Source: Actinomycetota bacterium
Lineage (GTDB): Bacteria; Actinomycetota; Actinomycetes; S36-B12
DNA length: 54,654 bases
Direction of reading: 5' to 3'
Assembly: GCA_947449035.1 (NCBI GenBank)
Contig: CANFQC010000011.1
Coordinates: forward strand, 1 to 54,654
Part shown: positions 1-54,654 of the stretch, one piece after another
How positions within the stretch are numbered: position 1 is the first letter of the stretch
Layout: each line of letters opens with the position of its first letter
Made by a program: the position numbers and the translations under genes
Notes under the pieces: generated by a model
What the model was told of the DNA's origin: nothing
Database searches by the model: none
What the model saw: only the letters and a program-made list of their open reading frames with translations

Positions 1-2621
1 AATTTGCTGATGTCCTCGAAATGGAGACCGGTTGTCGGCTCGTCAAGAACGTAGATGGTTCGACCGGTGGATCGCTTCTGAAGCTCCGCGGCGAGCTTGA
101 CGCGCTGCGCCTCGCCACCCGAGAGGGTTGGCGCTGATTGCCCCATGCGCACGTACCCAAGGCCGACTTCAACCAAGGTGTTCAGATGGCGGGCAATGGG
201 CGGCACCGCGGCGAAGAACTCGAGGGCCTCTTCGATCGGCATATTGAGGACTTCAGCAATCGTCTTGCCCTTGTAGTGCACTTCGAGCGTCTCGCGGTTA
301 TAACGATCGCCATTGCATACCTCGCACGGTACGTAAACATCGGGGAGGAAATTCATCTCGATCTTTAAGGTTCCGTCACCGGAACACGCCTCGCAGCGTC
401 CGCCCTTCACATTGAAGGAGAAGCGCCCTTGGAGGTACCCGCGAACCTTTGCCTCAGGTGTTTCCGCGAAGAGTTTGCGAATGTGATCAAAGACGCCGGT
501 GTACGTCGCAGGGTTACTTCGCGGTGTGCGGCCGATCGGACTTTGATCAACATGCACCACCTTGTCGAGATGCTCGAGGCCGGTGACCTTCTTGTGCCGA
601 CCGGGTACGAGTCGAGCACCATTGATATCCCGGCTGAGAACGTTGAAGAGCACGTCGTTGACGAGCGTGGACTTTCCCGATCCACTTACGCCGCTCACTG
701 CGACGAGGCAGCCGAGCGGAAAGTCGACTGTGACCTTGGTGAGGTTGTGTTCGGTGGCCTCATGAACGGTGAGCACTCGTTCGGTTACCGGGCGTCGCTC
801 GGCAGGTATCGCAATACTGCGCCTGCCCGTCAGGTACTGACCTGTGACGGAATCAGGGTGATTGAGAAGGTCTTCAACCGGGCCGCTCACCACGATGTGT
901 CCGCCGTGTTCCCCCGCACCGGGCCCGATATCGACGACCCAGTCAGCCATACGGATGGTGTCCTCATCGTGTTCGACGACGATGAGGGTGTTCCCGAGAT
1001 CGCGTAGGCGTACCAGGGTCTCGATCAGGCGACGGTTATCACGTTGATGCAGACCGATGCTTGGCTCGTCGAGCACATACAGAACTCCCACGAGACCTGA
1101 ACCAATCTGGGTAGCCAGTCGAATGCGCTGAGCCTCTCCGCCGGCCAGAGTAGCTGCGGGGCGATCAAGCGAGAGATAGTGCAGACCGACATCGATCAAG
1201 AACTGCAGTCGTTCGTTGACCTCCTTGAGGACACGGCTAGCGATCGTGGTGTCTCGCATGCTCAACTTGAGTGACGACAACAGTCGGGAACACTCACCGA
1301 TCGGCAGCGCAGCTATATCGGCAATGGAATGGTCGGAGATCGTGACTCCGAGTGACAGCGGCTTGAGTCGAGCACCTTCACATGATGCGCAAGGAACCTC
1401 GCGCATAAATCCCTCAAAGCGTTCACGTGAGGCATCAGTTTCGGATTCGGAGTGACGGCGCTCGATATACGGAGCCACTCCCTCGTATTCTGTGAAGTAA
1501 CTGCGTTGACGCCCGTATCGATTCTTGTACTTCACGTGAAGTTCGGTGGGGTGGCCGTGCATGATCGACTTACGTGCGGAGGCGGGAAGCTTCGACCACG
1601 GCGTATCCATGTCGATGCCCAACTCTTCGCATAGGGCAACGAGCAGCCTCTTGAAGTAGTCCGAAACGTTTCCGCCCGCCCAGACGGAAATCGCGCCGTC
1701 ATTGAGGCTGAGTTCACCATTCGGCACGATGAGTTCTGCATCAACTTCGCGCCGCGTGCCGAGTCCGGCGCAGTCAGGGCAGGCGCCAAAGGGCGAGTTG
1801 AAGGAGAACGAGCGAGGCTCAAGCTCTTCGAAGGAGAGTCCGTCCTTGGCGCAGGCCAGGTGCTCGCTAAAGGTGCGTTCGCGATTCGGATCCTTCTCGT
1901 CCAGATCGACGAATTCGAGAATCACGAGACCGTTCGCCAGTTTGAGGGCAGTCTCAACAGAGTCCGTAAGCCGGCGACGAGCTGAAGCCTTGACGGCCAG
2001 TCGATCGATGACCACCTCGATCGTGTGCTTTTCCTGCTTCTTCAGCGTTGGCACTTCGTCGAGTCCGTAGACCACACCGTCGACTCGGGCTCGCGAGTAG
2101 CCCTGTGCGGTCAGTTGCCGGAAAAGCTCGGCGTACTCTCCCTTACGCTCCCGAATAACGGGAGCGAGAACCTGGAAACGGGTTCCATCTTCCAGTTCGA
2201 GTACCTGGTCGACGATCTGCTGAGGCGTCTGCCTGCTGATCAGCGAACCGCACACAGGGCAGTGCGGCTTTCCGATTCGGGCGTAGAGCAAGCGTAGGTA
2301 GTCGTAAACCTCTGTAATCGTGCCGACGGTCGACCGCGGGTTCCGTGATGTGGATTTCTGGTCGATCGAGACCGCAGGTGAGAGGCCCTCAATGAAATCG
2401 ACGTCCGGCTTGTCCATCTGACCCAAAAACTGGCGGGCGTAGGCCGAGAGGCTCTCGACGTACCTGCGTTGACCCTCAGCGAAGATCGTGTCGAAGGCGA
2501 GGCTCGATTTACCTGAGCCCGAGAGCCCGGTGAAGACGATCAGGGCATCCCGAGGCAACTCCAGGGAAACGTCCTTAAGGTTGTGCTCGCGGGCACCCCT
2601 GACAACCAGCTGGTCGCTCAC
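1..2621 (-). CDS. uvrA: UvrA, excinuclease ABC subunit A (C-terminus outside window)
   Basis: ATPase that loads UvrB at bulky DNA lesions in nucleotide excision repair. The visible 873 codons begin at a GTG (2621) with an AGGAAAG-type ribosome site just upstream. The N-terminal Walker A motif GLSGSGKSS lies at residues 32-40. A zinc-finger CPVCG is encoded near 2260, a second Walker A motif GVSGSGKST near 690, a second Cys pair (CEAC) near 390, and the second Walker B region [10 protein letters not shown] at the very left edge. Full-length UvrA is about 950 residues, so roughly 75-80 C-terminal residues lie outside the window. It is divergent from the metallo-hydrolase at 2658 with 36 bp between them. 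UvrA next to such a hydrolase, and close to uvrB, is a common actinobacterial order. No LexA-type operator was recognised. Confidence 0.97.
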
Positions 2622-2657
2622 GCTGCTCTTTCCTGATCTATGGCCTGTGGAGGATGA

Positions 2658-3305
2658 ATGTATAACGGACGAGTCCAGGTCGCTGGTCCGGCCGATGTCC
2701 GGGAACTCCCCGGCTTGGTGATCAGCAAGATTGCCGTGGGGCCGTACAACAACAATTCCTATCTGCTCCGGTGTGCTTCCACAGGAGCCTCGCTCCTGAT
2801 AGATGCCGCGGCAGAGTCAGATCGTCTCCTCGGCCTGGTCGGGGATGGCTCGCTCGACTACGTGCTCACGACGCATCGGCATGCCGACCATTGGCAAGCC
2901 CTCGGTGCGGTCGTGGCCGCCACAGGTGCACGAACGATGGCAGGAACCATCGATGCGGTCGAGATTCCCATCACCACCGACGTGGCTCTTTCCGGTGGAG
3001 CTGAAATTGCCCTCGGTGAGGTGACCTTGTCGGTATTCGAGATCGCTGGTCACACTGAGGGCTCCATCAGCGTCCTCTATGACGATCCCGAGGGTCACGG
3101 TCATCTCTTCACGGGGGATTGTCTTTTCCCGGGGGGAATTGGTCGAACGCTGAACGAGGAAGAGTTCGACTCGCTCTACAACGGCGTGGTGAGCGAGTTC
3201 TTCTCACTTCCCGACGAAACCTGGGTCTACCCAGGCCACGGACATGACACGACTATCGGCGTTGAGCGGCCGCATCTCGAGGAGTGGCTCTCACGCCGCT
3301 GGTGA
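2658..3305 (+). CDS. Metallo-beta-lactamase-fold hydrolase, glyoxalase II-like
   Basis: A 215-residue protein of the MBL superfamily. The metal-binding motif is visible as HRHADH at residues 73-78, a slight variant of HxHxDH. Further ligands fit the His in AGHTEGS, the Asp in FTGDCLF and the His in YPGHGHD, the usual order for glyoxalase II-like thiolester hydrolases. The substrate cannot be read from sequence; hydroxyacylglutathione or a mycothiol/bacillithiol analogue is only a family-level guess. The ATG at 2658 follows GGAGG at 2649-2653; another ATG four bases earlier is out of frame. It faces away from uvrA and converges on the DinB-like gene with one base between stops. The position beside uvrA is conserved in many actinobacteria. 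Confidence 0.88.
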
Positions 3306-3306
3306 A

Positions 3307-3789
3307 TCAGTCATCCAGAAAGGTCCAGAGATCGTATGAGTCGAGATCCAAGCCTGTGAATCCCCCCGCACGCAGCGCAGAGTCAATTTGGGAACGGTGC
3401 TCGGTGGAATGGTAGCAAGCCTGAGCAAGAATCATCGCGCGGGTGACACGCAGTTCGCGGCCACCGTCGTCAACGATGAGAGCTTCATCCGCTGAGGACG
3501 CTTGAGCCAGCAGCGAGTTGTTGAGCGAAGCTAGTTCGTGGTTTAGCTGGTCAACGTCAGTCCTGTTTCGAGGTGCGGAAATTTCCAACATCGGAGCGGC
3601 CGTGAGGCAATACCTGTACCACTGAGCACCGTCGACAATATGTGCGATCAGTTCGGCCATGGTTCTTTCACCTTCGCCAGTTGCGTAGGTGAGAGCCTCG
3701 GGAACATCCCAAATCGGTTCCGACAGCAGCCGAGCGTCTGCCCAGACAAGGTGTCGCAGTGCAGTGGTCATGTCAGGCATGGAAGTCAT
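3307..3789 (-). CDS. DinB-like four-helix protein
   Basis: A 160-residue protein with the look of the DinB/YfiT-like superfamily, which includes mycothiol-dependent enzymes. Three histidines suit its metal triad: H50 (in IAHIVDGAQWY) and H127 and H131 (in CYHSTEHRSQ). The last two, with spacing HxxxH late in the protein, are typical of the fold. Actual chemistry is unknown: the family includes metal-dependent thiol transferases and proteins without assigned function. Its ATG overlaps the terC stop as ATGA (3786-3789), so it is translationally coupled and last in a uvrB-terC-dinB-like run. It should not be confused with DNA polymerase IV, also called DinB. Its 3' end is one base from that of the convergent hydrolase. 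Confidence 0.75.
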   Translation of the reverse strand: MTSMPDMTTALRHLVWADARLLSEPIWDVPEALTYATGEGERTMAELIAHIVDGAQWYRYCLTAAPMLEISAPRNRTDVDQLNHELASLNNSLLAQASSADEALIVDDGGRELRVTRAMILAQACYHSTEHRSQIDSALRAGGFTGLDLDSYDLWTFLDD

Positions 3790-4730
3790 CTTTCCAATTC
3801 ACGAGACGGGCGAAGGCTCAGAAGTGTGGTCCCGACGAGAATTCCCACGATCACGACCAGTGAGAGCCAGACGGGCACCAAGGGCACGTTCCAACCGAGA
3901 ACCGAATGGCAGGCCTCAAGCAACAACTTGATAGCGATGAAGACGAGGATTAGAGCTATTCCCTTGTTCAAGTGCCTGAGCTTTGTGATCAAATCCCGGA
4001 TCAGGAAGTAGAGCTGCCGCAGACCCATCAGGGCAAAGGCATTCGCCGCGAAGACCAGGAAGGCTTCGCTCGTGATACCGAAAACTGCCGGGATCGAATC
4101 AAGCGCGAAGAGAAGATCGGTTGTGCCGATCGCAATCATGACCATGGCCAGCGGCGTCAGGTACCGCTTCCCTGAAATGCGAGTGACCAGATGTGTGCCG
4201 TCATACTCCTGAGTCGTCGGAACCTTCGAAGAGATCATGCGAACCAAGCGATTCGGCTCGGGATCAGGCTCCTCGTCACCGCCCGTCCAGACTTTCCATG
4301 CGGTGAGAAGGAGGAAAGCTGCAAAGAGGAAGAAGATGCCCTGGAATCGGTGAATGACCTCTGCGCCGATCACGATGAGGATTCCGCGCAATACGAGAGC
4401 GATCACGATGCCGACGAGGAGAACGCGATGTTGCAGTGCTGCGGGCACCGCAAAGCTCGTCATGATCACCAGGAACACGAAGAGGTTATCGACGCTCAGC
4501 GAATACTCGGTGAGGTATCCGGCCACGAACTGACCAGAGTAGGAGGGCCCATACACGACACCGACGATTACCGCGAAGACTCCGGCGAGACCCACGTAGA
4601 AGGCGATCCAGCGCGACGCTTCGCGGGCCGAGAAGTCGTGAGGCTTTCGATCCACGATGAACAGATCGATCACGATGATCGCCACGAGTACGACGAGAGT
4701 GATGACCCATGCCAAGGGTGACACGGTCAT
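3786..4730 (-). CDS. TerC-family integral membrane protein
   Basis: A 314-residue polytopic protein of the TerC/Alx family, associated with tellurite resistance and, in studied members, manganese export linked to protein metalation. Visible signatures are the repeated acidic membrane motifs: [10 protein letters not shown] near the N-terminus, [14 protein letters not shown], and [18 protein letters not shown], where conserved Asp/Glu within helices are thought to bind metal. About seven to nine hydrophobic segments are spread through the length, with a cytoplasmic loop (residues about 150-180) rich in Glu and Pro. Its ATG overlaps the uvrB stop (ATGA, 4727-4730) and its stop overlaps the DinB-like start, implying one transcript with uvrB. 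No manganese riboswitch-like leader is possible in this arrangement because there is no intergenic space. Confidence 0.9.
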
Positions 4731-6793
4731 GAGCCGACGGCCTCCTGCATTCCACGGAGTTCACGCTTGAGATCGCCGACTTCGTCACGCAATCGGGCAG
4801 CCAACTCGAATTGAAGTTCCGCGGCAGCCGCGTGCATCTGCGCAGTGAGGTCTTCGATCAGCGTCACAAGATCCGAGACTGCAGCGGGTTGACGCCGTTT
4901 TGACTTTGGCGATGCTTCTCGCTCCGACAGCAACTTCTCGGTGTCGGCATCCTCACGTGCCAAGAGATCAGTGATGTCGGCAATCTTCTTGCGCAGAGGC
5001 TGAGGGTCTAACCCTCGTTCGAGGTTGTAGGCCACTTGCTTCGCGCGCCGGCGATCAGTCTCGTCAAGCGCGTTGCGCATTGAAGGAGTGATCTTGTCGG
5101 CATACATATGCACCTGACCGGAGACATTTCGGGCGGCTCGGCCGATGGTTTGGATCAAGCTGGTCTCCGAACGCAGGAAACCCTCCTTGTCAGCATCGAG
5201 AATTGCAACGAGCGATACCTCGGGGAGGTCGAGCCCCTCGCGCAGGAGGTTGATTCCAATCAAGACATCGAAAACACCCATGCGAAGTTCACGAAGAAGT
5301 TCGACGCGTCGAAGGGTGTCGACATCGGAGTGCAGGTACTGAACCTTCACCCCATGCTCAAGCAGGTAGTCGGTGAGGTCTTCAGCCATGCGCTTGGTCA
5401 GTGTCGTGACCAGGACGCGTTCGTCGCGGGTAACCCGCTCCTTGATCTCCCCCATGAGGTCGTCAATCTGACCCTTGGTGGGCTTGATGATGACCTGCGG
5501 GTCCACGAGGCCAGTGGGTCGGATCACCTGCTCGACTACGTCACCCTCGACCTTGGCTAGTTCGTACTTGCCGGGCGTTGCTGAAAGGTAGAGCGTCTGG
5601 CCAACGCGCTCTTCAAATTCAGCGAATCGCAATGGACGGTTGTCCATGGCGCTGGGGAGGCGGAAACCGTGATCGACAAGGGTGCGCTTGCGACTCATGT
5701 CGCCCTCGTACATCGCGCCAATCTGCGGAACGGTCACATGTGACTCATCAATGACCATGAGGAAATCCTCAGGGAAGTAGTCAAGCAAGCAGTTGGGAGG
5801 CGAGCCTGCCTCACGACCATCAATGTGACGCGAGTAGTTCTCGATTCCGGCGCAGGAACCCATCTGCTGCATCAACTCAAGGTCATATGTCGTGCGCATT
5901 CGTAGTCGCTGAGCCTCGAGCAGCTTGCCCTGTGACTCAAGCTCGTTAAGGCGCGCGCCAAGCTCATCCTCGATTTGCTTGATCGCTCGGTGCATTCGCT
6001 CCGGACCGGCCACGTAGTGCGTGGCGGGGAAAACATGTGTCTGGGCGTCGTCAGTGATGATCTCGCCTGTCAGCGGGTGGAGGGTCATTAGTCGTTCGAT
6101 CTCATCGCCGAACATCTCGATGCGAATCGGATGCTCCTCGTAGACCGGAAAGACCTCGACAGTATCCCCACGCACGCGGAAGGTGCCTCGCTGGAAGGCA
6201 ATGTCGTTACGCGTGTACTGGATGTCCACGAGGCTGCGAAGCAGCGTGTCACGGTCGATGGACTCTCCGACGCTCAGGCGGATCATTCGATCGACGTACT
6301 CCTGCGGAGTACCAAGACCATAGATAGCCGACACGGTGGCGACCACCAGTACGTCGCGTCGAGTAAGCAGGCTGTTTGTAGCCGAGTGTCGAAGTCGTTC
6401 AACCTCCTCATTGATGGAGGAATCCTTCTCGATATACGTATCGCTCTGCGGGATGTATGCCTCGGGTTGGTAGTAGTCGTAGTACGAGACGAAATACTCC
6501 ACAGCGTTGTTGGGGAGAAGCTCTCTGAATTCCGTGGCGAGCTGGGCGGCCAGCGTCTTATTGGGCGCCATGACGAGTGCTGGTCGCTGCAGTTCTTTCA
6601 CGAGCCAGGCGGTGGTAGCGCTCTTTCCGGTACCCGTAGCTCCGAGGAGCACTACGTCGGACTCCCCAGCACGGATTCTCGCTGCGATATCGGCGATGGC
6701 GGCGGGCTGATCCCCAGAGGGCTCATAAGGAGCCACGACGGTGAACGGCGCTACCGTGCGCTGAAGATCGGTCACGGGCCTGGCCATGGTCAC
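4727..6793 (-). CDS. uvrB: UvrB, excinuclease ABC subunit B
   Basis: DNA helicase-fold subunit of nucleotide excision repair, handed lesions by UvrA and recruiting UvrC. At 688 residues it is of normal length. Walker A GATGTGKS is at 51-58; the tyrosine-rich beta-hairpin that probes the DNA strand ([13 protein letters not shown]) follows near residue 105; DESH is the helicase motif II; a UVR coiled-coil motif for UvrC contact occupies about 640-680. The start is uncertain: GTG at 6793 or ATG at 6787, neither with a clear ribosome site. It heads the coupled uvrB-terC-dinB-like run; the 166 bp upstream separates it from coaE and includes a 7-bp inverted repeat. uvrA lies only 2.1 kb away in the same orientation. 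Confidence 0.97.
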
Positions 6794-6813
6794 ACGCTAC
6801 GCGACGTAGGCTG

Positions 6814-6832
6814 TCAGGCGTGCTTCGCCTGA
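6814..6832. repeat. Inverted repeat upstream of uvrB
   Basis: TCAGGCG (6814-6820) and CGCCTGA (6826-6832) form a perfect 7-bp stem around a 5-base loop, 21 bases upstream of the uvrB GTG in the coaE-uvrB gap. It could be a weak terminator for coaE or an operator for uvrB. There is no T-run on the minus strand after it. The remaining gap (6833-6959) shows no clear promoter hexamers. Confidence 0.45.
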
Positions 6833-6959
6833 CCGCTGCGGGCCCAGACGAGGGCTCAGCACGCACCGTGCCACAGCAAGGGGCGAGGAGACCACGCCAA
6901 TATCCGGATCTCTTCGCTCCGATTTGGGCGAATCACCTCGAGATAAAGTGGCGAAGTTG

Positions 6960-7544
6960 CTAAGAGAGAAGTGAGTTCCAAAGCCTGTCGACTTGCGCCT
7001 GTGTCTCAGCAAGCGTGTGTGAGTTATCGATCACGGTGTGCGCAACTGCAAGGCGTTGTTCACGCGTAGCTTGCGCCTGGATTCGCCGGTCGACATCTTC
7101 CGCATCTAGTCCACGACCGATAGCGCGCTCACGTTGTGTCTCCACTGGAACGTCTACGACGATCACATGGTCGACTGCTGAGTCTTGCTTCGTTTCGACA
7201 AGCAGCGGCATGTCATAAATCACGATTGAATGAGCTGGAGCGGCCGCGATACGTGCCGTGGATTCAGCACTGATGCGCGGGTGCATGATTGCGTTGAGTC
7301 GTTTCGTCAATTCCTTGTCAGAGAAGGCCAGGCGTGCAAGTTCACCGCGATTTAAGCTGCCATCCTCACGAAGCACGCCTGCTCCGAACACAGTGACAAT
7401 CTCGTCCAAAGCAGGTTGCCCCGGTTCCACAATCTCGCGGGATATCTGGTCGGCATCGATGATGACGGCTCCCTTGGCAGCCAGCATTGCCGCCACGGTG
7501 GTCTTTCCGCTACCGATGCCTCCGGTGAGTCCGATGCGCGTCAC
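6960..7544 (-). CDS. coaE: Dephospho-CoA kinase
   Basis: Catalyses the last step of coenzyme A synthesis, ATP-dependent phosphorylation of the 3'-hydroxyl of dephospho-CoA. The 194-residue protein opens with the P-loop GGIGSGKTT (residues 9-17) and continues with DADQISREIV, where the Asp is the family's catalytic residue, and a lid segment TREQRLA near 165. Actinobacterial relatives often have a C-terminal UPF0157/GrpB-like extension; here the protein stops at the kinase domain. Start is GTG at 7544. It lies downstream of rpsA on the same strand, separated by a strong hairpin (7567-7596), matching the polA-rpsA-coaE order usual in the phylum. Confidence 0.95.
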   Translation of the reverse strand: MTRIGLTGGIGSGKTTVAAMLAAKGAVIIDADQISREIVEPGQPALDEIVTVFGAGVLREDGSLNRGELARLAFSDKELTKRLNAIMHPRISAESTARIAAAPAHSIVIYDMPLLVETKQDSAVDHVIVVDVPVETQRERAIGRGLDAEDVDRRIQAQATREQRLAVAHTVIDNSHTLAETQAQVDRLWNSLLS

Positions 7545-7566
7545 GGATCAACTCTCGCACATAGCA

Positions 7567-7596
7567 CTGCGGGGCGCCCCGAAGGACGCCCCGCAG
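7567..7596 (-). terminator. Strong hairpin after rpsA
   Basis: A perfect 10-bp GC-rich stem, CTGCGGGGCG (7567-7576) paired with CGCCCCGCAG (7587-7596), with a 10-base loop, 16 bases after the rpsA stop. No U-tract follows on the minus strand, so this is a tail-less hairpin of the kind often proposed in high-GC actinobacteria. It probably ends or attenuates the rpsA transcript before coaE. Confidence 0.75.
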
Positions 7597-7612
7597 TAGA
7601 TGATGCAATGAG

Positions 7613-9064
7613 TTACTCGCCGGCCAGCTTGTCGCGCAGGGCCTGGAGAGCCTCGTCGGACGCGAGCGAACCGGAGTTATCTTCGGACTCGCTGGAGTAC
7701 GAGGAGACGTTGTCACCTGACTCGAGGGCAGCTGCCTGATCAGCGGTGCGAGCTTCGTCGATCTGCTTGCGGTGAGCCTCCCAGCGGGCGTGAGCCTCGG
7801 CGTACTCGCGCTCCCATGCGGTGCGCTGATCTTCGAAGCCGGCCTTCCATTCGCCGGTCTCGGGATCGAAGCCATCGGGACCGATGTACTTGCCGGCCTC
7901 GTCGAATGCGGGAGCCATTCCGTACAGGTACGGATCGAATTCCTCGACAGCAACCGCGTCACCTGAGTCATTAGCCTGCTTGAGCGAAAGGGAGATGCGA
8001 CGACGCTCGAGGTCGATGTCGATGACCTTGACGAAGATGTCGTCATTGACCTGGACGATCTGCTCGGGCAGCTCGATGTGACGCTCGGCGAGCTCGGAAA
8101 TGTGCACCAGGCCCTCGATGCCCTCGTCGACGCGCACGAACGCACCGAACGGAACAAGCTTGGTGACCTTGCCCGGAACAACCTGGCCCATGCCGTGGGT
8201 GCGTGCAAAGTGCTGCCACGGATCTTCCTGGGTCGCCTTCAGTGACAACGAGACGCGCTCGCGGTCCATGTCGACGTCGAGAACCTCAACGGTGACTTCC
8301 TGGCCAACTTCGACAACCTCGGACGGGTGATCGATGTGCTTCCAGGACAGCTCAGACACGTGCACGAGACCATCGACGCCGCCGAGGTCGACGAACGCAC
8401 CGAAGTTGACGATGGACGAGACAACGCCGGAGCGGATCTGGCCCTTCTGCAGCTGGGTGAGGAAGGTCTGGCGAACCTCGCTCTGAGTCTGCTCAAGCCA
8501 GGCACGACGCGACAGGACCACGTTGTTGCGGTTCTTGTCGAGCTCGATGATCTTGGCTTCGAGAACCTTGCCGACGTACGGCTGCAGGTCGCGAACGCGA
8601 CGCATTTCGACGAGTGATGCGGGCAGGAAGCCACGAAGACCGATGTCAATGATCAGGCCGCCCTTGACGACCTCGATAACTGCGCCTTCGACGACGCCGT
8701 CTTCTTCCTTGATCTTCTCGATGGTTCCCCATGCACGCTCGTACTGCGCACGCTTCTTCGAGAGGATGAGGCGACCTTCTTTGTCCTCCTTGGTGAGGAC
8801 GAGAGCTTCGACGATATCTCCCACGGAGACCACCTGGCTGGGGTCAACATCGTGCTTGATGGAGAGCTCGCGGGAAGGGATAACACCTTCGGTCTTGTAG
8901 CCGATGTCGAGGAGAACCTCGTCGCGATCGACCTTGACGATGGTGCCTTCGACGATGTCGCCGTCATTGAAGTACTTGATGGTGGCGTCGATGGCGGCGA
9001 GGAAGTCCTCAGCCGAGCCGATGTCGTTAATGGCAACCTGGGTGGCGCCGGTGGTGATAGTCAT
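7613..9064 (-). CDS. rpsA: Ribosomal protein S1
   Basis: RNA-binding ribosomal protein that helps position mRNA on the 30S subunit. The 483 residues contain four S1/OB-fold repeats: about 37-105 (GDIVEGTIVKVDRDEVLLDI), 122-188 (GVVEGAVIEVVKGGL), 208-277 (GQIRSGVVSSIVNFGAFVDL) and 293-362 (GQVVPGKVTKLVPFGAFVRV). Repeats 3 and 4 carry the canonical NFGAF/PFGAF RNA-binding surface, while 1 and 2 are the degenerate ribosome-docking type. The four-repeat form with an acidic, Ser/Glu-rich tail (last ~110 residues, ending LQALRDKLAGE) is the actinobacterial architecture, against six repeats in E. coli. The ATG at 9064 has only a weak ribosome site, as is common for rpsA. Neighbours are polA upstream and coaE downstream. 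Confidence 0.97.
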   Translation of the reverse strand: MTITTGATQVAINDIGSAEDFLAAIDATIKYFNDGDIVEGTIVKVDRDEVLLDIGYKTEGVIPSRELSIKHDVDPSQVVSVGDIVEALVLTKEDKEGRLILSKKRAQYERAWGTIEKIKEEDGVVEGAVIEVVKGGLIIDIGLRGFLPASLVEMRRVRDLQPYVGKVLEAKIIELDKNRNNVVLSRRAWLEQTQSEVRQTFLTQLQKGQIRSGVVSSIVNFGAFVDLGGVDGLVHVSELSWKHIDHPSEVVEVGQEVTVEVLDVDMDRERVSLSLKATQEDPWQHFARTHGMGQVVPGKVTKLVPFGAFVRVDEGIEGLVHISELAERHIELPEQIVQVNDDIFVKVIDIDLERRRISLSLKQANDSGDAVAVEEFDPYLYGMAPAFDEAGKYIGPDGFDPETGEWKAGFEDQRTAWEREYAEAHARWEAHRKQIDEARTADQAAALESGDNVSSYSSESEDNSGSLASDEALQALRDKLAGE

Positions 9065-9108
9065 CTAGTAGGGATCCGATGTCAGTAGGTACGCCCAGCG
9101 GACGCTGA

Positions 9109-9131
9109 GCCGTCCAAGGCTACGGGACGGC
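9109..9131 (-). terminator. Possible polA terminator hairpin
   Basis: GCCGTCC (9109-9115) and GGACGGC (9125-9131) form a perfect 7-bp stem with a 9-base loop, 22 bases past the polA stop and 45 bases before rpsA. There is no U-tract. It may separate polA from the highly expressed rpsA or may belong to the rpsA promoter region. Confidence 0.45.
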
Positions 9132-9152
9132 CTCCCACGAGGGAAATCCGCC

Positions 9153-11804
9153 CTAGTGAGCGGCTTCCTCCCACGATCGACCGACCCCGACCGAGACGTC
9201 GAGGGGCACCTGGAGATCAGCCGCCTCCCCCATGGCCACTCGCACCAAGATCTCAAGCGCCTCAGCCTCACCAGGGGCCACTTCGAGCACGAGTTCATCG
9301 TGAACCTGCAGGAGCATGCGGCTGGCCAGCCCGCTGGCTGCCAGGGAGTCGGTCAGGGCCAGCATGGCTCGTTTGACGATGTCAGCGGCTGTGCCCTGGA
9401 TCGGCGCGTTCAGGGCCATTCGCTCGGCCATCTCGCGCCTTTGGCGGTTGTCACTTGTCAGATCGGGCAGGTATCGACGCCGTCCGAACATGGTCTCGGT
9501 GTAGCCGCTCGCCCGGGCCTGGGTCACGACAGTGTCAAGGTAGTCCCGAACTCCGCCGAACCGCTCGAAGTAGGTGTCCATGAGGCGCTGGGCCTCTGGG
9601 GGTGAGATGTCGAGCTGTCCGGAAAGCCCGTAGGCCGACAGGCCGTAGGCCAGGCCGTACGACATCGCCTTGATGCGCCGACGCATCTCGGCATCAACGT
9701 CACTAGGAGCTACGGCGAAGACCTGCGACGCCACGGTGGTGTGGAGATCCTCGCCCTCGGTAAAGGCAGCGATCAAACCTGCGTCGGCCGAAGCATGCGC
9801 CATGATCCGCATTTCGATCTGGCTGTAATCGGCGGTCATCAAGGATTCAAACCCGGCGCCAACCACGAAGCATCCGCGAATGCGACGACCGGCATCGGTC
9901 CGGATCGGGATGTTCTGCAGGTTCGGATCGGCGCTCGAGAGTCGACCGGTGGCTGCCACGGTCTGATTGAAGGTGGTGTGAATACGGTGCGCTGAATCAG
10001 CGAGCGGAATGAGTCCGTCGACGGTCTGTCGGAGCTTGGAGCGGTCGCGCCAGGCGAGAAGTTTCTCGAGAAGCGGATCGTGTGTGGTGGCATAGAGCCA
10101 TTGAAGTGATTCGGCGTCGGTCGTGAAACCGGTCTTGATCTTCTTGGTCTTCGGAAGCCCACGCTCGGTGAACAAGATCTCTTGAAGCTGTTTTGGTGAA
10201 CCAAGGTTGAAGGGCCGGCCCACGATCTGATGCGCTGCCTCTTCGGCCACTCTCATGTCGTGACCGAATTCCGACGACAGATCATCGAGGAGGATGGGAT
10301 CAACGGCGATACCGAGAAATTCCATCTCAGCCAGAATCGAGATCAAAGGAATCTCAAGTTCATCCAGGAGCGCGAGAGTCCCTTCCGACGCAAGTCGATC
10401 TCGTTCGGCGACGGCAAGCTGAGCCGTGGCAACAGCCTGGGAGGGCAGGTCGTCTGAACTCGCCTCGTCGAAAAGAAGCTGATCCGATGATTCACTTACT
10501 GAAAGCTCAATTCCAAGAATGCGCTGAACTGCGTCGCTCAGCGCAAAGCTTCGCTGGTCGGGAGCAATGAGGTACGCGCCAATTGCCGTATCGGTGCGCA
10601 GGCCACGCAGGTGGAATCCGCGGGTGAGCAAGGCAAGCATCGGACCCTTGGCGTCGTGAATGTCCTTGGATGTCGACTCGTCGGCCAGCCATTCGCAGGC
10701 CGCCTGGGCATTCTTGGGATCCGCGAAGTCAATGACTCCAACAGAGCCCCCGGCTTCACACACGGCCATTGCCTCGATCGTTCCTGTACCGCGCCCCCAA
10801 CTTCCCCGAAATGCGACTGCGCCTGACTTTCCCTTCAGCCAAGCGGCCGCCTTCCCGGACGGGATCACGCTGGCTTGCACCTCGATCGCCTCTGCAGCAG
10901 CAGCAACTTCGGCGCTACCTTCTGCGGCAGGCAAGGCTGAGGAAAGGCGATCACGCAATGCACGGAACTGAAGCGCGGTAAAAAGATCGTCAACAGCCTT
11001 AGCGTCGTAAGGAACCAGTCGGCACGCTGAGGGATCAGTGTCGATCGGTGCATCGTGTCTGAGTGCGGTCAGATCGCGATTGAGCATCACGTGAGCGAGG
11101 TTTGCTCGCAGTGACTCCCCCACCTTGCCGCTGACGGCGTCGGCATTATCGATCAGCGCACTCAGGGACCCGTATTCGCGGATCCATTTCGCAGCGGTCT
11201 TCTCGCCAACGCCGGGAATGCCAGGCAGGTTGTCACTGGGATCTCCACGCAAGGCGGCGTAATCGGCGTACTGAATCGGAGTAAGGCCGTACTTCTCCTC
11301 GACGGCTGCAGGGGTCATGCGTGCCAGGTCAGATGTTCCCTTACGCGGATACAGAACAGTCGTGTGCTCATCGACCAGCTGGAACGAGTCTCGATCGCCG
11401 GTCATGATCAATACGTCGTGGTCACTGGCCAGTGCTCGAGTGGTGAGTGTCGCAATGATGTCGTCAGCCTCGAAGTTCGGGCAGTCGACCACTGTGATGT
11501 TGAGCGCGGCAAGGACTTCCTTGATCAACTCGACCTGACCCTTGAATTCAGGCGGTGAGGCGGAGCGAGTCGCCTTGTACTCGGGATACATCTCGGTACG
11601 GAAGGTCGTGCGGGAAATATCGAAAGCCACAACCACGTGAGAAGGCTTCTCATCTCGGAGAACATTGAGCAGCATCGAGGTGAAGCCGTACACGGCATTC
11701 GTGGGTTGCCCGGTGCTGGTGGTGAAATTCTCCGGTGGGAGGGCAAAGAAGGCACGGTAGGCCAAAGAGTGCCCGTCGAGTAGCAATACGCGGTCACGGG
11801 TCAT
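9153..11804 (-). CDS. polA: DNA polymerase I
   Basis: Repair and Okazaki-fragment polymerase of 883 residues. The N-terminal 5'-3' exonuclease occupies about 1-290 (acidic motifs such as FEADDIIATL and MTGDRDSFQLV). The central 3'-5' exonuclease fold (about 310-480) lacks the DxE of motif I: the equivalent strand reads AVAFRGSWG, so proofreading is very likely lost, as in mycobacterial Pol I. The polymerase domain is intact: motif A DYSQIEMR from residue 659, motif B RRRIKAMSYG near 708-717, motif C VHDE at 834-837. It starts at ATG 11804 and is divergent from the thioesterase gene, leaving 42 bp for both promoters. polA-rpsA-coaE is a conserved actinobacterial order. Confidence 0.97.
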   Translation of the reverse strand: MTRDRVLLLDGHSLAYRAFFALPPENFTTSTGQPTNAVYGFTSMLLNVLRDEKPSHVVVAFDISRTTFRTEMYPEYKATRSASPPEFKGQVELIKEVLAALNITVVDCPNFEADDIIATLTTRALASDHDVLIMTGDRDSFQLVDEHTTVLYPRKGTSDLARMTPAAVEEKYGLTPIQYADYAALRGDPSDNLPGIPGVGEKTAAKWIREYGSLSALIDNADAVSGKVGESLRANLAHVMLNRDLTALRHDAPIDTDPSACRLVPYDAKAVDDLFTALQFRALRDRLSSALPAAEGSAEVAAAAEAIEVQASVIPSGKAAAWLKGKSGAVAFRGSWGRGTGTIEAMAVCEAGGSVGVIDFADPKNAQAACEWLADESTSKDIHDAKGPMLALLTRGFHLRGLRTDTAIGAYLIAPDQRSFALSDAVQRILGIELSVSESSDQLLFDEASSDDLPSQAVATAQLAVAERDRLASEGTLALLDELEIPLISILAEMEFLGIAVDPILLDDLSSEFGHDMRVAEEAAHQIVGRPFNLGSPKQLQEILFTERGLPKTKKIKTGFTTDAESLQWLYATTHDPLLEKLLAWRDRSKLRQTVDGLIPLADSAHRIHTTFNQTVAATGRLSSADPNLQNIPIRTDAGRRIRGCFVVGAGFESLMTADYSQIEMRIMAHASADAGLIAAFTEGEDLHTTVASQVFAVAPSDVDAEMRRRIKAMSYGLAYGLSAYGLSGQLDISPPEAQRLMDTYFERFGGVRDYLDTVVTQARASGYTETMFGRRRYLPDLTSDNRQRREMAERMALNAPIQGTAADIVKRAMLALTDSLAASGLASRMLLQVHDELVLEVAPGEAEALEILVRVAMGEAADLQVPLDVSVGVGRSWEEAAH

Positions 11805-11846
11805 TCACGCATCGTAGAGGCACGATGGATCGCCTAGGCTGAGCCT

Positions 11847-12236
11847 GTGGATCCTATGAGCCTTCCCCGAAGCGCCCTTGACGAAAAGCTTGGCATCGTC
11901 ATCACCGTCGCCGAGCCCGGACATGTGGTGGCCACCATGCCAGTGGAGGGCAACACTCAGCCCTTCGGCCTCCTGCACGGTGGGGCCAACGGCGTTATCG
12001 CCGAAACCGTGGGGTCAGTCGCGGCCGCTCTTGAAGCCGGCCCTGGGTACTCGATCGTGGGCACGGAGCTGTCCTGCACTCATCACGGCTCCGCCAAGTC
12101 AGGGCTCGTGACGGCCACGGCAACCAAGATCCATCAAGGCCGCCAACTCGCGGTCTACGACATTCGCATCGTGGATGAAAACGGTCGACCCACCTGCACC
12201 GCACGTCTGACGTGCATGCTGCGTGCCCTGAACTGA
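11847..12236 (+). CDS. Hotdog-fold acyl-CoA thioesterase, PaaI-like
   Basis: A 129-residue single hotdog domain of the PaaI/4-hydroxybenzoyl-CoA thioesterase group, expected to hydrolyse acyl-CoA or aryl-CoA thioesters as a dimer or tetramer. The signature is GLLHGGANGVIAETVGS (residues 41-57), with H44 and the catalytic-type E53 on the central helix. The later strands RQLAVYDIRIVDENGRPTC and the terminal CTARLTCMLRAL complete the fold. The physiological substrate is unknown. The start is GTG at 11847; an in-frame ATG three codons later is an alternative and neither has a strong ribosome site. It is divergent from polA and its stop codon directly abuts the pdtaR stop (12236/12237), a conserved neighbourhood in actinobacteria. 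Confidence 0.88.
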   Translation: MDPMSLPRSALDEKLGIVITVAEPGHVVATMPVEGNTQPFGLLHGGANGVIAETVGSVAAALEAGPGYSIVGTELSCTHHGSAKSGLVTATATKIHQGRQLAVYDIRIVDENGRPTCTARLTCMLRALN

Positions 12237-12806
12237 TCAGGAAGCGGCGAGAACCGCTGACGAGACCTCGGCAAGGGTGACGCGGGTGTCCATTGCCTGA
12301 CGCCTCAGTAGGGCAAAAGCCTCGGACTCGGTAATCCCTAGGTCGGCCTGAAGTTTGGACTTCGCTCGTTCGACGATGTCGCGGGCAGCCAGTCGCTCGC
12401 TCAAGTCGTCAACCTCACCCTCGAGGTCTCGCATCTGCTGCCATCGAGCAGCAGCCATCTCGATGGCGGGGCCGAGGTCTGCCTTAGTGAACGGCTTCAC
12501 CAGATAGCCCATCACGCCAGCAGAGGCGGCCCTGGCAATCATGTCCTGCTGATTGAAGGCCGTGACCATCACGACAGCCGCATGCCGCGAGGAAATGATC
12601 TCCTCGGCAGCCGAGAGCCCATCGCGGACGGGCATGGCCACGTCGAGGAAGCAGACGTCAGGCCGAATTTCAGCCGCCTTGTCGACAGCTGCCTGCCCGT
12701 CGCCAACTTGGGCAACGACGTCGTAGCCCAGCTCGCCAAGCATCTCCACGAGATCGAGTCGGATCAACGATTCATCCTCGGCAACGAGGATTCGTGACGC
12801 GCTCAT
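12237..12806 (-). CDS. pdtaR: ANTAR-domain response regulator, PdtaR-like
   Basis: Two-component regulator that acts on RNA rather than DNA. The receiver domain (about 4-120) is complete: acidic pair E10/D11, phospho-acceptor D55 in FLDVAMP, T82 and K104 in VKPF. The ANTAR domain (about 130-185) shows the features LAARDIVERAKSKL, ESEAFALLRRQAM and the final helix. ANTAR proteins bind paired hairpins in nascent RNA and prevent termination. In mycobacteria the partner kinase PdtaS is encoded elsewhere, and no kinase is visible here. At 189 residues it has normal length. It is divergent from the adjacent tRNA gene and abuts the thioesterase stop with no spacer. Confidence 0.93.
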   Translation of the reverse strand: MSASRILVAEDESLIRLDLVEMLGELGYDVVAQVGDGQAAVDKAAEIRPDVCFLDVAMPVRDGLSAAEEIISSRHAAVVMVTAFNQQDMIARAASAGVMGYLVKPFTKADLGPAIEMAAARWQQMRDLEGEVDDLSERLAARDIVERAKSKLQADLGITESEAFALLRRQAMDTRVTLAEVSSAVLAAS

Positions 12807-12856
12807 GCAACCACCCTAATCGGAGTCGACCTATGGGCCGTTAGCCTTGTCCCCGC

Positions 12857-12930
12857 GCCCCGGTACCCCAACCGGCAGAGGGAGCCGACTCAAACTCGGT
12901 CCAGTGTGGGTTCGAATCCCACCCGGGGCA
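12857..12930 (+). tRNA. tRNA with CAA anticodon (Leu) but class I body
   Basis: A 74-base cloverleaf. Acceptor GCCCCGG (12857-12863) pairs with CCGGGGC (12923-12929) and discriminator A follows; CCA is not encoded. The anticodon stem GCCGA/TCGGT encloses loop CTCAAAC, giving anticodon CAA, which reads UUG (Leu). The T-arm is GTGGG-TTCGAAT-CCCAC. The D-loop carries A14, GG18-19 and A21. The variable region is only five bases (CCAGT), whereas bacterial tRNA-Leu normally has a long variable arm. A15 and U48 can form the Levitt pair, suggesting a folded, functional class I tRNA. It ends one base before the convergent nusB stop and is divergent from pdtaR with 50 bp between. Confidence 0.85.
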
Positions 12931-12931
12931 C

Positions 12932-13375
12932 TTAGTCAGACACGACCACTGGCTCAATGCCAAGTCGCGGCTTGACCTCAGAGAGGCGTGCCAGAAGCCC
13001 GTTCACAAAACTGGACGACTCATCGGTCGAGAGATCTTGGGCGAGGGCTACAGCCTCGGAGATAGCCACAGTGTCAGGAATGTCGTCGCGGTACAGAACC
13101 TCGTAGGTCGACAGCCGAAGAATGGATCGATCGACCGCAGGCATCCGGTCCAGACTCCAGCCCAATGAGTAGGTGCTCAGGAGCTCATCGATGCGCTCCT
13201 GATTCGCGATGACGCCTTGAACGAGGTCAGTGACATAGGAATTGAGCTCGGGCTCACCCTCCGACGCTCGCCGATTGGTTTGAGTGGCAAGAACGTCCAG
13301 AGGTTCGAGCTGACGCATGTCAGCCTCATAGAGGATGTCGAGAGCGCGCTTTCTAGCCTTGCTGCGTGCTGACAT
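12932..13375 (-). CDS. nusB: Transcription antitermination factor NusB
   Basis: All-helical RNA-binding protein that, with NusE (S10), joins the antitermination complex on rRNA transcripts. The 147 residues begin with the conserved arginine-rich helix SARSKARKRALDILYEAD that contacts boxA RNA, and contain the family core MPAVDRSILRLSTYEVLYR and the segment VAISEAVALAQ, followed by FVNGLLARL. It is the last gene of the long minus-strand run, three bases after the efp stop region (efp 3' end at 13379, nusB start at 13375). Its own stop lies one base from the 3' end of the tRNA transcribed in the opposite direction, so the two transcripts converge. Confidence 0.95.
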   Translation of the reverse strand: MSARSKARKRALDILYEADMRQLEPLDVLATQTNRRASEGEPELNSYVTDLVQGVIANQERIDELLSTYSLGWSLDRMPAVDRSILRLSTYEVLYRDDIPDTVAISEAVALAQDLSTDESSSFVNGLLARLSEVKPRLGIEPVVVSD

Positions 13376-13378
13376 CGG

Positions 13379-13939
13379 CTAGTTCACGCGACCGATGTAC
13401 GAGCCGTCGCGGGTATCTACCTTGATCTTGGTGTCTGATTCAATGAACAGCGGAACCTGGATCGTTGCGCCGGTTTCCAGGGTCGCAGGCTTGGTTCCAC
13501 CTGTCGAGCGGTCGCCCTGCAGCCCTGGCTCGGTGTAAGTGATCATGAGTTCGACTGAGGCAGGGAGCTCAACGATGATCGCGGTGCCGTTATGCACGCT
13601 GACGTTAGCGACCTGATTCTCGAGCAAGTAGTCAGACGAATCACCGACCACGGCATTAGAGACGGTGTACTGATCGAAGGACACCGTGTCCATGAAGATC
13701 CAGTCATCGCCGTCGCGGTACAGGTACTGCATATCGCGACGATCGACGTTCTCGGTCTCGACCTTCACGCCGGCGTTGAATGTGCGATCGACAACCTTGC
13801 CGGTCAGAACATTCTTGAGCTTGGTGCGCACGAATGCACCGCCCTTGCCCGGCTTTACGTGCTGGAACTCGATGACAGTCCAGAGCTGGCCATCGATGTT
13901 GAGAACGAGGCCGTTCTTGAGGTCATTGCTGGTTGCCAC
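13379..13939 (-). CDS. efp: Elongation factor P
   Basis: Translation factor that relieves ribosome stalling at polyproline. The GTG at 13939 is chosen because AGGAG (13945-13949 on the complement) sits five bases upstream and the product then has the standard 186 residues starting [10 protein letters not shown]. The frame stays open to 14086 but those extra codons overlap pepQ. Domain I carries the loop PGKGGAF with K32 at its tip, the position that reaches the peptidyl-transferase centre; the surrounding sequence is of the actinobacterial type. No modification enzyme is nearby. Domains II-III end with SYIGRV. It follows pepQ by 25 bases and precedes nusB, the usual order. Confidence 0.95.
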
Positions 13940-13964
13940 GATGTCTCCTGCGTTCAGTCGGTCG

Positions 13965-15032
13965 TCAGCCCACGAGTCGAAGGTCTCGCGGACTCGAGGT
14001 GAGGCTGCGTTGACCATCGGCCGTGACCAGGAGGGAGTCCTCAATTCTGACTCCCCCGCGGCCGGGAAGGTACACCCCTGGCTCAACGGTGATCGTTGTA
14101 TCGGCGCTCAGCCTACCTTTGGCTCGAGGCCCGATCATCGGGGCCTCGTGGATGTCGAGGCCAATACCGTGTCCCAGCCCATGACCGAAGTGCTCGCCAT
14201 GGCCTGCGGCCTCAATGACCGATCGGGCAGCAGCATCGAGGTCAGCAAGGTTGACGCCTGAAGCCACTGCGCGTCGACCGGCCTCGGCGGCTCGAGCAAC
14301 GAGAGCATGCAGATCCACCTGCCACGGTGCAGGCTCGCCCACGATGAAAGTGCGAGTCATATCAGCGTGGTACCCGCGCACGAGGGCGCCGCAGTCGATG
14401 ATGAGCAAATCGCCAGCGTTCAAGGTTTTGCCGGTTGGCTCATGATGAGGCTTCGCGGAGTTCTCGCCGCTCGCCACGATTGTGGCGAATGAACGATCGT
14501 CGGCGCCAAGTTCGCCGAACAACTGCTCAAGTCTTCGCGCAATTGCGATCTCGCTATCGCCTTCTCGCATCTCCACGGCAAGGATGTCAACAGCTCGCGA
14601 AGTTATCTCACAGGCTTGCTCGAGTGCTGATATTTCGCCGGCATCCTTGATAGCGCGGAGGGCAGCGACAGGATTTTCCTGGAGATGGACTGTGAGGCCC
14701 ACCTGCTCGACAGCGACCATGATTGCCACCGACGATCGCGCATCCAAAGAAATCGCTTCAGCGCCTTGAGCCACGCACTGCGCACTAATTGCTGCCACGC
14801 AATCACGGGCGACGAGAACCCCTAGATCGGGACACTGAGTAGCTGCTTGCTCTACGTAGCGTCCGTCAGTGCTGAAGACATCTCCCTCTGCGCCCGAAGC
14901 AGAGATGAAGAGAGCACCATTACTCCCGCTGAAACCTGTGAGGTAGCGCAGATCGGCGAGATCAGTAATGAGAAATCCATCACGTGACTCATCGATCTGA
15001 CGTCGCAGGCGTTCCCGCCGTGCACTTCCCAT
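13965..15032 (-). CDS. pepQ: Xaa-Pro aminopeptidase / prolidase (M24 family)
   Basis: Dinuclear metallopeptidase removing residues next to proline. With ATG 15032 the protein has 355 residues; the ATG follows the aroQ stop by a single base (TGA-C-ATG), so this start is preferred over a frame extension to 15119. An N-terminal creatinase-like domain (1-125, [16 protein letters not shown]) precedes the pita-bread catalytic domain. Metal ligands are visible as D213 and D224 ([19 protein letters not shown]), H288 (GHGLGHGIG), E317 (TVEPGVY) and E331 (GVRIEDS). Substrate preference (dipeptide versus longer) cannot be read. The aroQ-pepQ-efp-nusB order is conserved in actinobacteria. Confidence 0.92.
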
Positions 15033-15033
15033 G

Positions 15034-15465
15034 TCAACGCCGGGCAAGTGCCGCGAATGCCAGAACGTAGCTATCGAGGCCGAACCCGGTGATCGTGCCC
15101 GTCGCCACTCCGGCCACAACTGAGGTGTGTCGGAATTCCTCGCGCGCAGCCGGGTTGGAAATGTGTACCTCGATCAATGGCGCGGTCAGCATTGCGCAAG
15201 CATCACGGACGGCGTACGAGTAATGGGTGAACGCTGCCGGGTTCAAGATCACTGGCGTTGACGCATCAGAGGCTTCGTGGAGCCAGCCGATCAACTCGGC
15301 CTCATCGTTTGTCTGCCGGACATCGGCGCTCATTCCGTGTGAGGCTGCTGCGTTCTGGCATGCGCTCACGAGATCGGCAAAGGTCGAGGCACCGTAAATG
15401 TCGGGTTCCCGAGTACCGAGTCGATTCAGGTTGGGTCCGTTCAGGACCATTACGGCGTTCACCAC
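15034..15465 (-). CDS. aroQ: 3-dehydroquinate dehydratase, type II
   Basis: Third shikimate-pathway step, dehydrating 3-dehydroquinate to 3-dehydroshikimate by the dodecameric type II enzyme. The 143 residues show the family opening VLNGPNLNRLGTREPDIYG, with the catalytic Tyr in the flexible lid, then NPAAFTHYSYAVRDA and PLIEVHISNPAAREEFR with the catalytic His. The start may be GTG 15465, GTG 15462 or ATG 15450; family alignments favour a very short lead before VLNGPN, so any of the three is plausible. It is 12 bases after aroB and one base before pepQ, within the aro block. Confidence 0.95.
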   Translation of the reverse strand: MVNAVMVLNGPNLNRLGTREPDIYGASTFADLVSACQNAAASHGMSADVRQTNDEAELIGWLHEASDASTPVILNPAAFTHYSYAVRDACAMLTAPLIEVHISNPAAREEFRHTSVVAGVATGTITGFGLDSYVLAFAALARR

Positions 15466-15477
15466 ACCAGGCTAGCG

Positions 15478-16578
15478 TCAGGAGACCGAAATTCGGTCAT
15501 ACGCGGTGCGCATGGCCTCAACCGAAGGGCCCTGAAGAGCGACGGGCGATCCGATCGACTCGAGGATGACGAAGCGGAGAAGGGATCCACGAGCCTTCTT
15601 ATCCACCGACATGGCGGAAAGAAGTGCATCCCAGTGACCTGGCTCGTAGGTAGTCGGGAGACCGAGTAGGCCGAGGATCTCGCGGTGCTCAGCAACCCCT
15701 GCGGCTGACAGATGGCCAGTCAGGTGAGACAACTCGGCCACGTAGACCATTCCCACGGCAACGGCGTCGCCATGGCGCCATCGGTATGACTCTGTGCGTT
15801 CTATGGCGTGACCGAAGGTGTGGCCGTAGTTGAGGACCTCCCGGCCGAGCTTGCGACTTTCGCTCGTGGCAGAGGTCTCCCGAAAGTCGTCAGATACGAC
15901 ATCCGCCTTGACCTGTACGGCGCGGCGGATGAGATCAGGAAGCAGCTGACCGTGTGGGTCGAGCGCGCCTTCAGGAGACTTGCGCACATCGTCAAGAATG
16001 CTCGTGTCTCGCGCAAACCCCACCTTCACAACCTCGGCCATGCCCGCGACGAGGTCGGCGCGAGGCAATGTGCCCAGGCTGGTGACGTCGCAGAGCACCC
16101 CGACGGGGCTGTGAAAACTTCCGACGAGGTTCTTTCCCGCAGCTGTGTTGATGCCGGTCTTTCCGCCGACAGCCGCGTCAACCATCCCCAGCAAGGTGGT
16201 CGGAACATGAATAACACGTATCCCGCGGAGCCAGGTGGCAGCGACGAAGCCTGCTACATCGGTGGTGGCTCCCCCGCCAACGCTGATGACTACGTCGTTC
16301 CTCGTGAATGCAGCGTTGCCCAGGATGCCCCAACACATTTCGGCGACGCTCGAGGACTTGGCGTCTTCAGCATCCGGAAGCTCAATCTCCGTGACCTGCA
16401 TACCGCAATCACCAACGAGGATCGAAATGTCGTGCGCACGCGTGCGTTGGGTTGGCGCGTGAATGATCGCAACTCTGTCGGCGCCAGTGAGCATGGAGTT
16501 GAGCGATGGAAGGAGATCAGGGCCGATGACGACGTCGTACTCGACTTCCGCCGAAACGTGAACCGTTGTCGGTGTCAT
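15478..16578 (-). CDS. aroB: 3-dehydroquinate synthase
   Basis: Second shikimate step: NAD- and zinc-dependent cyclisation of DAHP to 3-dehydroquinate. At 366 residues it is normal length. Visible signatures are the nucleotide-binding VISVGGGATTDVAGFVAA, the PTTLLGMVDAAVGGKTGIN segment with substrate lysine and asparagine, MAEVVKVG with the zinc-ligand Glu, and NYGHTFGHAIE plus HGDAVAVGM with zinc-ligand histidines. Its ATG overlaps the aroK stop by four bases (ATGA, 16575-16578). Grouping with aroK, aroC and aroE suggests one transcript supplying chorismate. Confidence 0.97.
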   Translation of the reverse strand: MTPTTVHVSAEVEYDVVIGPDLLPSLNSMLTGADRVAIIHAPTQRTRAHDISILVGDCGMQVTEIELPDAEDAKSSSVAEMCWGILGNAAFTRNDVVISVGGGATTDVAGFVAATWLRGIRVIHVPTTLLGMVDAAVGGKTGINTAAGKNLVGSFHSPVGVLCDVTSLGTLPRADLVAGMAEVVKVGFARDTSILDDVRKSPEGALDPHGQLLPDLIRRAVQVKADVVSDDFRETSATSESRKLGREVLNYGHTFGHAIERTESYRWRHGDAVAVGMVYVAELSHLTGHLSAAGVAEHREILGLLGLPTTYEPGHWDALLSAMSVDKKARGSLLRFVILESIGSPVALQGPSVEAMRTAYDRISVS

Positions 16579-17081
16579 GCGGCCACCGCCGCAAGCACGC
16601 TCGAAGTAACCTCGCGCACCGCCCGACCATCGGTATCGACCGTGATGGTGGCCACACTTTCGTACAGCGGGGTGCGCTCGTTGAGCAGTTGGGTCAGTCG
16701 GCCGCGAACATTTCCCAGCAAGAGCGGCCGTGCCTGATTCATGCCGACTCGGCTTGCCGCATCGGACACGTTCACTCGAAGCCAGACAACTGTGTGTTCA
16801 GCGAGGAGCTCACGGGTGCGCTCCGACAAGATGGCGCCTCCGCCAAGAGCAACGATTCCGGTGTGTTCGTCAAGCGCCCGTCGAACAGCCTCTTCTTCTC
16901 GGATTCGGAACTCCGGCTCGCCGAGTTCGACGAACATGTCGGCCACTGACATACCCGACTCCGCTTCGATAAGCAGGTCAGTATCGATGAATGGCACTTG
17001 GAGCCGTTCTGCGACGCGACGACCGACCGTGCTCTTGCCCGCGCCGGGGGCGCCGATGAGCACTGCTAACGGCCTGCTCAT
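16575..17081 (-). CDS. aroK: Shikimate kinase
   Basis: Phosphorylates shikimate at O3 with ATP. The 168-residue P-loop kinase has Walker [10 protein letters not shown] (residues 10-18), the shikimate-binding Asp and Arg in IDTDLLIE and [10 protein letters not shown], the GGGAIL loop (Walker B equivalent), and the lid arginine in QARPLLLG. It overlaps aroC upstream and aroB downstream by four bases each, so the three genes are translationally coupled. Confidence 0.96.
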
Positions 17082-18256
17082 CGAACTGAGAGGTTTTCGA
17101 GGTACGAATTGAGATTGCGCTTGGTCTCGGCAACGCTGTCGCCACCGAATTTCTCGAGCAGCGCATCGGCAATGACGAGTAGAACCATCGCTTCGGCCAC
17201 CACGCCTGCAGCGGGAACGGCGCAGACATCTGAACGCTGATTGATGGCAGGTGCGACCTCGCCCGTGACCACATCGACCGTGCGAAGGGCGCGCGGAATG
17301 GTCGAGATCGGCTTCATGGCCGCGCGAACCCGCAGTGTCTCTCCGGTAGACATGCCGCCTTCGGTGCCACCCGATTTGCCGGACGTGCGCTCGAGGCCGG
17401 CTTCGCCAGGCACAATCTCGTCTTGTGCGAGCGAACCGCGAATCTCGGCCAGGCGGAAACCCTCGCCGAATTCGACACCCTTGATGGCTTGGATGCCCAT
17501 CAGTGCAGCGGCAAGTTTGGAATCGAGTCGGCGATCCCAGTGGACGTGTGAGCCCAGCCCCGCGGGGAGTCCGTAGGCAACAACCTCGACGACTCCGCCG
17601 AGGGTGTCACCGTCACGGTGGGCAGCAGAGATCTCTTCTTCCATCGCAGCTGAAGCCGTGACATCCAGGCAGCGAACCGGGTTCTCGTCGATTCGCTCAA
17701 GGTCAGAAGGAAGCGGAAGGATTTCGCTGTCGCTCGCAGCGGCACCAATGCGCACGACGTGACTGAGAACTTCGATCCCTGCAACCTGACGGCAGAACGC
17801 TCGTGCCACTGCGCCCAAAGCGACTCGGGCTGCGGTCTCACGAGCGCTTGCGCGCTCAAGGATCGGACGAGCATCGGTGAAGCCGTACTTCTGCATGCCG
17901 GTCAGGTCAGCGTGGCCGGGGCGTGGGCGACTCAAAGGTGCATTACGTGCCAGAGCGTCAAGCTCCCCTTGATCAACGGGGTCAGGGGACATCACCTGCT
18001 CCCACTTGGGCCATTCGCTATTTCCCACCTCGATGGCGACGGGCCCACCGAGGGTGAGTCCGTGACGAATTCCGCCAAGGATGCGTACCTCATCACGCTC
18101 GAACTTCATGCGGGCACCGCGTCCGGCTCCTAGGCGACGTCGGGCCAGGTCATTGCCGATATCTGAGGTTGTGACCTCAATGCCGGCAGGAAGCCCCTCA
18201 GCAATAGTCACCAGGGCAGGTCCATGGGATTCGCCTGCAGTTAACCAACGCACCAT
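17078..18256 (-). CDS. aroC: Chorismate synthase
   Basis: Final shikimate-pathway step, eliminating phosphate from EPSP to give chorismate using reduced FMN. The 392 residues begin with [13 protein letters not shown], one of the three family signatures, followed by [38 protein letters not shown] and, near the C-terminus, a threonine/serine-rich [16 protein letters not shown] 18256 is preceded by GGAAGGATGGTC, a usable ribosome site. A 54-bp gap separates it from aroE; that gap contains only a weak 5-bp hairpin. The product feeds pabB/pabC later in the window, among other branches. Confidence 0.97.
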
Positions 18257-18310
18257 GTGACCATCCTTCCAGGTCGGCGCTCATCGGCACGCCACCCCCA
18301 CCCGTGTGGG

Positions 18311-19099
18311 TTAAACGGCATCGAGCGCAGCACGCATGGCCTCGACGGGAGCCGGTCGGCCGGTCATCAGGGAAACCTGCTCTGTAGCTTGCCAGAGCAA
18401 CATGTCGCGACCGCTGGCCACGACGTTCCCGGGCCAAGCTGATGCGAGGGCAGAAGGCCAAGGGTGATAGCTGACATCGAGCAGGGCTGTGCCCCCCGAT
18501 GCCTGCGCATGCGCCCAGGGCTTTGCCGCATCACCTGGCAAGACGCTGACGAGGAGGTCTTCGTCAATGGGGACTGGCGTCAGGTCGGCAATATTCGCAT
18601 CAATCCCGAAAGTTCCGGCTAGATCTGCAATGTCACGTGCGGCTTCGGCCCTTCGGGCACAGATGACCAACGATTGAACCCCCAAGTCGGCCATGGCCGC
18701 TACCGCACTACGTGCGGTAGCGCCAGCCCCGAGGATGCGCGCCGTGCGGGGATCCTGAATGCCGGCCTCGCGGAGTGAACGCGTGATGCCGAAAACGTCG
18801 GTGTTGGCGCCGACCCACCCTGTGGCTCCCCGATAAACCGTGTTTACCGAACGGGTGCGCTCTGCAGGACTATCCACACTCGTGAGCAGAGGTTGCACTG
18901 ATTCCTTGAGCGGCATCGTCAGAGAAAGTCCCACCCAGTCGTCATCAAGTGACGCCAGAAATGCGGGCATCGCGTCGGGAGTCATCTCGATGGCGTCATA
19001 TGACCAATCAAGTCCGAGCGCCGAGTAGGCCGCTCGATGAAGGGCCGGAGAGAGGGAATGTGTAATGGGTGAACCAAGAACGGCAGCGCGCTTGTGCAC
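18311..19099 (-). CDS. aroE: Shikimate dehydrogenase
   Basis: NADPH-dependent reduction of 3-dehydroshikimate to shikimate. The GTG at 19099 is chosen: it is two bases after the mltG stop, has AGGGG just upstream, and gives the expected opening KRAAVLGSPITHSLSP, with S15 and S17 for shikimate binding. The frame is open upstream to 19222 but that part lies inside mltG. Other motifs: LSLTMPLKES with the catalytic Lys, NTDVFG with its Asp partner, and ILGAGATARSAVAAM as the dinucleotide-binding loop. Length 262 residues. The mltG-aroE-aroC order is typical of actinobacteria. Confidence 0.93.
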   Translation of the reverse strand: MHKRAAVLGSPITHSLSPALHRAAYSALGLDWSYDAIEMTPDAMPAFLASLDDDWVGLSLTMPLKESVQPLLTSVDSPAERTRSVNTVYRGATGWVGANTDVFGITRSLREAGIQDPRTARILGAGATARSAVAAMADLGVQSLVICARRAEAARDIADLAGTFGIDANIADLTPVPIDEDLLVSVLPGDAAKPWAHAQASGGTALLDVSYHPWPSALASAWPGNVVASGRDMLLWQATEQVSLMTGRPAPVEAMRAALDAV

Positions 19100-19101
19100 G
19101 A

Positions 19102-20199
19102 CTAGTTCCCCTTCGAATCGAGATATGCCTGGTATTCGCTCTTGAGTGTGAGGAACTTTTCGTAGCTCTTCGCGAACTTGGTCTCTTTCGTATCGGGATT
19201 GACAGTGACGAAATACAGCCATTTGCCATTCGCAGGATTCAAGGCAGCTTCGATGGCAGCGTCACCAGGTGAATTGATCGGCGTTGGAGGAAGTCCTTTA
19301 ACGACATAAGTGTTGTACGGCGATGACGAATCCAGCTGTTCCTGAGTCAGATTGAGCCTGGTGATGCCTAGACCGTAGGCGACGGTTGAGTCGAATTGCA
19401 GCGGCATTCCAGAGTCAAGACGGTTGTACACAACACGCGCAATCTTCGCGAAGTCATTTGGCGTTCCTTCACCCTGGAGCAGGGAGGCGATTATCAACAC
19501 TTCGTATGGTGATCGGCCGATTTTTGCCGAGCGCGCGACCAGGTCAGTATCCGAGCTCGCTTGATCGAAACGCTTCACGAAGCTGCGCAGCAAGGACTGC
19601 GCGGACTCATCTCCGGTGAGGTCGTACGTTGCGGGGAACATAAAGCCCTCTGGGCGATCCTTGGCCCACGACGGAAGATTGAGTTTCGAGGGCTCTTGGA
19701 GCACGGCCTCGAATTCTGAAACAGGAATCTTTGTCGCTTCGGAGGCGGCCTCGATGCTCTGGGTGAGTCGGAGGCCTTCAGGGAGAACGAGTCGACTGGA
19801 TGCACGAGAGACCGGATCAAGCATCAAAGCCACGGCTCCATCACCGCTCATCTGACGTTTCAGCGTGTATGTGCCTGGGCCGATGGAGTTGGCAGCCTCA
19901 TTGGCGGTTGCCGCAGAGACGAAGGCCGAGGATGACTTGACTACGCCAGCCTCGCTCAGGATCGCGCCGATCGCCGAGAGCGAGTCGCCCTTCTTCACCA
20001 CGACGGTCACAGAGCCACTTCCTGGCCCTGGATAGTCGTCACTACCGGAAGCTGATCGGAGAACATTGAGCGCTCCCCATCCGATGCCGAGTAACACCAC
20101 GATGGCGAGAGCAAAGGCAAGGAATCGCCCAACACCTGAACGGTGACGTGAGGGTGGCAGAGGCTCCGAGCTGAGAAGGTCGTCGATTGAGCTCATCAA
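19102..20199 (-). CDS. mltG: Endolytic murein transglycosylase MltG (YceG-like)
   Basis: Membrane-anchored enzyme that cuts nascent peptidoglycan and sets glycan-strand length. Of 365 residues, a short cytoplasmic head is followed by one membrane helix (about 25-47), a LysM-like region (SVTVVVKKGDSLSAIGAILS) and the YceG catalytic domain. The active-site segment reads ASLLQGEGTPNDF: the first of two glutamates seen in the well-studied E-K-E motif is Gln here (Q242), while the second is kept (E244). Downstream SGMPLQFDSTVAYGLG and PYNTYVVKGLPPTPINSPG are canonical. It overlaps ruvX by four bases and precedes aroE by two. Confidence 0.94.
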   Translation of the reverse strand: MMSSIDDLLSSEPLPPSRHRSGVGRFLAFALAIVVLLGIGWGALNVLRSASGSDDYPGPGSGSVTVVVKKGDSLSAIGAILSEAGVVKSSSAFVSAATANEAANSIGPGTYTLKRQMSGDGAVALMLDPVSRASSRLVLPEGLRLTQSIEAASEATKIPVSEFEAVLQEPSKLNLPSWAKDRPEGFMFPATYDLTGDESAQSLLRSFVKRFDQASSDTDLVARSAKIGRSPYEVLIIASLLQGEGTPNDFAKIARVVYNRLDSGMPLQFDSTVAYGLGITRLNLTQEQLDSSSPYNTYVVKGLPPTPINSPGDAAIEAALNPANGKWLYFVTVNPDTKETKFAKSYEKFLTLKSEYQAYLDSKGN

Positions 20200-20651
20200 C
20201 TATCCCTTCGGACCTCGATACCCACCGGATGTCCCGATGACCTCTCGCTATCCAAACACGTCTGGAGCAACACGACCGCCGACGCGCTGTCGATCACGGA
20301 TCTAGATGATTTGATCGTGCGACCAGCCTCATGTAGACCACGTTGGGCCTGGACGGTGGTGAGCCGCTCATCATGCAACCGAATCGGAATGTCGGTCACA
20401 TCGGCGAGAAGTTCAACCCATGCCAGCGTGTATTCCGCGGCTGGACCCCGCTCACCCGACATGGTGATGGGGAGGCCGACGACAATCTCTAGTGCGTCGT
20501 ATTCCTCTGCCACATCACGCACTCGAAGGGGAGAGTCATCCCCGGCTTTGATGGCTTCGAGAGGCACTGCAAGCACACCCATGGGATCGCTTCGGGCGAT
20601 GCCAATGCGGGCCTTCCCGACATCGCAGGCGAGACGAATGCCGGTACGCAT
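20196..20651 (-). CDS. ruvX: RuvX/YqgF pre-16S rRNA nuclease, Holliday-junction-resolvase fold
   Basis: RNase H-like nuclease of the YqgF family, implicated in 16S rRNA 5'-end maturation. The 151 residues show DVGKARIGIARSDP with the first catalytic Asp, VVGLPITMSGERG, the acidic DERLTTVQAQ, and the terminal IDSASAVVLLQ with the last Asp. It starts two bases from the alaS stop and overlaps mltG by four bases (ATGA). alaS-ruvX-mltG is one of the most conserved actinobacterial gene strings. Confidence 0.93.
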   Translation of the reverse strand: MRTGIRLACDVGKARIGIARSDPMGVLAVPLEAIKAGDDSPLRVRDVAEEYDALEIVVGLPITMSGERGPAAEYTLAWVELLADVTDIPIRLHDERLTTVQAQRGLHEAGRTIKSSRSVIDSASAVVLLQTCLDSERSSGHPVGIEVRRDS

Positions 20652-20653
20652 GA

Positions 20654-23328
<2,675 letters not shown>

Positions 23329-23329
<1 letters not shown>

Positions 23330-23532
23330 TACTTGGCTCCCTGTGAATTCGTGTTGAGGACCTTGCCGGCAATCGTGGTTGCAGTGGCGATGGTGCCTGC
23401 TGCTGCAGCACCTGCCTTTTGGGCACTGGTGATGACGCCTTGCTCACGTGCCTCATCGAGCATGGACTGTCCCTTGCGGTACAGCAGTATGCCCCCGACG
23501 GCGCCCACGGCAAGCCAGATAACCCTGCTCAT
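23329..23532 (-). CDS. Small membrane protein, DUF6167-like
   Basis: A 67-residue protein with an N-terminal hydrophobic helix (VIWLAVGAVGGILLYRKG) followed by an amphipathic, alanine-rich tail (about 30-60). It resembles the small actinobacterial family found just before alaS, often called DUF6167; no biochemical role is known to me. GGAGAG lies upstream of ATG 23532. Its stop overlaps the alaS start. In many relatives a DUF948 protein and rpsD also lie between rarA and alaS; neither is present here. Confidence 0.7.
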
Positions 23533-23567
23533 CTGCTCTCCTGTCCGATCGACTCGACCGCGTAAGC

Positions 23568-24875
23568 CTAGTCGTGGCCCCTTCGCGCCTGCTCGAGTCG
23601 TTGGGCGATGTCGCCCCAGGCGGCCTCGGCCCCATGGCGACTGGGTCGGTAGTACACCCGATCCGCGAGAACATCGGGCAGGTACTGCTGTCGGGCAACT
23701 CCCCCATCGACGTCATGCGGGTAGACGTACTCGACTCCGTGACCGAGTTTGCCCGCCCCGGCGTAGTGCGCATCTCTGAGATGAGGCGGTACCTCGCCGA
23801 TTCGCCCGGATTTCACGTCAGCCAGGGCTTCACCGATACCCACGACAACAGCGTTGCTTTTCGGTGCGAGAGCCGCATGGATGGTGGCATGCGCCAAGAT
23901 GATCGAGGATTCGGGCATTCCGATCATTGCCACAGCCTCGGCTGCCGCAACGGTAGTCTGTAAAACGCTGGGTTCGGCCATGCCGATGTCCTCACTGGCG
24001 AGAATCATCAATCGCCTAGCGATGAACCGTGGGTCCTCGCCAGCGTCGATCATTCGAGCGAGGTAATGCAACGCGGCATCCGGGTCGCTGCCACGCACGC
24101 TCTTGATGAAGCCACTGATGACGTCGTAGTGCTGATCGCCATCCTTGTCGTACCGCACGGCAACTCGTTGAACGGCCGCCTCGATGTGAGGTACATCTAC
24201 GACGTCTGAGTTTCCAGATGCTGCAGCCTCGAGAGAGGTAAGGGCCCGACGCGCATCACCGTTTGATAGCCGAGCGAGGTACTCGACGGCTTCGTCAGTG
24301 ACGACAATGCGCGAGTCAAGCCCACGAGGGTCCTTCACCGCGCGGCGCACGAGCGCTGCAATGTCGGTTTCCTCTAACGGAACCAAGGTGACTAAGACAC
24401 TTCTCGACAAAAGGGGGCTGATCACCGAGAAACTAGGGTTCTCGGTTGTCGCCGCGATGAGTGTGACCCAGCCATTTTCTACGGCCGGGAGCAACGCATC
24501 CTGCTGACTCTTGCTGAAGCGATGAACTTCGTCGACGAAGAGTACGGTGCCGCGACCCACAACTGAGAGCTGATCGCGTGCCCGTTCGAGGATGGCTCGT
24601 ACATCCTTGACGCCGGCTGTTACAGCCGACAGCTCCACGAAGTCTTTGCCAGTGACTGAGGAAACGAGCGAGGCAATGGTGGTCTTGCCTGTGCCAGGTG
24701 GACCCCAGAGGATCACGGAAACGCCGGTTGCACCGGTAAGCAAACCTCTGAGAGCCGAACCCTCAGCTAGAGCCTGCTTTTGACCCACAACTTCGTCAAT
24801 CGACGAAGGACGCATGCGCACGGCGAGCGGAGCACTCATCGGTACGCCTGCGGCACCTTCGTCGAAAAGACTCAT
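23568..24875 (-). CDS. rarA: RarA/MgsA-type AAA+ recombination factor
   Basis: Clamp-loader-like ATPase acting at stalled replication forks. The 435-residue protein has Walker [11 protein letters not shown] at residues 57-66, Walker [10 protein letters not shown], the sensor segment [10 protein letters not shown], a conserved SNGDARRAL motif, and the C-terminal tetramerisation region with [18 protein letters not shown] and YPHDVDGG. Its ATG overlaps the aspS stop by four bases. The 35 bp between its stop and the next gene contains only a ribosome site. Confidence 0.95.
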
Positions 24876-26611
24876 GCCCCGGGCTTCGCGTCGATTCCCG
24901 CTTCCTTGCGCTGAACAGGCGTAATGGGGGTGGGTGCACCAGTCAGCGGATCATGACCGGCCCCGGTCTTCGGGAATGCGATGACGTCACGCAGTGAGGT
25001 GGCACCGGAGAGGAGCATGCACGCGCGATCCCAGCCAATGGCGATTCCGCCGTGTGGTGGCGGGCCGTACTTAAACGCCTCAAGCAAGAACCCGAACTTT
25101 TCTTCCTGCTCCTGCTCCGACAAGCCGAGCATTGCAAAGACACGAGCCTGAATATCGGCCTGATGGATACGGATTGAGCCTCCACCGATCTCATTGCCAT
25201 TGCACACGATGTCGTATGCCCAGGCGAGTGCTTCCGATGGCGACTGCTCGAATGAGTCCTTCCACTCCTTGTTCGGAGAGGTGAAGGGATGATGGACGGC
25301 GGTCCAACCAGGGTTGCCGTTCTCATCCTCAATGGCTTCGAACATCGGCGCATCGATAACCCACAGGAATGACCAGGCGGACTCATCGATGAGTTCACAG
25401 CGCTTACCGATCTCGAGGCGAGCAGCACCGAGAAGTGCACGGGCATCTGAGGTCTTACCCGCGGCGAAGAAGACGCAATCGCCTGCATTCGCTCCCATCG
25501 CAGCAGCGAGGCCATCACGCTCGGAGTCGGTGAGGTTCTTAGCCACAGGGCCGCCAAGCGTGCCATCGTCGCCGAGGGTGACGTAGGCCAGGCCCTTCGC
25601 GCCGCGTTGCTTAGCCCATTCCTGCCATGCATCGAATACACGACGGGGCTGATCGGCACCACCAGGCATGACCACCGCTCCGACGTACTCGGCTTGGAAG
25701 ACGCGGAACTCCGTATTCGCGAAATATGCGGTGAGGTCAGTGAGTGGGAGACCAAAGCGAAGGTCAGGCTTGTCGCTGCCGTACAGGCGCATCGCCTCGG
25801 CGTAGGTCATACGAGGAATCTCGCCGATCTCGTAATCGAGGACGCCCTTCCACAGAGCGCGCACGACAGCTTCGCCCACCTCGATGACATCGTCCTGCTC
25901 GACAAAGGACATCTCGATATCAAGCTGGGTGAATTCAGGCTGGCGATCTGCCCGGAAGTCCTCGTCGCGATAGCAACGAGCAATCTGGAAATAGCGCTCC
26001 ATGCCGGCCACCATCAGCAACTGCTTGAACAGCTGTGGAGACTGGGGCAGTGCGTACCAGTGGCCGGGCTGCAGACGCACCGGAACCAGGAAATCGCGCG
26101 CACCTTCAGGCGTCGATCGGGTAAGGGTTGGGGTCTCGATCTCGACGAAGTTGCGCTCCAGGAGCACATCGCGTGCGATTTGGTTGACCTTCGAACGCAT
26201 GCGTAGCGCTGCCCCCGCGGAGGGTCGACGCAGGTCGAGGTAGCGGTACTTCAGACGGGTTTCTTCACCCACGTTAATGCGATCATCGATGGGGAAAGGC
26301 AGAGGCGCAGATACCGAGAGAATCTCAACCTCGGTTGCTTCGACCTCGACCTCACCCGTGGGGAGTTCCGGATTCTGGTTGCCTTCCGGTCGCTTCGAGA
26401 CTGTTCCGACTATTCGAAGACAGTATTCGTCACGAAGCCCGTGGGCCACATCGGGATCATGTACGACCACCTGGACGATGCCGGAGGCATCGCGCAGGTC
26501 AAGGAAAGCCACACCGCCATGATCGCGTCGGCTGGCAACCCAGCCCGCCAAGGTGACAGTCTCGCCGGCGTTCGACAGGCGAAGCGCACCGGCTTCGATG
26601 GAGCGGATCAC
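24872..26611 (-). CDS. aspS: Aspartyl-tRNA synthetase
   Basis: Class II synthetase of 579 residues. The GTG at 26611 is preferred because it overlaps the hisS stop as GTGA and gives an opening ([12 protein letters not shown]) just before the N-terminal OB fold ([15 protein letters not shown]). The frame continues upstream to 26662 only inside hisS. Motif 2 reads [20 protein letters not shown], motif 3 [14 protein letters not shown]; the bacterial-type insertion domain lies between. In organisms without AsnRS this enzyme is usually non-discriminating and works with GatCAB, but neither is visible in the window, so specificity is undecided. It overlaps rarA by four bases. Confidence 0.96.
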
Positions 26612-27879
26612 GTGAGGTCCCTTTCGATAGCTAACGAGATAAACGTAATGAGGTCGGGCCACGCGACAGTGACCTGGTCTCCTGTGGACATGGTCTTCAC
26701 CTGGGCTACGTCGGCTTCGACCTCGGCGTCGCCGACCACGACCACGAGAGGGGCTCCGCTGCGGTCCGCCGCCTTCATGGCTCCCTTGAGGCCGCGGTCT
26801 CCGTAGGCGAGGTCATTTCGAACCCCGGCCGCACGCAGTTGGGCAGAAAGTGACACGAGTTTTGACTTGGCTGCCGCACCAATTGGTACGAGAAACGCAT
26901 CGAGATGCGGCTCTGAGCCAGGTGTGAGTCCTTCAGCCTCGCAAGCCAGCAGGGTTCGGTCGGTTCCGAGTCCGAAGCCAATGCCCGACAGATCGTCGCC
27001 ACCGACCGAGGCCATGAGCCCGTCGTAGCGGCCTCCACCACCGATGCCTGACTGGGCACCGAGCAGGTGGTGGGTGAATTCGAAGGTGGTGCGGGTGTAA
27101 TAGTCAAGGCCCCGCACCATTCGAGGAGCCTCGACCCACGCGACATTCATGATTCGCAGGTATTCGCGCACGGAGTCGTAATGACGTGTGCAAGCGTCAC
27201 ATAGGTGATTGACCATAAGCGGTGCATCCGTCAATTGCGCCTGCACGGATTCACGCTTGTCATCGAGAACTCGAAGTGGATTCATGGCGGCACGCTCTCG
27301 GGTCGCTTCGTCGAGGTCGAGACCATCAAGGAAGGACTGAAGAAGAATTCGATAGGGCGGTCGACATTCGGCACAGCCAAGTGAGGTCAGGTGAAGGGTG
27401 TATTCGGTGAGCCCGAGCGATCGAAAGGCTTCGTCGCCAATGGCAATGACCTCGGCGTCCAACGCAGGATCGTCTGACCCGATGGCTTCAACGCCGACCT
27501 GCTGCAATTGCCGGTATCGGCCGTGTTGCGGTCGTTCAGCGCGAAAGAAGGGGCCGGCGTACCACAACTTCACTGGGAGTTGCCCCTTATCGAGACGGTT
27601 CTCAACGACTGACCGCATCACGCCTGCAGTGCCCTCAGGGCGCAAGGTAATGCTGCGTCCGCCGCGATCTTCGAAGGTGTACATCTCCTTGGACACGACA
27701 TCTGTGGACTCACCCACGCTGCGCACATAAAGCGCGGTGTCTTCGAAGACCGGCAATTCGATGTATGCATACCCAGCGAGTTCAGCCGGACGAGCAAGGT
27801 GAGCACGCACGTCAACAAAGGCACGCGAGCGTGGCGGAAAGTACTCCGGAACTCCCTTAGGCGCAGTGAATGCCGTCAC
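26608..27879 (-). CDS. hisS: Histidyl-tRNA synthetase
   Basis: Class II synthetase, 423 residues, normal bacterial length. Motif 1 region begins [10 protein letters not shown]; motif 2 includes the strand [20 protein letters not shown]; the histidine-specific loops [14 protein letters not shown] and the glycine-rich [11 protein letters not shown] follow; motif 3 is [13 protein letters not shown]; the anticodon-binding domain is the last ~100 residues. It starts two bases before the 3' end of the metallo-hydrolase gene and overlaps aspS as GTGA. Confidence 0.97.
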
Positions 27880-27881
27880 GG

Positions 27882-28598
27882 CTACATCCCTCTCGTCGGC
27901 ATCGCGGGTGCGCTGCCTCCGCTGATCTCACGCAGGTACGGATTTGATACGCGCTCAATTGCAATCGTCGTTTGCTGGCCATGACCGGGTAGGACGACAG
28001 TTTCGTCGGGTGATGGCCAGATGACTGTCCGCAGACTGGTGCGCATGGCTTCGGAATCGCCTCCGGGCAGGTCGGTGCGGCCGATGGACCCGGCGAACAG
28101 AACGTCGCCACTCCACATGATCGGGGGCATATCGCCCGACGCCGAACGCTCGAAGACCACGGACCCCTCTGTGTGCCCTGGAGCATGGCGCACGCTTAGT
28201 TGGATCCCGGCAATGTCGAGGGGCGCGGATGCATCGAACAACCGAACATCATCGGGCTCGGTGAGCTCGAGGGCCCCCTTGGTCATCGAGAGCAACTTCT
28301 CCCGCGAGGCGAACATGGAATTGCCGGCCGGATCCTCGAGTCGATAGCGATCATCAGTATGGATATAGGCCGGGATGCCAAAGTTGTCGGAGACGGGCGC
28401 CACGCACCAGATGTGATCGATGTGTCCATGGGTGAGCAGAACTGCTGCCGGCGCCAGCCGGTTCTCTCGGACAATCTCCATGACACCGTCAATAGCATCT
28501 TGCCCGGGGTCGACGATGAGGCACGGTTCACCTGGGGCATTGGCCACGACGTAGCAATTCGTGCCGAATGACCCGGCAGGAAATCCTGCGATGAGCAC
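27882..28598 (-). CDS. Metallo-beta-lactamase-fold hydrolase near rel/hisS
   Basis: A 238-residue glyoxalase II-like protein and the first gene of the long minus-strand run. Metal ligands: H57, H59, D61, H62 (THGHIDH), the His in APGHTEGS, the Asp in WSGDVLF and the His in VLPGHGQQT. The start is GTG 28598. Similar proteins sit between hisS and the cyclophilin/rel genes in mycobacteria and streptomycetes; the substrate is unknown. It is divergent from the cyclophilin gene, and the 106-bp gap contains a 9-bp direct repeat. It is distinct from the other MBL gene near uvrA; both share GHTEGS but differ elsewhere. Confidence 0.88.
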
Positions 28599-28621
28599 GG
28601 AGCCTCCGATTGCCGTGATTA

Positions 28622-28644
28622 CTAGTCGCCCGAGTCTAGTCGCC
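28622..28644. repeat. 9-bp direct repeat in a divergent gap
   Basis: CTAGTCGCC occurs at 28622-28630 and again at 28636-28644 in the 106-bp gap between the divergent MBL and cyclophilin genes. A TAGACT hexamer at 28672-28677 could be a -10 element for the cyclophilin gene, without a recognisable -35. Confidence 0.4.
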
Positions 28645-28704
28645 TCACGGTCACGCTCCCCTGCCCTGTCTAGACTGGCATCCCGTCATATTCCAAGGAG
28701 CGGC

Positions 28705-29538
28705 ATGTCCGGCATCAAGAGGCAAAAGCAGCTGGCACGAGAGAAGTTCGAGCGCCAGGAGCACCGTCGAGCGGAGCTTGCCAGCAAGCGGCGTAAGCGG
28801 CAGCAGCTGATCGCTGTCATCGTGGTGCTCGTAGTGATTGTGGGCGCAGTTGCCTGGATCTTGATCGGGCGAGGTAGCGACGATTCGACGGCCTCGGCTC
28901 CAGCGCCCACCGCCTCTGCCGCATCCTCCGCTGGCGCCAGTGCGGAGCCGACGGGCGAGGCCGAAGGAAGCCTTGATTGCGCAGCTCCGGGCACGCCTCG
29001 GGCGGACAATCTGTCATGGAAGACAGCACCGACTCAGGCGCCCGCGGCTGGATCATCCATCGTGCTGAACACCAACTGTGGCGACATCTCCATCTCATTG
29101 GATCCAGCTGCTCCGAAGACCATTGCATCTGAAGCGTTTCTGGTAGGCGAGGGCTTCTACAACAACACCTCATGCCACCGACTCACGACCGAAGGAATCT
29201 TCGTGCTCCAGTGCGGAGATCCGAAGGGCGACGGCACCGGCGGTCCGGGATACAGCGTTCCCGACGAGAACCTGCCCACGAATGTGGCGGACGGACAAGT
29301 CAGCTACCCGGCTGGAACCGTCGCGATGGCGAATGCAGGCCCGGGCACCAGCGGGTCACAGTTCTTCATCGTCTACAAGGACACCGTGCTCCCGGCCGGA
29401 TACTCGATTTGGGGCAAGGTCACCTCGGGGCTGGAGATGGTCCAAGAGATCGCCGCACTAGGTGTCTCCGGCGGATCCTCGGACGGAACGCCCAGCCAGC
29501 CAGTGTTCATCGAGTCCGCAACACTGAAGGCCGCCTGA
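28705..29538 (+). CDS. Membrane-anchored cyclophilin-type peptidyl-prolyl isomerase
   Basis: Extracytoplasmic folding helper. ATG 28705 follows AAGGAG by six bases and gives 277 residues; the frame extends upstream without a ribosome site. A basic cytoplasmic head (about 1-34, many Lys/Arg) precedes a single membrane helix (LIAVIVVLVVIVGAVAWILI), then a Ser/Ala/Pro linker (about 65-95) and the cyclophilin domain with NTNCGDISISLDPAAPKT, GFYNNTSCHRL, TVAMANAGPGTSGSQFFI and YSIWGKVTSGLEM. The tryptophan and FFI motif mark a true cyclophilin. The same gene stands beside rel in mycobacteria (PpiB type). It precedes the DUF349 gene by 63 bp. Confidence 0.92.
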   Translation: MSGIKRQKQLAREKFERQEHRRAELASKRRKRQQLIAVIVVLVVIVGAVAWILIGRGSDDSTASAPAPTASAASSAGASAEPTGEAEGSLDCAAPGTPRADNLSWKTAPTQAPAAGSSIVLNTNCGDISISLDPAAPKTIASEAFLVGEGFYNNTSCHRLTTEGIFVLQCGDPKGDGTGGPGYSVPDENLPTNVADGQVSYPAGTVAMANAGPGTSGSQFFIVYKDTVLPAGYSIWGKVTSGLEMVQEIAALGVSGGSSDGTPSQPVFIESATLKAA

Positions 29539-29601
29539 CCTCAAAGCCAGTAGTTGCCCTCAGATAGCGTGTGATCCGTTACTTCACAGTCAGGAGATCC
29601 C

Positions 29602-30897
29602 ATGGCCGAGTTCACCGGCCCGGTGCCGACCCCATCGGCACTTCGTCGTCCTGCGCCAGCGGCGCCGGCGGCACCTTCGCCTTTTGGCCGAGTCACCGAC
29701 GATGGCACGGTCTATTTGCTTGCCCCTGAGGGTGAACTTCTCGTGGGCCAGTACGCAGCCGGAACCCCGGCGCAGGGACTCGCATTCTTCCAGCGCAAGT
29801 ACGAAGACATGGCGGTCGAAGTCACGCTCATCACTTCGCGGCTCAACGATGGCAAGGCCTCGGCAGAGCAAGCCGGCGCAGTCTTGGCACGTGTGCGGGA
29901 GCAATTGGCAGCACGAGCTTTCGTGGGTGACGTCGTTGCCCTACAGGCAGCCTGCGACTCGCTCGCTTCGGTAATTGAATCCGCACGAGCCACCCAGCAG
30001 GCAGCGAAGGCAGAGCAACGTGCCGCGAGCATTTCGGCTCGCGAGACGCTGGCCAAGGAGGCAGAGGCTCTCTCGAACTCAACAGCCTGGAAGGCGACAA
30101 CTGAGCGGTACGCCGCACTCGTAGAGGAATGGAAGGCCCTTCCCCGAGCTGATCGTCCGACCGAGCAGGAGCTCTGGAAGCGAATCAGCAATTCACGAAC
30201 AGAATTCGACAAGCGTCGTCGTGCACACTTCTCGGAACTTGATTCCACGCGCAAGGTTGCCCTTGGTCGTAAGCGCGACCTCATTGCACAAGCTGAGACC
30301 CTGTCTACGTCCACTGACTGGGCGGGTACCGCTCGCAAGCTGCGCGACTTGCTCGGCGAGTGGAAAGAGGCGCCGCGCGGCTCACGGGCTGACGAGGACA
30401 AGCTCTGGAAGCGATTCAAGGCAGCTCAGGATGCGTTCTACGCAGCTAAGACCGGTGCGGAGTCGGCTGCCGAGGAAGTTCTCAAGGTCAATGTTCCTGC
30501 GAAGGAAGCCCTTGTTGACCAGGCGGAGAAGATCCTGCCGGTGGGCGATGTGAAGTCGGCCAAGAATGCTCTCCGCGACATTCAGGATCGTTGGGAAAAG
30601 GCTGGTGACATCCCGCGCGGGGACCGAGATCGTCTCGAGAAGCGACTCAAGCGAGTAGAGGATGCAATCCGAAACGCGGAGTCCGATTCCTGGAAGCGCA
30701 GTAATCCCGAAGCTCGCTCACGTGCCGAATCCACCGCCACTGCGTTTAGTGGCGCCATCGATAAGCTTCAGAAGCAGCATGACGCAGCGGTGGCCAAGGG
30801 CGATTCTGCAGCGGCTTCAAAGATCGCTGAACAGATTGAAGGCACGAAGGCACTTCTGGCTGCAGCCGAAAAGGCTGCGAGCGATTTCAGCAGCTGA
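29602..30897 (+). CDS. DUF349 coiled-coil protein
   Basis: A 431-residue, strongly helical and charged protein with at least three DUF349-type repeats, each around a Trp-containing core: TAWKATTERYAALVEEWKAL, TDWAGTARKLRDLLGEWKEA, and KSAKNALRDIQDRWEKAG, with LWKRISNSRTEFDKRR and LWKRFKAAQDAFYAAK between. An N-terminal Pro/Ala-rich segment (1-28) leads in. The molecular role is unknown; such genes often neighbour rel in actinobacteria. AGGAG precedes the ATG at 29602. Its stop is only two bases from that of the convergent rel gene, leaving no room for a terminator. Confidence 0.85.
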   Translation: MAEFTGPVPTPSALRRPAPAAPAAPSPFGRVTDDGTVYLLAPEGELLVGQYAAGTPAQGLAFFQRKYEDMAVEVTLITSRLNDGKASAEQAGAVLARVREQLAARAFVGDVVALQAACDSLASVIESARATQQAAKAEQRAASISARETLAKEAEALSNSTAWKATTERYAALVEEWKALPRADRPTEQELWKRISNSRTEFDKRRRAHFSELDSTRKVALGRKRDLIAQAETLSTSTDWAGTARKLRDLLGEWKEAPRGSRADEDKLWKRFKAAQDAFYAAKTGAESAAEEVLKVNVPAKEALVDQAEKILPVGDVKSAKNALRDIQDRWEKAGDIPRGDRDRLEKRLKRVEDAIRNAESDSWKRSNPEARSRAESTATAFSGAIDKLQKQHDAAVAKGDSAAASKIAEQIEGTKALLAAAEKAASDFSS

Positions 30898-30899
30898 AC

Positions 30900-33167
30900 T
30901 CAGACTCGGTAGGCGTCGTAGACGCCCTCAACATTACGTACAGCCTTGATGACCGACCCCAGGTGCTTGGGATCTGCCATCTCGAAGGTGAATCTCGAGT
31001 AGGCAATACGGTCGCGTGACGTAGTGACCGAGGCGCTCAGAATATTGACATGGGTATCTGAGAGGGTCCTCGTCACATCGCTCAGTAGGCGAGCTCGGTC
31101 AAGTGCTTCGACCTGAATATTGACCAGGAAGAGGCTGCTCGATGTCGGGGCCCATTCAACCTCGACGATTCGGCTGGGCTCAGCGCGCAAGCCCGGGACA
31201 TTGATGCAGTCATCTCGATGAACTGACACACCCGCTCCGCGAGTAACGAAGCCCAGAATCGTGTCACCCGGAACCGGGGTGCAGCAGCGGGCGAGCTTCA
31301 CCCAAACGTCCTCAGCACCCTTGACCACTACGCCGACATCTCCGGCCGTGCGCGTGCGCTTGGAGATACCCGAGGGCACGAAGGCCTCGGCGACGTCGTC
31401 AGCAGCTCCGTCGACTCCCCCAGCGGCATCCACGAGCCGACTAATGATGGTGGTCGCACCGATGCGGCCATCTCCGACGGCTGCATAAAGCGCTGAGACA
31501 TCGGGCTGGTGGAACTCGGCCGCAATGCCGCTGAGCGACTGGTTCGTCAGTAGACGTTGGAGCGGAAGCCCCTGTTTACGCATAGCTCGGACGATGGCTT
31601 CCTTACCCTGCTCAATCGCCTCATCGCGTCGTTCGCGGGAGAACCAGGCTTTGATCTTGCTCTTCGCGCGAGCCGAGGCGACAAAATTCAGCCAGTCGCG
31701 CGACGGACCGGCTCCTTCGGCCTTGGACGTGAAGATCTCGATGACATCGCCGTTATCGAGGGTTGACTCAAGCGGCACGAGTTTGCCGTTGACGCGGGCT
31801 CCGACGCATCGGTGGCCCACTTCTGTGTGCACCGAGTAGGCAAAATCGACGGGCGTGGCCGACGTTGGGAGGGCTACGACGTCACCCTTAGGCGTAAATA
31901 CAAAGACTTCCGAAGAACCCAGGTCGTACCGAAGAGCGTCCATGAACTCGTCTGGATCTTCGGTCTCTCGCTGCCACTCCATGAGCTGTCGTAGCCAGCC
32001 AAAATCATCTGGACCGGATTTCCCGCCGACATCCGTCTGCTTGTATCGCCAATGTGCTGCGACGCCAAATTCCGCAGCCCGATGCATATCGAATGTCCGG
32101 ATCTGGAGTTCTACGGGCTTGCCCTCAGGGCCAATCACTGATGTATGCAAGGACTGGTACATGTTGAACTTGGGCATCGCGATGTAATCCTTGAAGCGCC
32201 CCGGAACAGGGCTCCACTTCGAGTGAAGTACGCCGAGAACGGCGTAGCAGTCGCGAACAGAGTCCACCAGGATACGAACGCCCACGAGATCGTAGATTTC
32301 AGCAAAGTCTCGGCCTCGTACGACCATCTTTTGATAAACCGAGTAGTAGTGCTTCGGACGACCAGTGACAGAAGCTCGGATCTTGCTGGCGCGAAGGTCA
32401 TCCTCAATATCGTCGAGCACACTTCGCAGATACTGATCTCGGGAAGGTGCACGTTGACCCACGAGTCGCACGATCTCATCATACATCTTGGGATGCATCG
32501 TGGCAAAGGCTAGATCTTCGAGTTCCCACTTGACGGCGTTCATTCCCAGTCGATGCGCCAACGGCGCATAGATCTCAAGGGTTTCACGAGCCTTGCGTTG
32601 CTGGCTTTCCTGGGACATCCACTTGAGCGTGCGCATGTTGTGGAGTCGATCGGCGAGTTTGATGACCAGTACGCGAATATCGCGTGCCATGGCCACGACC
32701 ATCTTGCGCACCGTCTCAGAAGCAGACGCTTCGCCATACTTCACCTTGTCGAGCTTGGTGACGCCATCGACCAGTTGCGCGATCTCGTCGCCGAAGTCCT
32801 CACGGAGGGCGTCCAGGGAATAGCCGGTGTCTTCGACTGTGTCGTGCAGCAGGGCCGCAGCGAGCGTGGGCGTGGTCATACCGAGATCAGCAAGAATCGT
32901 GGCAACGGCTAGCGGGTGCGTAATGTACGCCTCGCCTGATCTCCGGGTTTGGTCACGGTGCAGGTACGCGGCCATGTCATATGCCCGCTCAAGGACCCGC
33001 GTGTCACTCTTCGGATGGAACTGTCGAAGGGTCCTGAAAAGAGGCTCAAGCTCTGGATGTGAGGCTCGCGGTGTGACGAATCGAGAAAGTCTCGACCTAA
33101 ATCCGCCTTGATCAGAGTTGACTGGCGGCATGGTTGAAGAGGATGCCTGTGCTCCCTCATCTGCCAC
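30900..33167 (-). CDS. rel: Bifunctional (p)ppGpp synthetase/hydrolase Rel
   Basis: Stringent-response enzyme, 755 residues. The HD hydrolase domain is intact ([14 protein letters not shown] and [12 protein letters not shown]); the synthetase domain shows [23 protein letters not shown] and [20 protein letters not shown], where the RFKD loop is the basic form typical of bifunctional Rel rather than synthetase-only RelA. TGS ([15 protein letters not shown]), a zinc-finger-like region ([11 protein letters not shown]) and a C-terminal ACT domain complete it. GTG 33167 follows TGAGGAGG. A TAGAAT hexamer at 33191-33196 may be its own -10 element. It lies downstream of secF with 58 bp between them. 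Confidence 0.97.
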
Positions 33168-33190
33168 GACGCCTCCTCACGCGATACCCA

Positions 33191-33196
33191 ATTCTA
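33191..33196 (-). promoter_or_regulatory. Possible -10 element for rel
   Basis: On the minus strand this hexamer reads TAGAAT, one base from the TATAAT consensus, 23 bases before the rel GTG. No matching -35 hexamer is visible, so this is suggestive only. Confidence 0.3.
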
Positions 33197-33225
33197 CGGG
33201 CAGGCGATCAGGGGTGGGTGCAGCG

Positions 33226-34269
33226 CTAGCGCTTGGACCGCGGTTTGCGTCGACTCGGCCCGCTCTCCGATGAATCCGCATTCTCCGTTGAGCCCGAATC
33301 CGTGGACTTTGACGTCTGGTTTCGGCGGGCTAGAACGCGGGTACGCAATGCCTTCATTTCCGGCTGAGCCTCCTTGAGGGAGACCAGGAACGGGGTGGCG
33401 ATGAAGATTGATGAATAGGCACCCACGGCCATACCGATAGCCAAAGCCACAGCCAGATCGAGAAGCGTGCCTGCACCGAGGAATCCGGCTCCCACAATGA
33501 TGATCGCCATCACCGGTAGCAGTGCCACGATTGATGTATTGATGCTTCGCATGAGGGTCTGATTGACCGCCAGGTTTGCCGCGTCACTGTAGGTCTGCAT
33601 CGCCTGGCCGGTGATTCCCCGCGTGTTTTCCTTGACCTTGTCGAAGACAACAACGGTGTCGTACAGCGAGTACCCGAGAATCGTGAGGAAACCAATGACC
33701 GTCGCGGGTGTCACCTCTAGTCCGGTCAAAGCGTAGATACCGACGGTGATCACGAGGTCATGCAACAGCGCAAGTAATGCAGCTATAGCCATTCGCCACT
33801 CGAAATAGATGCTCAGGAACACCATTACGAGCAAGATGAAGACGATCAGGCCCTGTAGGGCCTTCTTCGAAATCTCGGCACCCCACGTTGGGCCGACCAC
33901 CTGGGTCTTCACGTCACCTGGGCTGATTCCACACGTCTTAGCCAACTCTGCGCCTAGAACGACGCTCTCCTCTGGCGTGAGGGTCTCCGTCTGGACTCGA
34001 ATCGTGCCAGATGCGGTCTGAGTGACGATCGCCTGAGCACCGCTGCCAGTCTCGGCCACGGTGCGCGCCTGCTCAACACTGCACGTGGCGTTCGGCAGTG
34101 AGAAATCGGCGCCTCCACGGAATTCAATGCCCAAGTTAAGACCGCGGAAAAGCAGCGCTCCGACCGCAACAATCAAGATGACTGCGGAGATGATGTACCA
34201 GCGACGTCGGTGGCCAACGAAATCAATCGACGCCTGACCGCTGTAGAGACGTTGTCCGAGATTGCTCAT
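33226..34269 (-). CDS. secF: Protein translocase subunit SecF
   Basis: Partner of SecD in proton-motive-force-driven late-stage protein export. The 347 residues give six membrane helices: the first after the amphipathic start (WYIISAVILIVAVGALLF), a periplasmic P4-like loop with LNLGIEFRGG, then five clustered C-terminal helices including WRMAIAALLALLHDLVITVGI and LGYSLYDTVVVFDKVKEN, both SecF signatures. The last ~40 residues are a basic Ser/Arg/Lys-rich tail, common in actinobacteria. ATG overlaps the secD stop by four bases. A 12-bp palindrome AGCGCTAGCGCT spans its stop codon. Confidence 0.96.
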   Translation of the reverse strand: MSNLGQRLYSGQASIDFVGHRRRWYIISAVILIVAVGALLFRGLNLGIEFRGGADFSLPNATCSVEQARTVAETGSGAQAIVTQTASGTIRVQTETLTPEESVVLGAELAKTCGISPGDVKTQVVGPTWGAEISKKALQGLIVFILLVMVFLSIYFEWRMAIAALLALLHDLVITVGIYALTGLEVTPATVIGFLTILGYSLYDTVVVFDKVKENTRGITGQAMQTYSDAANLAVNQTLMRSINTSIVALLPVMAIIIVGAGFLGAGTLLDLAVALAIGMAVGAYSSIFIATPFLVSLKEAQPEMKALRTRVLARRNQTSKSTDSGSTENADSSESGPSRRKPRSKR

Positions 34270-36023
34270 GACTGGCCACCTTCCTTCGCCTCGCGACGTC
34301 TCGCCCCGGCAACAGAAGGAGGCATGGACGCTTCAGGCGTGGTCATCTTGCTCGTATTGAGGCCGGTCCAGCGAGATCCTCGCTGCATCCAGTTCGTGCG
34401 GCCCATCAGAACCACGATCGGGTGGGTGAACCAGAAGGCCACGATGATGTCGATCACCGTGGTCAAACCGAGGACGAAGGCGAATCCACGAACACTTCCG
34501 ACGGAAAGCACGTAGAGCACCACTGCCGCAAGGATCGACACGAAGTCGGCAGCCAGCAACGTGCGCCGTGCTCGAACCCAGCCACTGTCGCAGGCCTGGC
34601 GTAACGATCGACCCTCGCGAATCTCATCGCGGATGCGTTCGAAGTAGACGATGAAGCTGTCAGCGGTAATGCCGATAGCCACAATGGCGCCGGCTACACC
34701 AGCAAGAGTCAGGGTCAGCCCAATGGCCTTGCCCATCACCACGAGACTGAGGTAGACCACAACGCCCGCGACGATGAGCGAGGCGATTGCCGCAATTCCG
34801 AGGGCGCGGTAGTACAGAAGCAGGTAGAGCATGACCAGTGCCAGGCCGAGGAGGCCTGCCAGGATGCCGGCCCGCAACTGGTCGTTACCGACCGTCGGCG
34901 AGATGGAGGTGACGTCGACAGGTTCCAAGGTGACCGGGAGCGCGCCGTACTTCAGTACTGCGGCGAGGTCATTCGCCTCCTGCGAGGTGAAATTGCCTTC
35001 GATCTGAGCCTGCCCACCGAGGATCGGCTCGTTGAATCGAGGCGCAGATACGACCGTTCCATCAAGCACGATTGCGAATGCGTTACACGGATTTGCGCCT
35101 GCTGTTCCACACTCCGGAAGCGCGGCGAGAGTCTTGGAGGCTTCAGCGAGTGCTGAGGCGCCCTCAGAGTCGAACTGCAAGGAGACAACCCAACCGACAC
35201 CGTTTTGCTGCATCACGGCATTGGCGCTCGTCACATTGGTGCCCTTGATGAATGCGGGCTGCAGGTTGTACTTCGCCGCACCAGTCTTCTCGCAGGTGCC
35301 GAGCCACTTCGTCGGATCATCAGGCGTTCCGCCCTTGAATACCTCGGGATTGGCACAGTCAAGATTGGCCACCTGCTCTTGGAAGGCGGCCGAGTTGTCG
35401 GCTGACTGCACGATCGTGGTTCCAGCGGCAGCAGTTCCTGACGCACTTGGCGACGCGGAGCTCGACGTTGAAGCCGATGCTGAAGCAGCGGGCGACGCAC
35501 CTGTGCTGGCCGCCGGTGACGCCGACGGAGATGCAGAGGCCGACGGAGATGCAGAGGCCGACGGAGATGCAGAGGCCGACGGAGATGCAGAGGCCGATGG
35601 TGAAGCCGACGCCGTTGCTGCAGAAGCGGGATTCAGAATCGCCCAGACCGGACGGAAATCAAGGAGTGCGGTGCGCTGGACGAGTTCTAGGAGGCGATCC
35701 TGTGAGAGACCAGGCACCGAGACGACGATCGTTGCTCCATCACCGCTGCCCTGAGTGGTGACCTCGGACTCCGCGACGCCCAGACCGTCAACGCGCTGAC
35801 GCAGGATCGAGACGGTCTGCTGGAGCTGTTCGTCGGTCATGGTGGCGCCCTCAACCACGGGCTTGGGCTGAAGGGTGATCTGCGTGCCGCCTTGCAGATC
35901 AAGACCAAGCTTTACCGAATGCTCGCTGCCTGGCCAAAAAGCCCATGCCGCTAGACCCACGATCAAGATAGTGAGCGCGACCAGCAAACGCAGCGGGCGT
36001 ACAGATGTCACGGGACGAGCCAC
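34266..36023 (-). CDS. secD: Protein translocase subunit SecD with Ser/Ala/Pro linker
   Basis: Membrane subunit of the SecDF complex. GTG 36023 is preferred: GAGG at 36031-36034 (complement) lies seven bases upstream and the yajC stop just precedes it; a TTG at 36053 would overlap yajC. It has 585 residues. The first helix is followed by VKLGLDLQGGTQITLQP, and the C-terminal half has five helices including GNDQLRAGILAGLLGLALVM and AIGITADSFIVYFERIRDEI. Between the P1 sub-domains (encoded about 35430-35635) is a low-complexity stretch built of Ser-Ala-Ser-Pro units, partly from an 18-bp DNA tandem repeat. yajC-secD-secF are contiguous and coupled. Confidence 0.96.
   Translation of the reverse strand: MARPVTSVRPLRLLVALTILIVGLAAWAFWPGSEHSVKLGLDLQGGTQITLQPKPVVEGATMTDEQLQQTVSILRQRVDGLGVAESEVTTQGSGDGATIVVSVPGLSQDRLLELVQRTALLDFRPVWAILNPASAATASASPSASASPSASASPSASASPSASASPSASPAASTGASPAASASASTSSSASPSASGTAAAGTTIVQSADNSAAFQEQVANLDCANPEVFKGGTPDDPTKWLGTCEKTGAAKYNLQPAFIKGTNVTSANAVMQQNGVGWVVSLQFDSEGASALAEASKTLAALPECGTAGANPCNAFAIVLDGTVVSAPRFNEPILGGQAQIEGNFTSQEANDLAAVLKYGALPVTLEPVDVTSISPTVGNDQLRAGILAGLLGLALVMLYLLLYYRALGIAAIASLIVAGVVVYLSLVVMGKAIGLTLTLAGVAGAIVAIGITADSFIVYFERIRDEIREGRSLRQACDSGWVRARRTLLAADFVSILAAVVLYVLSVGSVRGFAFVLGLTTVIDIIVAFWFTHPIVVLMGRTNWMQRGSRWTGLNTSKMTTPEASMPPSVAGARRREAKEGGQS
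35521..35592. repeat. 18-bp tandem repeat inside secD
   Basis: Four exact consecutive copies of GCCGACGGAGATGCAGAG (35521-35538, 35539-35556, 35557-35574, 35575-35592), flanked by diverged copies on both sides. On the coding (minus) strand each unit encodes six residues of the Ser/Ala/Pro linker. Because 18 is a multiple of three, gain or loss of units changes linker length without shifting the reading frame. Confidence 0.95.
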
Positions 36024-36033
36024 AGGAATTCCT

Positions 36034-36315
36034 CTACTCGGCCGGGGCGTCAATGACGGGCGTTATCACCCGGGACACGGCAGCGGGCAGGATGCGAATG
36101 ACTACACCGGGAGCGATGGACAACTCGATCTGCTCGGGGGTCGAGGTCACCACGGTGCCGAAAATGCCGGAGCTGGTCATGATGTCTGTGCCGGGACCAA
36201 TGTTCGAGACGAGTTCTGCCATCTTCTTCTTGCGGTTCTGCGAAGGCCGGATGACCAGAAGGTAGAACACGGCAACGATCAGGATTAGGGGCAGGAAACT
36301 GCCGATGTTCTGCAT
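36034..36315 (-). CDS. yajC: YajC, Sec translocon accessory protein
   Basis: Small single-pass membrane protein associated with SecDF. The 93 residues begin with one hydrophobic helix (LPLILIVAVFYLLVI, about 8-22), then the family signature RPSQNRKKKMAELVSNIGPG and the conserved beta-hairpin DIMTSSGIFGTVV. GAGGAG lies upstream of ATG 36315. It follows ruvB with a 62-bp gap that includes a loopless 12-bp palindrome, GCCCCGCGGGGC, at 36333-36344. Confidence 0.95.
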   Translation of the reverse strand: MQNIGSFLPLILIVAVFYLLVIRPSQNRKKKMAELVSNIGPGTDIMTSSGIFGTVVTSTPEQIELSIAPGVVIRILPAAVSRVITPVIDAPAE

Positions 36316-36377
36316 GAACTACTCCTCGATAAGCCCCGCGGGGCACAGTCGGGCCAGCCTATCGGCTCCCCCAATGC

Positions 36378-37403
36378 CTAGAGATCGAGTGTGCCCTGTG
36401 CGGTCTCGGGCCGTAATCCGAGGTGCGCCCAGGCTGCTGGTGTTGCGACTCGCCCCCGTGGGGTGCGCATCACGAGACCGAGACGCACCAAGAAGGGTTC
36501 AGCCACCGTCTCAATGGTCTCGGGCTCCTCGCCTACAGCCACGGCGAGGGTGGACAGACCCACCGGGCCACCCCCGAATCGACGCACCAGCAAGTCCAGA
36601 ACAGCGCGATCAATCCGATCGAGTCCGAGGTGATCGACCTCGTAGAGATCAAGGGCCGCCTGTGCCGTATCGAGATCGATATCGCCTGTGCCGTGTACCT
36701 GAGCCCAGTCGCGTACGCGGCGCAACAGCCGGTTGGCGATGCGAGGTGTTCCCCGGCATCGTCCAGCAATCTCCGCAGCGCCTTCGTCAGTGATGCTCAT
36801 TTCCAGTAGGGAGGCCGAACGCTGGATGATCACGATCAAGTCGACAGGGTCGTAGAAGTCCAGATGCGCGGTGAAACCGAAGCGATCGCGGAGCGGACTT
36901 GGAAGCAGACCAGCTCGAGTGGTCGCGCCGACAAGTGTGAAGGGGGCAATCTCGAGCGGAATCGCCGTGGCGCCTGGCCCCTTGCCCACGACGACGTCGA
37001 CACGGAAGTCCTCCATGGCCAGGTAGAGCATTTCCTCGGCCGGCCGTGAGGTTCGGTGAATTTCGTCTAGGAAGAGCACCTCACCCGGCTGCAGACTCGA
37101 GAGCACCGCGGCCACGTCGCCGGCGTGCTGGAGCGCTGGACCGGATGTTATTCGCAATGGAGCTTGCATCTCCGTGGCAATAATCGTGGCAAGGGTGGTT
37201 TTGCCGAGTCCTGGCGGTCCGCTGAGCAGGACGTGATCCGCCGGTCGCTGTCGGCGACCTGCAGCCTCGAGTACGAGCCCAAGCTGGGATTTTACGCGTT
37301 CTTGCCCGACGAATTCTGAGAGTCGAGTCGGACGAAGTGCACCCTCGACGACAAGGTCATCGGGGTAAGGCTGTGCATCGACGATGCTCTCATCGCGTGC
37401 CAT
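36378..37403 (-). CDS. ruvB: Holliday junction branch migration helicase RuvB
   Basis: AAA+ motor that drives Holliday-junction branch migration with RuvA. Of 341 residues; Walker [10 protein letters not shown] at 62-70, Walker B LFLDEIHR, the RuvB beta-hairpin and sensor I motif [18 protein letters not shown], and the C-terminal winged-helix ending in [16 protein letters not shown]. It starts one base after the ruvA stop. ruvC-ruvA-ruvB is the usual actinobacterial order. Confidence 0.97.
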
Positions 37404-37404
37404 G

Positions 37405-38013
37405 TCAGGACCTATCCAGTGAGCGCAAAGCGGCCTTGAGAAGCACCGGGATGTCAGCGGCTCCGGCTGAAATCTGCTCGTCGGCCAGTGCTGTTACCTC
37501 AACGATGGCTGAGTCTGCCTCCTTGGCTGACCAGCCAAGCGAGGTGAGTCCAGCGTGCACACTCGATTGCCAACCGCCGGTCGAGAAGGAGGTTGCAACC
37601 GAGCCCGACGATGCGGCCCCGATTCGATCACGAAGTTCCAGAATCACTCTCTGAGCACCTTTGGCGCCAAGTCCGGACACCTTGGTCAAACTCTTGGCAT
37701 CATCCGATGCGATGGCGCGGCGCAGATCATCTGGGCTCATCGTGGCAAGAACTGCCAGAGCAATGCGAGGTCCTATGCCGTTGACGGTCTGCACGAGCTC
37801 GAAAACAGATCTCTCGTCGGGGTCGAGGAACCCATAGACGGTCCAGGAGTCCTCACGAATGACCATGGACGTAATCAGCTGCACGTGCTCGCCCACCCGA
37901 AGTGACACAGCGGTGGCCGGCGTGACGGTGACCGTTACTCCGATAGGCCCAACATCGACAACCAGTGAATCGCTGGCGATCGCCACGACACTGCCACGCA
38001 CGAACGAGATCAT
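37405..38013 (-). CDS. ruvA: Holliday junction DNA-binding protein RuvA
   Basis: Tetrameric junction-binding partner of RuvB. ATG 38013 is chosen: it overlaps the ruvC stop as ATGA and yields the typical N-terminus [13 protein letters not shown], giving 202 residues. The N-terminal OB fold (1-65), the two helix-hairpin-helix motifs in [14 protein letters not shown] and [18 protein letters not shown], and the C-terminal RuvB-contact domain ([13 protein letters not shown]) are all visible. Confidence 0.96.
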
Positions 38014-38525
38014 CGAGCTGCCGCCTGGAGCGCTGCAGCGATCTTGGCCTGGGCGGCCCCTCGCCAGACGTGGCACACGGCAATTGCCACAGCGTCAGAT
38101 GCATCTGCCGGCTTGGGCGGAGCGGGCAATTGGAGAAGTCGAGTCACCATGGCTGTGACCTGTGCTTTGTCAGCGCGACCATTGCCAGTCACGGCCGCCT
38201 TAACCTCCGTAGGCGTGTGGGTAGCCACAGGGATCCCACGACGGGCAGCTACTAAGAACCCCATCGCTGCGGCTTGAGCAGTGCCCATGGCGCTGCGCAC
38301 ATTGTGCTGGCTGAAGACACGCTCGACGGCCACGACTTCGGGCTGATATTCGCCCACCAGACCCTCTAGAGCTTGCTCTACGAGAAGTAGACGCTCAGGA
38401 AGGGCGAGGTCAGGCGAGGTCGTGATCACGCCGATGTAGAGGGCATCGAGCCGTTGGCCTGGCGCACCGGAGATCACGGCCACACCGCAGCGGGTGAGAC
38501 CGGGGTCAATCCCGAGTACGCGCAT
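38010..38525 (-). CDS. ruvC: Holliday junction resolvase RuvC
   Basis: Endonuclease that cuts Holliday junctions, RNase H fold. ATG 38525 has GGAGGG four bases upstream and gives 171 residues opening [14 protein letters not shown]. The four catalytic acids fit D7, E68 ([10 protein letters not shown]), D141 and D144 ([14 protein letters not shown]). It overlaps ruvA as ATGA. The 100-bp gap upstream toward yebC contains a weak inverted repeat, CCAAGC/GCTTGG, with a 17-base loop. Confidence 0.96.
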
Positions 38526-38625
38526 CAGCCCTCCGAGAGTCATCCGAACATGTGTTCGACACTCTAATGGGCTTTACGGGTGCCGCCAAGCACTGAGACG
38601 GCGCGGCGGCTTGGGGCCACATGGC

Positions 38626-39378
38626 CTAGTCGATGGCCGCCATGACCTCGTCGCTGACATCAAAATTCGCGTAGACGTTCTGGATGTCGTCGCAGTCCTC
38701 GAGGGCCTCAATAAGCCGGAAAACCTTTCTGGCCCCGTCTTCGTCGAGTTCCACGGTCATGGTGGGCATGAACGTGGAGTCGGCTGACTCATAGTCCATG
38801 CCGGCTGCCTGGACTGCCGTGCGCACGGCGACCAGATCCGTGGCTTCCGAGACGACCTCAAAGGATTCTCCGAGATCGTTGACCTCTTCAGCTCCCGCAT
38901 CGAGTACCACCATGAGGAGGTCATCTTCCGTCAATTCAGAGGTCTTCGGGACGATCACGACCCCCTTGCGGGTGAACAGATAGGACACGGAGCCCGGGTC
39001 TGCCATTGAACCGCCGTTACGTGTCATGCCAACGCGAACCTCGCCTGCCGCGCGGTTTCGGTTATCAGTAAGGCACTCAATGAGCACAGCAACGCCGTTG
39101 GGGCCATAGCCCTCGTACATGATCGTCTGCCAATCGGCACCGCCGGTTTCTGCACCCGAGCCACGCTTTACCGCCCGCTCAATGTTGTCGGCGGGCACGG
39201 AGCTCTTCTTCGCCTTTTGGATGGCGTCATACAGAGTGGGGTTACCGGCAGGGTCGGCGCCACCGGTGCGGGCCGCTACTTCGATGTTCTTGATCATGCG
39301 CGCGAAGAGCTTGCCGCGCTTTGCATCGATGACGGCCTTCTTGTGCTTGGTCGTCGCCCATTTGGAATGGCCGCTCAT
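38626..39378 (-). CDS. yebC: YebC/PmpR-family protein
   Basis: A 250-residue member of the YebC family, long annotated as a transcriptional regulator; some family members have been linked to translation of difficult motifs. The family opening [20 protein letters not shown] is intact, followed by [29 protein letters not shown] and the C-terminal domains. It overlaps the pdxT stop by four bases. The pdxS-pdxT-yebC-ruvC order is typical for actinobacteria. Confidence 0.95.
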
Positions 39379-39983
39379 GCTGCCTGCCTCACCATCTCGA
39401 CAAAGTACTGATGAACCCGGGTGTCCCCGGTGAGCTCGGGATGAAAACTCGTCGCGATGAGGCTTCGGTCTCGAACCGCCACGATCCTACCTTCGGCATC
39501 CCCTGAACTCACTCGACCGAGTACTTGGACCCCCGGACCGATCTCCTCGACCCAAGGAGCCCTGATGAAGATTCCAGGGAAGGGATCGCCCTCGATGCCA
39601 GCCAAATCAATTCCACCCTCAAAGGAGTCCACTTGCCGTCCGAATGCGTTGCGACGAACGGTCATGTCGATACCGCCAATTGTTTCCTGGTCGGGGCGAC
39701 CATCGAGGATCCGGTCAGCGAGCAGGATCATTCCGGCGCAGGATCCATACATGGGGAGACCCGATTTGGCCGCTTGGCGCAAAGGCTCCATGAGGCCGTC
39801 AATGACAGCCAATTTGGAGATCGTGGTGGATTCGCCACCGGGAAGAATTATTCCGGACACCCTGGCGATATCGGAAGCATGTCGAATGTGGATTGCCGCA
39901 GCCCCCGCCGCCTCGAGCAGCTGCACATGCTCGCGTACGGCGCCTTGAATAGCGAGCACGCCGATCACCGGCGTGGAGGTCAC
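39375..39983 (-). CDS. pdxT: PdxT, pyridoxal 5'-phosphate synthase glutaminase subunit
   Basis: Class I glutamine amidotransferase that delivers ammonia to PdxS. Its 202 residues carry the [12 protein letters not shown] opening, the oxyanion-region LPGGESTTI, the nucleophile in YGSCAGMI and the catalytic His and Glu in [13 protein letters not shown] overlaps join it to pdxS (39980-39983) and yebC (39375-39378). Confidence 0.96.
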
Positions 39984-40951
39984 CAGCCTCGATCCTCCAG
40001 GCGATGATGCACGGGGATGTCGGCAACATTGATCCCGACCATTGCTTCACCGAGACCACGAGATACATCAGCAATAACGGCCGGATCGTTGTAATGACGT
40101 GTTGCGCGGACGATCGCCTCAGCGCGCTTCAATGCATCGGCCGGACTCGCGGTGCCTGAACCTGACTTGAAGATTCCGGATCCAACGAATACGCCGTCGG
40201 CACCAAGCTGCATCATCATGGCTGCATCAGCGGGTGTCGCAATGCCACCAGCAGTAAAAAGCACCACAGGTAATGCGCGCTTCTTGGCCACCTCGACCAC
40301 CAAGGCGTACGGGGCCTGGAGCTCCTTTGCCGCAACATATAGCTCGTCCTCGGCCATCGACGAGAGCCGATTGATCTCGGCTCGGATGGTGCGCATATGA
40401 GTCACTGCATTGGAGACGTCACCAGTACCGGCTTCGCCCTTCGACCGGATCATCGCCGCACCTTCATTGATGCGACGAAGTGCCTCACCTAGATTCGTGG
40501 CTCCGCATACGAAGGGCACCGTGAACTGCCACTTATCGATGTGATTGGCGTAGTCAGCCGGGGTCAGGACCTCAGATTCGTCGATGTAGTCGACTCCAAG
40601 GGATTGGATCACCTGAGCCTCGACGAAATGGCCAATGCGCGCCTTGGCCATGACGGGGATGGACACCTCGTTGATGATGCCTTCGATCATGTCTGGGTCG
40701 GACATGCGAGATACGCCACCTTGAGCGCGAATATCGGCCGGAACACGCTCAAGGGCCATGACGGCCACGGCGCCAGCGTCCTCCGCGATGCGAGCCTGCT
40801 CGGGAGTAACGACGTCCATGATGACGCCACCCTTGAGCATCTCGGCCATGCCGCGCTTCACGCGATCGGTACCCACAACTGCAGACGCGTCTGACACGTC
40901 GAACCCCTTATGACTTTCGACCTCACAGCAGTCGCTGTGATGGATCTTCAT
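39980..40951 (-). CDS. pdxS: PdxS, pyridoxal 5'-phosphate synthase
   Basis: Synthase subunit making PLP from ribose 5-phosphate, glyceraldehyde 3-phosphate and ammonia. The 323 residues contain [20 protein letters not shown] with the first Schiff-base lysine region, [44 protein letters not shown] and the phosphate-binding [19 protein letters not shown]. The N-terminus is about 20 residues longer than usual and includes an odd Cys/His-rich start ([10 protein letters not shown]); a shorter start at an internal GTG is possible. GAGGG precedes ATG 40951. Confidence 0.95.
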
Positions 40952-40960
40952 CGTAGGCCC

Positions 40961-41509
40961 TCAGCGTGTGACTAGCCCGTCGGGCACTGAGTCGTCCATT
41001 TCCCATGACTGTGGCCACGGCGCATGACCGGCCAGCCGAAGCGTGCGCACGAGGGTCTGGCTCCGAACCGCTCTGCATGCCCGGACAGCGTCATTGAGGA
41101 AGCGACGACCCAGTTCAACACGTCTACAGGCGGCATCAAGTTCGGCGAGCAGTTCAGAACCGGACTCCGTGCCCCGAATCAGGGCCAACTCCTCAGGCTC
41201 GCCCAGGGCGATCACGAGTGCTTGTGTGAGCGCGCTCTCAGCGCCAGCGCGGGCGAGGTTGTCGTTCTCCCCCGCGGTTCTAGCCCCGTGCGCCGCTTCG
41301 GCGACGACGATCGCAGACGCAGGGTCCATGACGCCCGATGTCGCCAGCTCCAGGGCGACGGCAGACCTGCGCAGTAGTAGGGCATCGAGCGCTAGGACCG
41401 AGGTGTCAATGCGCTGATGGAGGCGATCGAGGCGACCAGCAGTCATGCTCAGATAGAGACCGAAGACCAGCAGAACCAGGACGATGACGACTACCCAGGC
41501 CCACGACAT
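40961..41509 (-). CDS. LemA-like membrane-anchored protein
   Basis: A 182-residue protein with an N-terminal membrane helix (WVVVIVLVLLVFGLYLSM, about 5-22) and a helical domain. The segment RLDRLHQRIDTSVLALDALL followed by LRRSAVALELA resembles the LemA-family core (a helix with an R/N-x-x-D pattern and L-x-R-R), and FLNDAVRACRAVRS resembles its Y-N-x-A-V-x-x-Y motif, so a LemA relationship is likely but not certain. Its function is unknown. Its ATG shares one base with the pimA stop (TGATG), tying it to mannoside synthesis, and it precedes pdxS by nine bases. Confidence 0.55.
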   Translation of the reverse strand: MSWAWVVVIVLVLLVFGLYLSMTAGRLDRLHQRIDTSVLALDALLLRRSAVALELATSGVMDPASAIVVAEAAHGARTAGENDNLARAGAESALTQALVIALGEPEELALIRGTESGSELLAELDAACRRVELGRRFLNDAVRACRAVRSQTLVRTLRLAGHAPWPQSWEMDDSVPDGLVTR

Positions 41510-42672
41510 CAGCCACGACCCATCAGGCGGCCGACGAGCTGGCCCCGAAGATCCTCAGTCACATGCTCTCCGTTAACCGTGACGCTGTCGTACACCGCGA
41601 GAACATCGTCGACGACGTGCTCCCAATCGAAGTCCATGACCCGATCTCGTCCGGCCAGGACCAGCTCGGTTCGAGCGGACGAGTCAGTCAGGAGCTCGAC
41701 GGCCGCCTGGGCGAGTGCGGTTGAGTCACCTGTTGCAAAGAGACGGCCGGCGGTTCCGTCAGCTAGCACGTTACGAAAGGCCGGAAGGTCTGAGGCAAGA
41801 ACTGCTGTCGACGCGGCCATGGCCTCGGCCAGCACGATGCCAAACGACTCACCCCCTGTGTGGGGTGCCACGTAGATGTCAGCGCTCGCAAAGGCGCGCG
41901 CCTTGTCGGAATCGCTCACCCGACCGAGGTACACGACGTTGTCTCGAACTGACGGGTCAAGGGACTCGCGTTGCTCTTCGATGTCTCCCGGACCAACAAT
42001 CACCACTTGAACGTCTGGAACGCCCTCGACGATTGCCGGAAGTGCTGCGACAAGGACGTCTAGCCCCTTGCGCGGTTCATCCATCCGGCCCAAAAAGACC
42101 ATGCTTGGCCGCGAAGGATCGAATTCAGGTAGCCGCTCGTCTGTGATGAAGTCGCTAACTCTTACTCCATTCGGAATCAGCACCGCATCACCTCCGAGGT
42201 GCCCAACGAGAAATCGCCTTGCATCCTCACTCACTGCGATCCGAGCTGTGACCTTTTCCATTGCGGTTTGCGCAATATAGAAACTGGCCGACAGCATTCG
42301 CGAACGCTCTGAGGATGAGTGCCAGGTGGCGACAATTGGTCCACGACCCACCCAGCAGGCGAGAAGTGACAAGCTCGGCGCGAGAGGTTCGTGCACATGC
42401 AAAACATCAAAATTCCCATCACGGATCCAACGCCGCACTCGTCCCGTTGCCTTAACGCCGAAACTCAACTTGGCCACGGAACCGTTATACGGAACTGAAA
42501 CTGGGCTTCCCCCATCAACAATCCAGTCGGGAACGTCGTCGGCTTCTTCTATCGGCGCGAGCACGCTGACCTCATGCCCGCGAGCTATGAGCGTCTGAGC
42601 GAGGTCAGCGACGTGCGAGCGCACCCCACCTGGTGCATCCCAGGCATAAGGGCAGACAAGGCCGATCTTCAC
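41509..42672 (-). CDS. pimA: Phosphatidylinositol mannosyltransferase PimA-like
   Basis: Membrane-associated GT4 glycosyltransferase expected to transfer the first mannose from GDP-mannose to phosphatidylinositol. The GTG at 42672 is preferred because it overlaps the patA stop as GTGA and gives the family opening KIGLVCPYAWDAPGGVRSHV; the product has 387 residues. Further motifs: HVHEPLAPS, WHSSSERS, FLGRMDEPRKGLDVL and the retaining-GT signature HTGGESFGIVLAEAMA (E-x7-E). The pgsA-patA-pimA cluster supports the substrate assignment, which homology alone could not. Confidence 0.9.
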   Translation of the reverse strand: MKIGLVCPYAWDAPGGVRSHVADLAQTLIARGHEVSVLAPIEEADDVPDWIVDGGSPVSVPYNGSVAKLSFGVKATGRVRRWIRDGNFDVLHVHEPLAPSLSLLACWVGRGPIVATWHSSSERSRMLSASFYIAQTAMEKVTARIAVSEDARRFLVGHLGGDAVLIPNGVRVSDFITDERLPEFDPSRPSMVFLGRMDEPRKGLDVLVAALPAIVEGVPDVQVVIVGPGDIEEQRESLDPSVRDNVVYLGRVSDSDKARAFASADIYVAPHTGGESFGIVLAEAMAASTAVLASDLPAFRNVLADGTAGRLFATGDSTALAQAAVELLTDSSARTELVLAGRDRVMDFDWEHVVDDVLAVYDSVTVNGEHVTEDLRGQLVGRLMGRG

Positions 42673-43556
42673 AGGTCGCTCACCCACACCTTTTGCATCA
42701 TGTGCCAATCGGTCGGATGCTTCTGGATACCGTCACAGAGAGCGTCTGCAAGTCCTTGGCACATCGACGCGATCCGCACTGCAGTCTCGCCCTCAGCAGG
42801 TATCGGGACTGCGGGATACACCTGACCGCGGAGCATGTCCCCGTCAAACCACATCGACACGGGGTACAGCGGAGCCCCAGTCATGATCGACAGGAGAGCC
42901 GGTCCGCCAGGGATACGTGCCGTTTCGCCGAACATCTGCACATCAATCCCATTTCGACCGACATCGCGATCTCCCAGCAGCGCAACGAGGCCGCCGCTTT
43001 TCAGGGTACGTGCGAGCGAACGAATCACGTCAGGTGAACCGTGCGGTACGACATCCATCCCGAGGGTGCGGCGGTAATCAAGAAACTGGTTGAACACGCC
43101 CTCTGGCTTGAGTCTCTCGGCAACCGTGGTGACGCTTCCGTATCGAAGTGCAGCCCACGCGCCGGCGTGATCCCAGTTAGCCATATGACCCGGGGCCATG
43201 ATGATTCCTTGGCCAGAATTGATCGCGGCATCCATGACTTCATGACCTTGCAGGTCAAACGTCGATGAAATTCTCGAGTGGCTCCAGGCCGGCAATCGGA
43301 ACGCCTCATTCCAGTAGCGCAAGTAACTACGCATTCCTTGACGACTGAGTTCTCGAATCTCATCGGGTGAGAGGCCAGGTTGGACTCGCGATAAATTCTT
43401 TTCAAGCTGGCGTACCGATTCGCCATCCTTGCGCCAGGCGCGATCTGCAAGCCGCCGGAACAGGGCGTCGGATGCACCCTCTGGCATCTTCTTGACTGCG
43501 CGCCAACCGAGCCCGAAGGCAGCCTCCGTGGCGGCGTCGACGACCTCGGCCTTCAT
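42669..43556 (-). CDS. patA: PIM acyltransferase PatA-like
   Basis: LpxL/HtrB-type acyltransferase, expected to acylate the mannose of phosphatidylinositol mannosides. The 295 residues contain the H-x4-D catalytic motif as H124-D129 in GHMANWDHAG, plus ALLGDRDVGRNGIDVQ and GGPALLSIMTGAPLYPVSMW, typical of the family. It has no obvious membrane helix but several amphipathic ones. It overlaps pgsA (ATGA, 43553-43556) and pimA (GTGA, 42669-42672), so all three are translationally coupled. Confidence 0.88.
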   Translation of the reverse strand: MKAEVVDAATEAAFGLGWRAVKKMPEGASDALFRRLADRAWRKDGESVRQLEKNLSRVQPGLSPDEIRELSRQGMRSYLRYWNEAFRLPAWSHSRISSTFDLQGHEVMDAAINSGQGIIMAPGHMANWDHAGAWAALRYGSVTTVAERLKPEGVFNQFLDYRRTLGMDVVPHGSPDVIRSLARTLKSGGLVALLGDRDVGRNGIDVQMFGETARIPGGPALLSIMTGAPLYPVSMWFDGDMLRGQVYPAVPIPAEGETAVRIASMCQGLADALCDGIQKHPTDWHMMQKVWVSDL

Positions 43557-44167
43557 GGACGCAGTTGTCCGCGAACTGTCCAGATGCGCTGGATTACCGT
43601 AATGAATCCGAGAACGCCGAGCCCCCAGAGCGCGATCGGGAGGACATAGGGAACGCCGAAACCGGTAATGAAGACTGCGAGCAGGACGACGATCAGGCGC
43701 TCGGCACGTTCGGCGATTCCCACGTTTGCAGTTGCGCCAACTGCCTCAGCCCTGGCCTTCGCATACGAGGTCACCTGTCCCATAACCAAACACAGCAATG
43801 CTGCGGCAACCACGCCAACTTGGTCATTGATGGCTCCCCAGAGCACGATTCCGCCGAAGATGGCTCCGTCTGCCATGCGATCCAAGGTGGCGTCAAGGAA
43901 GTTTCCCCACGGTCCGCTGGTGCCGCGCATACGCGCCATGGTGCCGTCCAGCAAGTCGCTGAACGCAAAGAGCGTAATCAGGAGCGGTCCAAGGATGAAT
44001 CGTCCGGTCGGGAAGCAGATCAAAGCCGTGGCTACCACCAGAACCGTGCCGAGAACCGTGATCGCGTCAGGTGAGACATGCATGCGCAGCAGGAGACGAG
44101 CGGGCGGTTCGAGTACCGCGCTCATCGCCTTACGCGCATTCGGATTGTTCAGCATGAATCTCCCCAT
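43553..44167 (-). CDS. pgsA: CDP-alcohol phosphotransferase, PI(P) synthase
   Basis: Integral membrane enzyme that condenses CDP-diacylglycerol with inositol phosphate, in actinobacteria giving phosphatidylinositol phosphate. The 204 residues carry a perfect CDP-alcohol signature D-x2-DG-x2-AR-x8-G-x3-D-x3-D: D71, D74-G75, A78-R79, G88, D92 and D96. About six membrane helices follow the usual layout. The neighbours patA and pimA identify it as the PI-type enzyme rather than PG-phosphate synthase. The start is ATG 44167; ATG 44155 is an alternative. It heads the 14-gene minus-strand run. Confidence 0.9.
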   Translation of the reverse strand: MGRFMLNNPNARKAMSAVLEPPARLLLRMHVSPDAITVLGTVLVVATALICFPTGRFILGPLLITLFAFSDLLDGTMARMRGTSGPWGNFLDATLDRMADGAIFGGIVLWGAINDQVGVVAAALLCLVMGQVTSYAKARAEAVGATANVGIAERAERLIVVLLAVFITGFGVPYVLPIALWGLGVLGFITVIQRIWTVRGQLRP

Positions 44168-44247
44168 CCAGGTGTCCCCCGATGCTATCCGTCACGCCTT
44201 GAGGAGCCGGCTTGCCGCACGCGAAGCCGGCGCGAGAGTCTTAGCCT

Positions 44248-44994
44248 GTGACCGACATCCGTGACGAGCTGAGCGTGCGAGTGGCAGGCATCGACGGCTC
44301 TGGCGTTCGCACTCTCATCGGAAACCTCTCCGGAACACTCCAGCCATCCTCTTCGGGTGAACGCATCTGGGATAGCTCCCGGATTGCCTTTTCTGCCGGT
44401 CGTCCCGACCTCATCGATTTCGAAGAAGTTGACGCACTCATTGTGGTGGTGTCTGCGCGACAGGGAGTTCCAGCAGCCATCACCCATCTCTGGATGTCAG
44501 CAGCGGAAGCAGGTATACCTGCATTCATCACGGTCACCCACCTTGACGATTCGACCGTTGATCTCGAAGAGGCGGCTGCAATGTGCATGCGCGCGCTCAA
44601 TGATGGCGGCGAGATCTTTATGCCGTGGTTGCCGATCCTCGATGACGACGAGGCAGTTTGCGGGTTCATCGATCTTCTGAGTGAGGAGATCGTGGACTGG
44701 AGTGACGGTGGCCCGGTCGTGCGCGCAAGTGAACAGCGTCACCAAGAACTCATCGAAGATGCTCGTGCCGAGTTGTGTGAATCAATCATGCTTGCCGTCG
44801 ATGACGACGAACTCTTCGCCCAGTACATGGCGGGTGACGCAATTGATGGTGAGGACATTGAGCATCACATGCTTGAGCAGATCAGCCGTGGTCTACGACA
44901 TCCGGTGTTCGGGACAGGCCTCTACCCGCATCTGCTGGGCGTTGGTCTCGTTCTCGACATGCTGGCTGGTCTAAGCGAAAGGCGTGCTGACTAA
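44248..44994 (+). CDS. Degenerate, domain-I-only EF-G2-like protein
   Basis: A 248-residue protein that follows the path of domain I of EF-G2-type translational GTPases but stops where domain II would begin. The P-loop position reads GIDGSGVRT (residues 14-22), with V20 and R21 in place of Lys and Thr/Ser. The switch II DxxG is replaced (SAGRPDLIDF), and the base-specificity NKxD is THLD (97-100). The framework is retained: VDALIVVVSARQGV, PAFITVTHLD, the G' insertion, YMAGDAIDGEDIEHHMLEQI and HPVFGTGLYPHLLGVGLVLDML. GTP binding looks improbable. The gene has a GTG start, is divergent from pgsA, and its stop overlaps the HIT stop. I recall a full-length EF-G2 gene near pgsA-thrS in streptomycetes. 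Confidence 0.6.
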   Translation: MTDIRDELSVRVAGIDGSGVRTLIGNLSGTLQPSSSGERIWDSSRIAFSAGRPDLIDFEEVDALIVVVSARQGVPAAITHLWMSAAEAGIPAFITVTHLDDSTVDLEEAAAMCMRALNDGGEIFMPWLPILDDDEAVCGFIDLLSEEIVDWSDGGPVVRASEQRHQELIEDARAELCESIMLAVDDDELFAQYMAGDAIDGEDIEHHMLEQISRGLRHPVFGTGLYPHLLGVGLVLDMLAGLSERRAD

Positions 44995-45497
44995 CTCCAA
45001 GCACCAGCTAAAAGGTCACGAGACTCCCCCAGCAATTGCGGCATGGTCTTTGTGCCACTGATAACTGGTAGGAAATTCGTGTCGCCACCCCATCGTGGAA
45101 CAACATGCTGATGCAAGTGTGCGGCGATGCCGGCACCAGCGAGCGAACCCTGGTTCATTCCGATGTTAAAGCCGTGTGCCCCAGAAACTTCGCGTAGAAC
45201 TTCCATGCTGCGCTTGGTAAAGGAGGCAAGTTCCGCGGTCTCCTCAGTCGTGAGATCCGTGTAGTCAGCAACGTGGCGATAGGTGCAGATCAACATGTGG
45301 CCAGAGTTGTAGGGGTAGAGGTTCATGATGGCGAAAACCCAAGTTCCCTTCGCCACAATGAGCGACTCGGAGTCAGGGTGATTCGGCGCATTGCAGAAAG
45401 GACATTCCTCACCTGCCTCGCCGTGAGTTGGACGACCCTCACCCTTGAGGTACGTCATCCGATGAGGGGTCCACAGGCGGTCCCAGGCCTCAGTCAT
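44991..45497 (-). CDS. HIT-domain nucleotide hydrolase or phosphorylase
   Basis: Histidine-triad protein of 168 residues. The triad is H127-x-H129-x-H131 (AHLHQHVVP); a Cys pair in EECPFC (31-35) and the LYPYNSGHMLI segment are typical of the actinobacterial branch, whose mycobacterial member acts on Ap4A. ATG 45497 follows the thrS stop by one base; the open frame upstream to 45632 lies within thrS. Its stop overlaps the convergent EF-G2-like gene by 3-4 bases. thrS-HIT-pgsA is a conserved actinobacterial string. Confidence 0.88.
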   Translation of the reverse strand: MTEAWDRLWTPHRMTYLKGEGRPTHGEAGEECPFCNAPNHPDSESLIVAKGTWVFAIMNLYPYNSGHMLICTYRHVADYTDLTTEETAELASFTKRSMEVLREVSGAHGFNIGMNQGSLAGAGIAAHLHQHVVPRWGGDTNFLPVISGTKTMPQLLGESRDLLAGAWS

Positions 45498-45498
45498 C

Positions 45499-47439
45499 TC
45501 AGACCTGAGCACGAGAGTCGACTGCGGCCACGATCTCCGCGATTGCTTCCTCAATAGGCACACCGTTCTTCTGCGTGCCGTCTCGGTATCGGAAGGACAC
45601 AGCCCCTGCCTGAGCATCCTCGTCGCCGGCAATCAGCATGTAAGGAACCTTGGATTTCTGTGCCGTACGAATCTTCTTTTGCATTCGATCGTCGCTGGCA
45701 TCGACCTCGACGCGTATGCCCGCCGCGCGAAGCTTTTCGGCAACGTCATACATGTAATCGTTGTGAGCCTCAGTGATCGGAATGCCGATCACCTGCACCG
45801 GAGCCAACCATGGAGGGAATGCTCCCGCATAGTGCTCAAGTAGCACGGCGAAGAACCTCTCGATCGAGCCGAATAGAGCCCGGTGAATCATGACAGGGCG
45901 CTGGCGAGTGCCGTCAGCCGCTTGGTACTGGAGATCAAAGAGCTCAGGCAGGTTGAAGTCCACCTGGATGGTGGACATCTGCCATGTACGACCAATGGCA
46001 TCTTTCGCCTGAACCGAGATCTTCGGGCCGTAAAACGCGGCACCACCCTCGTCAAGAATGAGATCGAGACCCTGCTTCTCTGCGGCAATGCGCAGCGTTT
46101 CGGTCGCTTCCGCCCAGATCTCATCACTACCGACCGACTTCTCGGGATCCCTGGTGGAGAGTTCAAGATAGAAGTCATTAAGTCCGTAGTCGCGCAGAAG
46201 ATCCAGCACGAAGGTCAAGAGACCGTCGAGCTCAGTAGGCATCTGCTCCTTGGTGCAATAGATATGAGCATCATCTTGAGTGAAGCCGCGGGCGCGAGTC
46301 AGGCCTTGCACGACGCCTGACTTCTCGTAGCGATAAACGGTCCCGAACTCGAAGAGTCGAAGCGGTAGTTCACGGTACGAACGACCCCGTGCATCGAAGA
46401 TGAGGTTGTGCATCGGGCAGTTCATGGGCTTGAGGTAGTAGTCAGCCCCCTGCTTTCGCACGTTTCCAGCAGCGTCGTACTCGGTATCGAGTTGCATGGG
46501 TGGGTACATGCCTTCGGAATACCAATTGAGGTGCTGGGATTTCTCGAACAGTGCGCCCTTGGTGATGTGGGGGGTATTGACGAACTCGTAGCCCGCCTCG
46601 TCGTGGCGCTTGCGTGAATAGTCCTCCATCACGCGACGGATGACTCCACCCTTGGGATGAAAAACCGCAAGGCCTGAACCAATCTCGTCCGGAAACGAAA
46701 AGAGGTCGAGCTCGGCACCGAGCCGACGATGATCGCGGCGTTCGGCTTCTTCGAGGAAAGTCAGATAGGCCTTCAGGTCATCTTTTGATGGCCATGCAGT
46801 GCCGTAGACACGCTGCAACTGCTCGTTCTTCTGGTCACCTAGCCAATAGGCAGCGGCAGTACGCATCAGTTTTATGGCGTTCTGCGGGATGTAGCGAGTA
46901 TCGGGAACATGCGGGCCACGACACAGGTCTCCCCAGCAGCGCTCGCCGGTCTTGGCATCGACGTTCTCGTAAATCGTAAGTTCCGTGCCACCGACCTCCA
47001 TGACATCGGCACCACCCTCGCTGCCGATCAGCCGCAGTTTGAACGGTTCATTCGCTAGTTCGGCAACCGCATCAGCCTCATCGACAACGCGGCGAGTGAA
47101 ACGTTGACCTGCCTTGATGATGGCAACCATTCGCTTCTCGAGAACCTCGAGGTCGTCAGGGGTGAAGGGGGTCTCGACAGAGAAGTCGTAGTAGAAGCCG
47201 TCCTTGATGGGCGGACCAATGCCCAATTTGGCTTCAGGGAAAGTGTCCTGAACGGCCTGAGCCAACACATGGGCAGTCGAGTGCCGAAGGACAGCAAGAC
47301 CCTCTGGAGTGTCGACGGTAACCGGCTCTACGACATCGGTTTCCGACACGATGGTCGAAAGGTCCTTAAGTTCACCATTGACTCGGGCCACGACGACGGA
47401 CTTGTCGCCACCCACGAGATCAAACGCGGTTGTGGCCAC
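45499..47439 (-). CDS. thrS: Threonyl-tRNA synthetase
   Basis: Class II synthetase of 646 residues. The editing domain begins [14 protein letters not shown]; catalytic motifs include [11 protein letters not shown] with the zinc cysteine, [20 protein letters not shown] (motif 2), and the anticodon-binding domain from about 540. The N-terminal TGS domain is short: only [14 protein letters not shown] and following strands remain, and about 20 residues of the first hairpin seen in relatives are missing. An in-frame TAA nine codons upstream rules out a much longer start; GTG 47439 has GGAGAG upstream. It is followed directly by HIT. Confidence 0.95.
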
Positions 47440-47487
47440 ATCTCTCCATTCATCTGGATACCGCAGTTACCCCTGCATGTATCTCGG

Positions 47488-47560
<73 letters not shown>

Positions 47561-47741
47561 GAAGCGCCATGACTCTACCCCAGCCAACTATTCCTCGAAA
47601 ATTCAACCCGTTCACTCGGCACTCGTGGGCGGCCAGCACCATCGCCGCTGTCCCCAGACAAAAGAAAGTGCGGAAGCGTGGTGTCACTCCTGAAGTAACC
47701 CTTATGACTACCCTTGAATCATCTTCTAGATGGAGGTTTAC

Positions 47742-49244
47742 ATGCGAAATCATCGCAGATTCGTACAATTCGGTGTTGCTGGTCTAGCCACAACGGCTGT
47801 GCTTTCAGCAGCTCTAGGGTTGACTGCGTCTCCCGCTTCAGCCGCAAGCGTCTCAGGATACGGAAGCGGTCCGGTGGGCGCACCACAACAAATCAACGTG
47901 ACGGGCGCCCAAGGCTGCGGCGCAATGACCTTCACTGCCGTTTACCAGAACTCGTCGCAGCAGTCCGTTCCATCGGTCTTCCCGGATGCAAATGGAAACG
48001 CCACGATTTACTGGTCCCCGAACGCTGCAGGAGCAGTGACCTCTGCTTCGATCGGAAGCACTTGCACTCCGATCGACCTTGGATCAGCCAACATTTCCAA
48101 GGTCGGGACACTCACAACGATCGCTGCGCCTAATGTCGCCGTCGTCGGACAAGCGACGATGATCACCGTAAACGTGCAATCGGCCAGTCCGAGCGCCTAC
48201 TCCCCTACGGGTCACGTCACAGTCCGCGACGGCAATGGGAACGTAGTGACCGGATTTGGACTCACGCCTAACGGAACCGCAACGTCTTTCGCGTACTGGT
48301 ACTGGACACCGCCCGCATCAGGCAGCTACGTCTTCCAAGCCACGTACGATGGTGACAGCAATGCGAACGGCTCAACATCGGCCCAAGATGTTGTCTCGGC
48401 CTCACCGAGCGGAAACACCATCACTTTGGTTGTTCCAGGAACACTCACGGTGGGTATCCCCACGAACCTCAAGGCCACTTTCGTGCCCACCACAATCCAA
48501 GGATCAGTGGGATTCACATTTAATGGTGCCCCGATTAGCGCATCCGTTCCAATTGTTAACGGTCAGGCAAACTTCCAGTGGACCCCAACCGTTGCAGGGG
48601 CTGCAGTTCTTGGTGCGAGTTACATGACCAACGGAGGAGCCAGCGGATCAACGTCGGACAAGGTCAATATCGTGGCGGGTCCCGCACAACAGGACGTCAT
48701 CACTTTGACTCAACCCGGCTGGGGCACCTGGGCCCCAAATGGTCAGTACAACCTGCCTAACGGCACCAGCACGACCATGACGGCCACCACTTTGTCAGGG
48801 TCGCCTGTCGTCTTGACCGAGACGGGACCTTGCTCGATCACTAATCGACTCACGATCGTCGTGAACGTTGGCTCAGGTCAATGCAACATCCAAGCAAGCT
48901 CAACGGGTGGTAAGGGTTATTCGGCAGTCACTTACGGCTACACGGTCAACGCGATTCCGGGTACTCAGACGGCGATCCTGTCGGCCCCGAACTCAGGAAA
49001 TCTGACGAAGGGCCGCACGTACGTGATCGAGGCACCCGGACAGGTTGACACGAATGCCGGTCAAAACATCAGTTGGAAGATCACGTCAGGCAAGAACTCG
49101 GTGTGCAAGCTCAGCTACCCCTCTGATGGCTCGGTGAAGCTGAAGATGGTCAACAAGGGCACTTGCAACATCAAGGGCACGGCACCCGGTGTCCCGGGCC
49201 AGTGGAACGCATACAGCGTGACGCGAAGCTACAAGGTGAAGTAG
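47742..49244 (+). CDS. Secreted Ig-like repeat protein
   Basis: A 500-residue exported protein of unknown role. GGAGG at 47732-47736 favours ATG 47742 over the ATG at 47730. A signal peptide is clear: basic MRNHRRF, hydrophobic core, and a SPASA|ASV cleavage site near residue 35. The mature part is beta-rich, Thr/Ser/Gly/Asn-rich, with bacterial Ig-like features (about 135-210 around YWYWTPPASGSYVFQATYDG, and 225-310 around FQWTPTVAGAAVLGASY). Two C-terminal repeats share a pattern Cys-x-(I/L)...G-x-C-N-I (PCSITN...GQCNIQ and VCKLSY...GTCNIKG). No LPxTG or C-terminal anchor is visible. It is monocistronic, between tRNA-Val and pabC, and closed by a strong terminator. A surface or adhesion role is plausible but unproven. 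Confidence 0.8.
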   Translation: MRNHRRFVQFGVAGLATTAVLSAALGLTASPASAASVSGYGSGPVGAPQQINVTGAQGCGAMTFTAVYQNSSQQSVPSVFPDANGNATIYWSPNAAGAVTSASIGSTCTPIDLGSANISKVGTLTTIAAPNVAVVGQATMITVNVQSASPSAYSPTGHVTVRDGNGNVVTGFGLTPNGTATSFAYWYWTPPASGSYVFQATYDGDSNANGSTSAQDVVSASPSGNTITLVVPGTLTVGIPTNLKATFVPTTIQGSVGFTFNGAPISASVPIVNGQANFQWTPTVAGAAVLGASYMTNGGASGSTSDKVNIVAGPAQQDVITLTQPGWGTWAPNGQYNLPNGTSTTMTATTLSGSPVVLTETGPCSITNRLTIVVNVGSGQCNIQASSTGGKGYSAVTYGYTVNAIPGTQTAILSAPNSGNLTKGRTYVIEAPGQVDTNAGQNISWKITSGKNSVCKLSYPSDGSVKLKMVNKGTCNIKGTAPGVPGQWNAYSVTRSYKVK

Positions 49245-49254
49245 ACGACACTGA

Positions 49255-49286
49255 CGAAAGGCCCCTGTGAAAGCAGGGGCCTTTCG
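49255..49286. terminator. Strong hairpin after the Ig-like gene
   Basis: A perfect 13-bp stem: CGAAAGGCCCCTG (49255-49267) pairs with CAGGGGCCTTTCG (49274-49286) around a six-base loop, ten bases after the stop codon and four bases from the 3' end of the convergent pabC. It probably acts in both directions. Confidence 0.85.
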
Positions 49287-49290
49287 CATA

Positions 49291-50124
49291 TCAGGGGTCA
49301 ATATTTTCAGAGCTCAGCAGACGGAAAGTATCGCGAATGGCTTCTGTTACGGCTCCCACGGGAAGTTCTCTGGAGTCGACGCGTGTCACCGGATGAACAT
49401 CACGAGTAGAGGACGTCAGGAAGACTTCGTCGGCAGTGTTAAGGGTGTTGAGATCGAGGTCTGCCTCTCGAGCTTCAGTCCACTCAAGAACCAACTCTCG
49501 AGTGATGCCTGCGAGACAGCCACTTTCCAGCGGTGGAGTGAGCGCTACCCCATTGACCACGACGAAGATATTTGAGCCCGTGCCCTCGCACAGCCTGCCC
49601 TTGGTGTTGGCGAAGATCGCCTCAGACGCTCCATGAGAGTGTGCATACTCCAGAGCGACCACGTTCTCTGCGTACGAGGTTGTCTTGGCCCCGGCAATAG
49701 CTGAGCGCTCATTTCGAGTCCAGGGAACGGTGGCGATGCATGTGGTGTCCGGCCACTTCGTTGAACTCATCATGGCCACAGCAATCGTAGGCAGGGCATC
49801 TCCACGGTCACTCCCGAGAGGCGCAATTCCGCCCGTGACGGTGATGCGTAGTCGAGCCGGGCCAGTGATTCTCTCGGAGTTGGCGTAGATCACTTCAGAA
49901 ACAGCGCTCCTGAGCACGCCATGCTCAGGAGCGGCAAGACCAAGCAGCGATGCAGAGCGATCGAGCCTTTGAAGGTGGCGACCTAGTGCAAACGGCTGCC
50001 CGTTGACAACTTTCAAGGTTTCGAAGACGCCATCGCCCACGGTGAAGCCGTGGTCTAGAACACTCACCAATGCCTCATCCTGTGGCACGAGACTGCCGAG
50101 ATTTCCTTCGCCGATCCAGATCAC
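49291..50124 (-). CDS. pabC: Class IV aminotransferase, aminodeoxychorismate lyase-like
   Basis: PLP enzyme expected to cleave 4-amino-4-deoxychorismate to p-aminobenzoate and pyruvate. The 277 residues contain the internal-aldimine lysine K147 in IAGAKTTSYAENVV, the cofactor-binding SEAIFANTKGRLCEGTGSNIF and LAGITRELVLEWT, and DEVFLTSSTRDVHPV. Branched-chain and D-amino-acid aminotransferases share the fold; the overlap with pabB (50121-50124) decides the call. The product feeds folate synthesis. Confidence 0.85.
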   Translation of the reverse strand: MIWIGEGNLGSLVPQDEALVSVLDHGFTVGDGVFETLKVVNGQPFALGRHLQRLDRSASLLGLAAPEHGVLRSAVSEVIYANSERITGPARLRITVTGGIAPLGSDRGDALPTIAVAMMSSTKWPDTTCIATVPWTRNERSAIAGAKTTSYAENVVALEYAHSHGASEAIFANTKGRLCEGTGSNIFVVVNGVALTPPLESGCLAGITRELVLEWTEAREADLDLNTLNTADEVFLTSSTRDVHPVTRVDSRELPVGAVTEAIRDTFRLLSSENIDP

Positions 50125-51131
50125 GACTCCCCCTCGCTCGCCAAATCAATGAGACGTGCCGCTTTGAGCTCCGTTTCACGCCACTCTGACTTGGGGTCCG
50201 ACTCCCACGTGATGCCCGCGCCTGTTCCGAAATTCAGCACGTTTCCCTCTCGCCAAAATGTACGGATCGTGACAGCCAGTTCCGCCGTCTGACCTTGATG
50301 GTCCACCCAGCCGATGGCCCCACAGTAGAAGCGCCGTCCAACAGGTTCCCGTTCATCGATGATTCGCAGAGCGGCCGTCTTCGGAGCTCCGGTCACTGAT
50401 CCGGGCGGGAAAGTGGCATCCAGGATCTGGGGCCATGTCACCTGTGGCAACAAGTTGCCGGCCACCTCAGACACGAGATGTACCAGTCCTGGATGTTCCT
50501 CAATACTGAGTAGGCGGGGAACCTCGATAGAGCCGATTGAGCACACGCGGGACAGATCATTTCGAACAAGGTCGACGATCATGACGTTCTCGGCCGAATC
50601 CTTGGCACGAAGATCGCCCTCGGTTCGGCCAGTTCCCTTGATCGGCCCCGAGGTCAACGTGGACCCAGAACGCCGCAGGAAGAGCTCCGGACTCGCACTG
50701 ACGATCTCGATTCCGGACTCCGGAGCATGCACGATCGATGCATAAGGAGCCGGATTTCCTGCGACAAGACTGTCGAACAGTCCGAGCAGGCTCTCCTGGC
50801 CATCAGTATTCGCCGACAGCACTCGACAAATATTCGCCTGGTACACGTCCCCTCGAGCAATAGCTTGGCGAGTGCTCTCCACCGCAGCGCAGTAGTCAAA
50901 CTCGTTCAGTGATGTGGTCCATGACCTGCGCTGCGGCCTGCGCCAGTCATCCTTCACCCAGTCGGGGCGATGAGTCCCCCACGTTGCGAATCGCAGGAAA
51001 GTACCCGCTCCTTGATAGGGAAGAACTGCGATCCATCGACCCTCATCATCGAGGCATGCTGGGTCAGCTGAGACTTCTTGGAGGTCACAGGCCCACAGTC
51101 CGCCCACGCACGCGAATGGGGGCAGGTTCAC
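50121..51131 (-). CDS. pabB: Aminodeoxychorismate synthase component I
   Basis: Chorismate-binding enzyme that aminates chorismate to 4-amino-4-deoxychorismate. Signatures: RGDVYQANICRVL, SASPELFLR, GPIKGTGRT, NVMIVDLVRNDLSRVC, HLVSEVAGNL, FPPGSVTGAPKTAAL, and YCGAIGWV with GAGITWESDP. GTG 51131 is chosen, giving 336 residues opening NLPPFACVGGLWACDL, which aligns with the start of relatives; an in-frame ATG at 51182 adds 17 unusually Arg-rich residues and cannot be excluded. No glutaminase subunit (PabA) is adjacent. The five-gene aro block in this window supplies its substrate. Confidence 0.88.
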   Translation of the reverse strand: MNLPPFACVGGLWACDLQEVSADPACLDDEGRWIAVLPYQGAGTFLRFATWGTHRPDWVKDDWRRPQRRSWTTSLNEFDYCAAVESTRQAIARGDVYQANICRVLSANTDGQESLLGLFDSLVAGNPAPYASIVHAPESGIEIVSASPELFLRRSGSTLTSGPIKGTGRTEGDLRAKDSAENVMIVDLVRNDLSRVCSIGSIEVPRLLSIEEHPGLVHLVSEVAGNLLPQVTWPQILDATFPPGSVTGAPKTAALRIIDEREPVGRRFYCGAIGWVDHQGQTAELAVTIRTFWREGNVLNFGTGAGITWESDPKSEWRETELKAARLIDLASEGES

Positions 51132-51234
51132 ACCCCCATCATTGCGGCTTCGAGTCCTCCGCACCTCCAAAGAGGACCTCATTGGCGGTCGAGTGCTGTC
51201 GTCAGATATGGTTCTGACTCGACCGAGAGGTCAC

Positions 51235-51307
51235 GCGGACGTAGCGCAGCTGGTAGCGCATCACCTTGCCAAGGTGAGGGTCGCGGGTTCGAATCCCGTC
51301 GTCCGCT
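51235..51307 (+). tRNA. tRNA-Gly (GCC)
   Basis: A 73-base cloverleaf. Acceptor GCGGACG/CGTCCGC with discriminator T; D-arm GCGC/GCGC; anticodon stem TCACC/GGTGA with loop TTGCCAA, anticodon GCC; T-arm GCGGG-TTCGAAT-CCCGT. CCA is not encoded. It is the first of three clustered plus-strand tRNAs. Confidence 0.97.
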
Positions 51308-51334
51308 CGAAGTACTCTTATCTGGGGTACCCGC

Positions 51335-51405
51335 GGTGGAGTGACCGAGAGGCGAGGTAGCGGCCTGCAAAGCCGCGTACACGGGTTCAAATCCCGTCTC
51401 CACCT
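51335..51405 (+). tRNA. tRNA-Cys (GCA)
   Basis: A 71-base cloverleaf. Acceptor GGTGGAG/CTCCACC with discriminator U, the identity base for tRNA-Cys; anticodon stem GCGGC/GCCGC with loop CTGCAAA, anticodon GCA; T-loop TTCAAAT. It lies 27 bases after tRNA-Gly, probably co-transcribed. Confidence 0.97.
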
Positions 51406-51468
51406 CCACGCAGAGCCCCTGTGGGGTCGCAGTTCTTGATTTCGTCCAAGAGATGCCAGACTGCACGT

Positions 51469-51651
51469 ATGGCCACAACACCAGCAGCAGACCCTAACGA
51501 TCCTCGCGAGCGTTTCAAGGCAGCCCTAGATGCCAAAAAGAGCAAGGGCGGCCATCGCGGTAGGGAGCCCATGAGTAGCAGCGGCAAGGCGAAGGAATCC
51601 TCGGCAGCTGCCGGAGGTAAGAAGGAGTTCCGTCGTAAGAGCGGTGGCTGA
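51469..51651 (+). CDS. Small basic protein, DUF5302-like
   Basis: A 60-residue hydrophilic protein. It opens ATTPAADPNDPRERFKAALD and ends KKEFRRKSGG, a C-terminal pattern typical of the actinobacterial DUF5302 family, with a flexible Ser/Gly/Ala/Lys middle. Its function is unknown; the high Lys/Arg content would suit a nucleic-acid or ribosome contact, but that is inference. ATG 51469 has no clear ribosome site, so a leaderless or weakly initiated message is possible. It sits within the tRNA group between tRNA-Cys and tRNA-Val. Confidence 0.7.
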   Translation: MATTPAADPNDPRERFKAALDAKKSKGGHRGREPMSSSGKAKESSAAAGGKKEFRRKSGG

Positions 51652-51711
51652 GGCTCGCTAGCCCCGGCGTCAGCACTCCAGATCGGCTGATAGGCTTCCC
51701 ACTCGTAATAC

Positions 51712-51785
51712 GGACCGTTAGCTCAGTTGGCTAGAGCGTTCCCCTGACACGGGAGAGGTCACAAGTTCGAGTCTTGTACGGTCCA
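51712..51785 (+). tRNA. tRNA-Val (GAC)
   Basis: A 74-base cloverleaf. Acceptor GGACCGT/ACGGTCC with discriminator A; D-arm GCTC/GAGC; anticodon stem TTCCC/GGGAG with loop CTGACAC, anticodon GAC; T-arm ACAAG-TTCGAGT-CTTGT. A terminator hairpin follows at once. Confidence 0.96.
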
Positions 51786-51789
51786 CAAG

Positions 51790-51827
51790 ATGCGAGGCCC
51801 TCGACGAGAGTCGGGGGCCTTTCGCAT
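51790..51827 (+). terminator. Terminator after tRNA-Val
   Basis: An 11-bp inner stem, AGGCCCTCGAC (51795-51805) with GTCGGGGGCCT (51810-51820) and one G-U pair, around loop GAGA. An outer ATGCG/CGCAT pairing (51790-51794, 51823-51827) extends it across a two-base TT bulge. It is placed directly behind the tRNA. Confidence 0.8.
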
Positions 51828-51863
51828 GCACCAACGTGGGCGCCCCTCCGCTAGTCTCGCGTC

Positions 51864-52151
51864 GTGTCCATAACAGCCCTGACCTTGATCATCCTGGCCA
51901 TCTGCCTTGCCCTGTTCGGGATTGCCTTCATCGCTCTCGGAATGTCGAATGAGCGCGCCTACTGGTCCCAGCGTGACCCGCAAGGTGATCCTCGCCGCGA
52001 TGCAACGCCCTTGTCACAGGTGGTTAAGCGAGCCGGGCATTACGCCGCCGGCGAGTACCGGGCACCCCTGCGTGTGGCGGCGATCGGCGTCATCATGATC
52101 TGGCTGGCAATCGCGAGCGCCGTGATCGGAATACTCGTCGAGATCCTTTAG
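51864..52151 (+). CDS. Small two-helix membrane protein, unknown
   Basis: A 95-residue protein with two hydrophobic helices (about 4-26 and 70-92) joined by a hydrophilic loop of about 43 residues containing RAYWSQRDPQGDPRRDATPL and a Gly/Tyr stretch (GHYAAGEYRAPL). I do not recognise the family. The start is GTG 51864, with no strong ribosome site. Its TAG overlaps the convergent xth stop region (52148-52151). It follows the tRNA-Val terminator by 36 bp. Confidence 0.6.
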   Translation: MSITALTLIILAICLALFGIAFIALGMSNERAYWSQRDPQGDPRRDATPLSQVVKRAGHYAAGEYRAPLRVAAIGVIMIWLAIASAVIGILVEIL

Positions 52152-52948
52152 TCGAAATCGACTATCAAAGGCGCGTGATCGCTCCAGCGCTCGGCATAGG
52201 TCGCCGCCTTGCCAACCGTCGCGGTGTGGGCCCGCTTGGCGATGCCTTTCGACGCCAGCGCGTAGTCGATGCGCCAGCCACCATCGGTATCGAAGCCGCG
52301 GCCACGCCACGACCACCATGTGTAGGGGCCGGGGCCATCTCCGCCGAGCGTCCGACCAAGATCAGTCCATCCAGATTCGAACCATGCATCGAGATACGCG
52401 CGTTCCTCTGGCAGAAAACCCGCCTTGTCGCGGTTTCCCTTCCAGTTCTTGATATCGACCTCTCGGTGAGCAATGTTGAGATCGCCGCATATGAGGACTT
52501 CTGGTTCAGATACAAGCTGGCGCATACGTAGATCGATCTCCGAAAGATGGGCCATCTTCTCGTCTTGCTTAACCGTGCCTGCTTCTCCACTGTGGAAGTA
52601 GGCACTGACCACGGTGATCTTCTTGCGGCCATGCGCGAGATCCGCCTCGATCCATCGGCCCTGGCCGTCAAAAGGATGCGTGCCAGTTCCCACGCGAACG
52701 TCCTTGACGGGCAATCGGCTGAGAATTGCCACCCCGGCTCGCCCGAGAGTCTCTGCTGGTGCGTGAGACACGGAGTAGCCCTCGAGGGCCGAACCGGTCA
52801 GCACTTCCTGGAGTTGCTGAGTTGTCGCGCGTACCTCCTGAAGACAAATGACATCGGCCTGAATCGCTCCCAGCCAATCAATTCCGCCTCGACGTTGCGC
52901 CGCACGGATTCCGTTGACGTTCGCTGTCACGACTCTCAGGGGTGCCAT
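52148..52948 (-). CDS. xth: Exodeoxyribonuclease III (AP endonuclease)
   Basis: Metal-dependent AP endonuclease and 3'-5' exonuclease for base excision repair. The 266 residues have the family residues N10 (TANVNGIR), E38 (CLQEVRA), the GDLNIAH loop with Asp and Asn, KNWKGNRDKAGFLPEER, WRIDYALAS and the terminal catalytic pair D257-H258 (SDHAPLIVDFD). ATG 52948 lies 135 bp from the divergent lipoprotein gene; that gap holds a cluster of short palindromes. Confidence 0.94.
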   Translation of the reverse strand: MAPLRVVTANVNGIRAAQRRGGIDWLGAIQADVICLQEVRATTQQLQEVLTGSALEGYSVSHAPAETLGRAGVAILSRLPVKDVRVGTGTHPFDGQGRWIEADLAHGRKKITVVSAYFHSGEAGTVKQDEKMAHLSEIDLRMRQLVSEPEVLICGDLNIAHREVDIKNWKGNRDKAGFLPEERAYLDAWFESGWTDLGRTLGGDGPGPYTWWSWRGRGFDTDGGWRIDYALASKGIAKRAHTATVGKAATYAERWSDHAPLIVDFD

Positions 52949-52978
52949 AGGCGCAGGTTACCTGTCCGGGGTTCTGAT

Positions 52979-53004
52979 GTGATCACCTGTCACGTGAACA
53001 CGTG
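52979..53004. promoter_or_regulatory. Palindrome cluster between xth and the lipoprotein gene
   Basis: GTGATCAC (52979-52986) is a perfect 8-bp palindrome. Five bases further are two CACGTG palindromes (52991-52996 and 52999-53004) separated by AA, together forming a larger near-perfect inverted repeat. The position in a divergent gap suggests an operator for one or both genes; no regulator is identified. Confidence 0.4.
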
Positions 53005-53083
53005 GGACGCGCCGCTCCGTTCGCAGTCATCGGTTTCCTAGGCTAGGAGCGTTGATAGTTAACCCCACCTGAGAGGCATTACG

Positions 53084-53584
53084 GTGAAATTGCGAATCGC
53101 AGTTGTAGCGGTATCCCTGACCGGAGTTTCAGCCCTGGCACTCTCAGGCTGCTCAAGTTCTTCGACACCCGAGGACTTCTCCGCGGTGTCCGGCAAGCCC
53201 GCGGTTACCCAGATCGACACTGGTGCCGCCGGGAGTTCAGTGGGCGATTACACCGTGTTCAACGCCACCGTGACTAAGGACGGGCAGCCATTCGGCACCC
53301 TCTACGGACAAAAGTTGCTGGTCGCTGAGCCTGGCCAAGACGGAGCTCCTGAAGGTCTCGGACGTTACGAGAATCACCTGGAGTTCGATCTTCCTGATGG
53401 CACCATCTCCGTAGCCGGCCTCCAGTACTACACCTTGGATGGCAGCGTCCCTGACATTGCGCTGTCAAAGGGCGAGGAACGCGCCATTGTCGGCGGAACG
53501 GGTGCCTACGCCGGTGCCCATGGCGTTCTCACTTCAACTACCAATGCTGACGGCAGCAGGACCCAGAGCTTCGACTTCTCCTGA
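53084..53584 (+). CDS. Lipoprotein with allene-oxide-cyclase-like barrel
   Basis: A 166-residue lipoprotein. A basic start and hydrophobic core end in the lipobox LSGC, with C23 the lipidated residue. The mature domain is beta-rich and has the pattern of allene oxide cyclase/dirigent-like barrels: SSVGDYTVFNATVTKDGQPF, GRYENHLEFDLPDGTISVAG, and the diagnostic AIVGGTGAYAGAHGVLTST followed by SRTQSFDFS. Bacterial members include cyclases and uncharacterised proteins, so enzymatic function cannot be assumed. The start is GTG 53084, eight bases after GAGAGG. Confidence 0.72.
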   Translation: MKLRIAVVAVSLTGVSALALSGCSSSSTPEDFSAVSGKPAVTQIDTGAAGSSVGDYTVFNATVTKDGQPFGTLYGQKLLVAEPGQDGAPEGLGRYENHLEFDLPDGTISVAGLQYYTLDGSVPDIALSKGEERAIVGGTGAYAGAHGVLTSTTNADGSRTQSFDFS

Positions 53585-53593
53585 CAGATCAAG

Positions 53594-53615
53594 CGTCGCC
53601 TGTAACCCTGCGACG
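53594..53615 (+). terminator. Possible weak terminator after the lipoprotein gene
   Basis: CGTCGC (53594-53599) and GCGACG (53610-53615) form a perfect 6-bp stem with a ten-base loop, nine bases after the stop. There is no U-tract, so its activity is uncertain. Confidence 0.35.
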
Positions 53616-53689
53616 ATTGGCCTCCCTCGTGTCCTAGATACTCGGGTTCAACACTGCAATGAGCAGCGCGGGTACACGGGCATAGAACG

Positions 53690-54421
53690 GTGGCTACAGG
53701 CATGCGACGACTCCAGAACCGAGTAGCTCTGGTCACAGGGGCAGATGGAGGCATTGGCCGAGCCATCGTGGAGCGCCTTCAGTCGGAAGGTGCCGTGGTG
53801 ATCGCGACCGATATCCGTCCGATGGCGTCACTAGGTGCCCTGACGCTGGTCCACGATGTCTCAAGCGAGAGTGCATGGACCGAGGTGACTGGACTCGTGC
53901 AAGCGCAATACGGCCGTCTCGACATCCTCGTGAACAATGCCGGGCGGACCGACTTCGGTGTCATCGAGGGCACCAGCCTTGAAGAATTCAACGAGGTTGT
54001 ATCGGCCTCACAGACGAGCGTCTTCTTGGGCATGAAAGCCTGTGGCCCACTCCTGAAGGCCTCCGGGCATGGATCAGTCATCAATATGAGTTCAATCCTC
54101 GGGACCACAGGTGGGCTTGGCGGCTCCCCCGCCTACAGCGCCGCCAAGGGCGCTGTGCGCACGTTGACCAAGAGCACTGCCATCAGGTGGGCCACCAAGG
54201 GGGTACGGGTGAACTCCCTGCATCCAGGCTTCACTGATACACCGATGCTTGCGCACGCGGCTGCGACCGGAGTCCTGGAGCGAATGCTCGAAGCGACCCC
54301 CATGGGCCGACTGGGTCGTCCCGAGGAGATCGCGGCCGCAGTGGCCTTCTTAGCCAGCGATGACGCCTCATTCATGACGGGTGAGGAAATGCACGTCGAC
54401 GGGGGCTTCACGGCGCGATAG
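53690..54421 (+). CDS. Classical short-chain dehydrogenase/reductase
   Basis: An NAD(P)-dependent oxidoreductase of 243 residues. The cofactor motif TGADGGIG (16-23) and NNAG (82-85) are present, with the catalytic Ser in NMSSILG (134/135), Y149 and K153 (AYSAAKGA), and the C-terminal [12 protein letters not shown]. An Asp after strand 2 (ATDIRP) favours NAD over NADP. The substrate is unknown; FabG and sugar or steroid dehydrogenases share the pattern. GTG 53690 or ATG 53702 may be the start. It is monocistronic and ends in a strong hairpin. Confidence 0.88.
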
Positions 54422-54454
54422 TCCCTTAAAGCCTCGTCTGCGGCCTCCACGAGC

Positions 54455-54487
54455 GAAGTCCCGGGTACCGAAGTAACCCGGGACTTC
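54455..54487 (+). terminator. Terminator after the SDR gene
   Basis: A perfect 12-bp stem, GAAGTCCCGGGT (54455-54466) with ACCCGGGACTTC (54476-54487), around a nine-base loop, 33 bases after the SDR stop. There is no marked U-tract. Confidence 0.75.
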
Positions 54488-54525
54488 ACATTGGTCGGGC
54501 TGACAGTGCCGTGTTTCACGACTTA

Positions 54526-54561
54526 GTTAACCCCTGTCCCGGGACATCGTTAACCCTTGTC
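54526..54561. repeat. Direct repeat and palindrome at the IS left end
   Basis: GTTAACCCCTGTC (54526-54538) and GTTAACCCTTGTC (54549-54561) are near-identical direct repeats with a 23-base period. The 12-bp palindrome TGTCCCGGGACA (54535-54546) overlaps the first. They directly precede the transposase start and probably belong to the terminal repeat or promoter of the insertion sequence. Confidence 0.6.
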
Positions 54562-54563
54562 GA

Positions 54564-54654
54564 ATGTCGAAGAATCGGGTCATCGTCGAGGCAGTGCTGG
54601 CAGGTCAGTCCCACGGGGCGGTAGCCCGCCAATACGGGATCTCCACCGTCTGGG
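54564..54654 (+). mobile_element. Insertion sequence left end, IS481-type transposase N-terminus (partial)
   Basis: An open frame starting at ATG 54564 runs off the window after 30 codons: SKNRVIVEAVLAGQSHGAVA then RQYGIST-V-W. This matches the N-terminal helix-turn-helix of IS481-family transposases (an opening M-S-K with a V-x-E/A-V-L pattern, then V-A-R-x-Y-G-I-S/A). The catalytic DDE core would lie outside the window. The GTTAACCC repeats just upstream fit an IS end. The exact boundary and target duplication cannot be set without the right end. Confidence 0.65.

What the first reader, a model, noticed from the sequence alone, without database searches (positions are those of the whole stretch)
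44248..44994. Free-standing, P-loop-less remnant of an EF-G2-like domain I
The 248-residue product follows EF-G domain I (G plus the G' insertion) to its very end, including the closing segment that in EF-G reads as a G-S-A...G-V-x-x-L-L-D pattern. The P-loop Lys and Ser/Thr are V20 and R21, DxxG is gone and NKxD is THLD. The frame is clean and bounded by neighbouring genes, so it is not a fresh frameshift. A retained non-GTPase fold next to thrS-HIT-pgsA may be a ribosome-binding regulator or decoy.
Basis: partly seen in the sequence, partly recalled or inferred. Interest (0 to 1): 0.6.

Follow-up and report, generated by a model that had tools for sequence, protein, structure and literature searches.

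The report
GTPase-dead remnant of elongation factor EF-G2
In freshwater actinobacteria of the order Nanopelagicales, the gene for the ribosome factor EF-G2 has been cut down again and again to just its first domain, or first two, with the GTP-handling parts erased; yet natural selection still preserves the leftover protein, so it probably does a GTP-independent job that nobody has described.

Summary
The 248-aa ORF at 44248-44994 is EF-G2 domain I, core plus G' insert, with P-loop, switch I, DxxG and NKxD destroyed. Its model superposes on EF-G residues 1-285 at Z 26.

It is not an isolated relic. The same slot between HIT and pgsA holds full-length EF-G2 in some Nanopelagicales genera, a truncated form in about 55 of 166 genomes of the order (mostly 190-420 aa), or nothing, with HIT and pgsA 3-39 bp apart. 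Neighbour-gene phylogeny needs about eight changes between full and short. The short forms are under purifying selection: dN/dS 0.03-0.27, with no indels in most pairs.

Retention is selective. Columns invariant in full EF-G2s survive at 21% in nucleotide motifs but 61% in G'.

Best reading: a pseudo-GTPase kept as a nucleotide-independent binding module, most likely facing the ribosomal stalk through the acidic G' helix. Identity and retention are shown; the binding partner is inferred. Novelty: new variant of a known kind.

The parts
44248..44994 (+). P-loop-less EF-G2 domain I protein (248 aa), GTG start
44287..44316 (+). degenerate G1/P-loop, residues 14-23 (GIDGSGVRTL; Lys and Thr lost)
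44389..44406 (+). position of G3/switch II, residues 48-53 (DTPG lost; switch I deleted before it)
44536..44547 (+). degenerate G4, residues 97-100 (THLD instead of NKxD)
44629..44892 (+). G' insert, residues 128-215; holds P129, G139, L143, H165, R173, L176 kept in nearly all lineages, and the acidic helix at about 163-194
44938..44955 (+). G5/closing segment (G231-V-G-L-V-L), nearly invariant Gly
43553..44167 (-). pgsA, left border of the slot (divergent)
44991..45632 (-). HIT-family protein, right border of the slot (convergent, 4-bp overlap); the listed ORF is probably too long at its N-terminus
45499..47439 (-). thrS, conserved context

Best explanation
The gene descends from a full-length EF-G2 (EFG II) that sat between HIT and pgsA in ancestors within Nanopelagicales. 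In this lineage, and independently in several others of the order, domains III-V (here also II) were lost and the nucleotide pocket was erased. What remains is a folded, strongly acidic pseudo-GTPase domain whose G' insert is preferentially preserved. Shown: origin, locus orthology, loss of motifs, predicted fold, purifying selection, selective retention of G'. Inferred: it works without GTP as a protein-binding module. The most likely target is the C-terminal domain of the ribosomal stalk protein bL12, which EF-G's acidic G' helix contacts. By occupying the stalk it would compete with or fine-tune translational GTPases (EF-G1, EF-Tu, IF2), perhaps under starvation, when EF-G2 paralogues are used elsewhere.
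For: EF-G2 profile E 2.5e-27. Same slot holds full-length EF-G2 in sister genera. AlphaFold model with Z 26 to EF-G domain I. Intact ORFs fill the slot in the ancient lineages, with stops within 31 bp of, or overlapping, the HIT stop. dN/dS 0.03-0.27 and third-position excess with p from 7e-3 to 7e-82. EF-G2-invariant columns kept at 0.61 in G' against 0.21 in nucleotide motifs, permutation p < 5e-5. The G' helix region stays acidic (6-13 acidic, 0-6 basic residues) in every short form. G' acidic residues contact L7/L12 and are conserved in EFG II (PMC3150367, PMC8446442). Mycobacterial EF-G2 has been solved on the 70S ribosome (9k0z).
Against: No binding or expression data. Individual L12-contact acidic positions are only partly kept (E178 0.49; the D185-187 cluster varies). 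The best-kept residues (P129, G139, L143, L176, G231) look structural, so G' retention may reflect folding. The g7 form (190 aa) lacks the N-terminal half of the G core. Some lineages lack the gene altogether, so the function is dispensable. dS is near saturation for the window's own pair (1.68).
Confidence: 0.5

Rival explanations
1. Retained module with a non-ribosomal partner: the domain I fold was co-opted as a scaffold or regulator of another protein, and the kept G' residues are the fold's core.
For: The best-kept columns are mostly Pro/Gly/Leu. Domains II-V, which make most ribosome contacts, are lost. EF-G2-invariant H165 is kept in all short forms but is Leu in the genome's EF-G1, so the contact may be specific to EF-G2.
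Against: The acidic G' helix is maintained in all lineages. The parent protein is a ribosome factor (9k0z). No candidate partner gene was identified next to it beyond the conserved operon.
Confidence: 0.3
2. Slow decay: EF-G2 became dispensable and the gene is being lost in steps (truncation, pocket loss, deletion), with residual constraint mainly against misfolded protein.
For: States range from full length through I-III and I-II to I only and clean absence. G027 and G006 look like young truncations with about 500 bp of leftover DNA. The short forms mostly evolve faster than their neighbours.
Against: Omega 0.03-0.27 over deep divergence, with no frameshifts in about 20 f6 and 11 g2 sequences. 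Truncation points follow domain borders, I or I+II, and the 375-aa form is predicted to fold as two domains. Retention is patterned, not uniform.
Confidence: 0.15
3. An ancient short paralogue, present beside full-length EF-G2, was sorted by lineage instead of many independent truncations.
For: Most short forms lie apart from full-length ones in the domain I tree.
Against: That tree carries long-branch warnings. With the longest branches removed, the AU test does not reject short plus full g14 forms as one clade (p 0.40). No searched genome was seen to carry both, and both occupy the same slot.
Confidence: 0.1

Closest known systems
EF-G2 / EFG II, actinobacterial (NCBIfam NF009377; M. smegmatis MsmEF-G-2, M. 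tuberculosis FusA2)
   Same: homologous domain I with G' insert; orthologous locus to full-length EF-G2 in sister genera; G' acidic helix
   Different: domains II-V absent; G1, G2, G3 and G4 motifs lost, whereas EFG II keeps G1, G3 and G4 (PMC3150367) and MsmEF-G-2 still binds guanine nucleotides though it lacks ribosome-dependent GTPase activity
PseudoGTPases, e.g. septins (PMC10731463) and p190RhoGAP domains (PMC5593906)
   Same: GTPase fold that lost pocket residues, in septins repeatedly and independently; kept for protein contacts
   Different: bacterial and derived from a translation factor; also lost whole domains; partner unknown
Bacteroides EF-G2 (fusA2; PMC6989115)
   Same: EF-G paralogue induced when carbon is limiting
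   Different: full-length; regulated by BT4338; the passages read concern expression and colonisation, not a truncated G domain

Membership tests
EF-G2 (NF009377) | full-model score over the curated cut-off (890 bits) | tested here: not met
   95.6 bits, domain I only
EF-G2 (NF009377) | homology to EF-G2 domain I and orthologous genomic slot | tested here: met
   E 2.5e-27; thrS-HIT-[EFG2]-pgsA-acyltransferase-pimA synteny
EFG II subfamily | conserved G1 GhxxxGKT, G3 DxPG, G4 NKxD (PMC3150367) | tested here: not met
   V20/R21, AGRP, THLD
EFG II subfamily | domains II-V | tested here: not met
   ORF ends with domain I and overlaps the HIT stop
EFG II subfamily | acidic G' helix contacting L7/L12 | tested here: inconclusive
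   helix present and net acidic, individual positions partly changed; binding not testable here
Pfam PF00009 GTP_EFTU | score over gathering threshold 26.5 | tested here: not met
   21.7 bits
pseudoGTPase | GTPase fold retained | tested here: met
   model pLDDT 87; Z 26 to EF-G domain I; the model's alignment included EF-G2s
pseudoGTPase | loss of catalytic and nucleotide-binding motifs | tested here: met
pseudoGTPase | no GTP binding or hydrolysis | not testable with these tools
   needs purified protein
pseudoGTPase | maintained by selection | tested here: met
   dN/dS and codon-position tests

The most novel reading that the evidence does not exclude
Nanopelagicales have repeatedly evolved a nucleotide-independent, stalk-binding translation regulator by stripping EF-G2 down to its G'-bearing domain I, with or without a minimal domain II. 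This would be a new class of stripped-down translational GTPase that controls factor recruitment to ribosomes in freshwater bacteria.
Probability: 0.25. Interest if true: 0.8.

Novelty: new variant of a known kind. Interest (0 to 1): 0.58.

Why it matters
It shows a translational GTPase being converted many times, at one locus, into a selected non-GTPase domain, which amounts to a natural set of deletion experiments. Whatever survives in every lineage (above all the G' insert) marks the part of EF-G2 whose function does not need GTP, so the long-unclear role of EF-G2 becomes directly testable. The literature searches found no description of it, although most subscription papers are outside that library.

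Tried and rejected
Fresh frameshift or pseudogene: rejected, because intact same-length homologues are under constraint. Chance ORF or antisense shadow ORF: rejected by EF-G2 homology, synteny and third-position excess. A hidden full-length EF-G2 elsewhere in this genome: not found; the other hits shown are the genome's EF-G1 (C30, 495 bits) and a weaker match on C31. Short forms outside the order: none clear in a class-wide sample of 394 genomes; one 341-aa frame, G187, matches only model positions 71-236, may be cut by a contig end, and was not followed up. The first genome-contig scan with the single protein found nothing. Using the gene tree alone to count truncations was rejected, because long branches attract, so the neighbour-gene tree was used. 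Sigma-70-type promoter scan: nothing, which is uninformative here.

Full report
OBSERVATION. The ORF 44248-44994 (+) encodes 248 aa and starts with GTG; an in-frame TAG lies two codons upstream. NCBIfam EF-G2 (NF009377) matches it at E 2.5e-27 over model positions 102-276 of 700. EF-G proper is weaker (6.8e-7), and Pfam GTP_EFTU falls below its cut-off.

STRUCTURE. AlphaFold2 on an alignment of the window protein with 27 related sequences gave pLDDT 87 and pTM 0.86. Foldseek and VIA-align both give EF-G as the best match. The model superposes on EF-G residues 1-285 over 232-238 residues at Z about 26 and rmsd 2.6-2.9. The alignment contained real EF-G2 sequences, so the fold is partly imposed; the sequence homology is independent of that.

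LOCUS. The gene lies on the + strand between HIT and pgsA, inside the - strand series thrS-HIT-pgsA-acyltransferase-pimA. That order is conserved across the sampled order. The slot has three states. (a) Full-length EF-G2 of about 700-780 aa, in genera g3, g6, g8 and g12, in two g14 genomes, and in families f4, f5 and f7. (b) A shortened gene. (c) No gene, with HIT and pgsA 3-39 bp apart, in g10, g13, most f3 and G043, whose EF-G2 lies elsewhere; one f4 genome without a match has a 150-bp gap. No searched genome was seen to carry both forms. The window's genome has no other EF-G2. Record titles of the same contigs place the group in Nanopelagicales.

EXTENT. Short forms: g1 248/248/228 aa (the window's genus); g7 189/190; g4 352; g11 261 and 419; g14 365-408 (six species); g2 347-362 (eleven intact, a twelfth with an assembly gap); f6 g19 315-364 (22 species seen, 20 sequences read); two f3 species; G006 459 and G027 474. 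That is about 55 of the 166 genomes held for the order. In a class-wide sample of 394 genomes no clear short form appeared outside the order. G006 keeps its GTPase motifs and G027 most of them; both have about 500 bp of leftover DNA before HIT, so they look young. In the other lineages measured the ORF ends within 31 bp of, or overlaps, the HIT stop.

ORIGINS. A tree of the neighbouring proteins needs eight changes between short and full, seven of them forced by well-supported branches. A domain I gene tree sets most short forms apart, but with strong long-branch warnings. After removing the longest branches, an AU test does not reject short and full g14 forms as one clade (p 0.40). Independent truncation is therefore favoured but not proved.

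SELECTION. G000 against G002: 63% identity, no gaps, dN/dS about 0.18, codon-position differences 0.30/0.19/0.56 (chi-square p 1.4e-17). Omega was 0.03 in g14, 0.07 in g7 and 0.14-0.27 in g2, again mostly without indels. Five f6 pairs show the same third-position excess. The short forms mostly evolve faster than HIT, pgsA and the acyltransferase, but far from neutrally. dS is saturated in many pairs, so codon-position counts are the safer evidence.

WHAT IS KEPT. Of columns invariant in 13 full-length EF-G2s, six short lineages keep on average 21% in the nucleotide motifs and 61% in the G' insert (permutation p < 5e-5). Window residues P129, G139, L143, H165, R173, L176 and G231 are kept at 0.8-1.0. 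H165 is EF-G2-type (Leu in the genome's own EF-G1). The G' helix region is net acidic in every form. The g14 form keeps P-loop residues but lost switch I and DTPG. Its 375-aa model shows domain I plus a compact set of strands where domain II should be (pLDDT 84). Truncations therefore fall at domain borders.

MECHANISM. Shown: an EF-G2-derived, GTPase-dead, selectively maintained protein whose G' part is the most conserved. Inferred: it acts without nucleotide, by protein contact. In EF-G the acidic G' residues contact L7/L12, and this region is conserved in EFG II (PMC3150367; PMC8446442). [quoted passage not shown] smegmatis EF-G2-70S complex is in the PDB (9k0z). EF-G2 in Bacteroides is induced by carbon limitation (PMC6989115). 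A stalk-binding module that tunes factor recruitment is the most economical proposal. It is untested, and a non-ribosomal partner remains open.

KNOWN OR NEW. It fails the defining tests of EF-G2 (score, motifs, domains) while descending from it. It fits the pseudoGTPase concept, for which recurrent independent loss is documented in septins (PMC10731463). Literature searches found no account of truncated EF-G2s in this order. I file it as a new variant of a known kind.

Noticed in passing
L120 (G043:C153:1-8000) and L179 (G043:C72:9500-16500): G043 (f6) has a full-length EF-G2 at another locus while HIT and pgsA are 5 bp apart: relocation or transfer of EF-G2.
   Followed up: partly
L116 (G027) 3230-4651 and L117 (G006) 3104-4480: Two apparently recent truncations of otherwise normal-looking EF-G2 (474 and 459 aa) with about 500 bp of leftover DNA: possible early stages of the reduction.
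   Followed up: partly
L083 (G019) and L084 (G008): Genus g7 keeps only a 190-aa form that starts near EF-G2 position 100; the HIT gene is no longer next to it.
   Followed up: partly
L159, L160, L163, L164, L165: g14 short forms keep a P-loop (GSGKT/S, GSGRS) but lack switch I and DTPG; they may bind but not switch on nucleotide.
   Followed up: partly
window 47730-49244 (+): 504-aa secreted-looking protein with Ig-like repeat segments beside a tRNA-Val gene (47486-47560).
   Followed up: no
L124 (G018) and L127 (G042): Extra DNA (about 0.8-3.2 kb) between full-length EF-G2 and HIT in some genomes.
   Followed up: no
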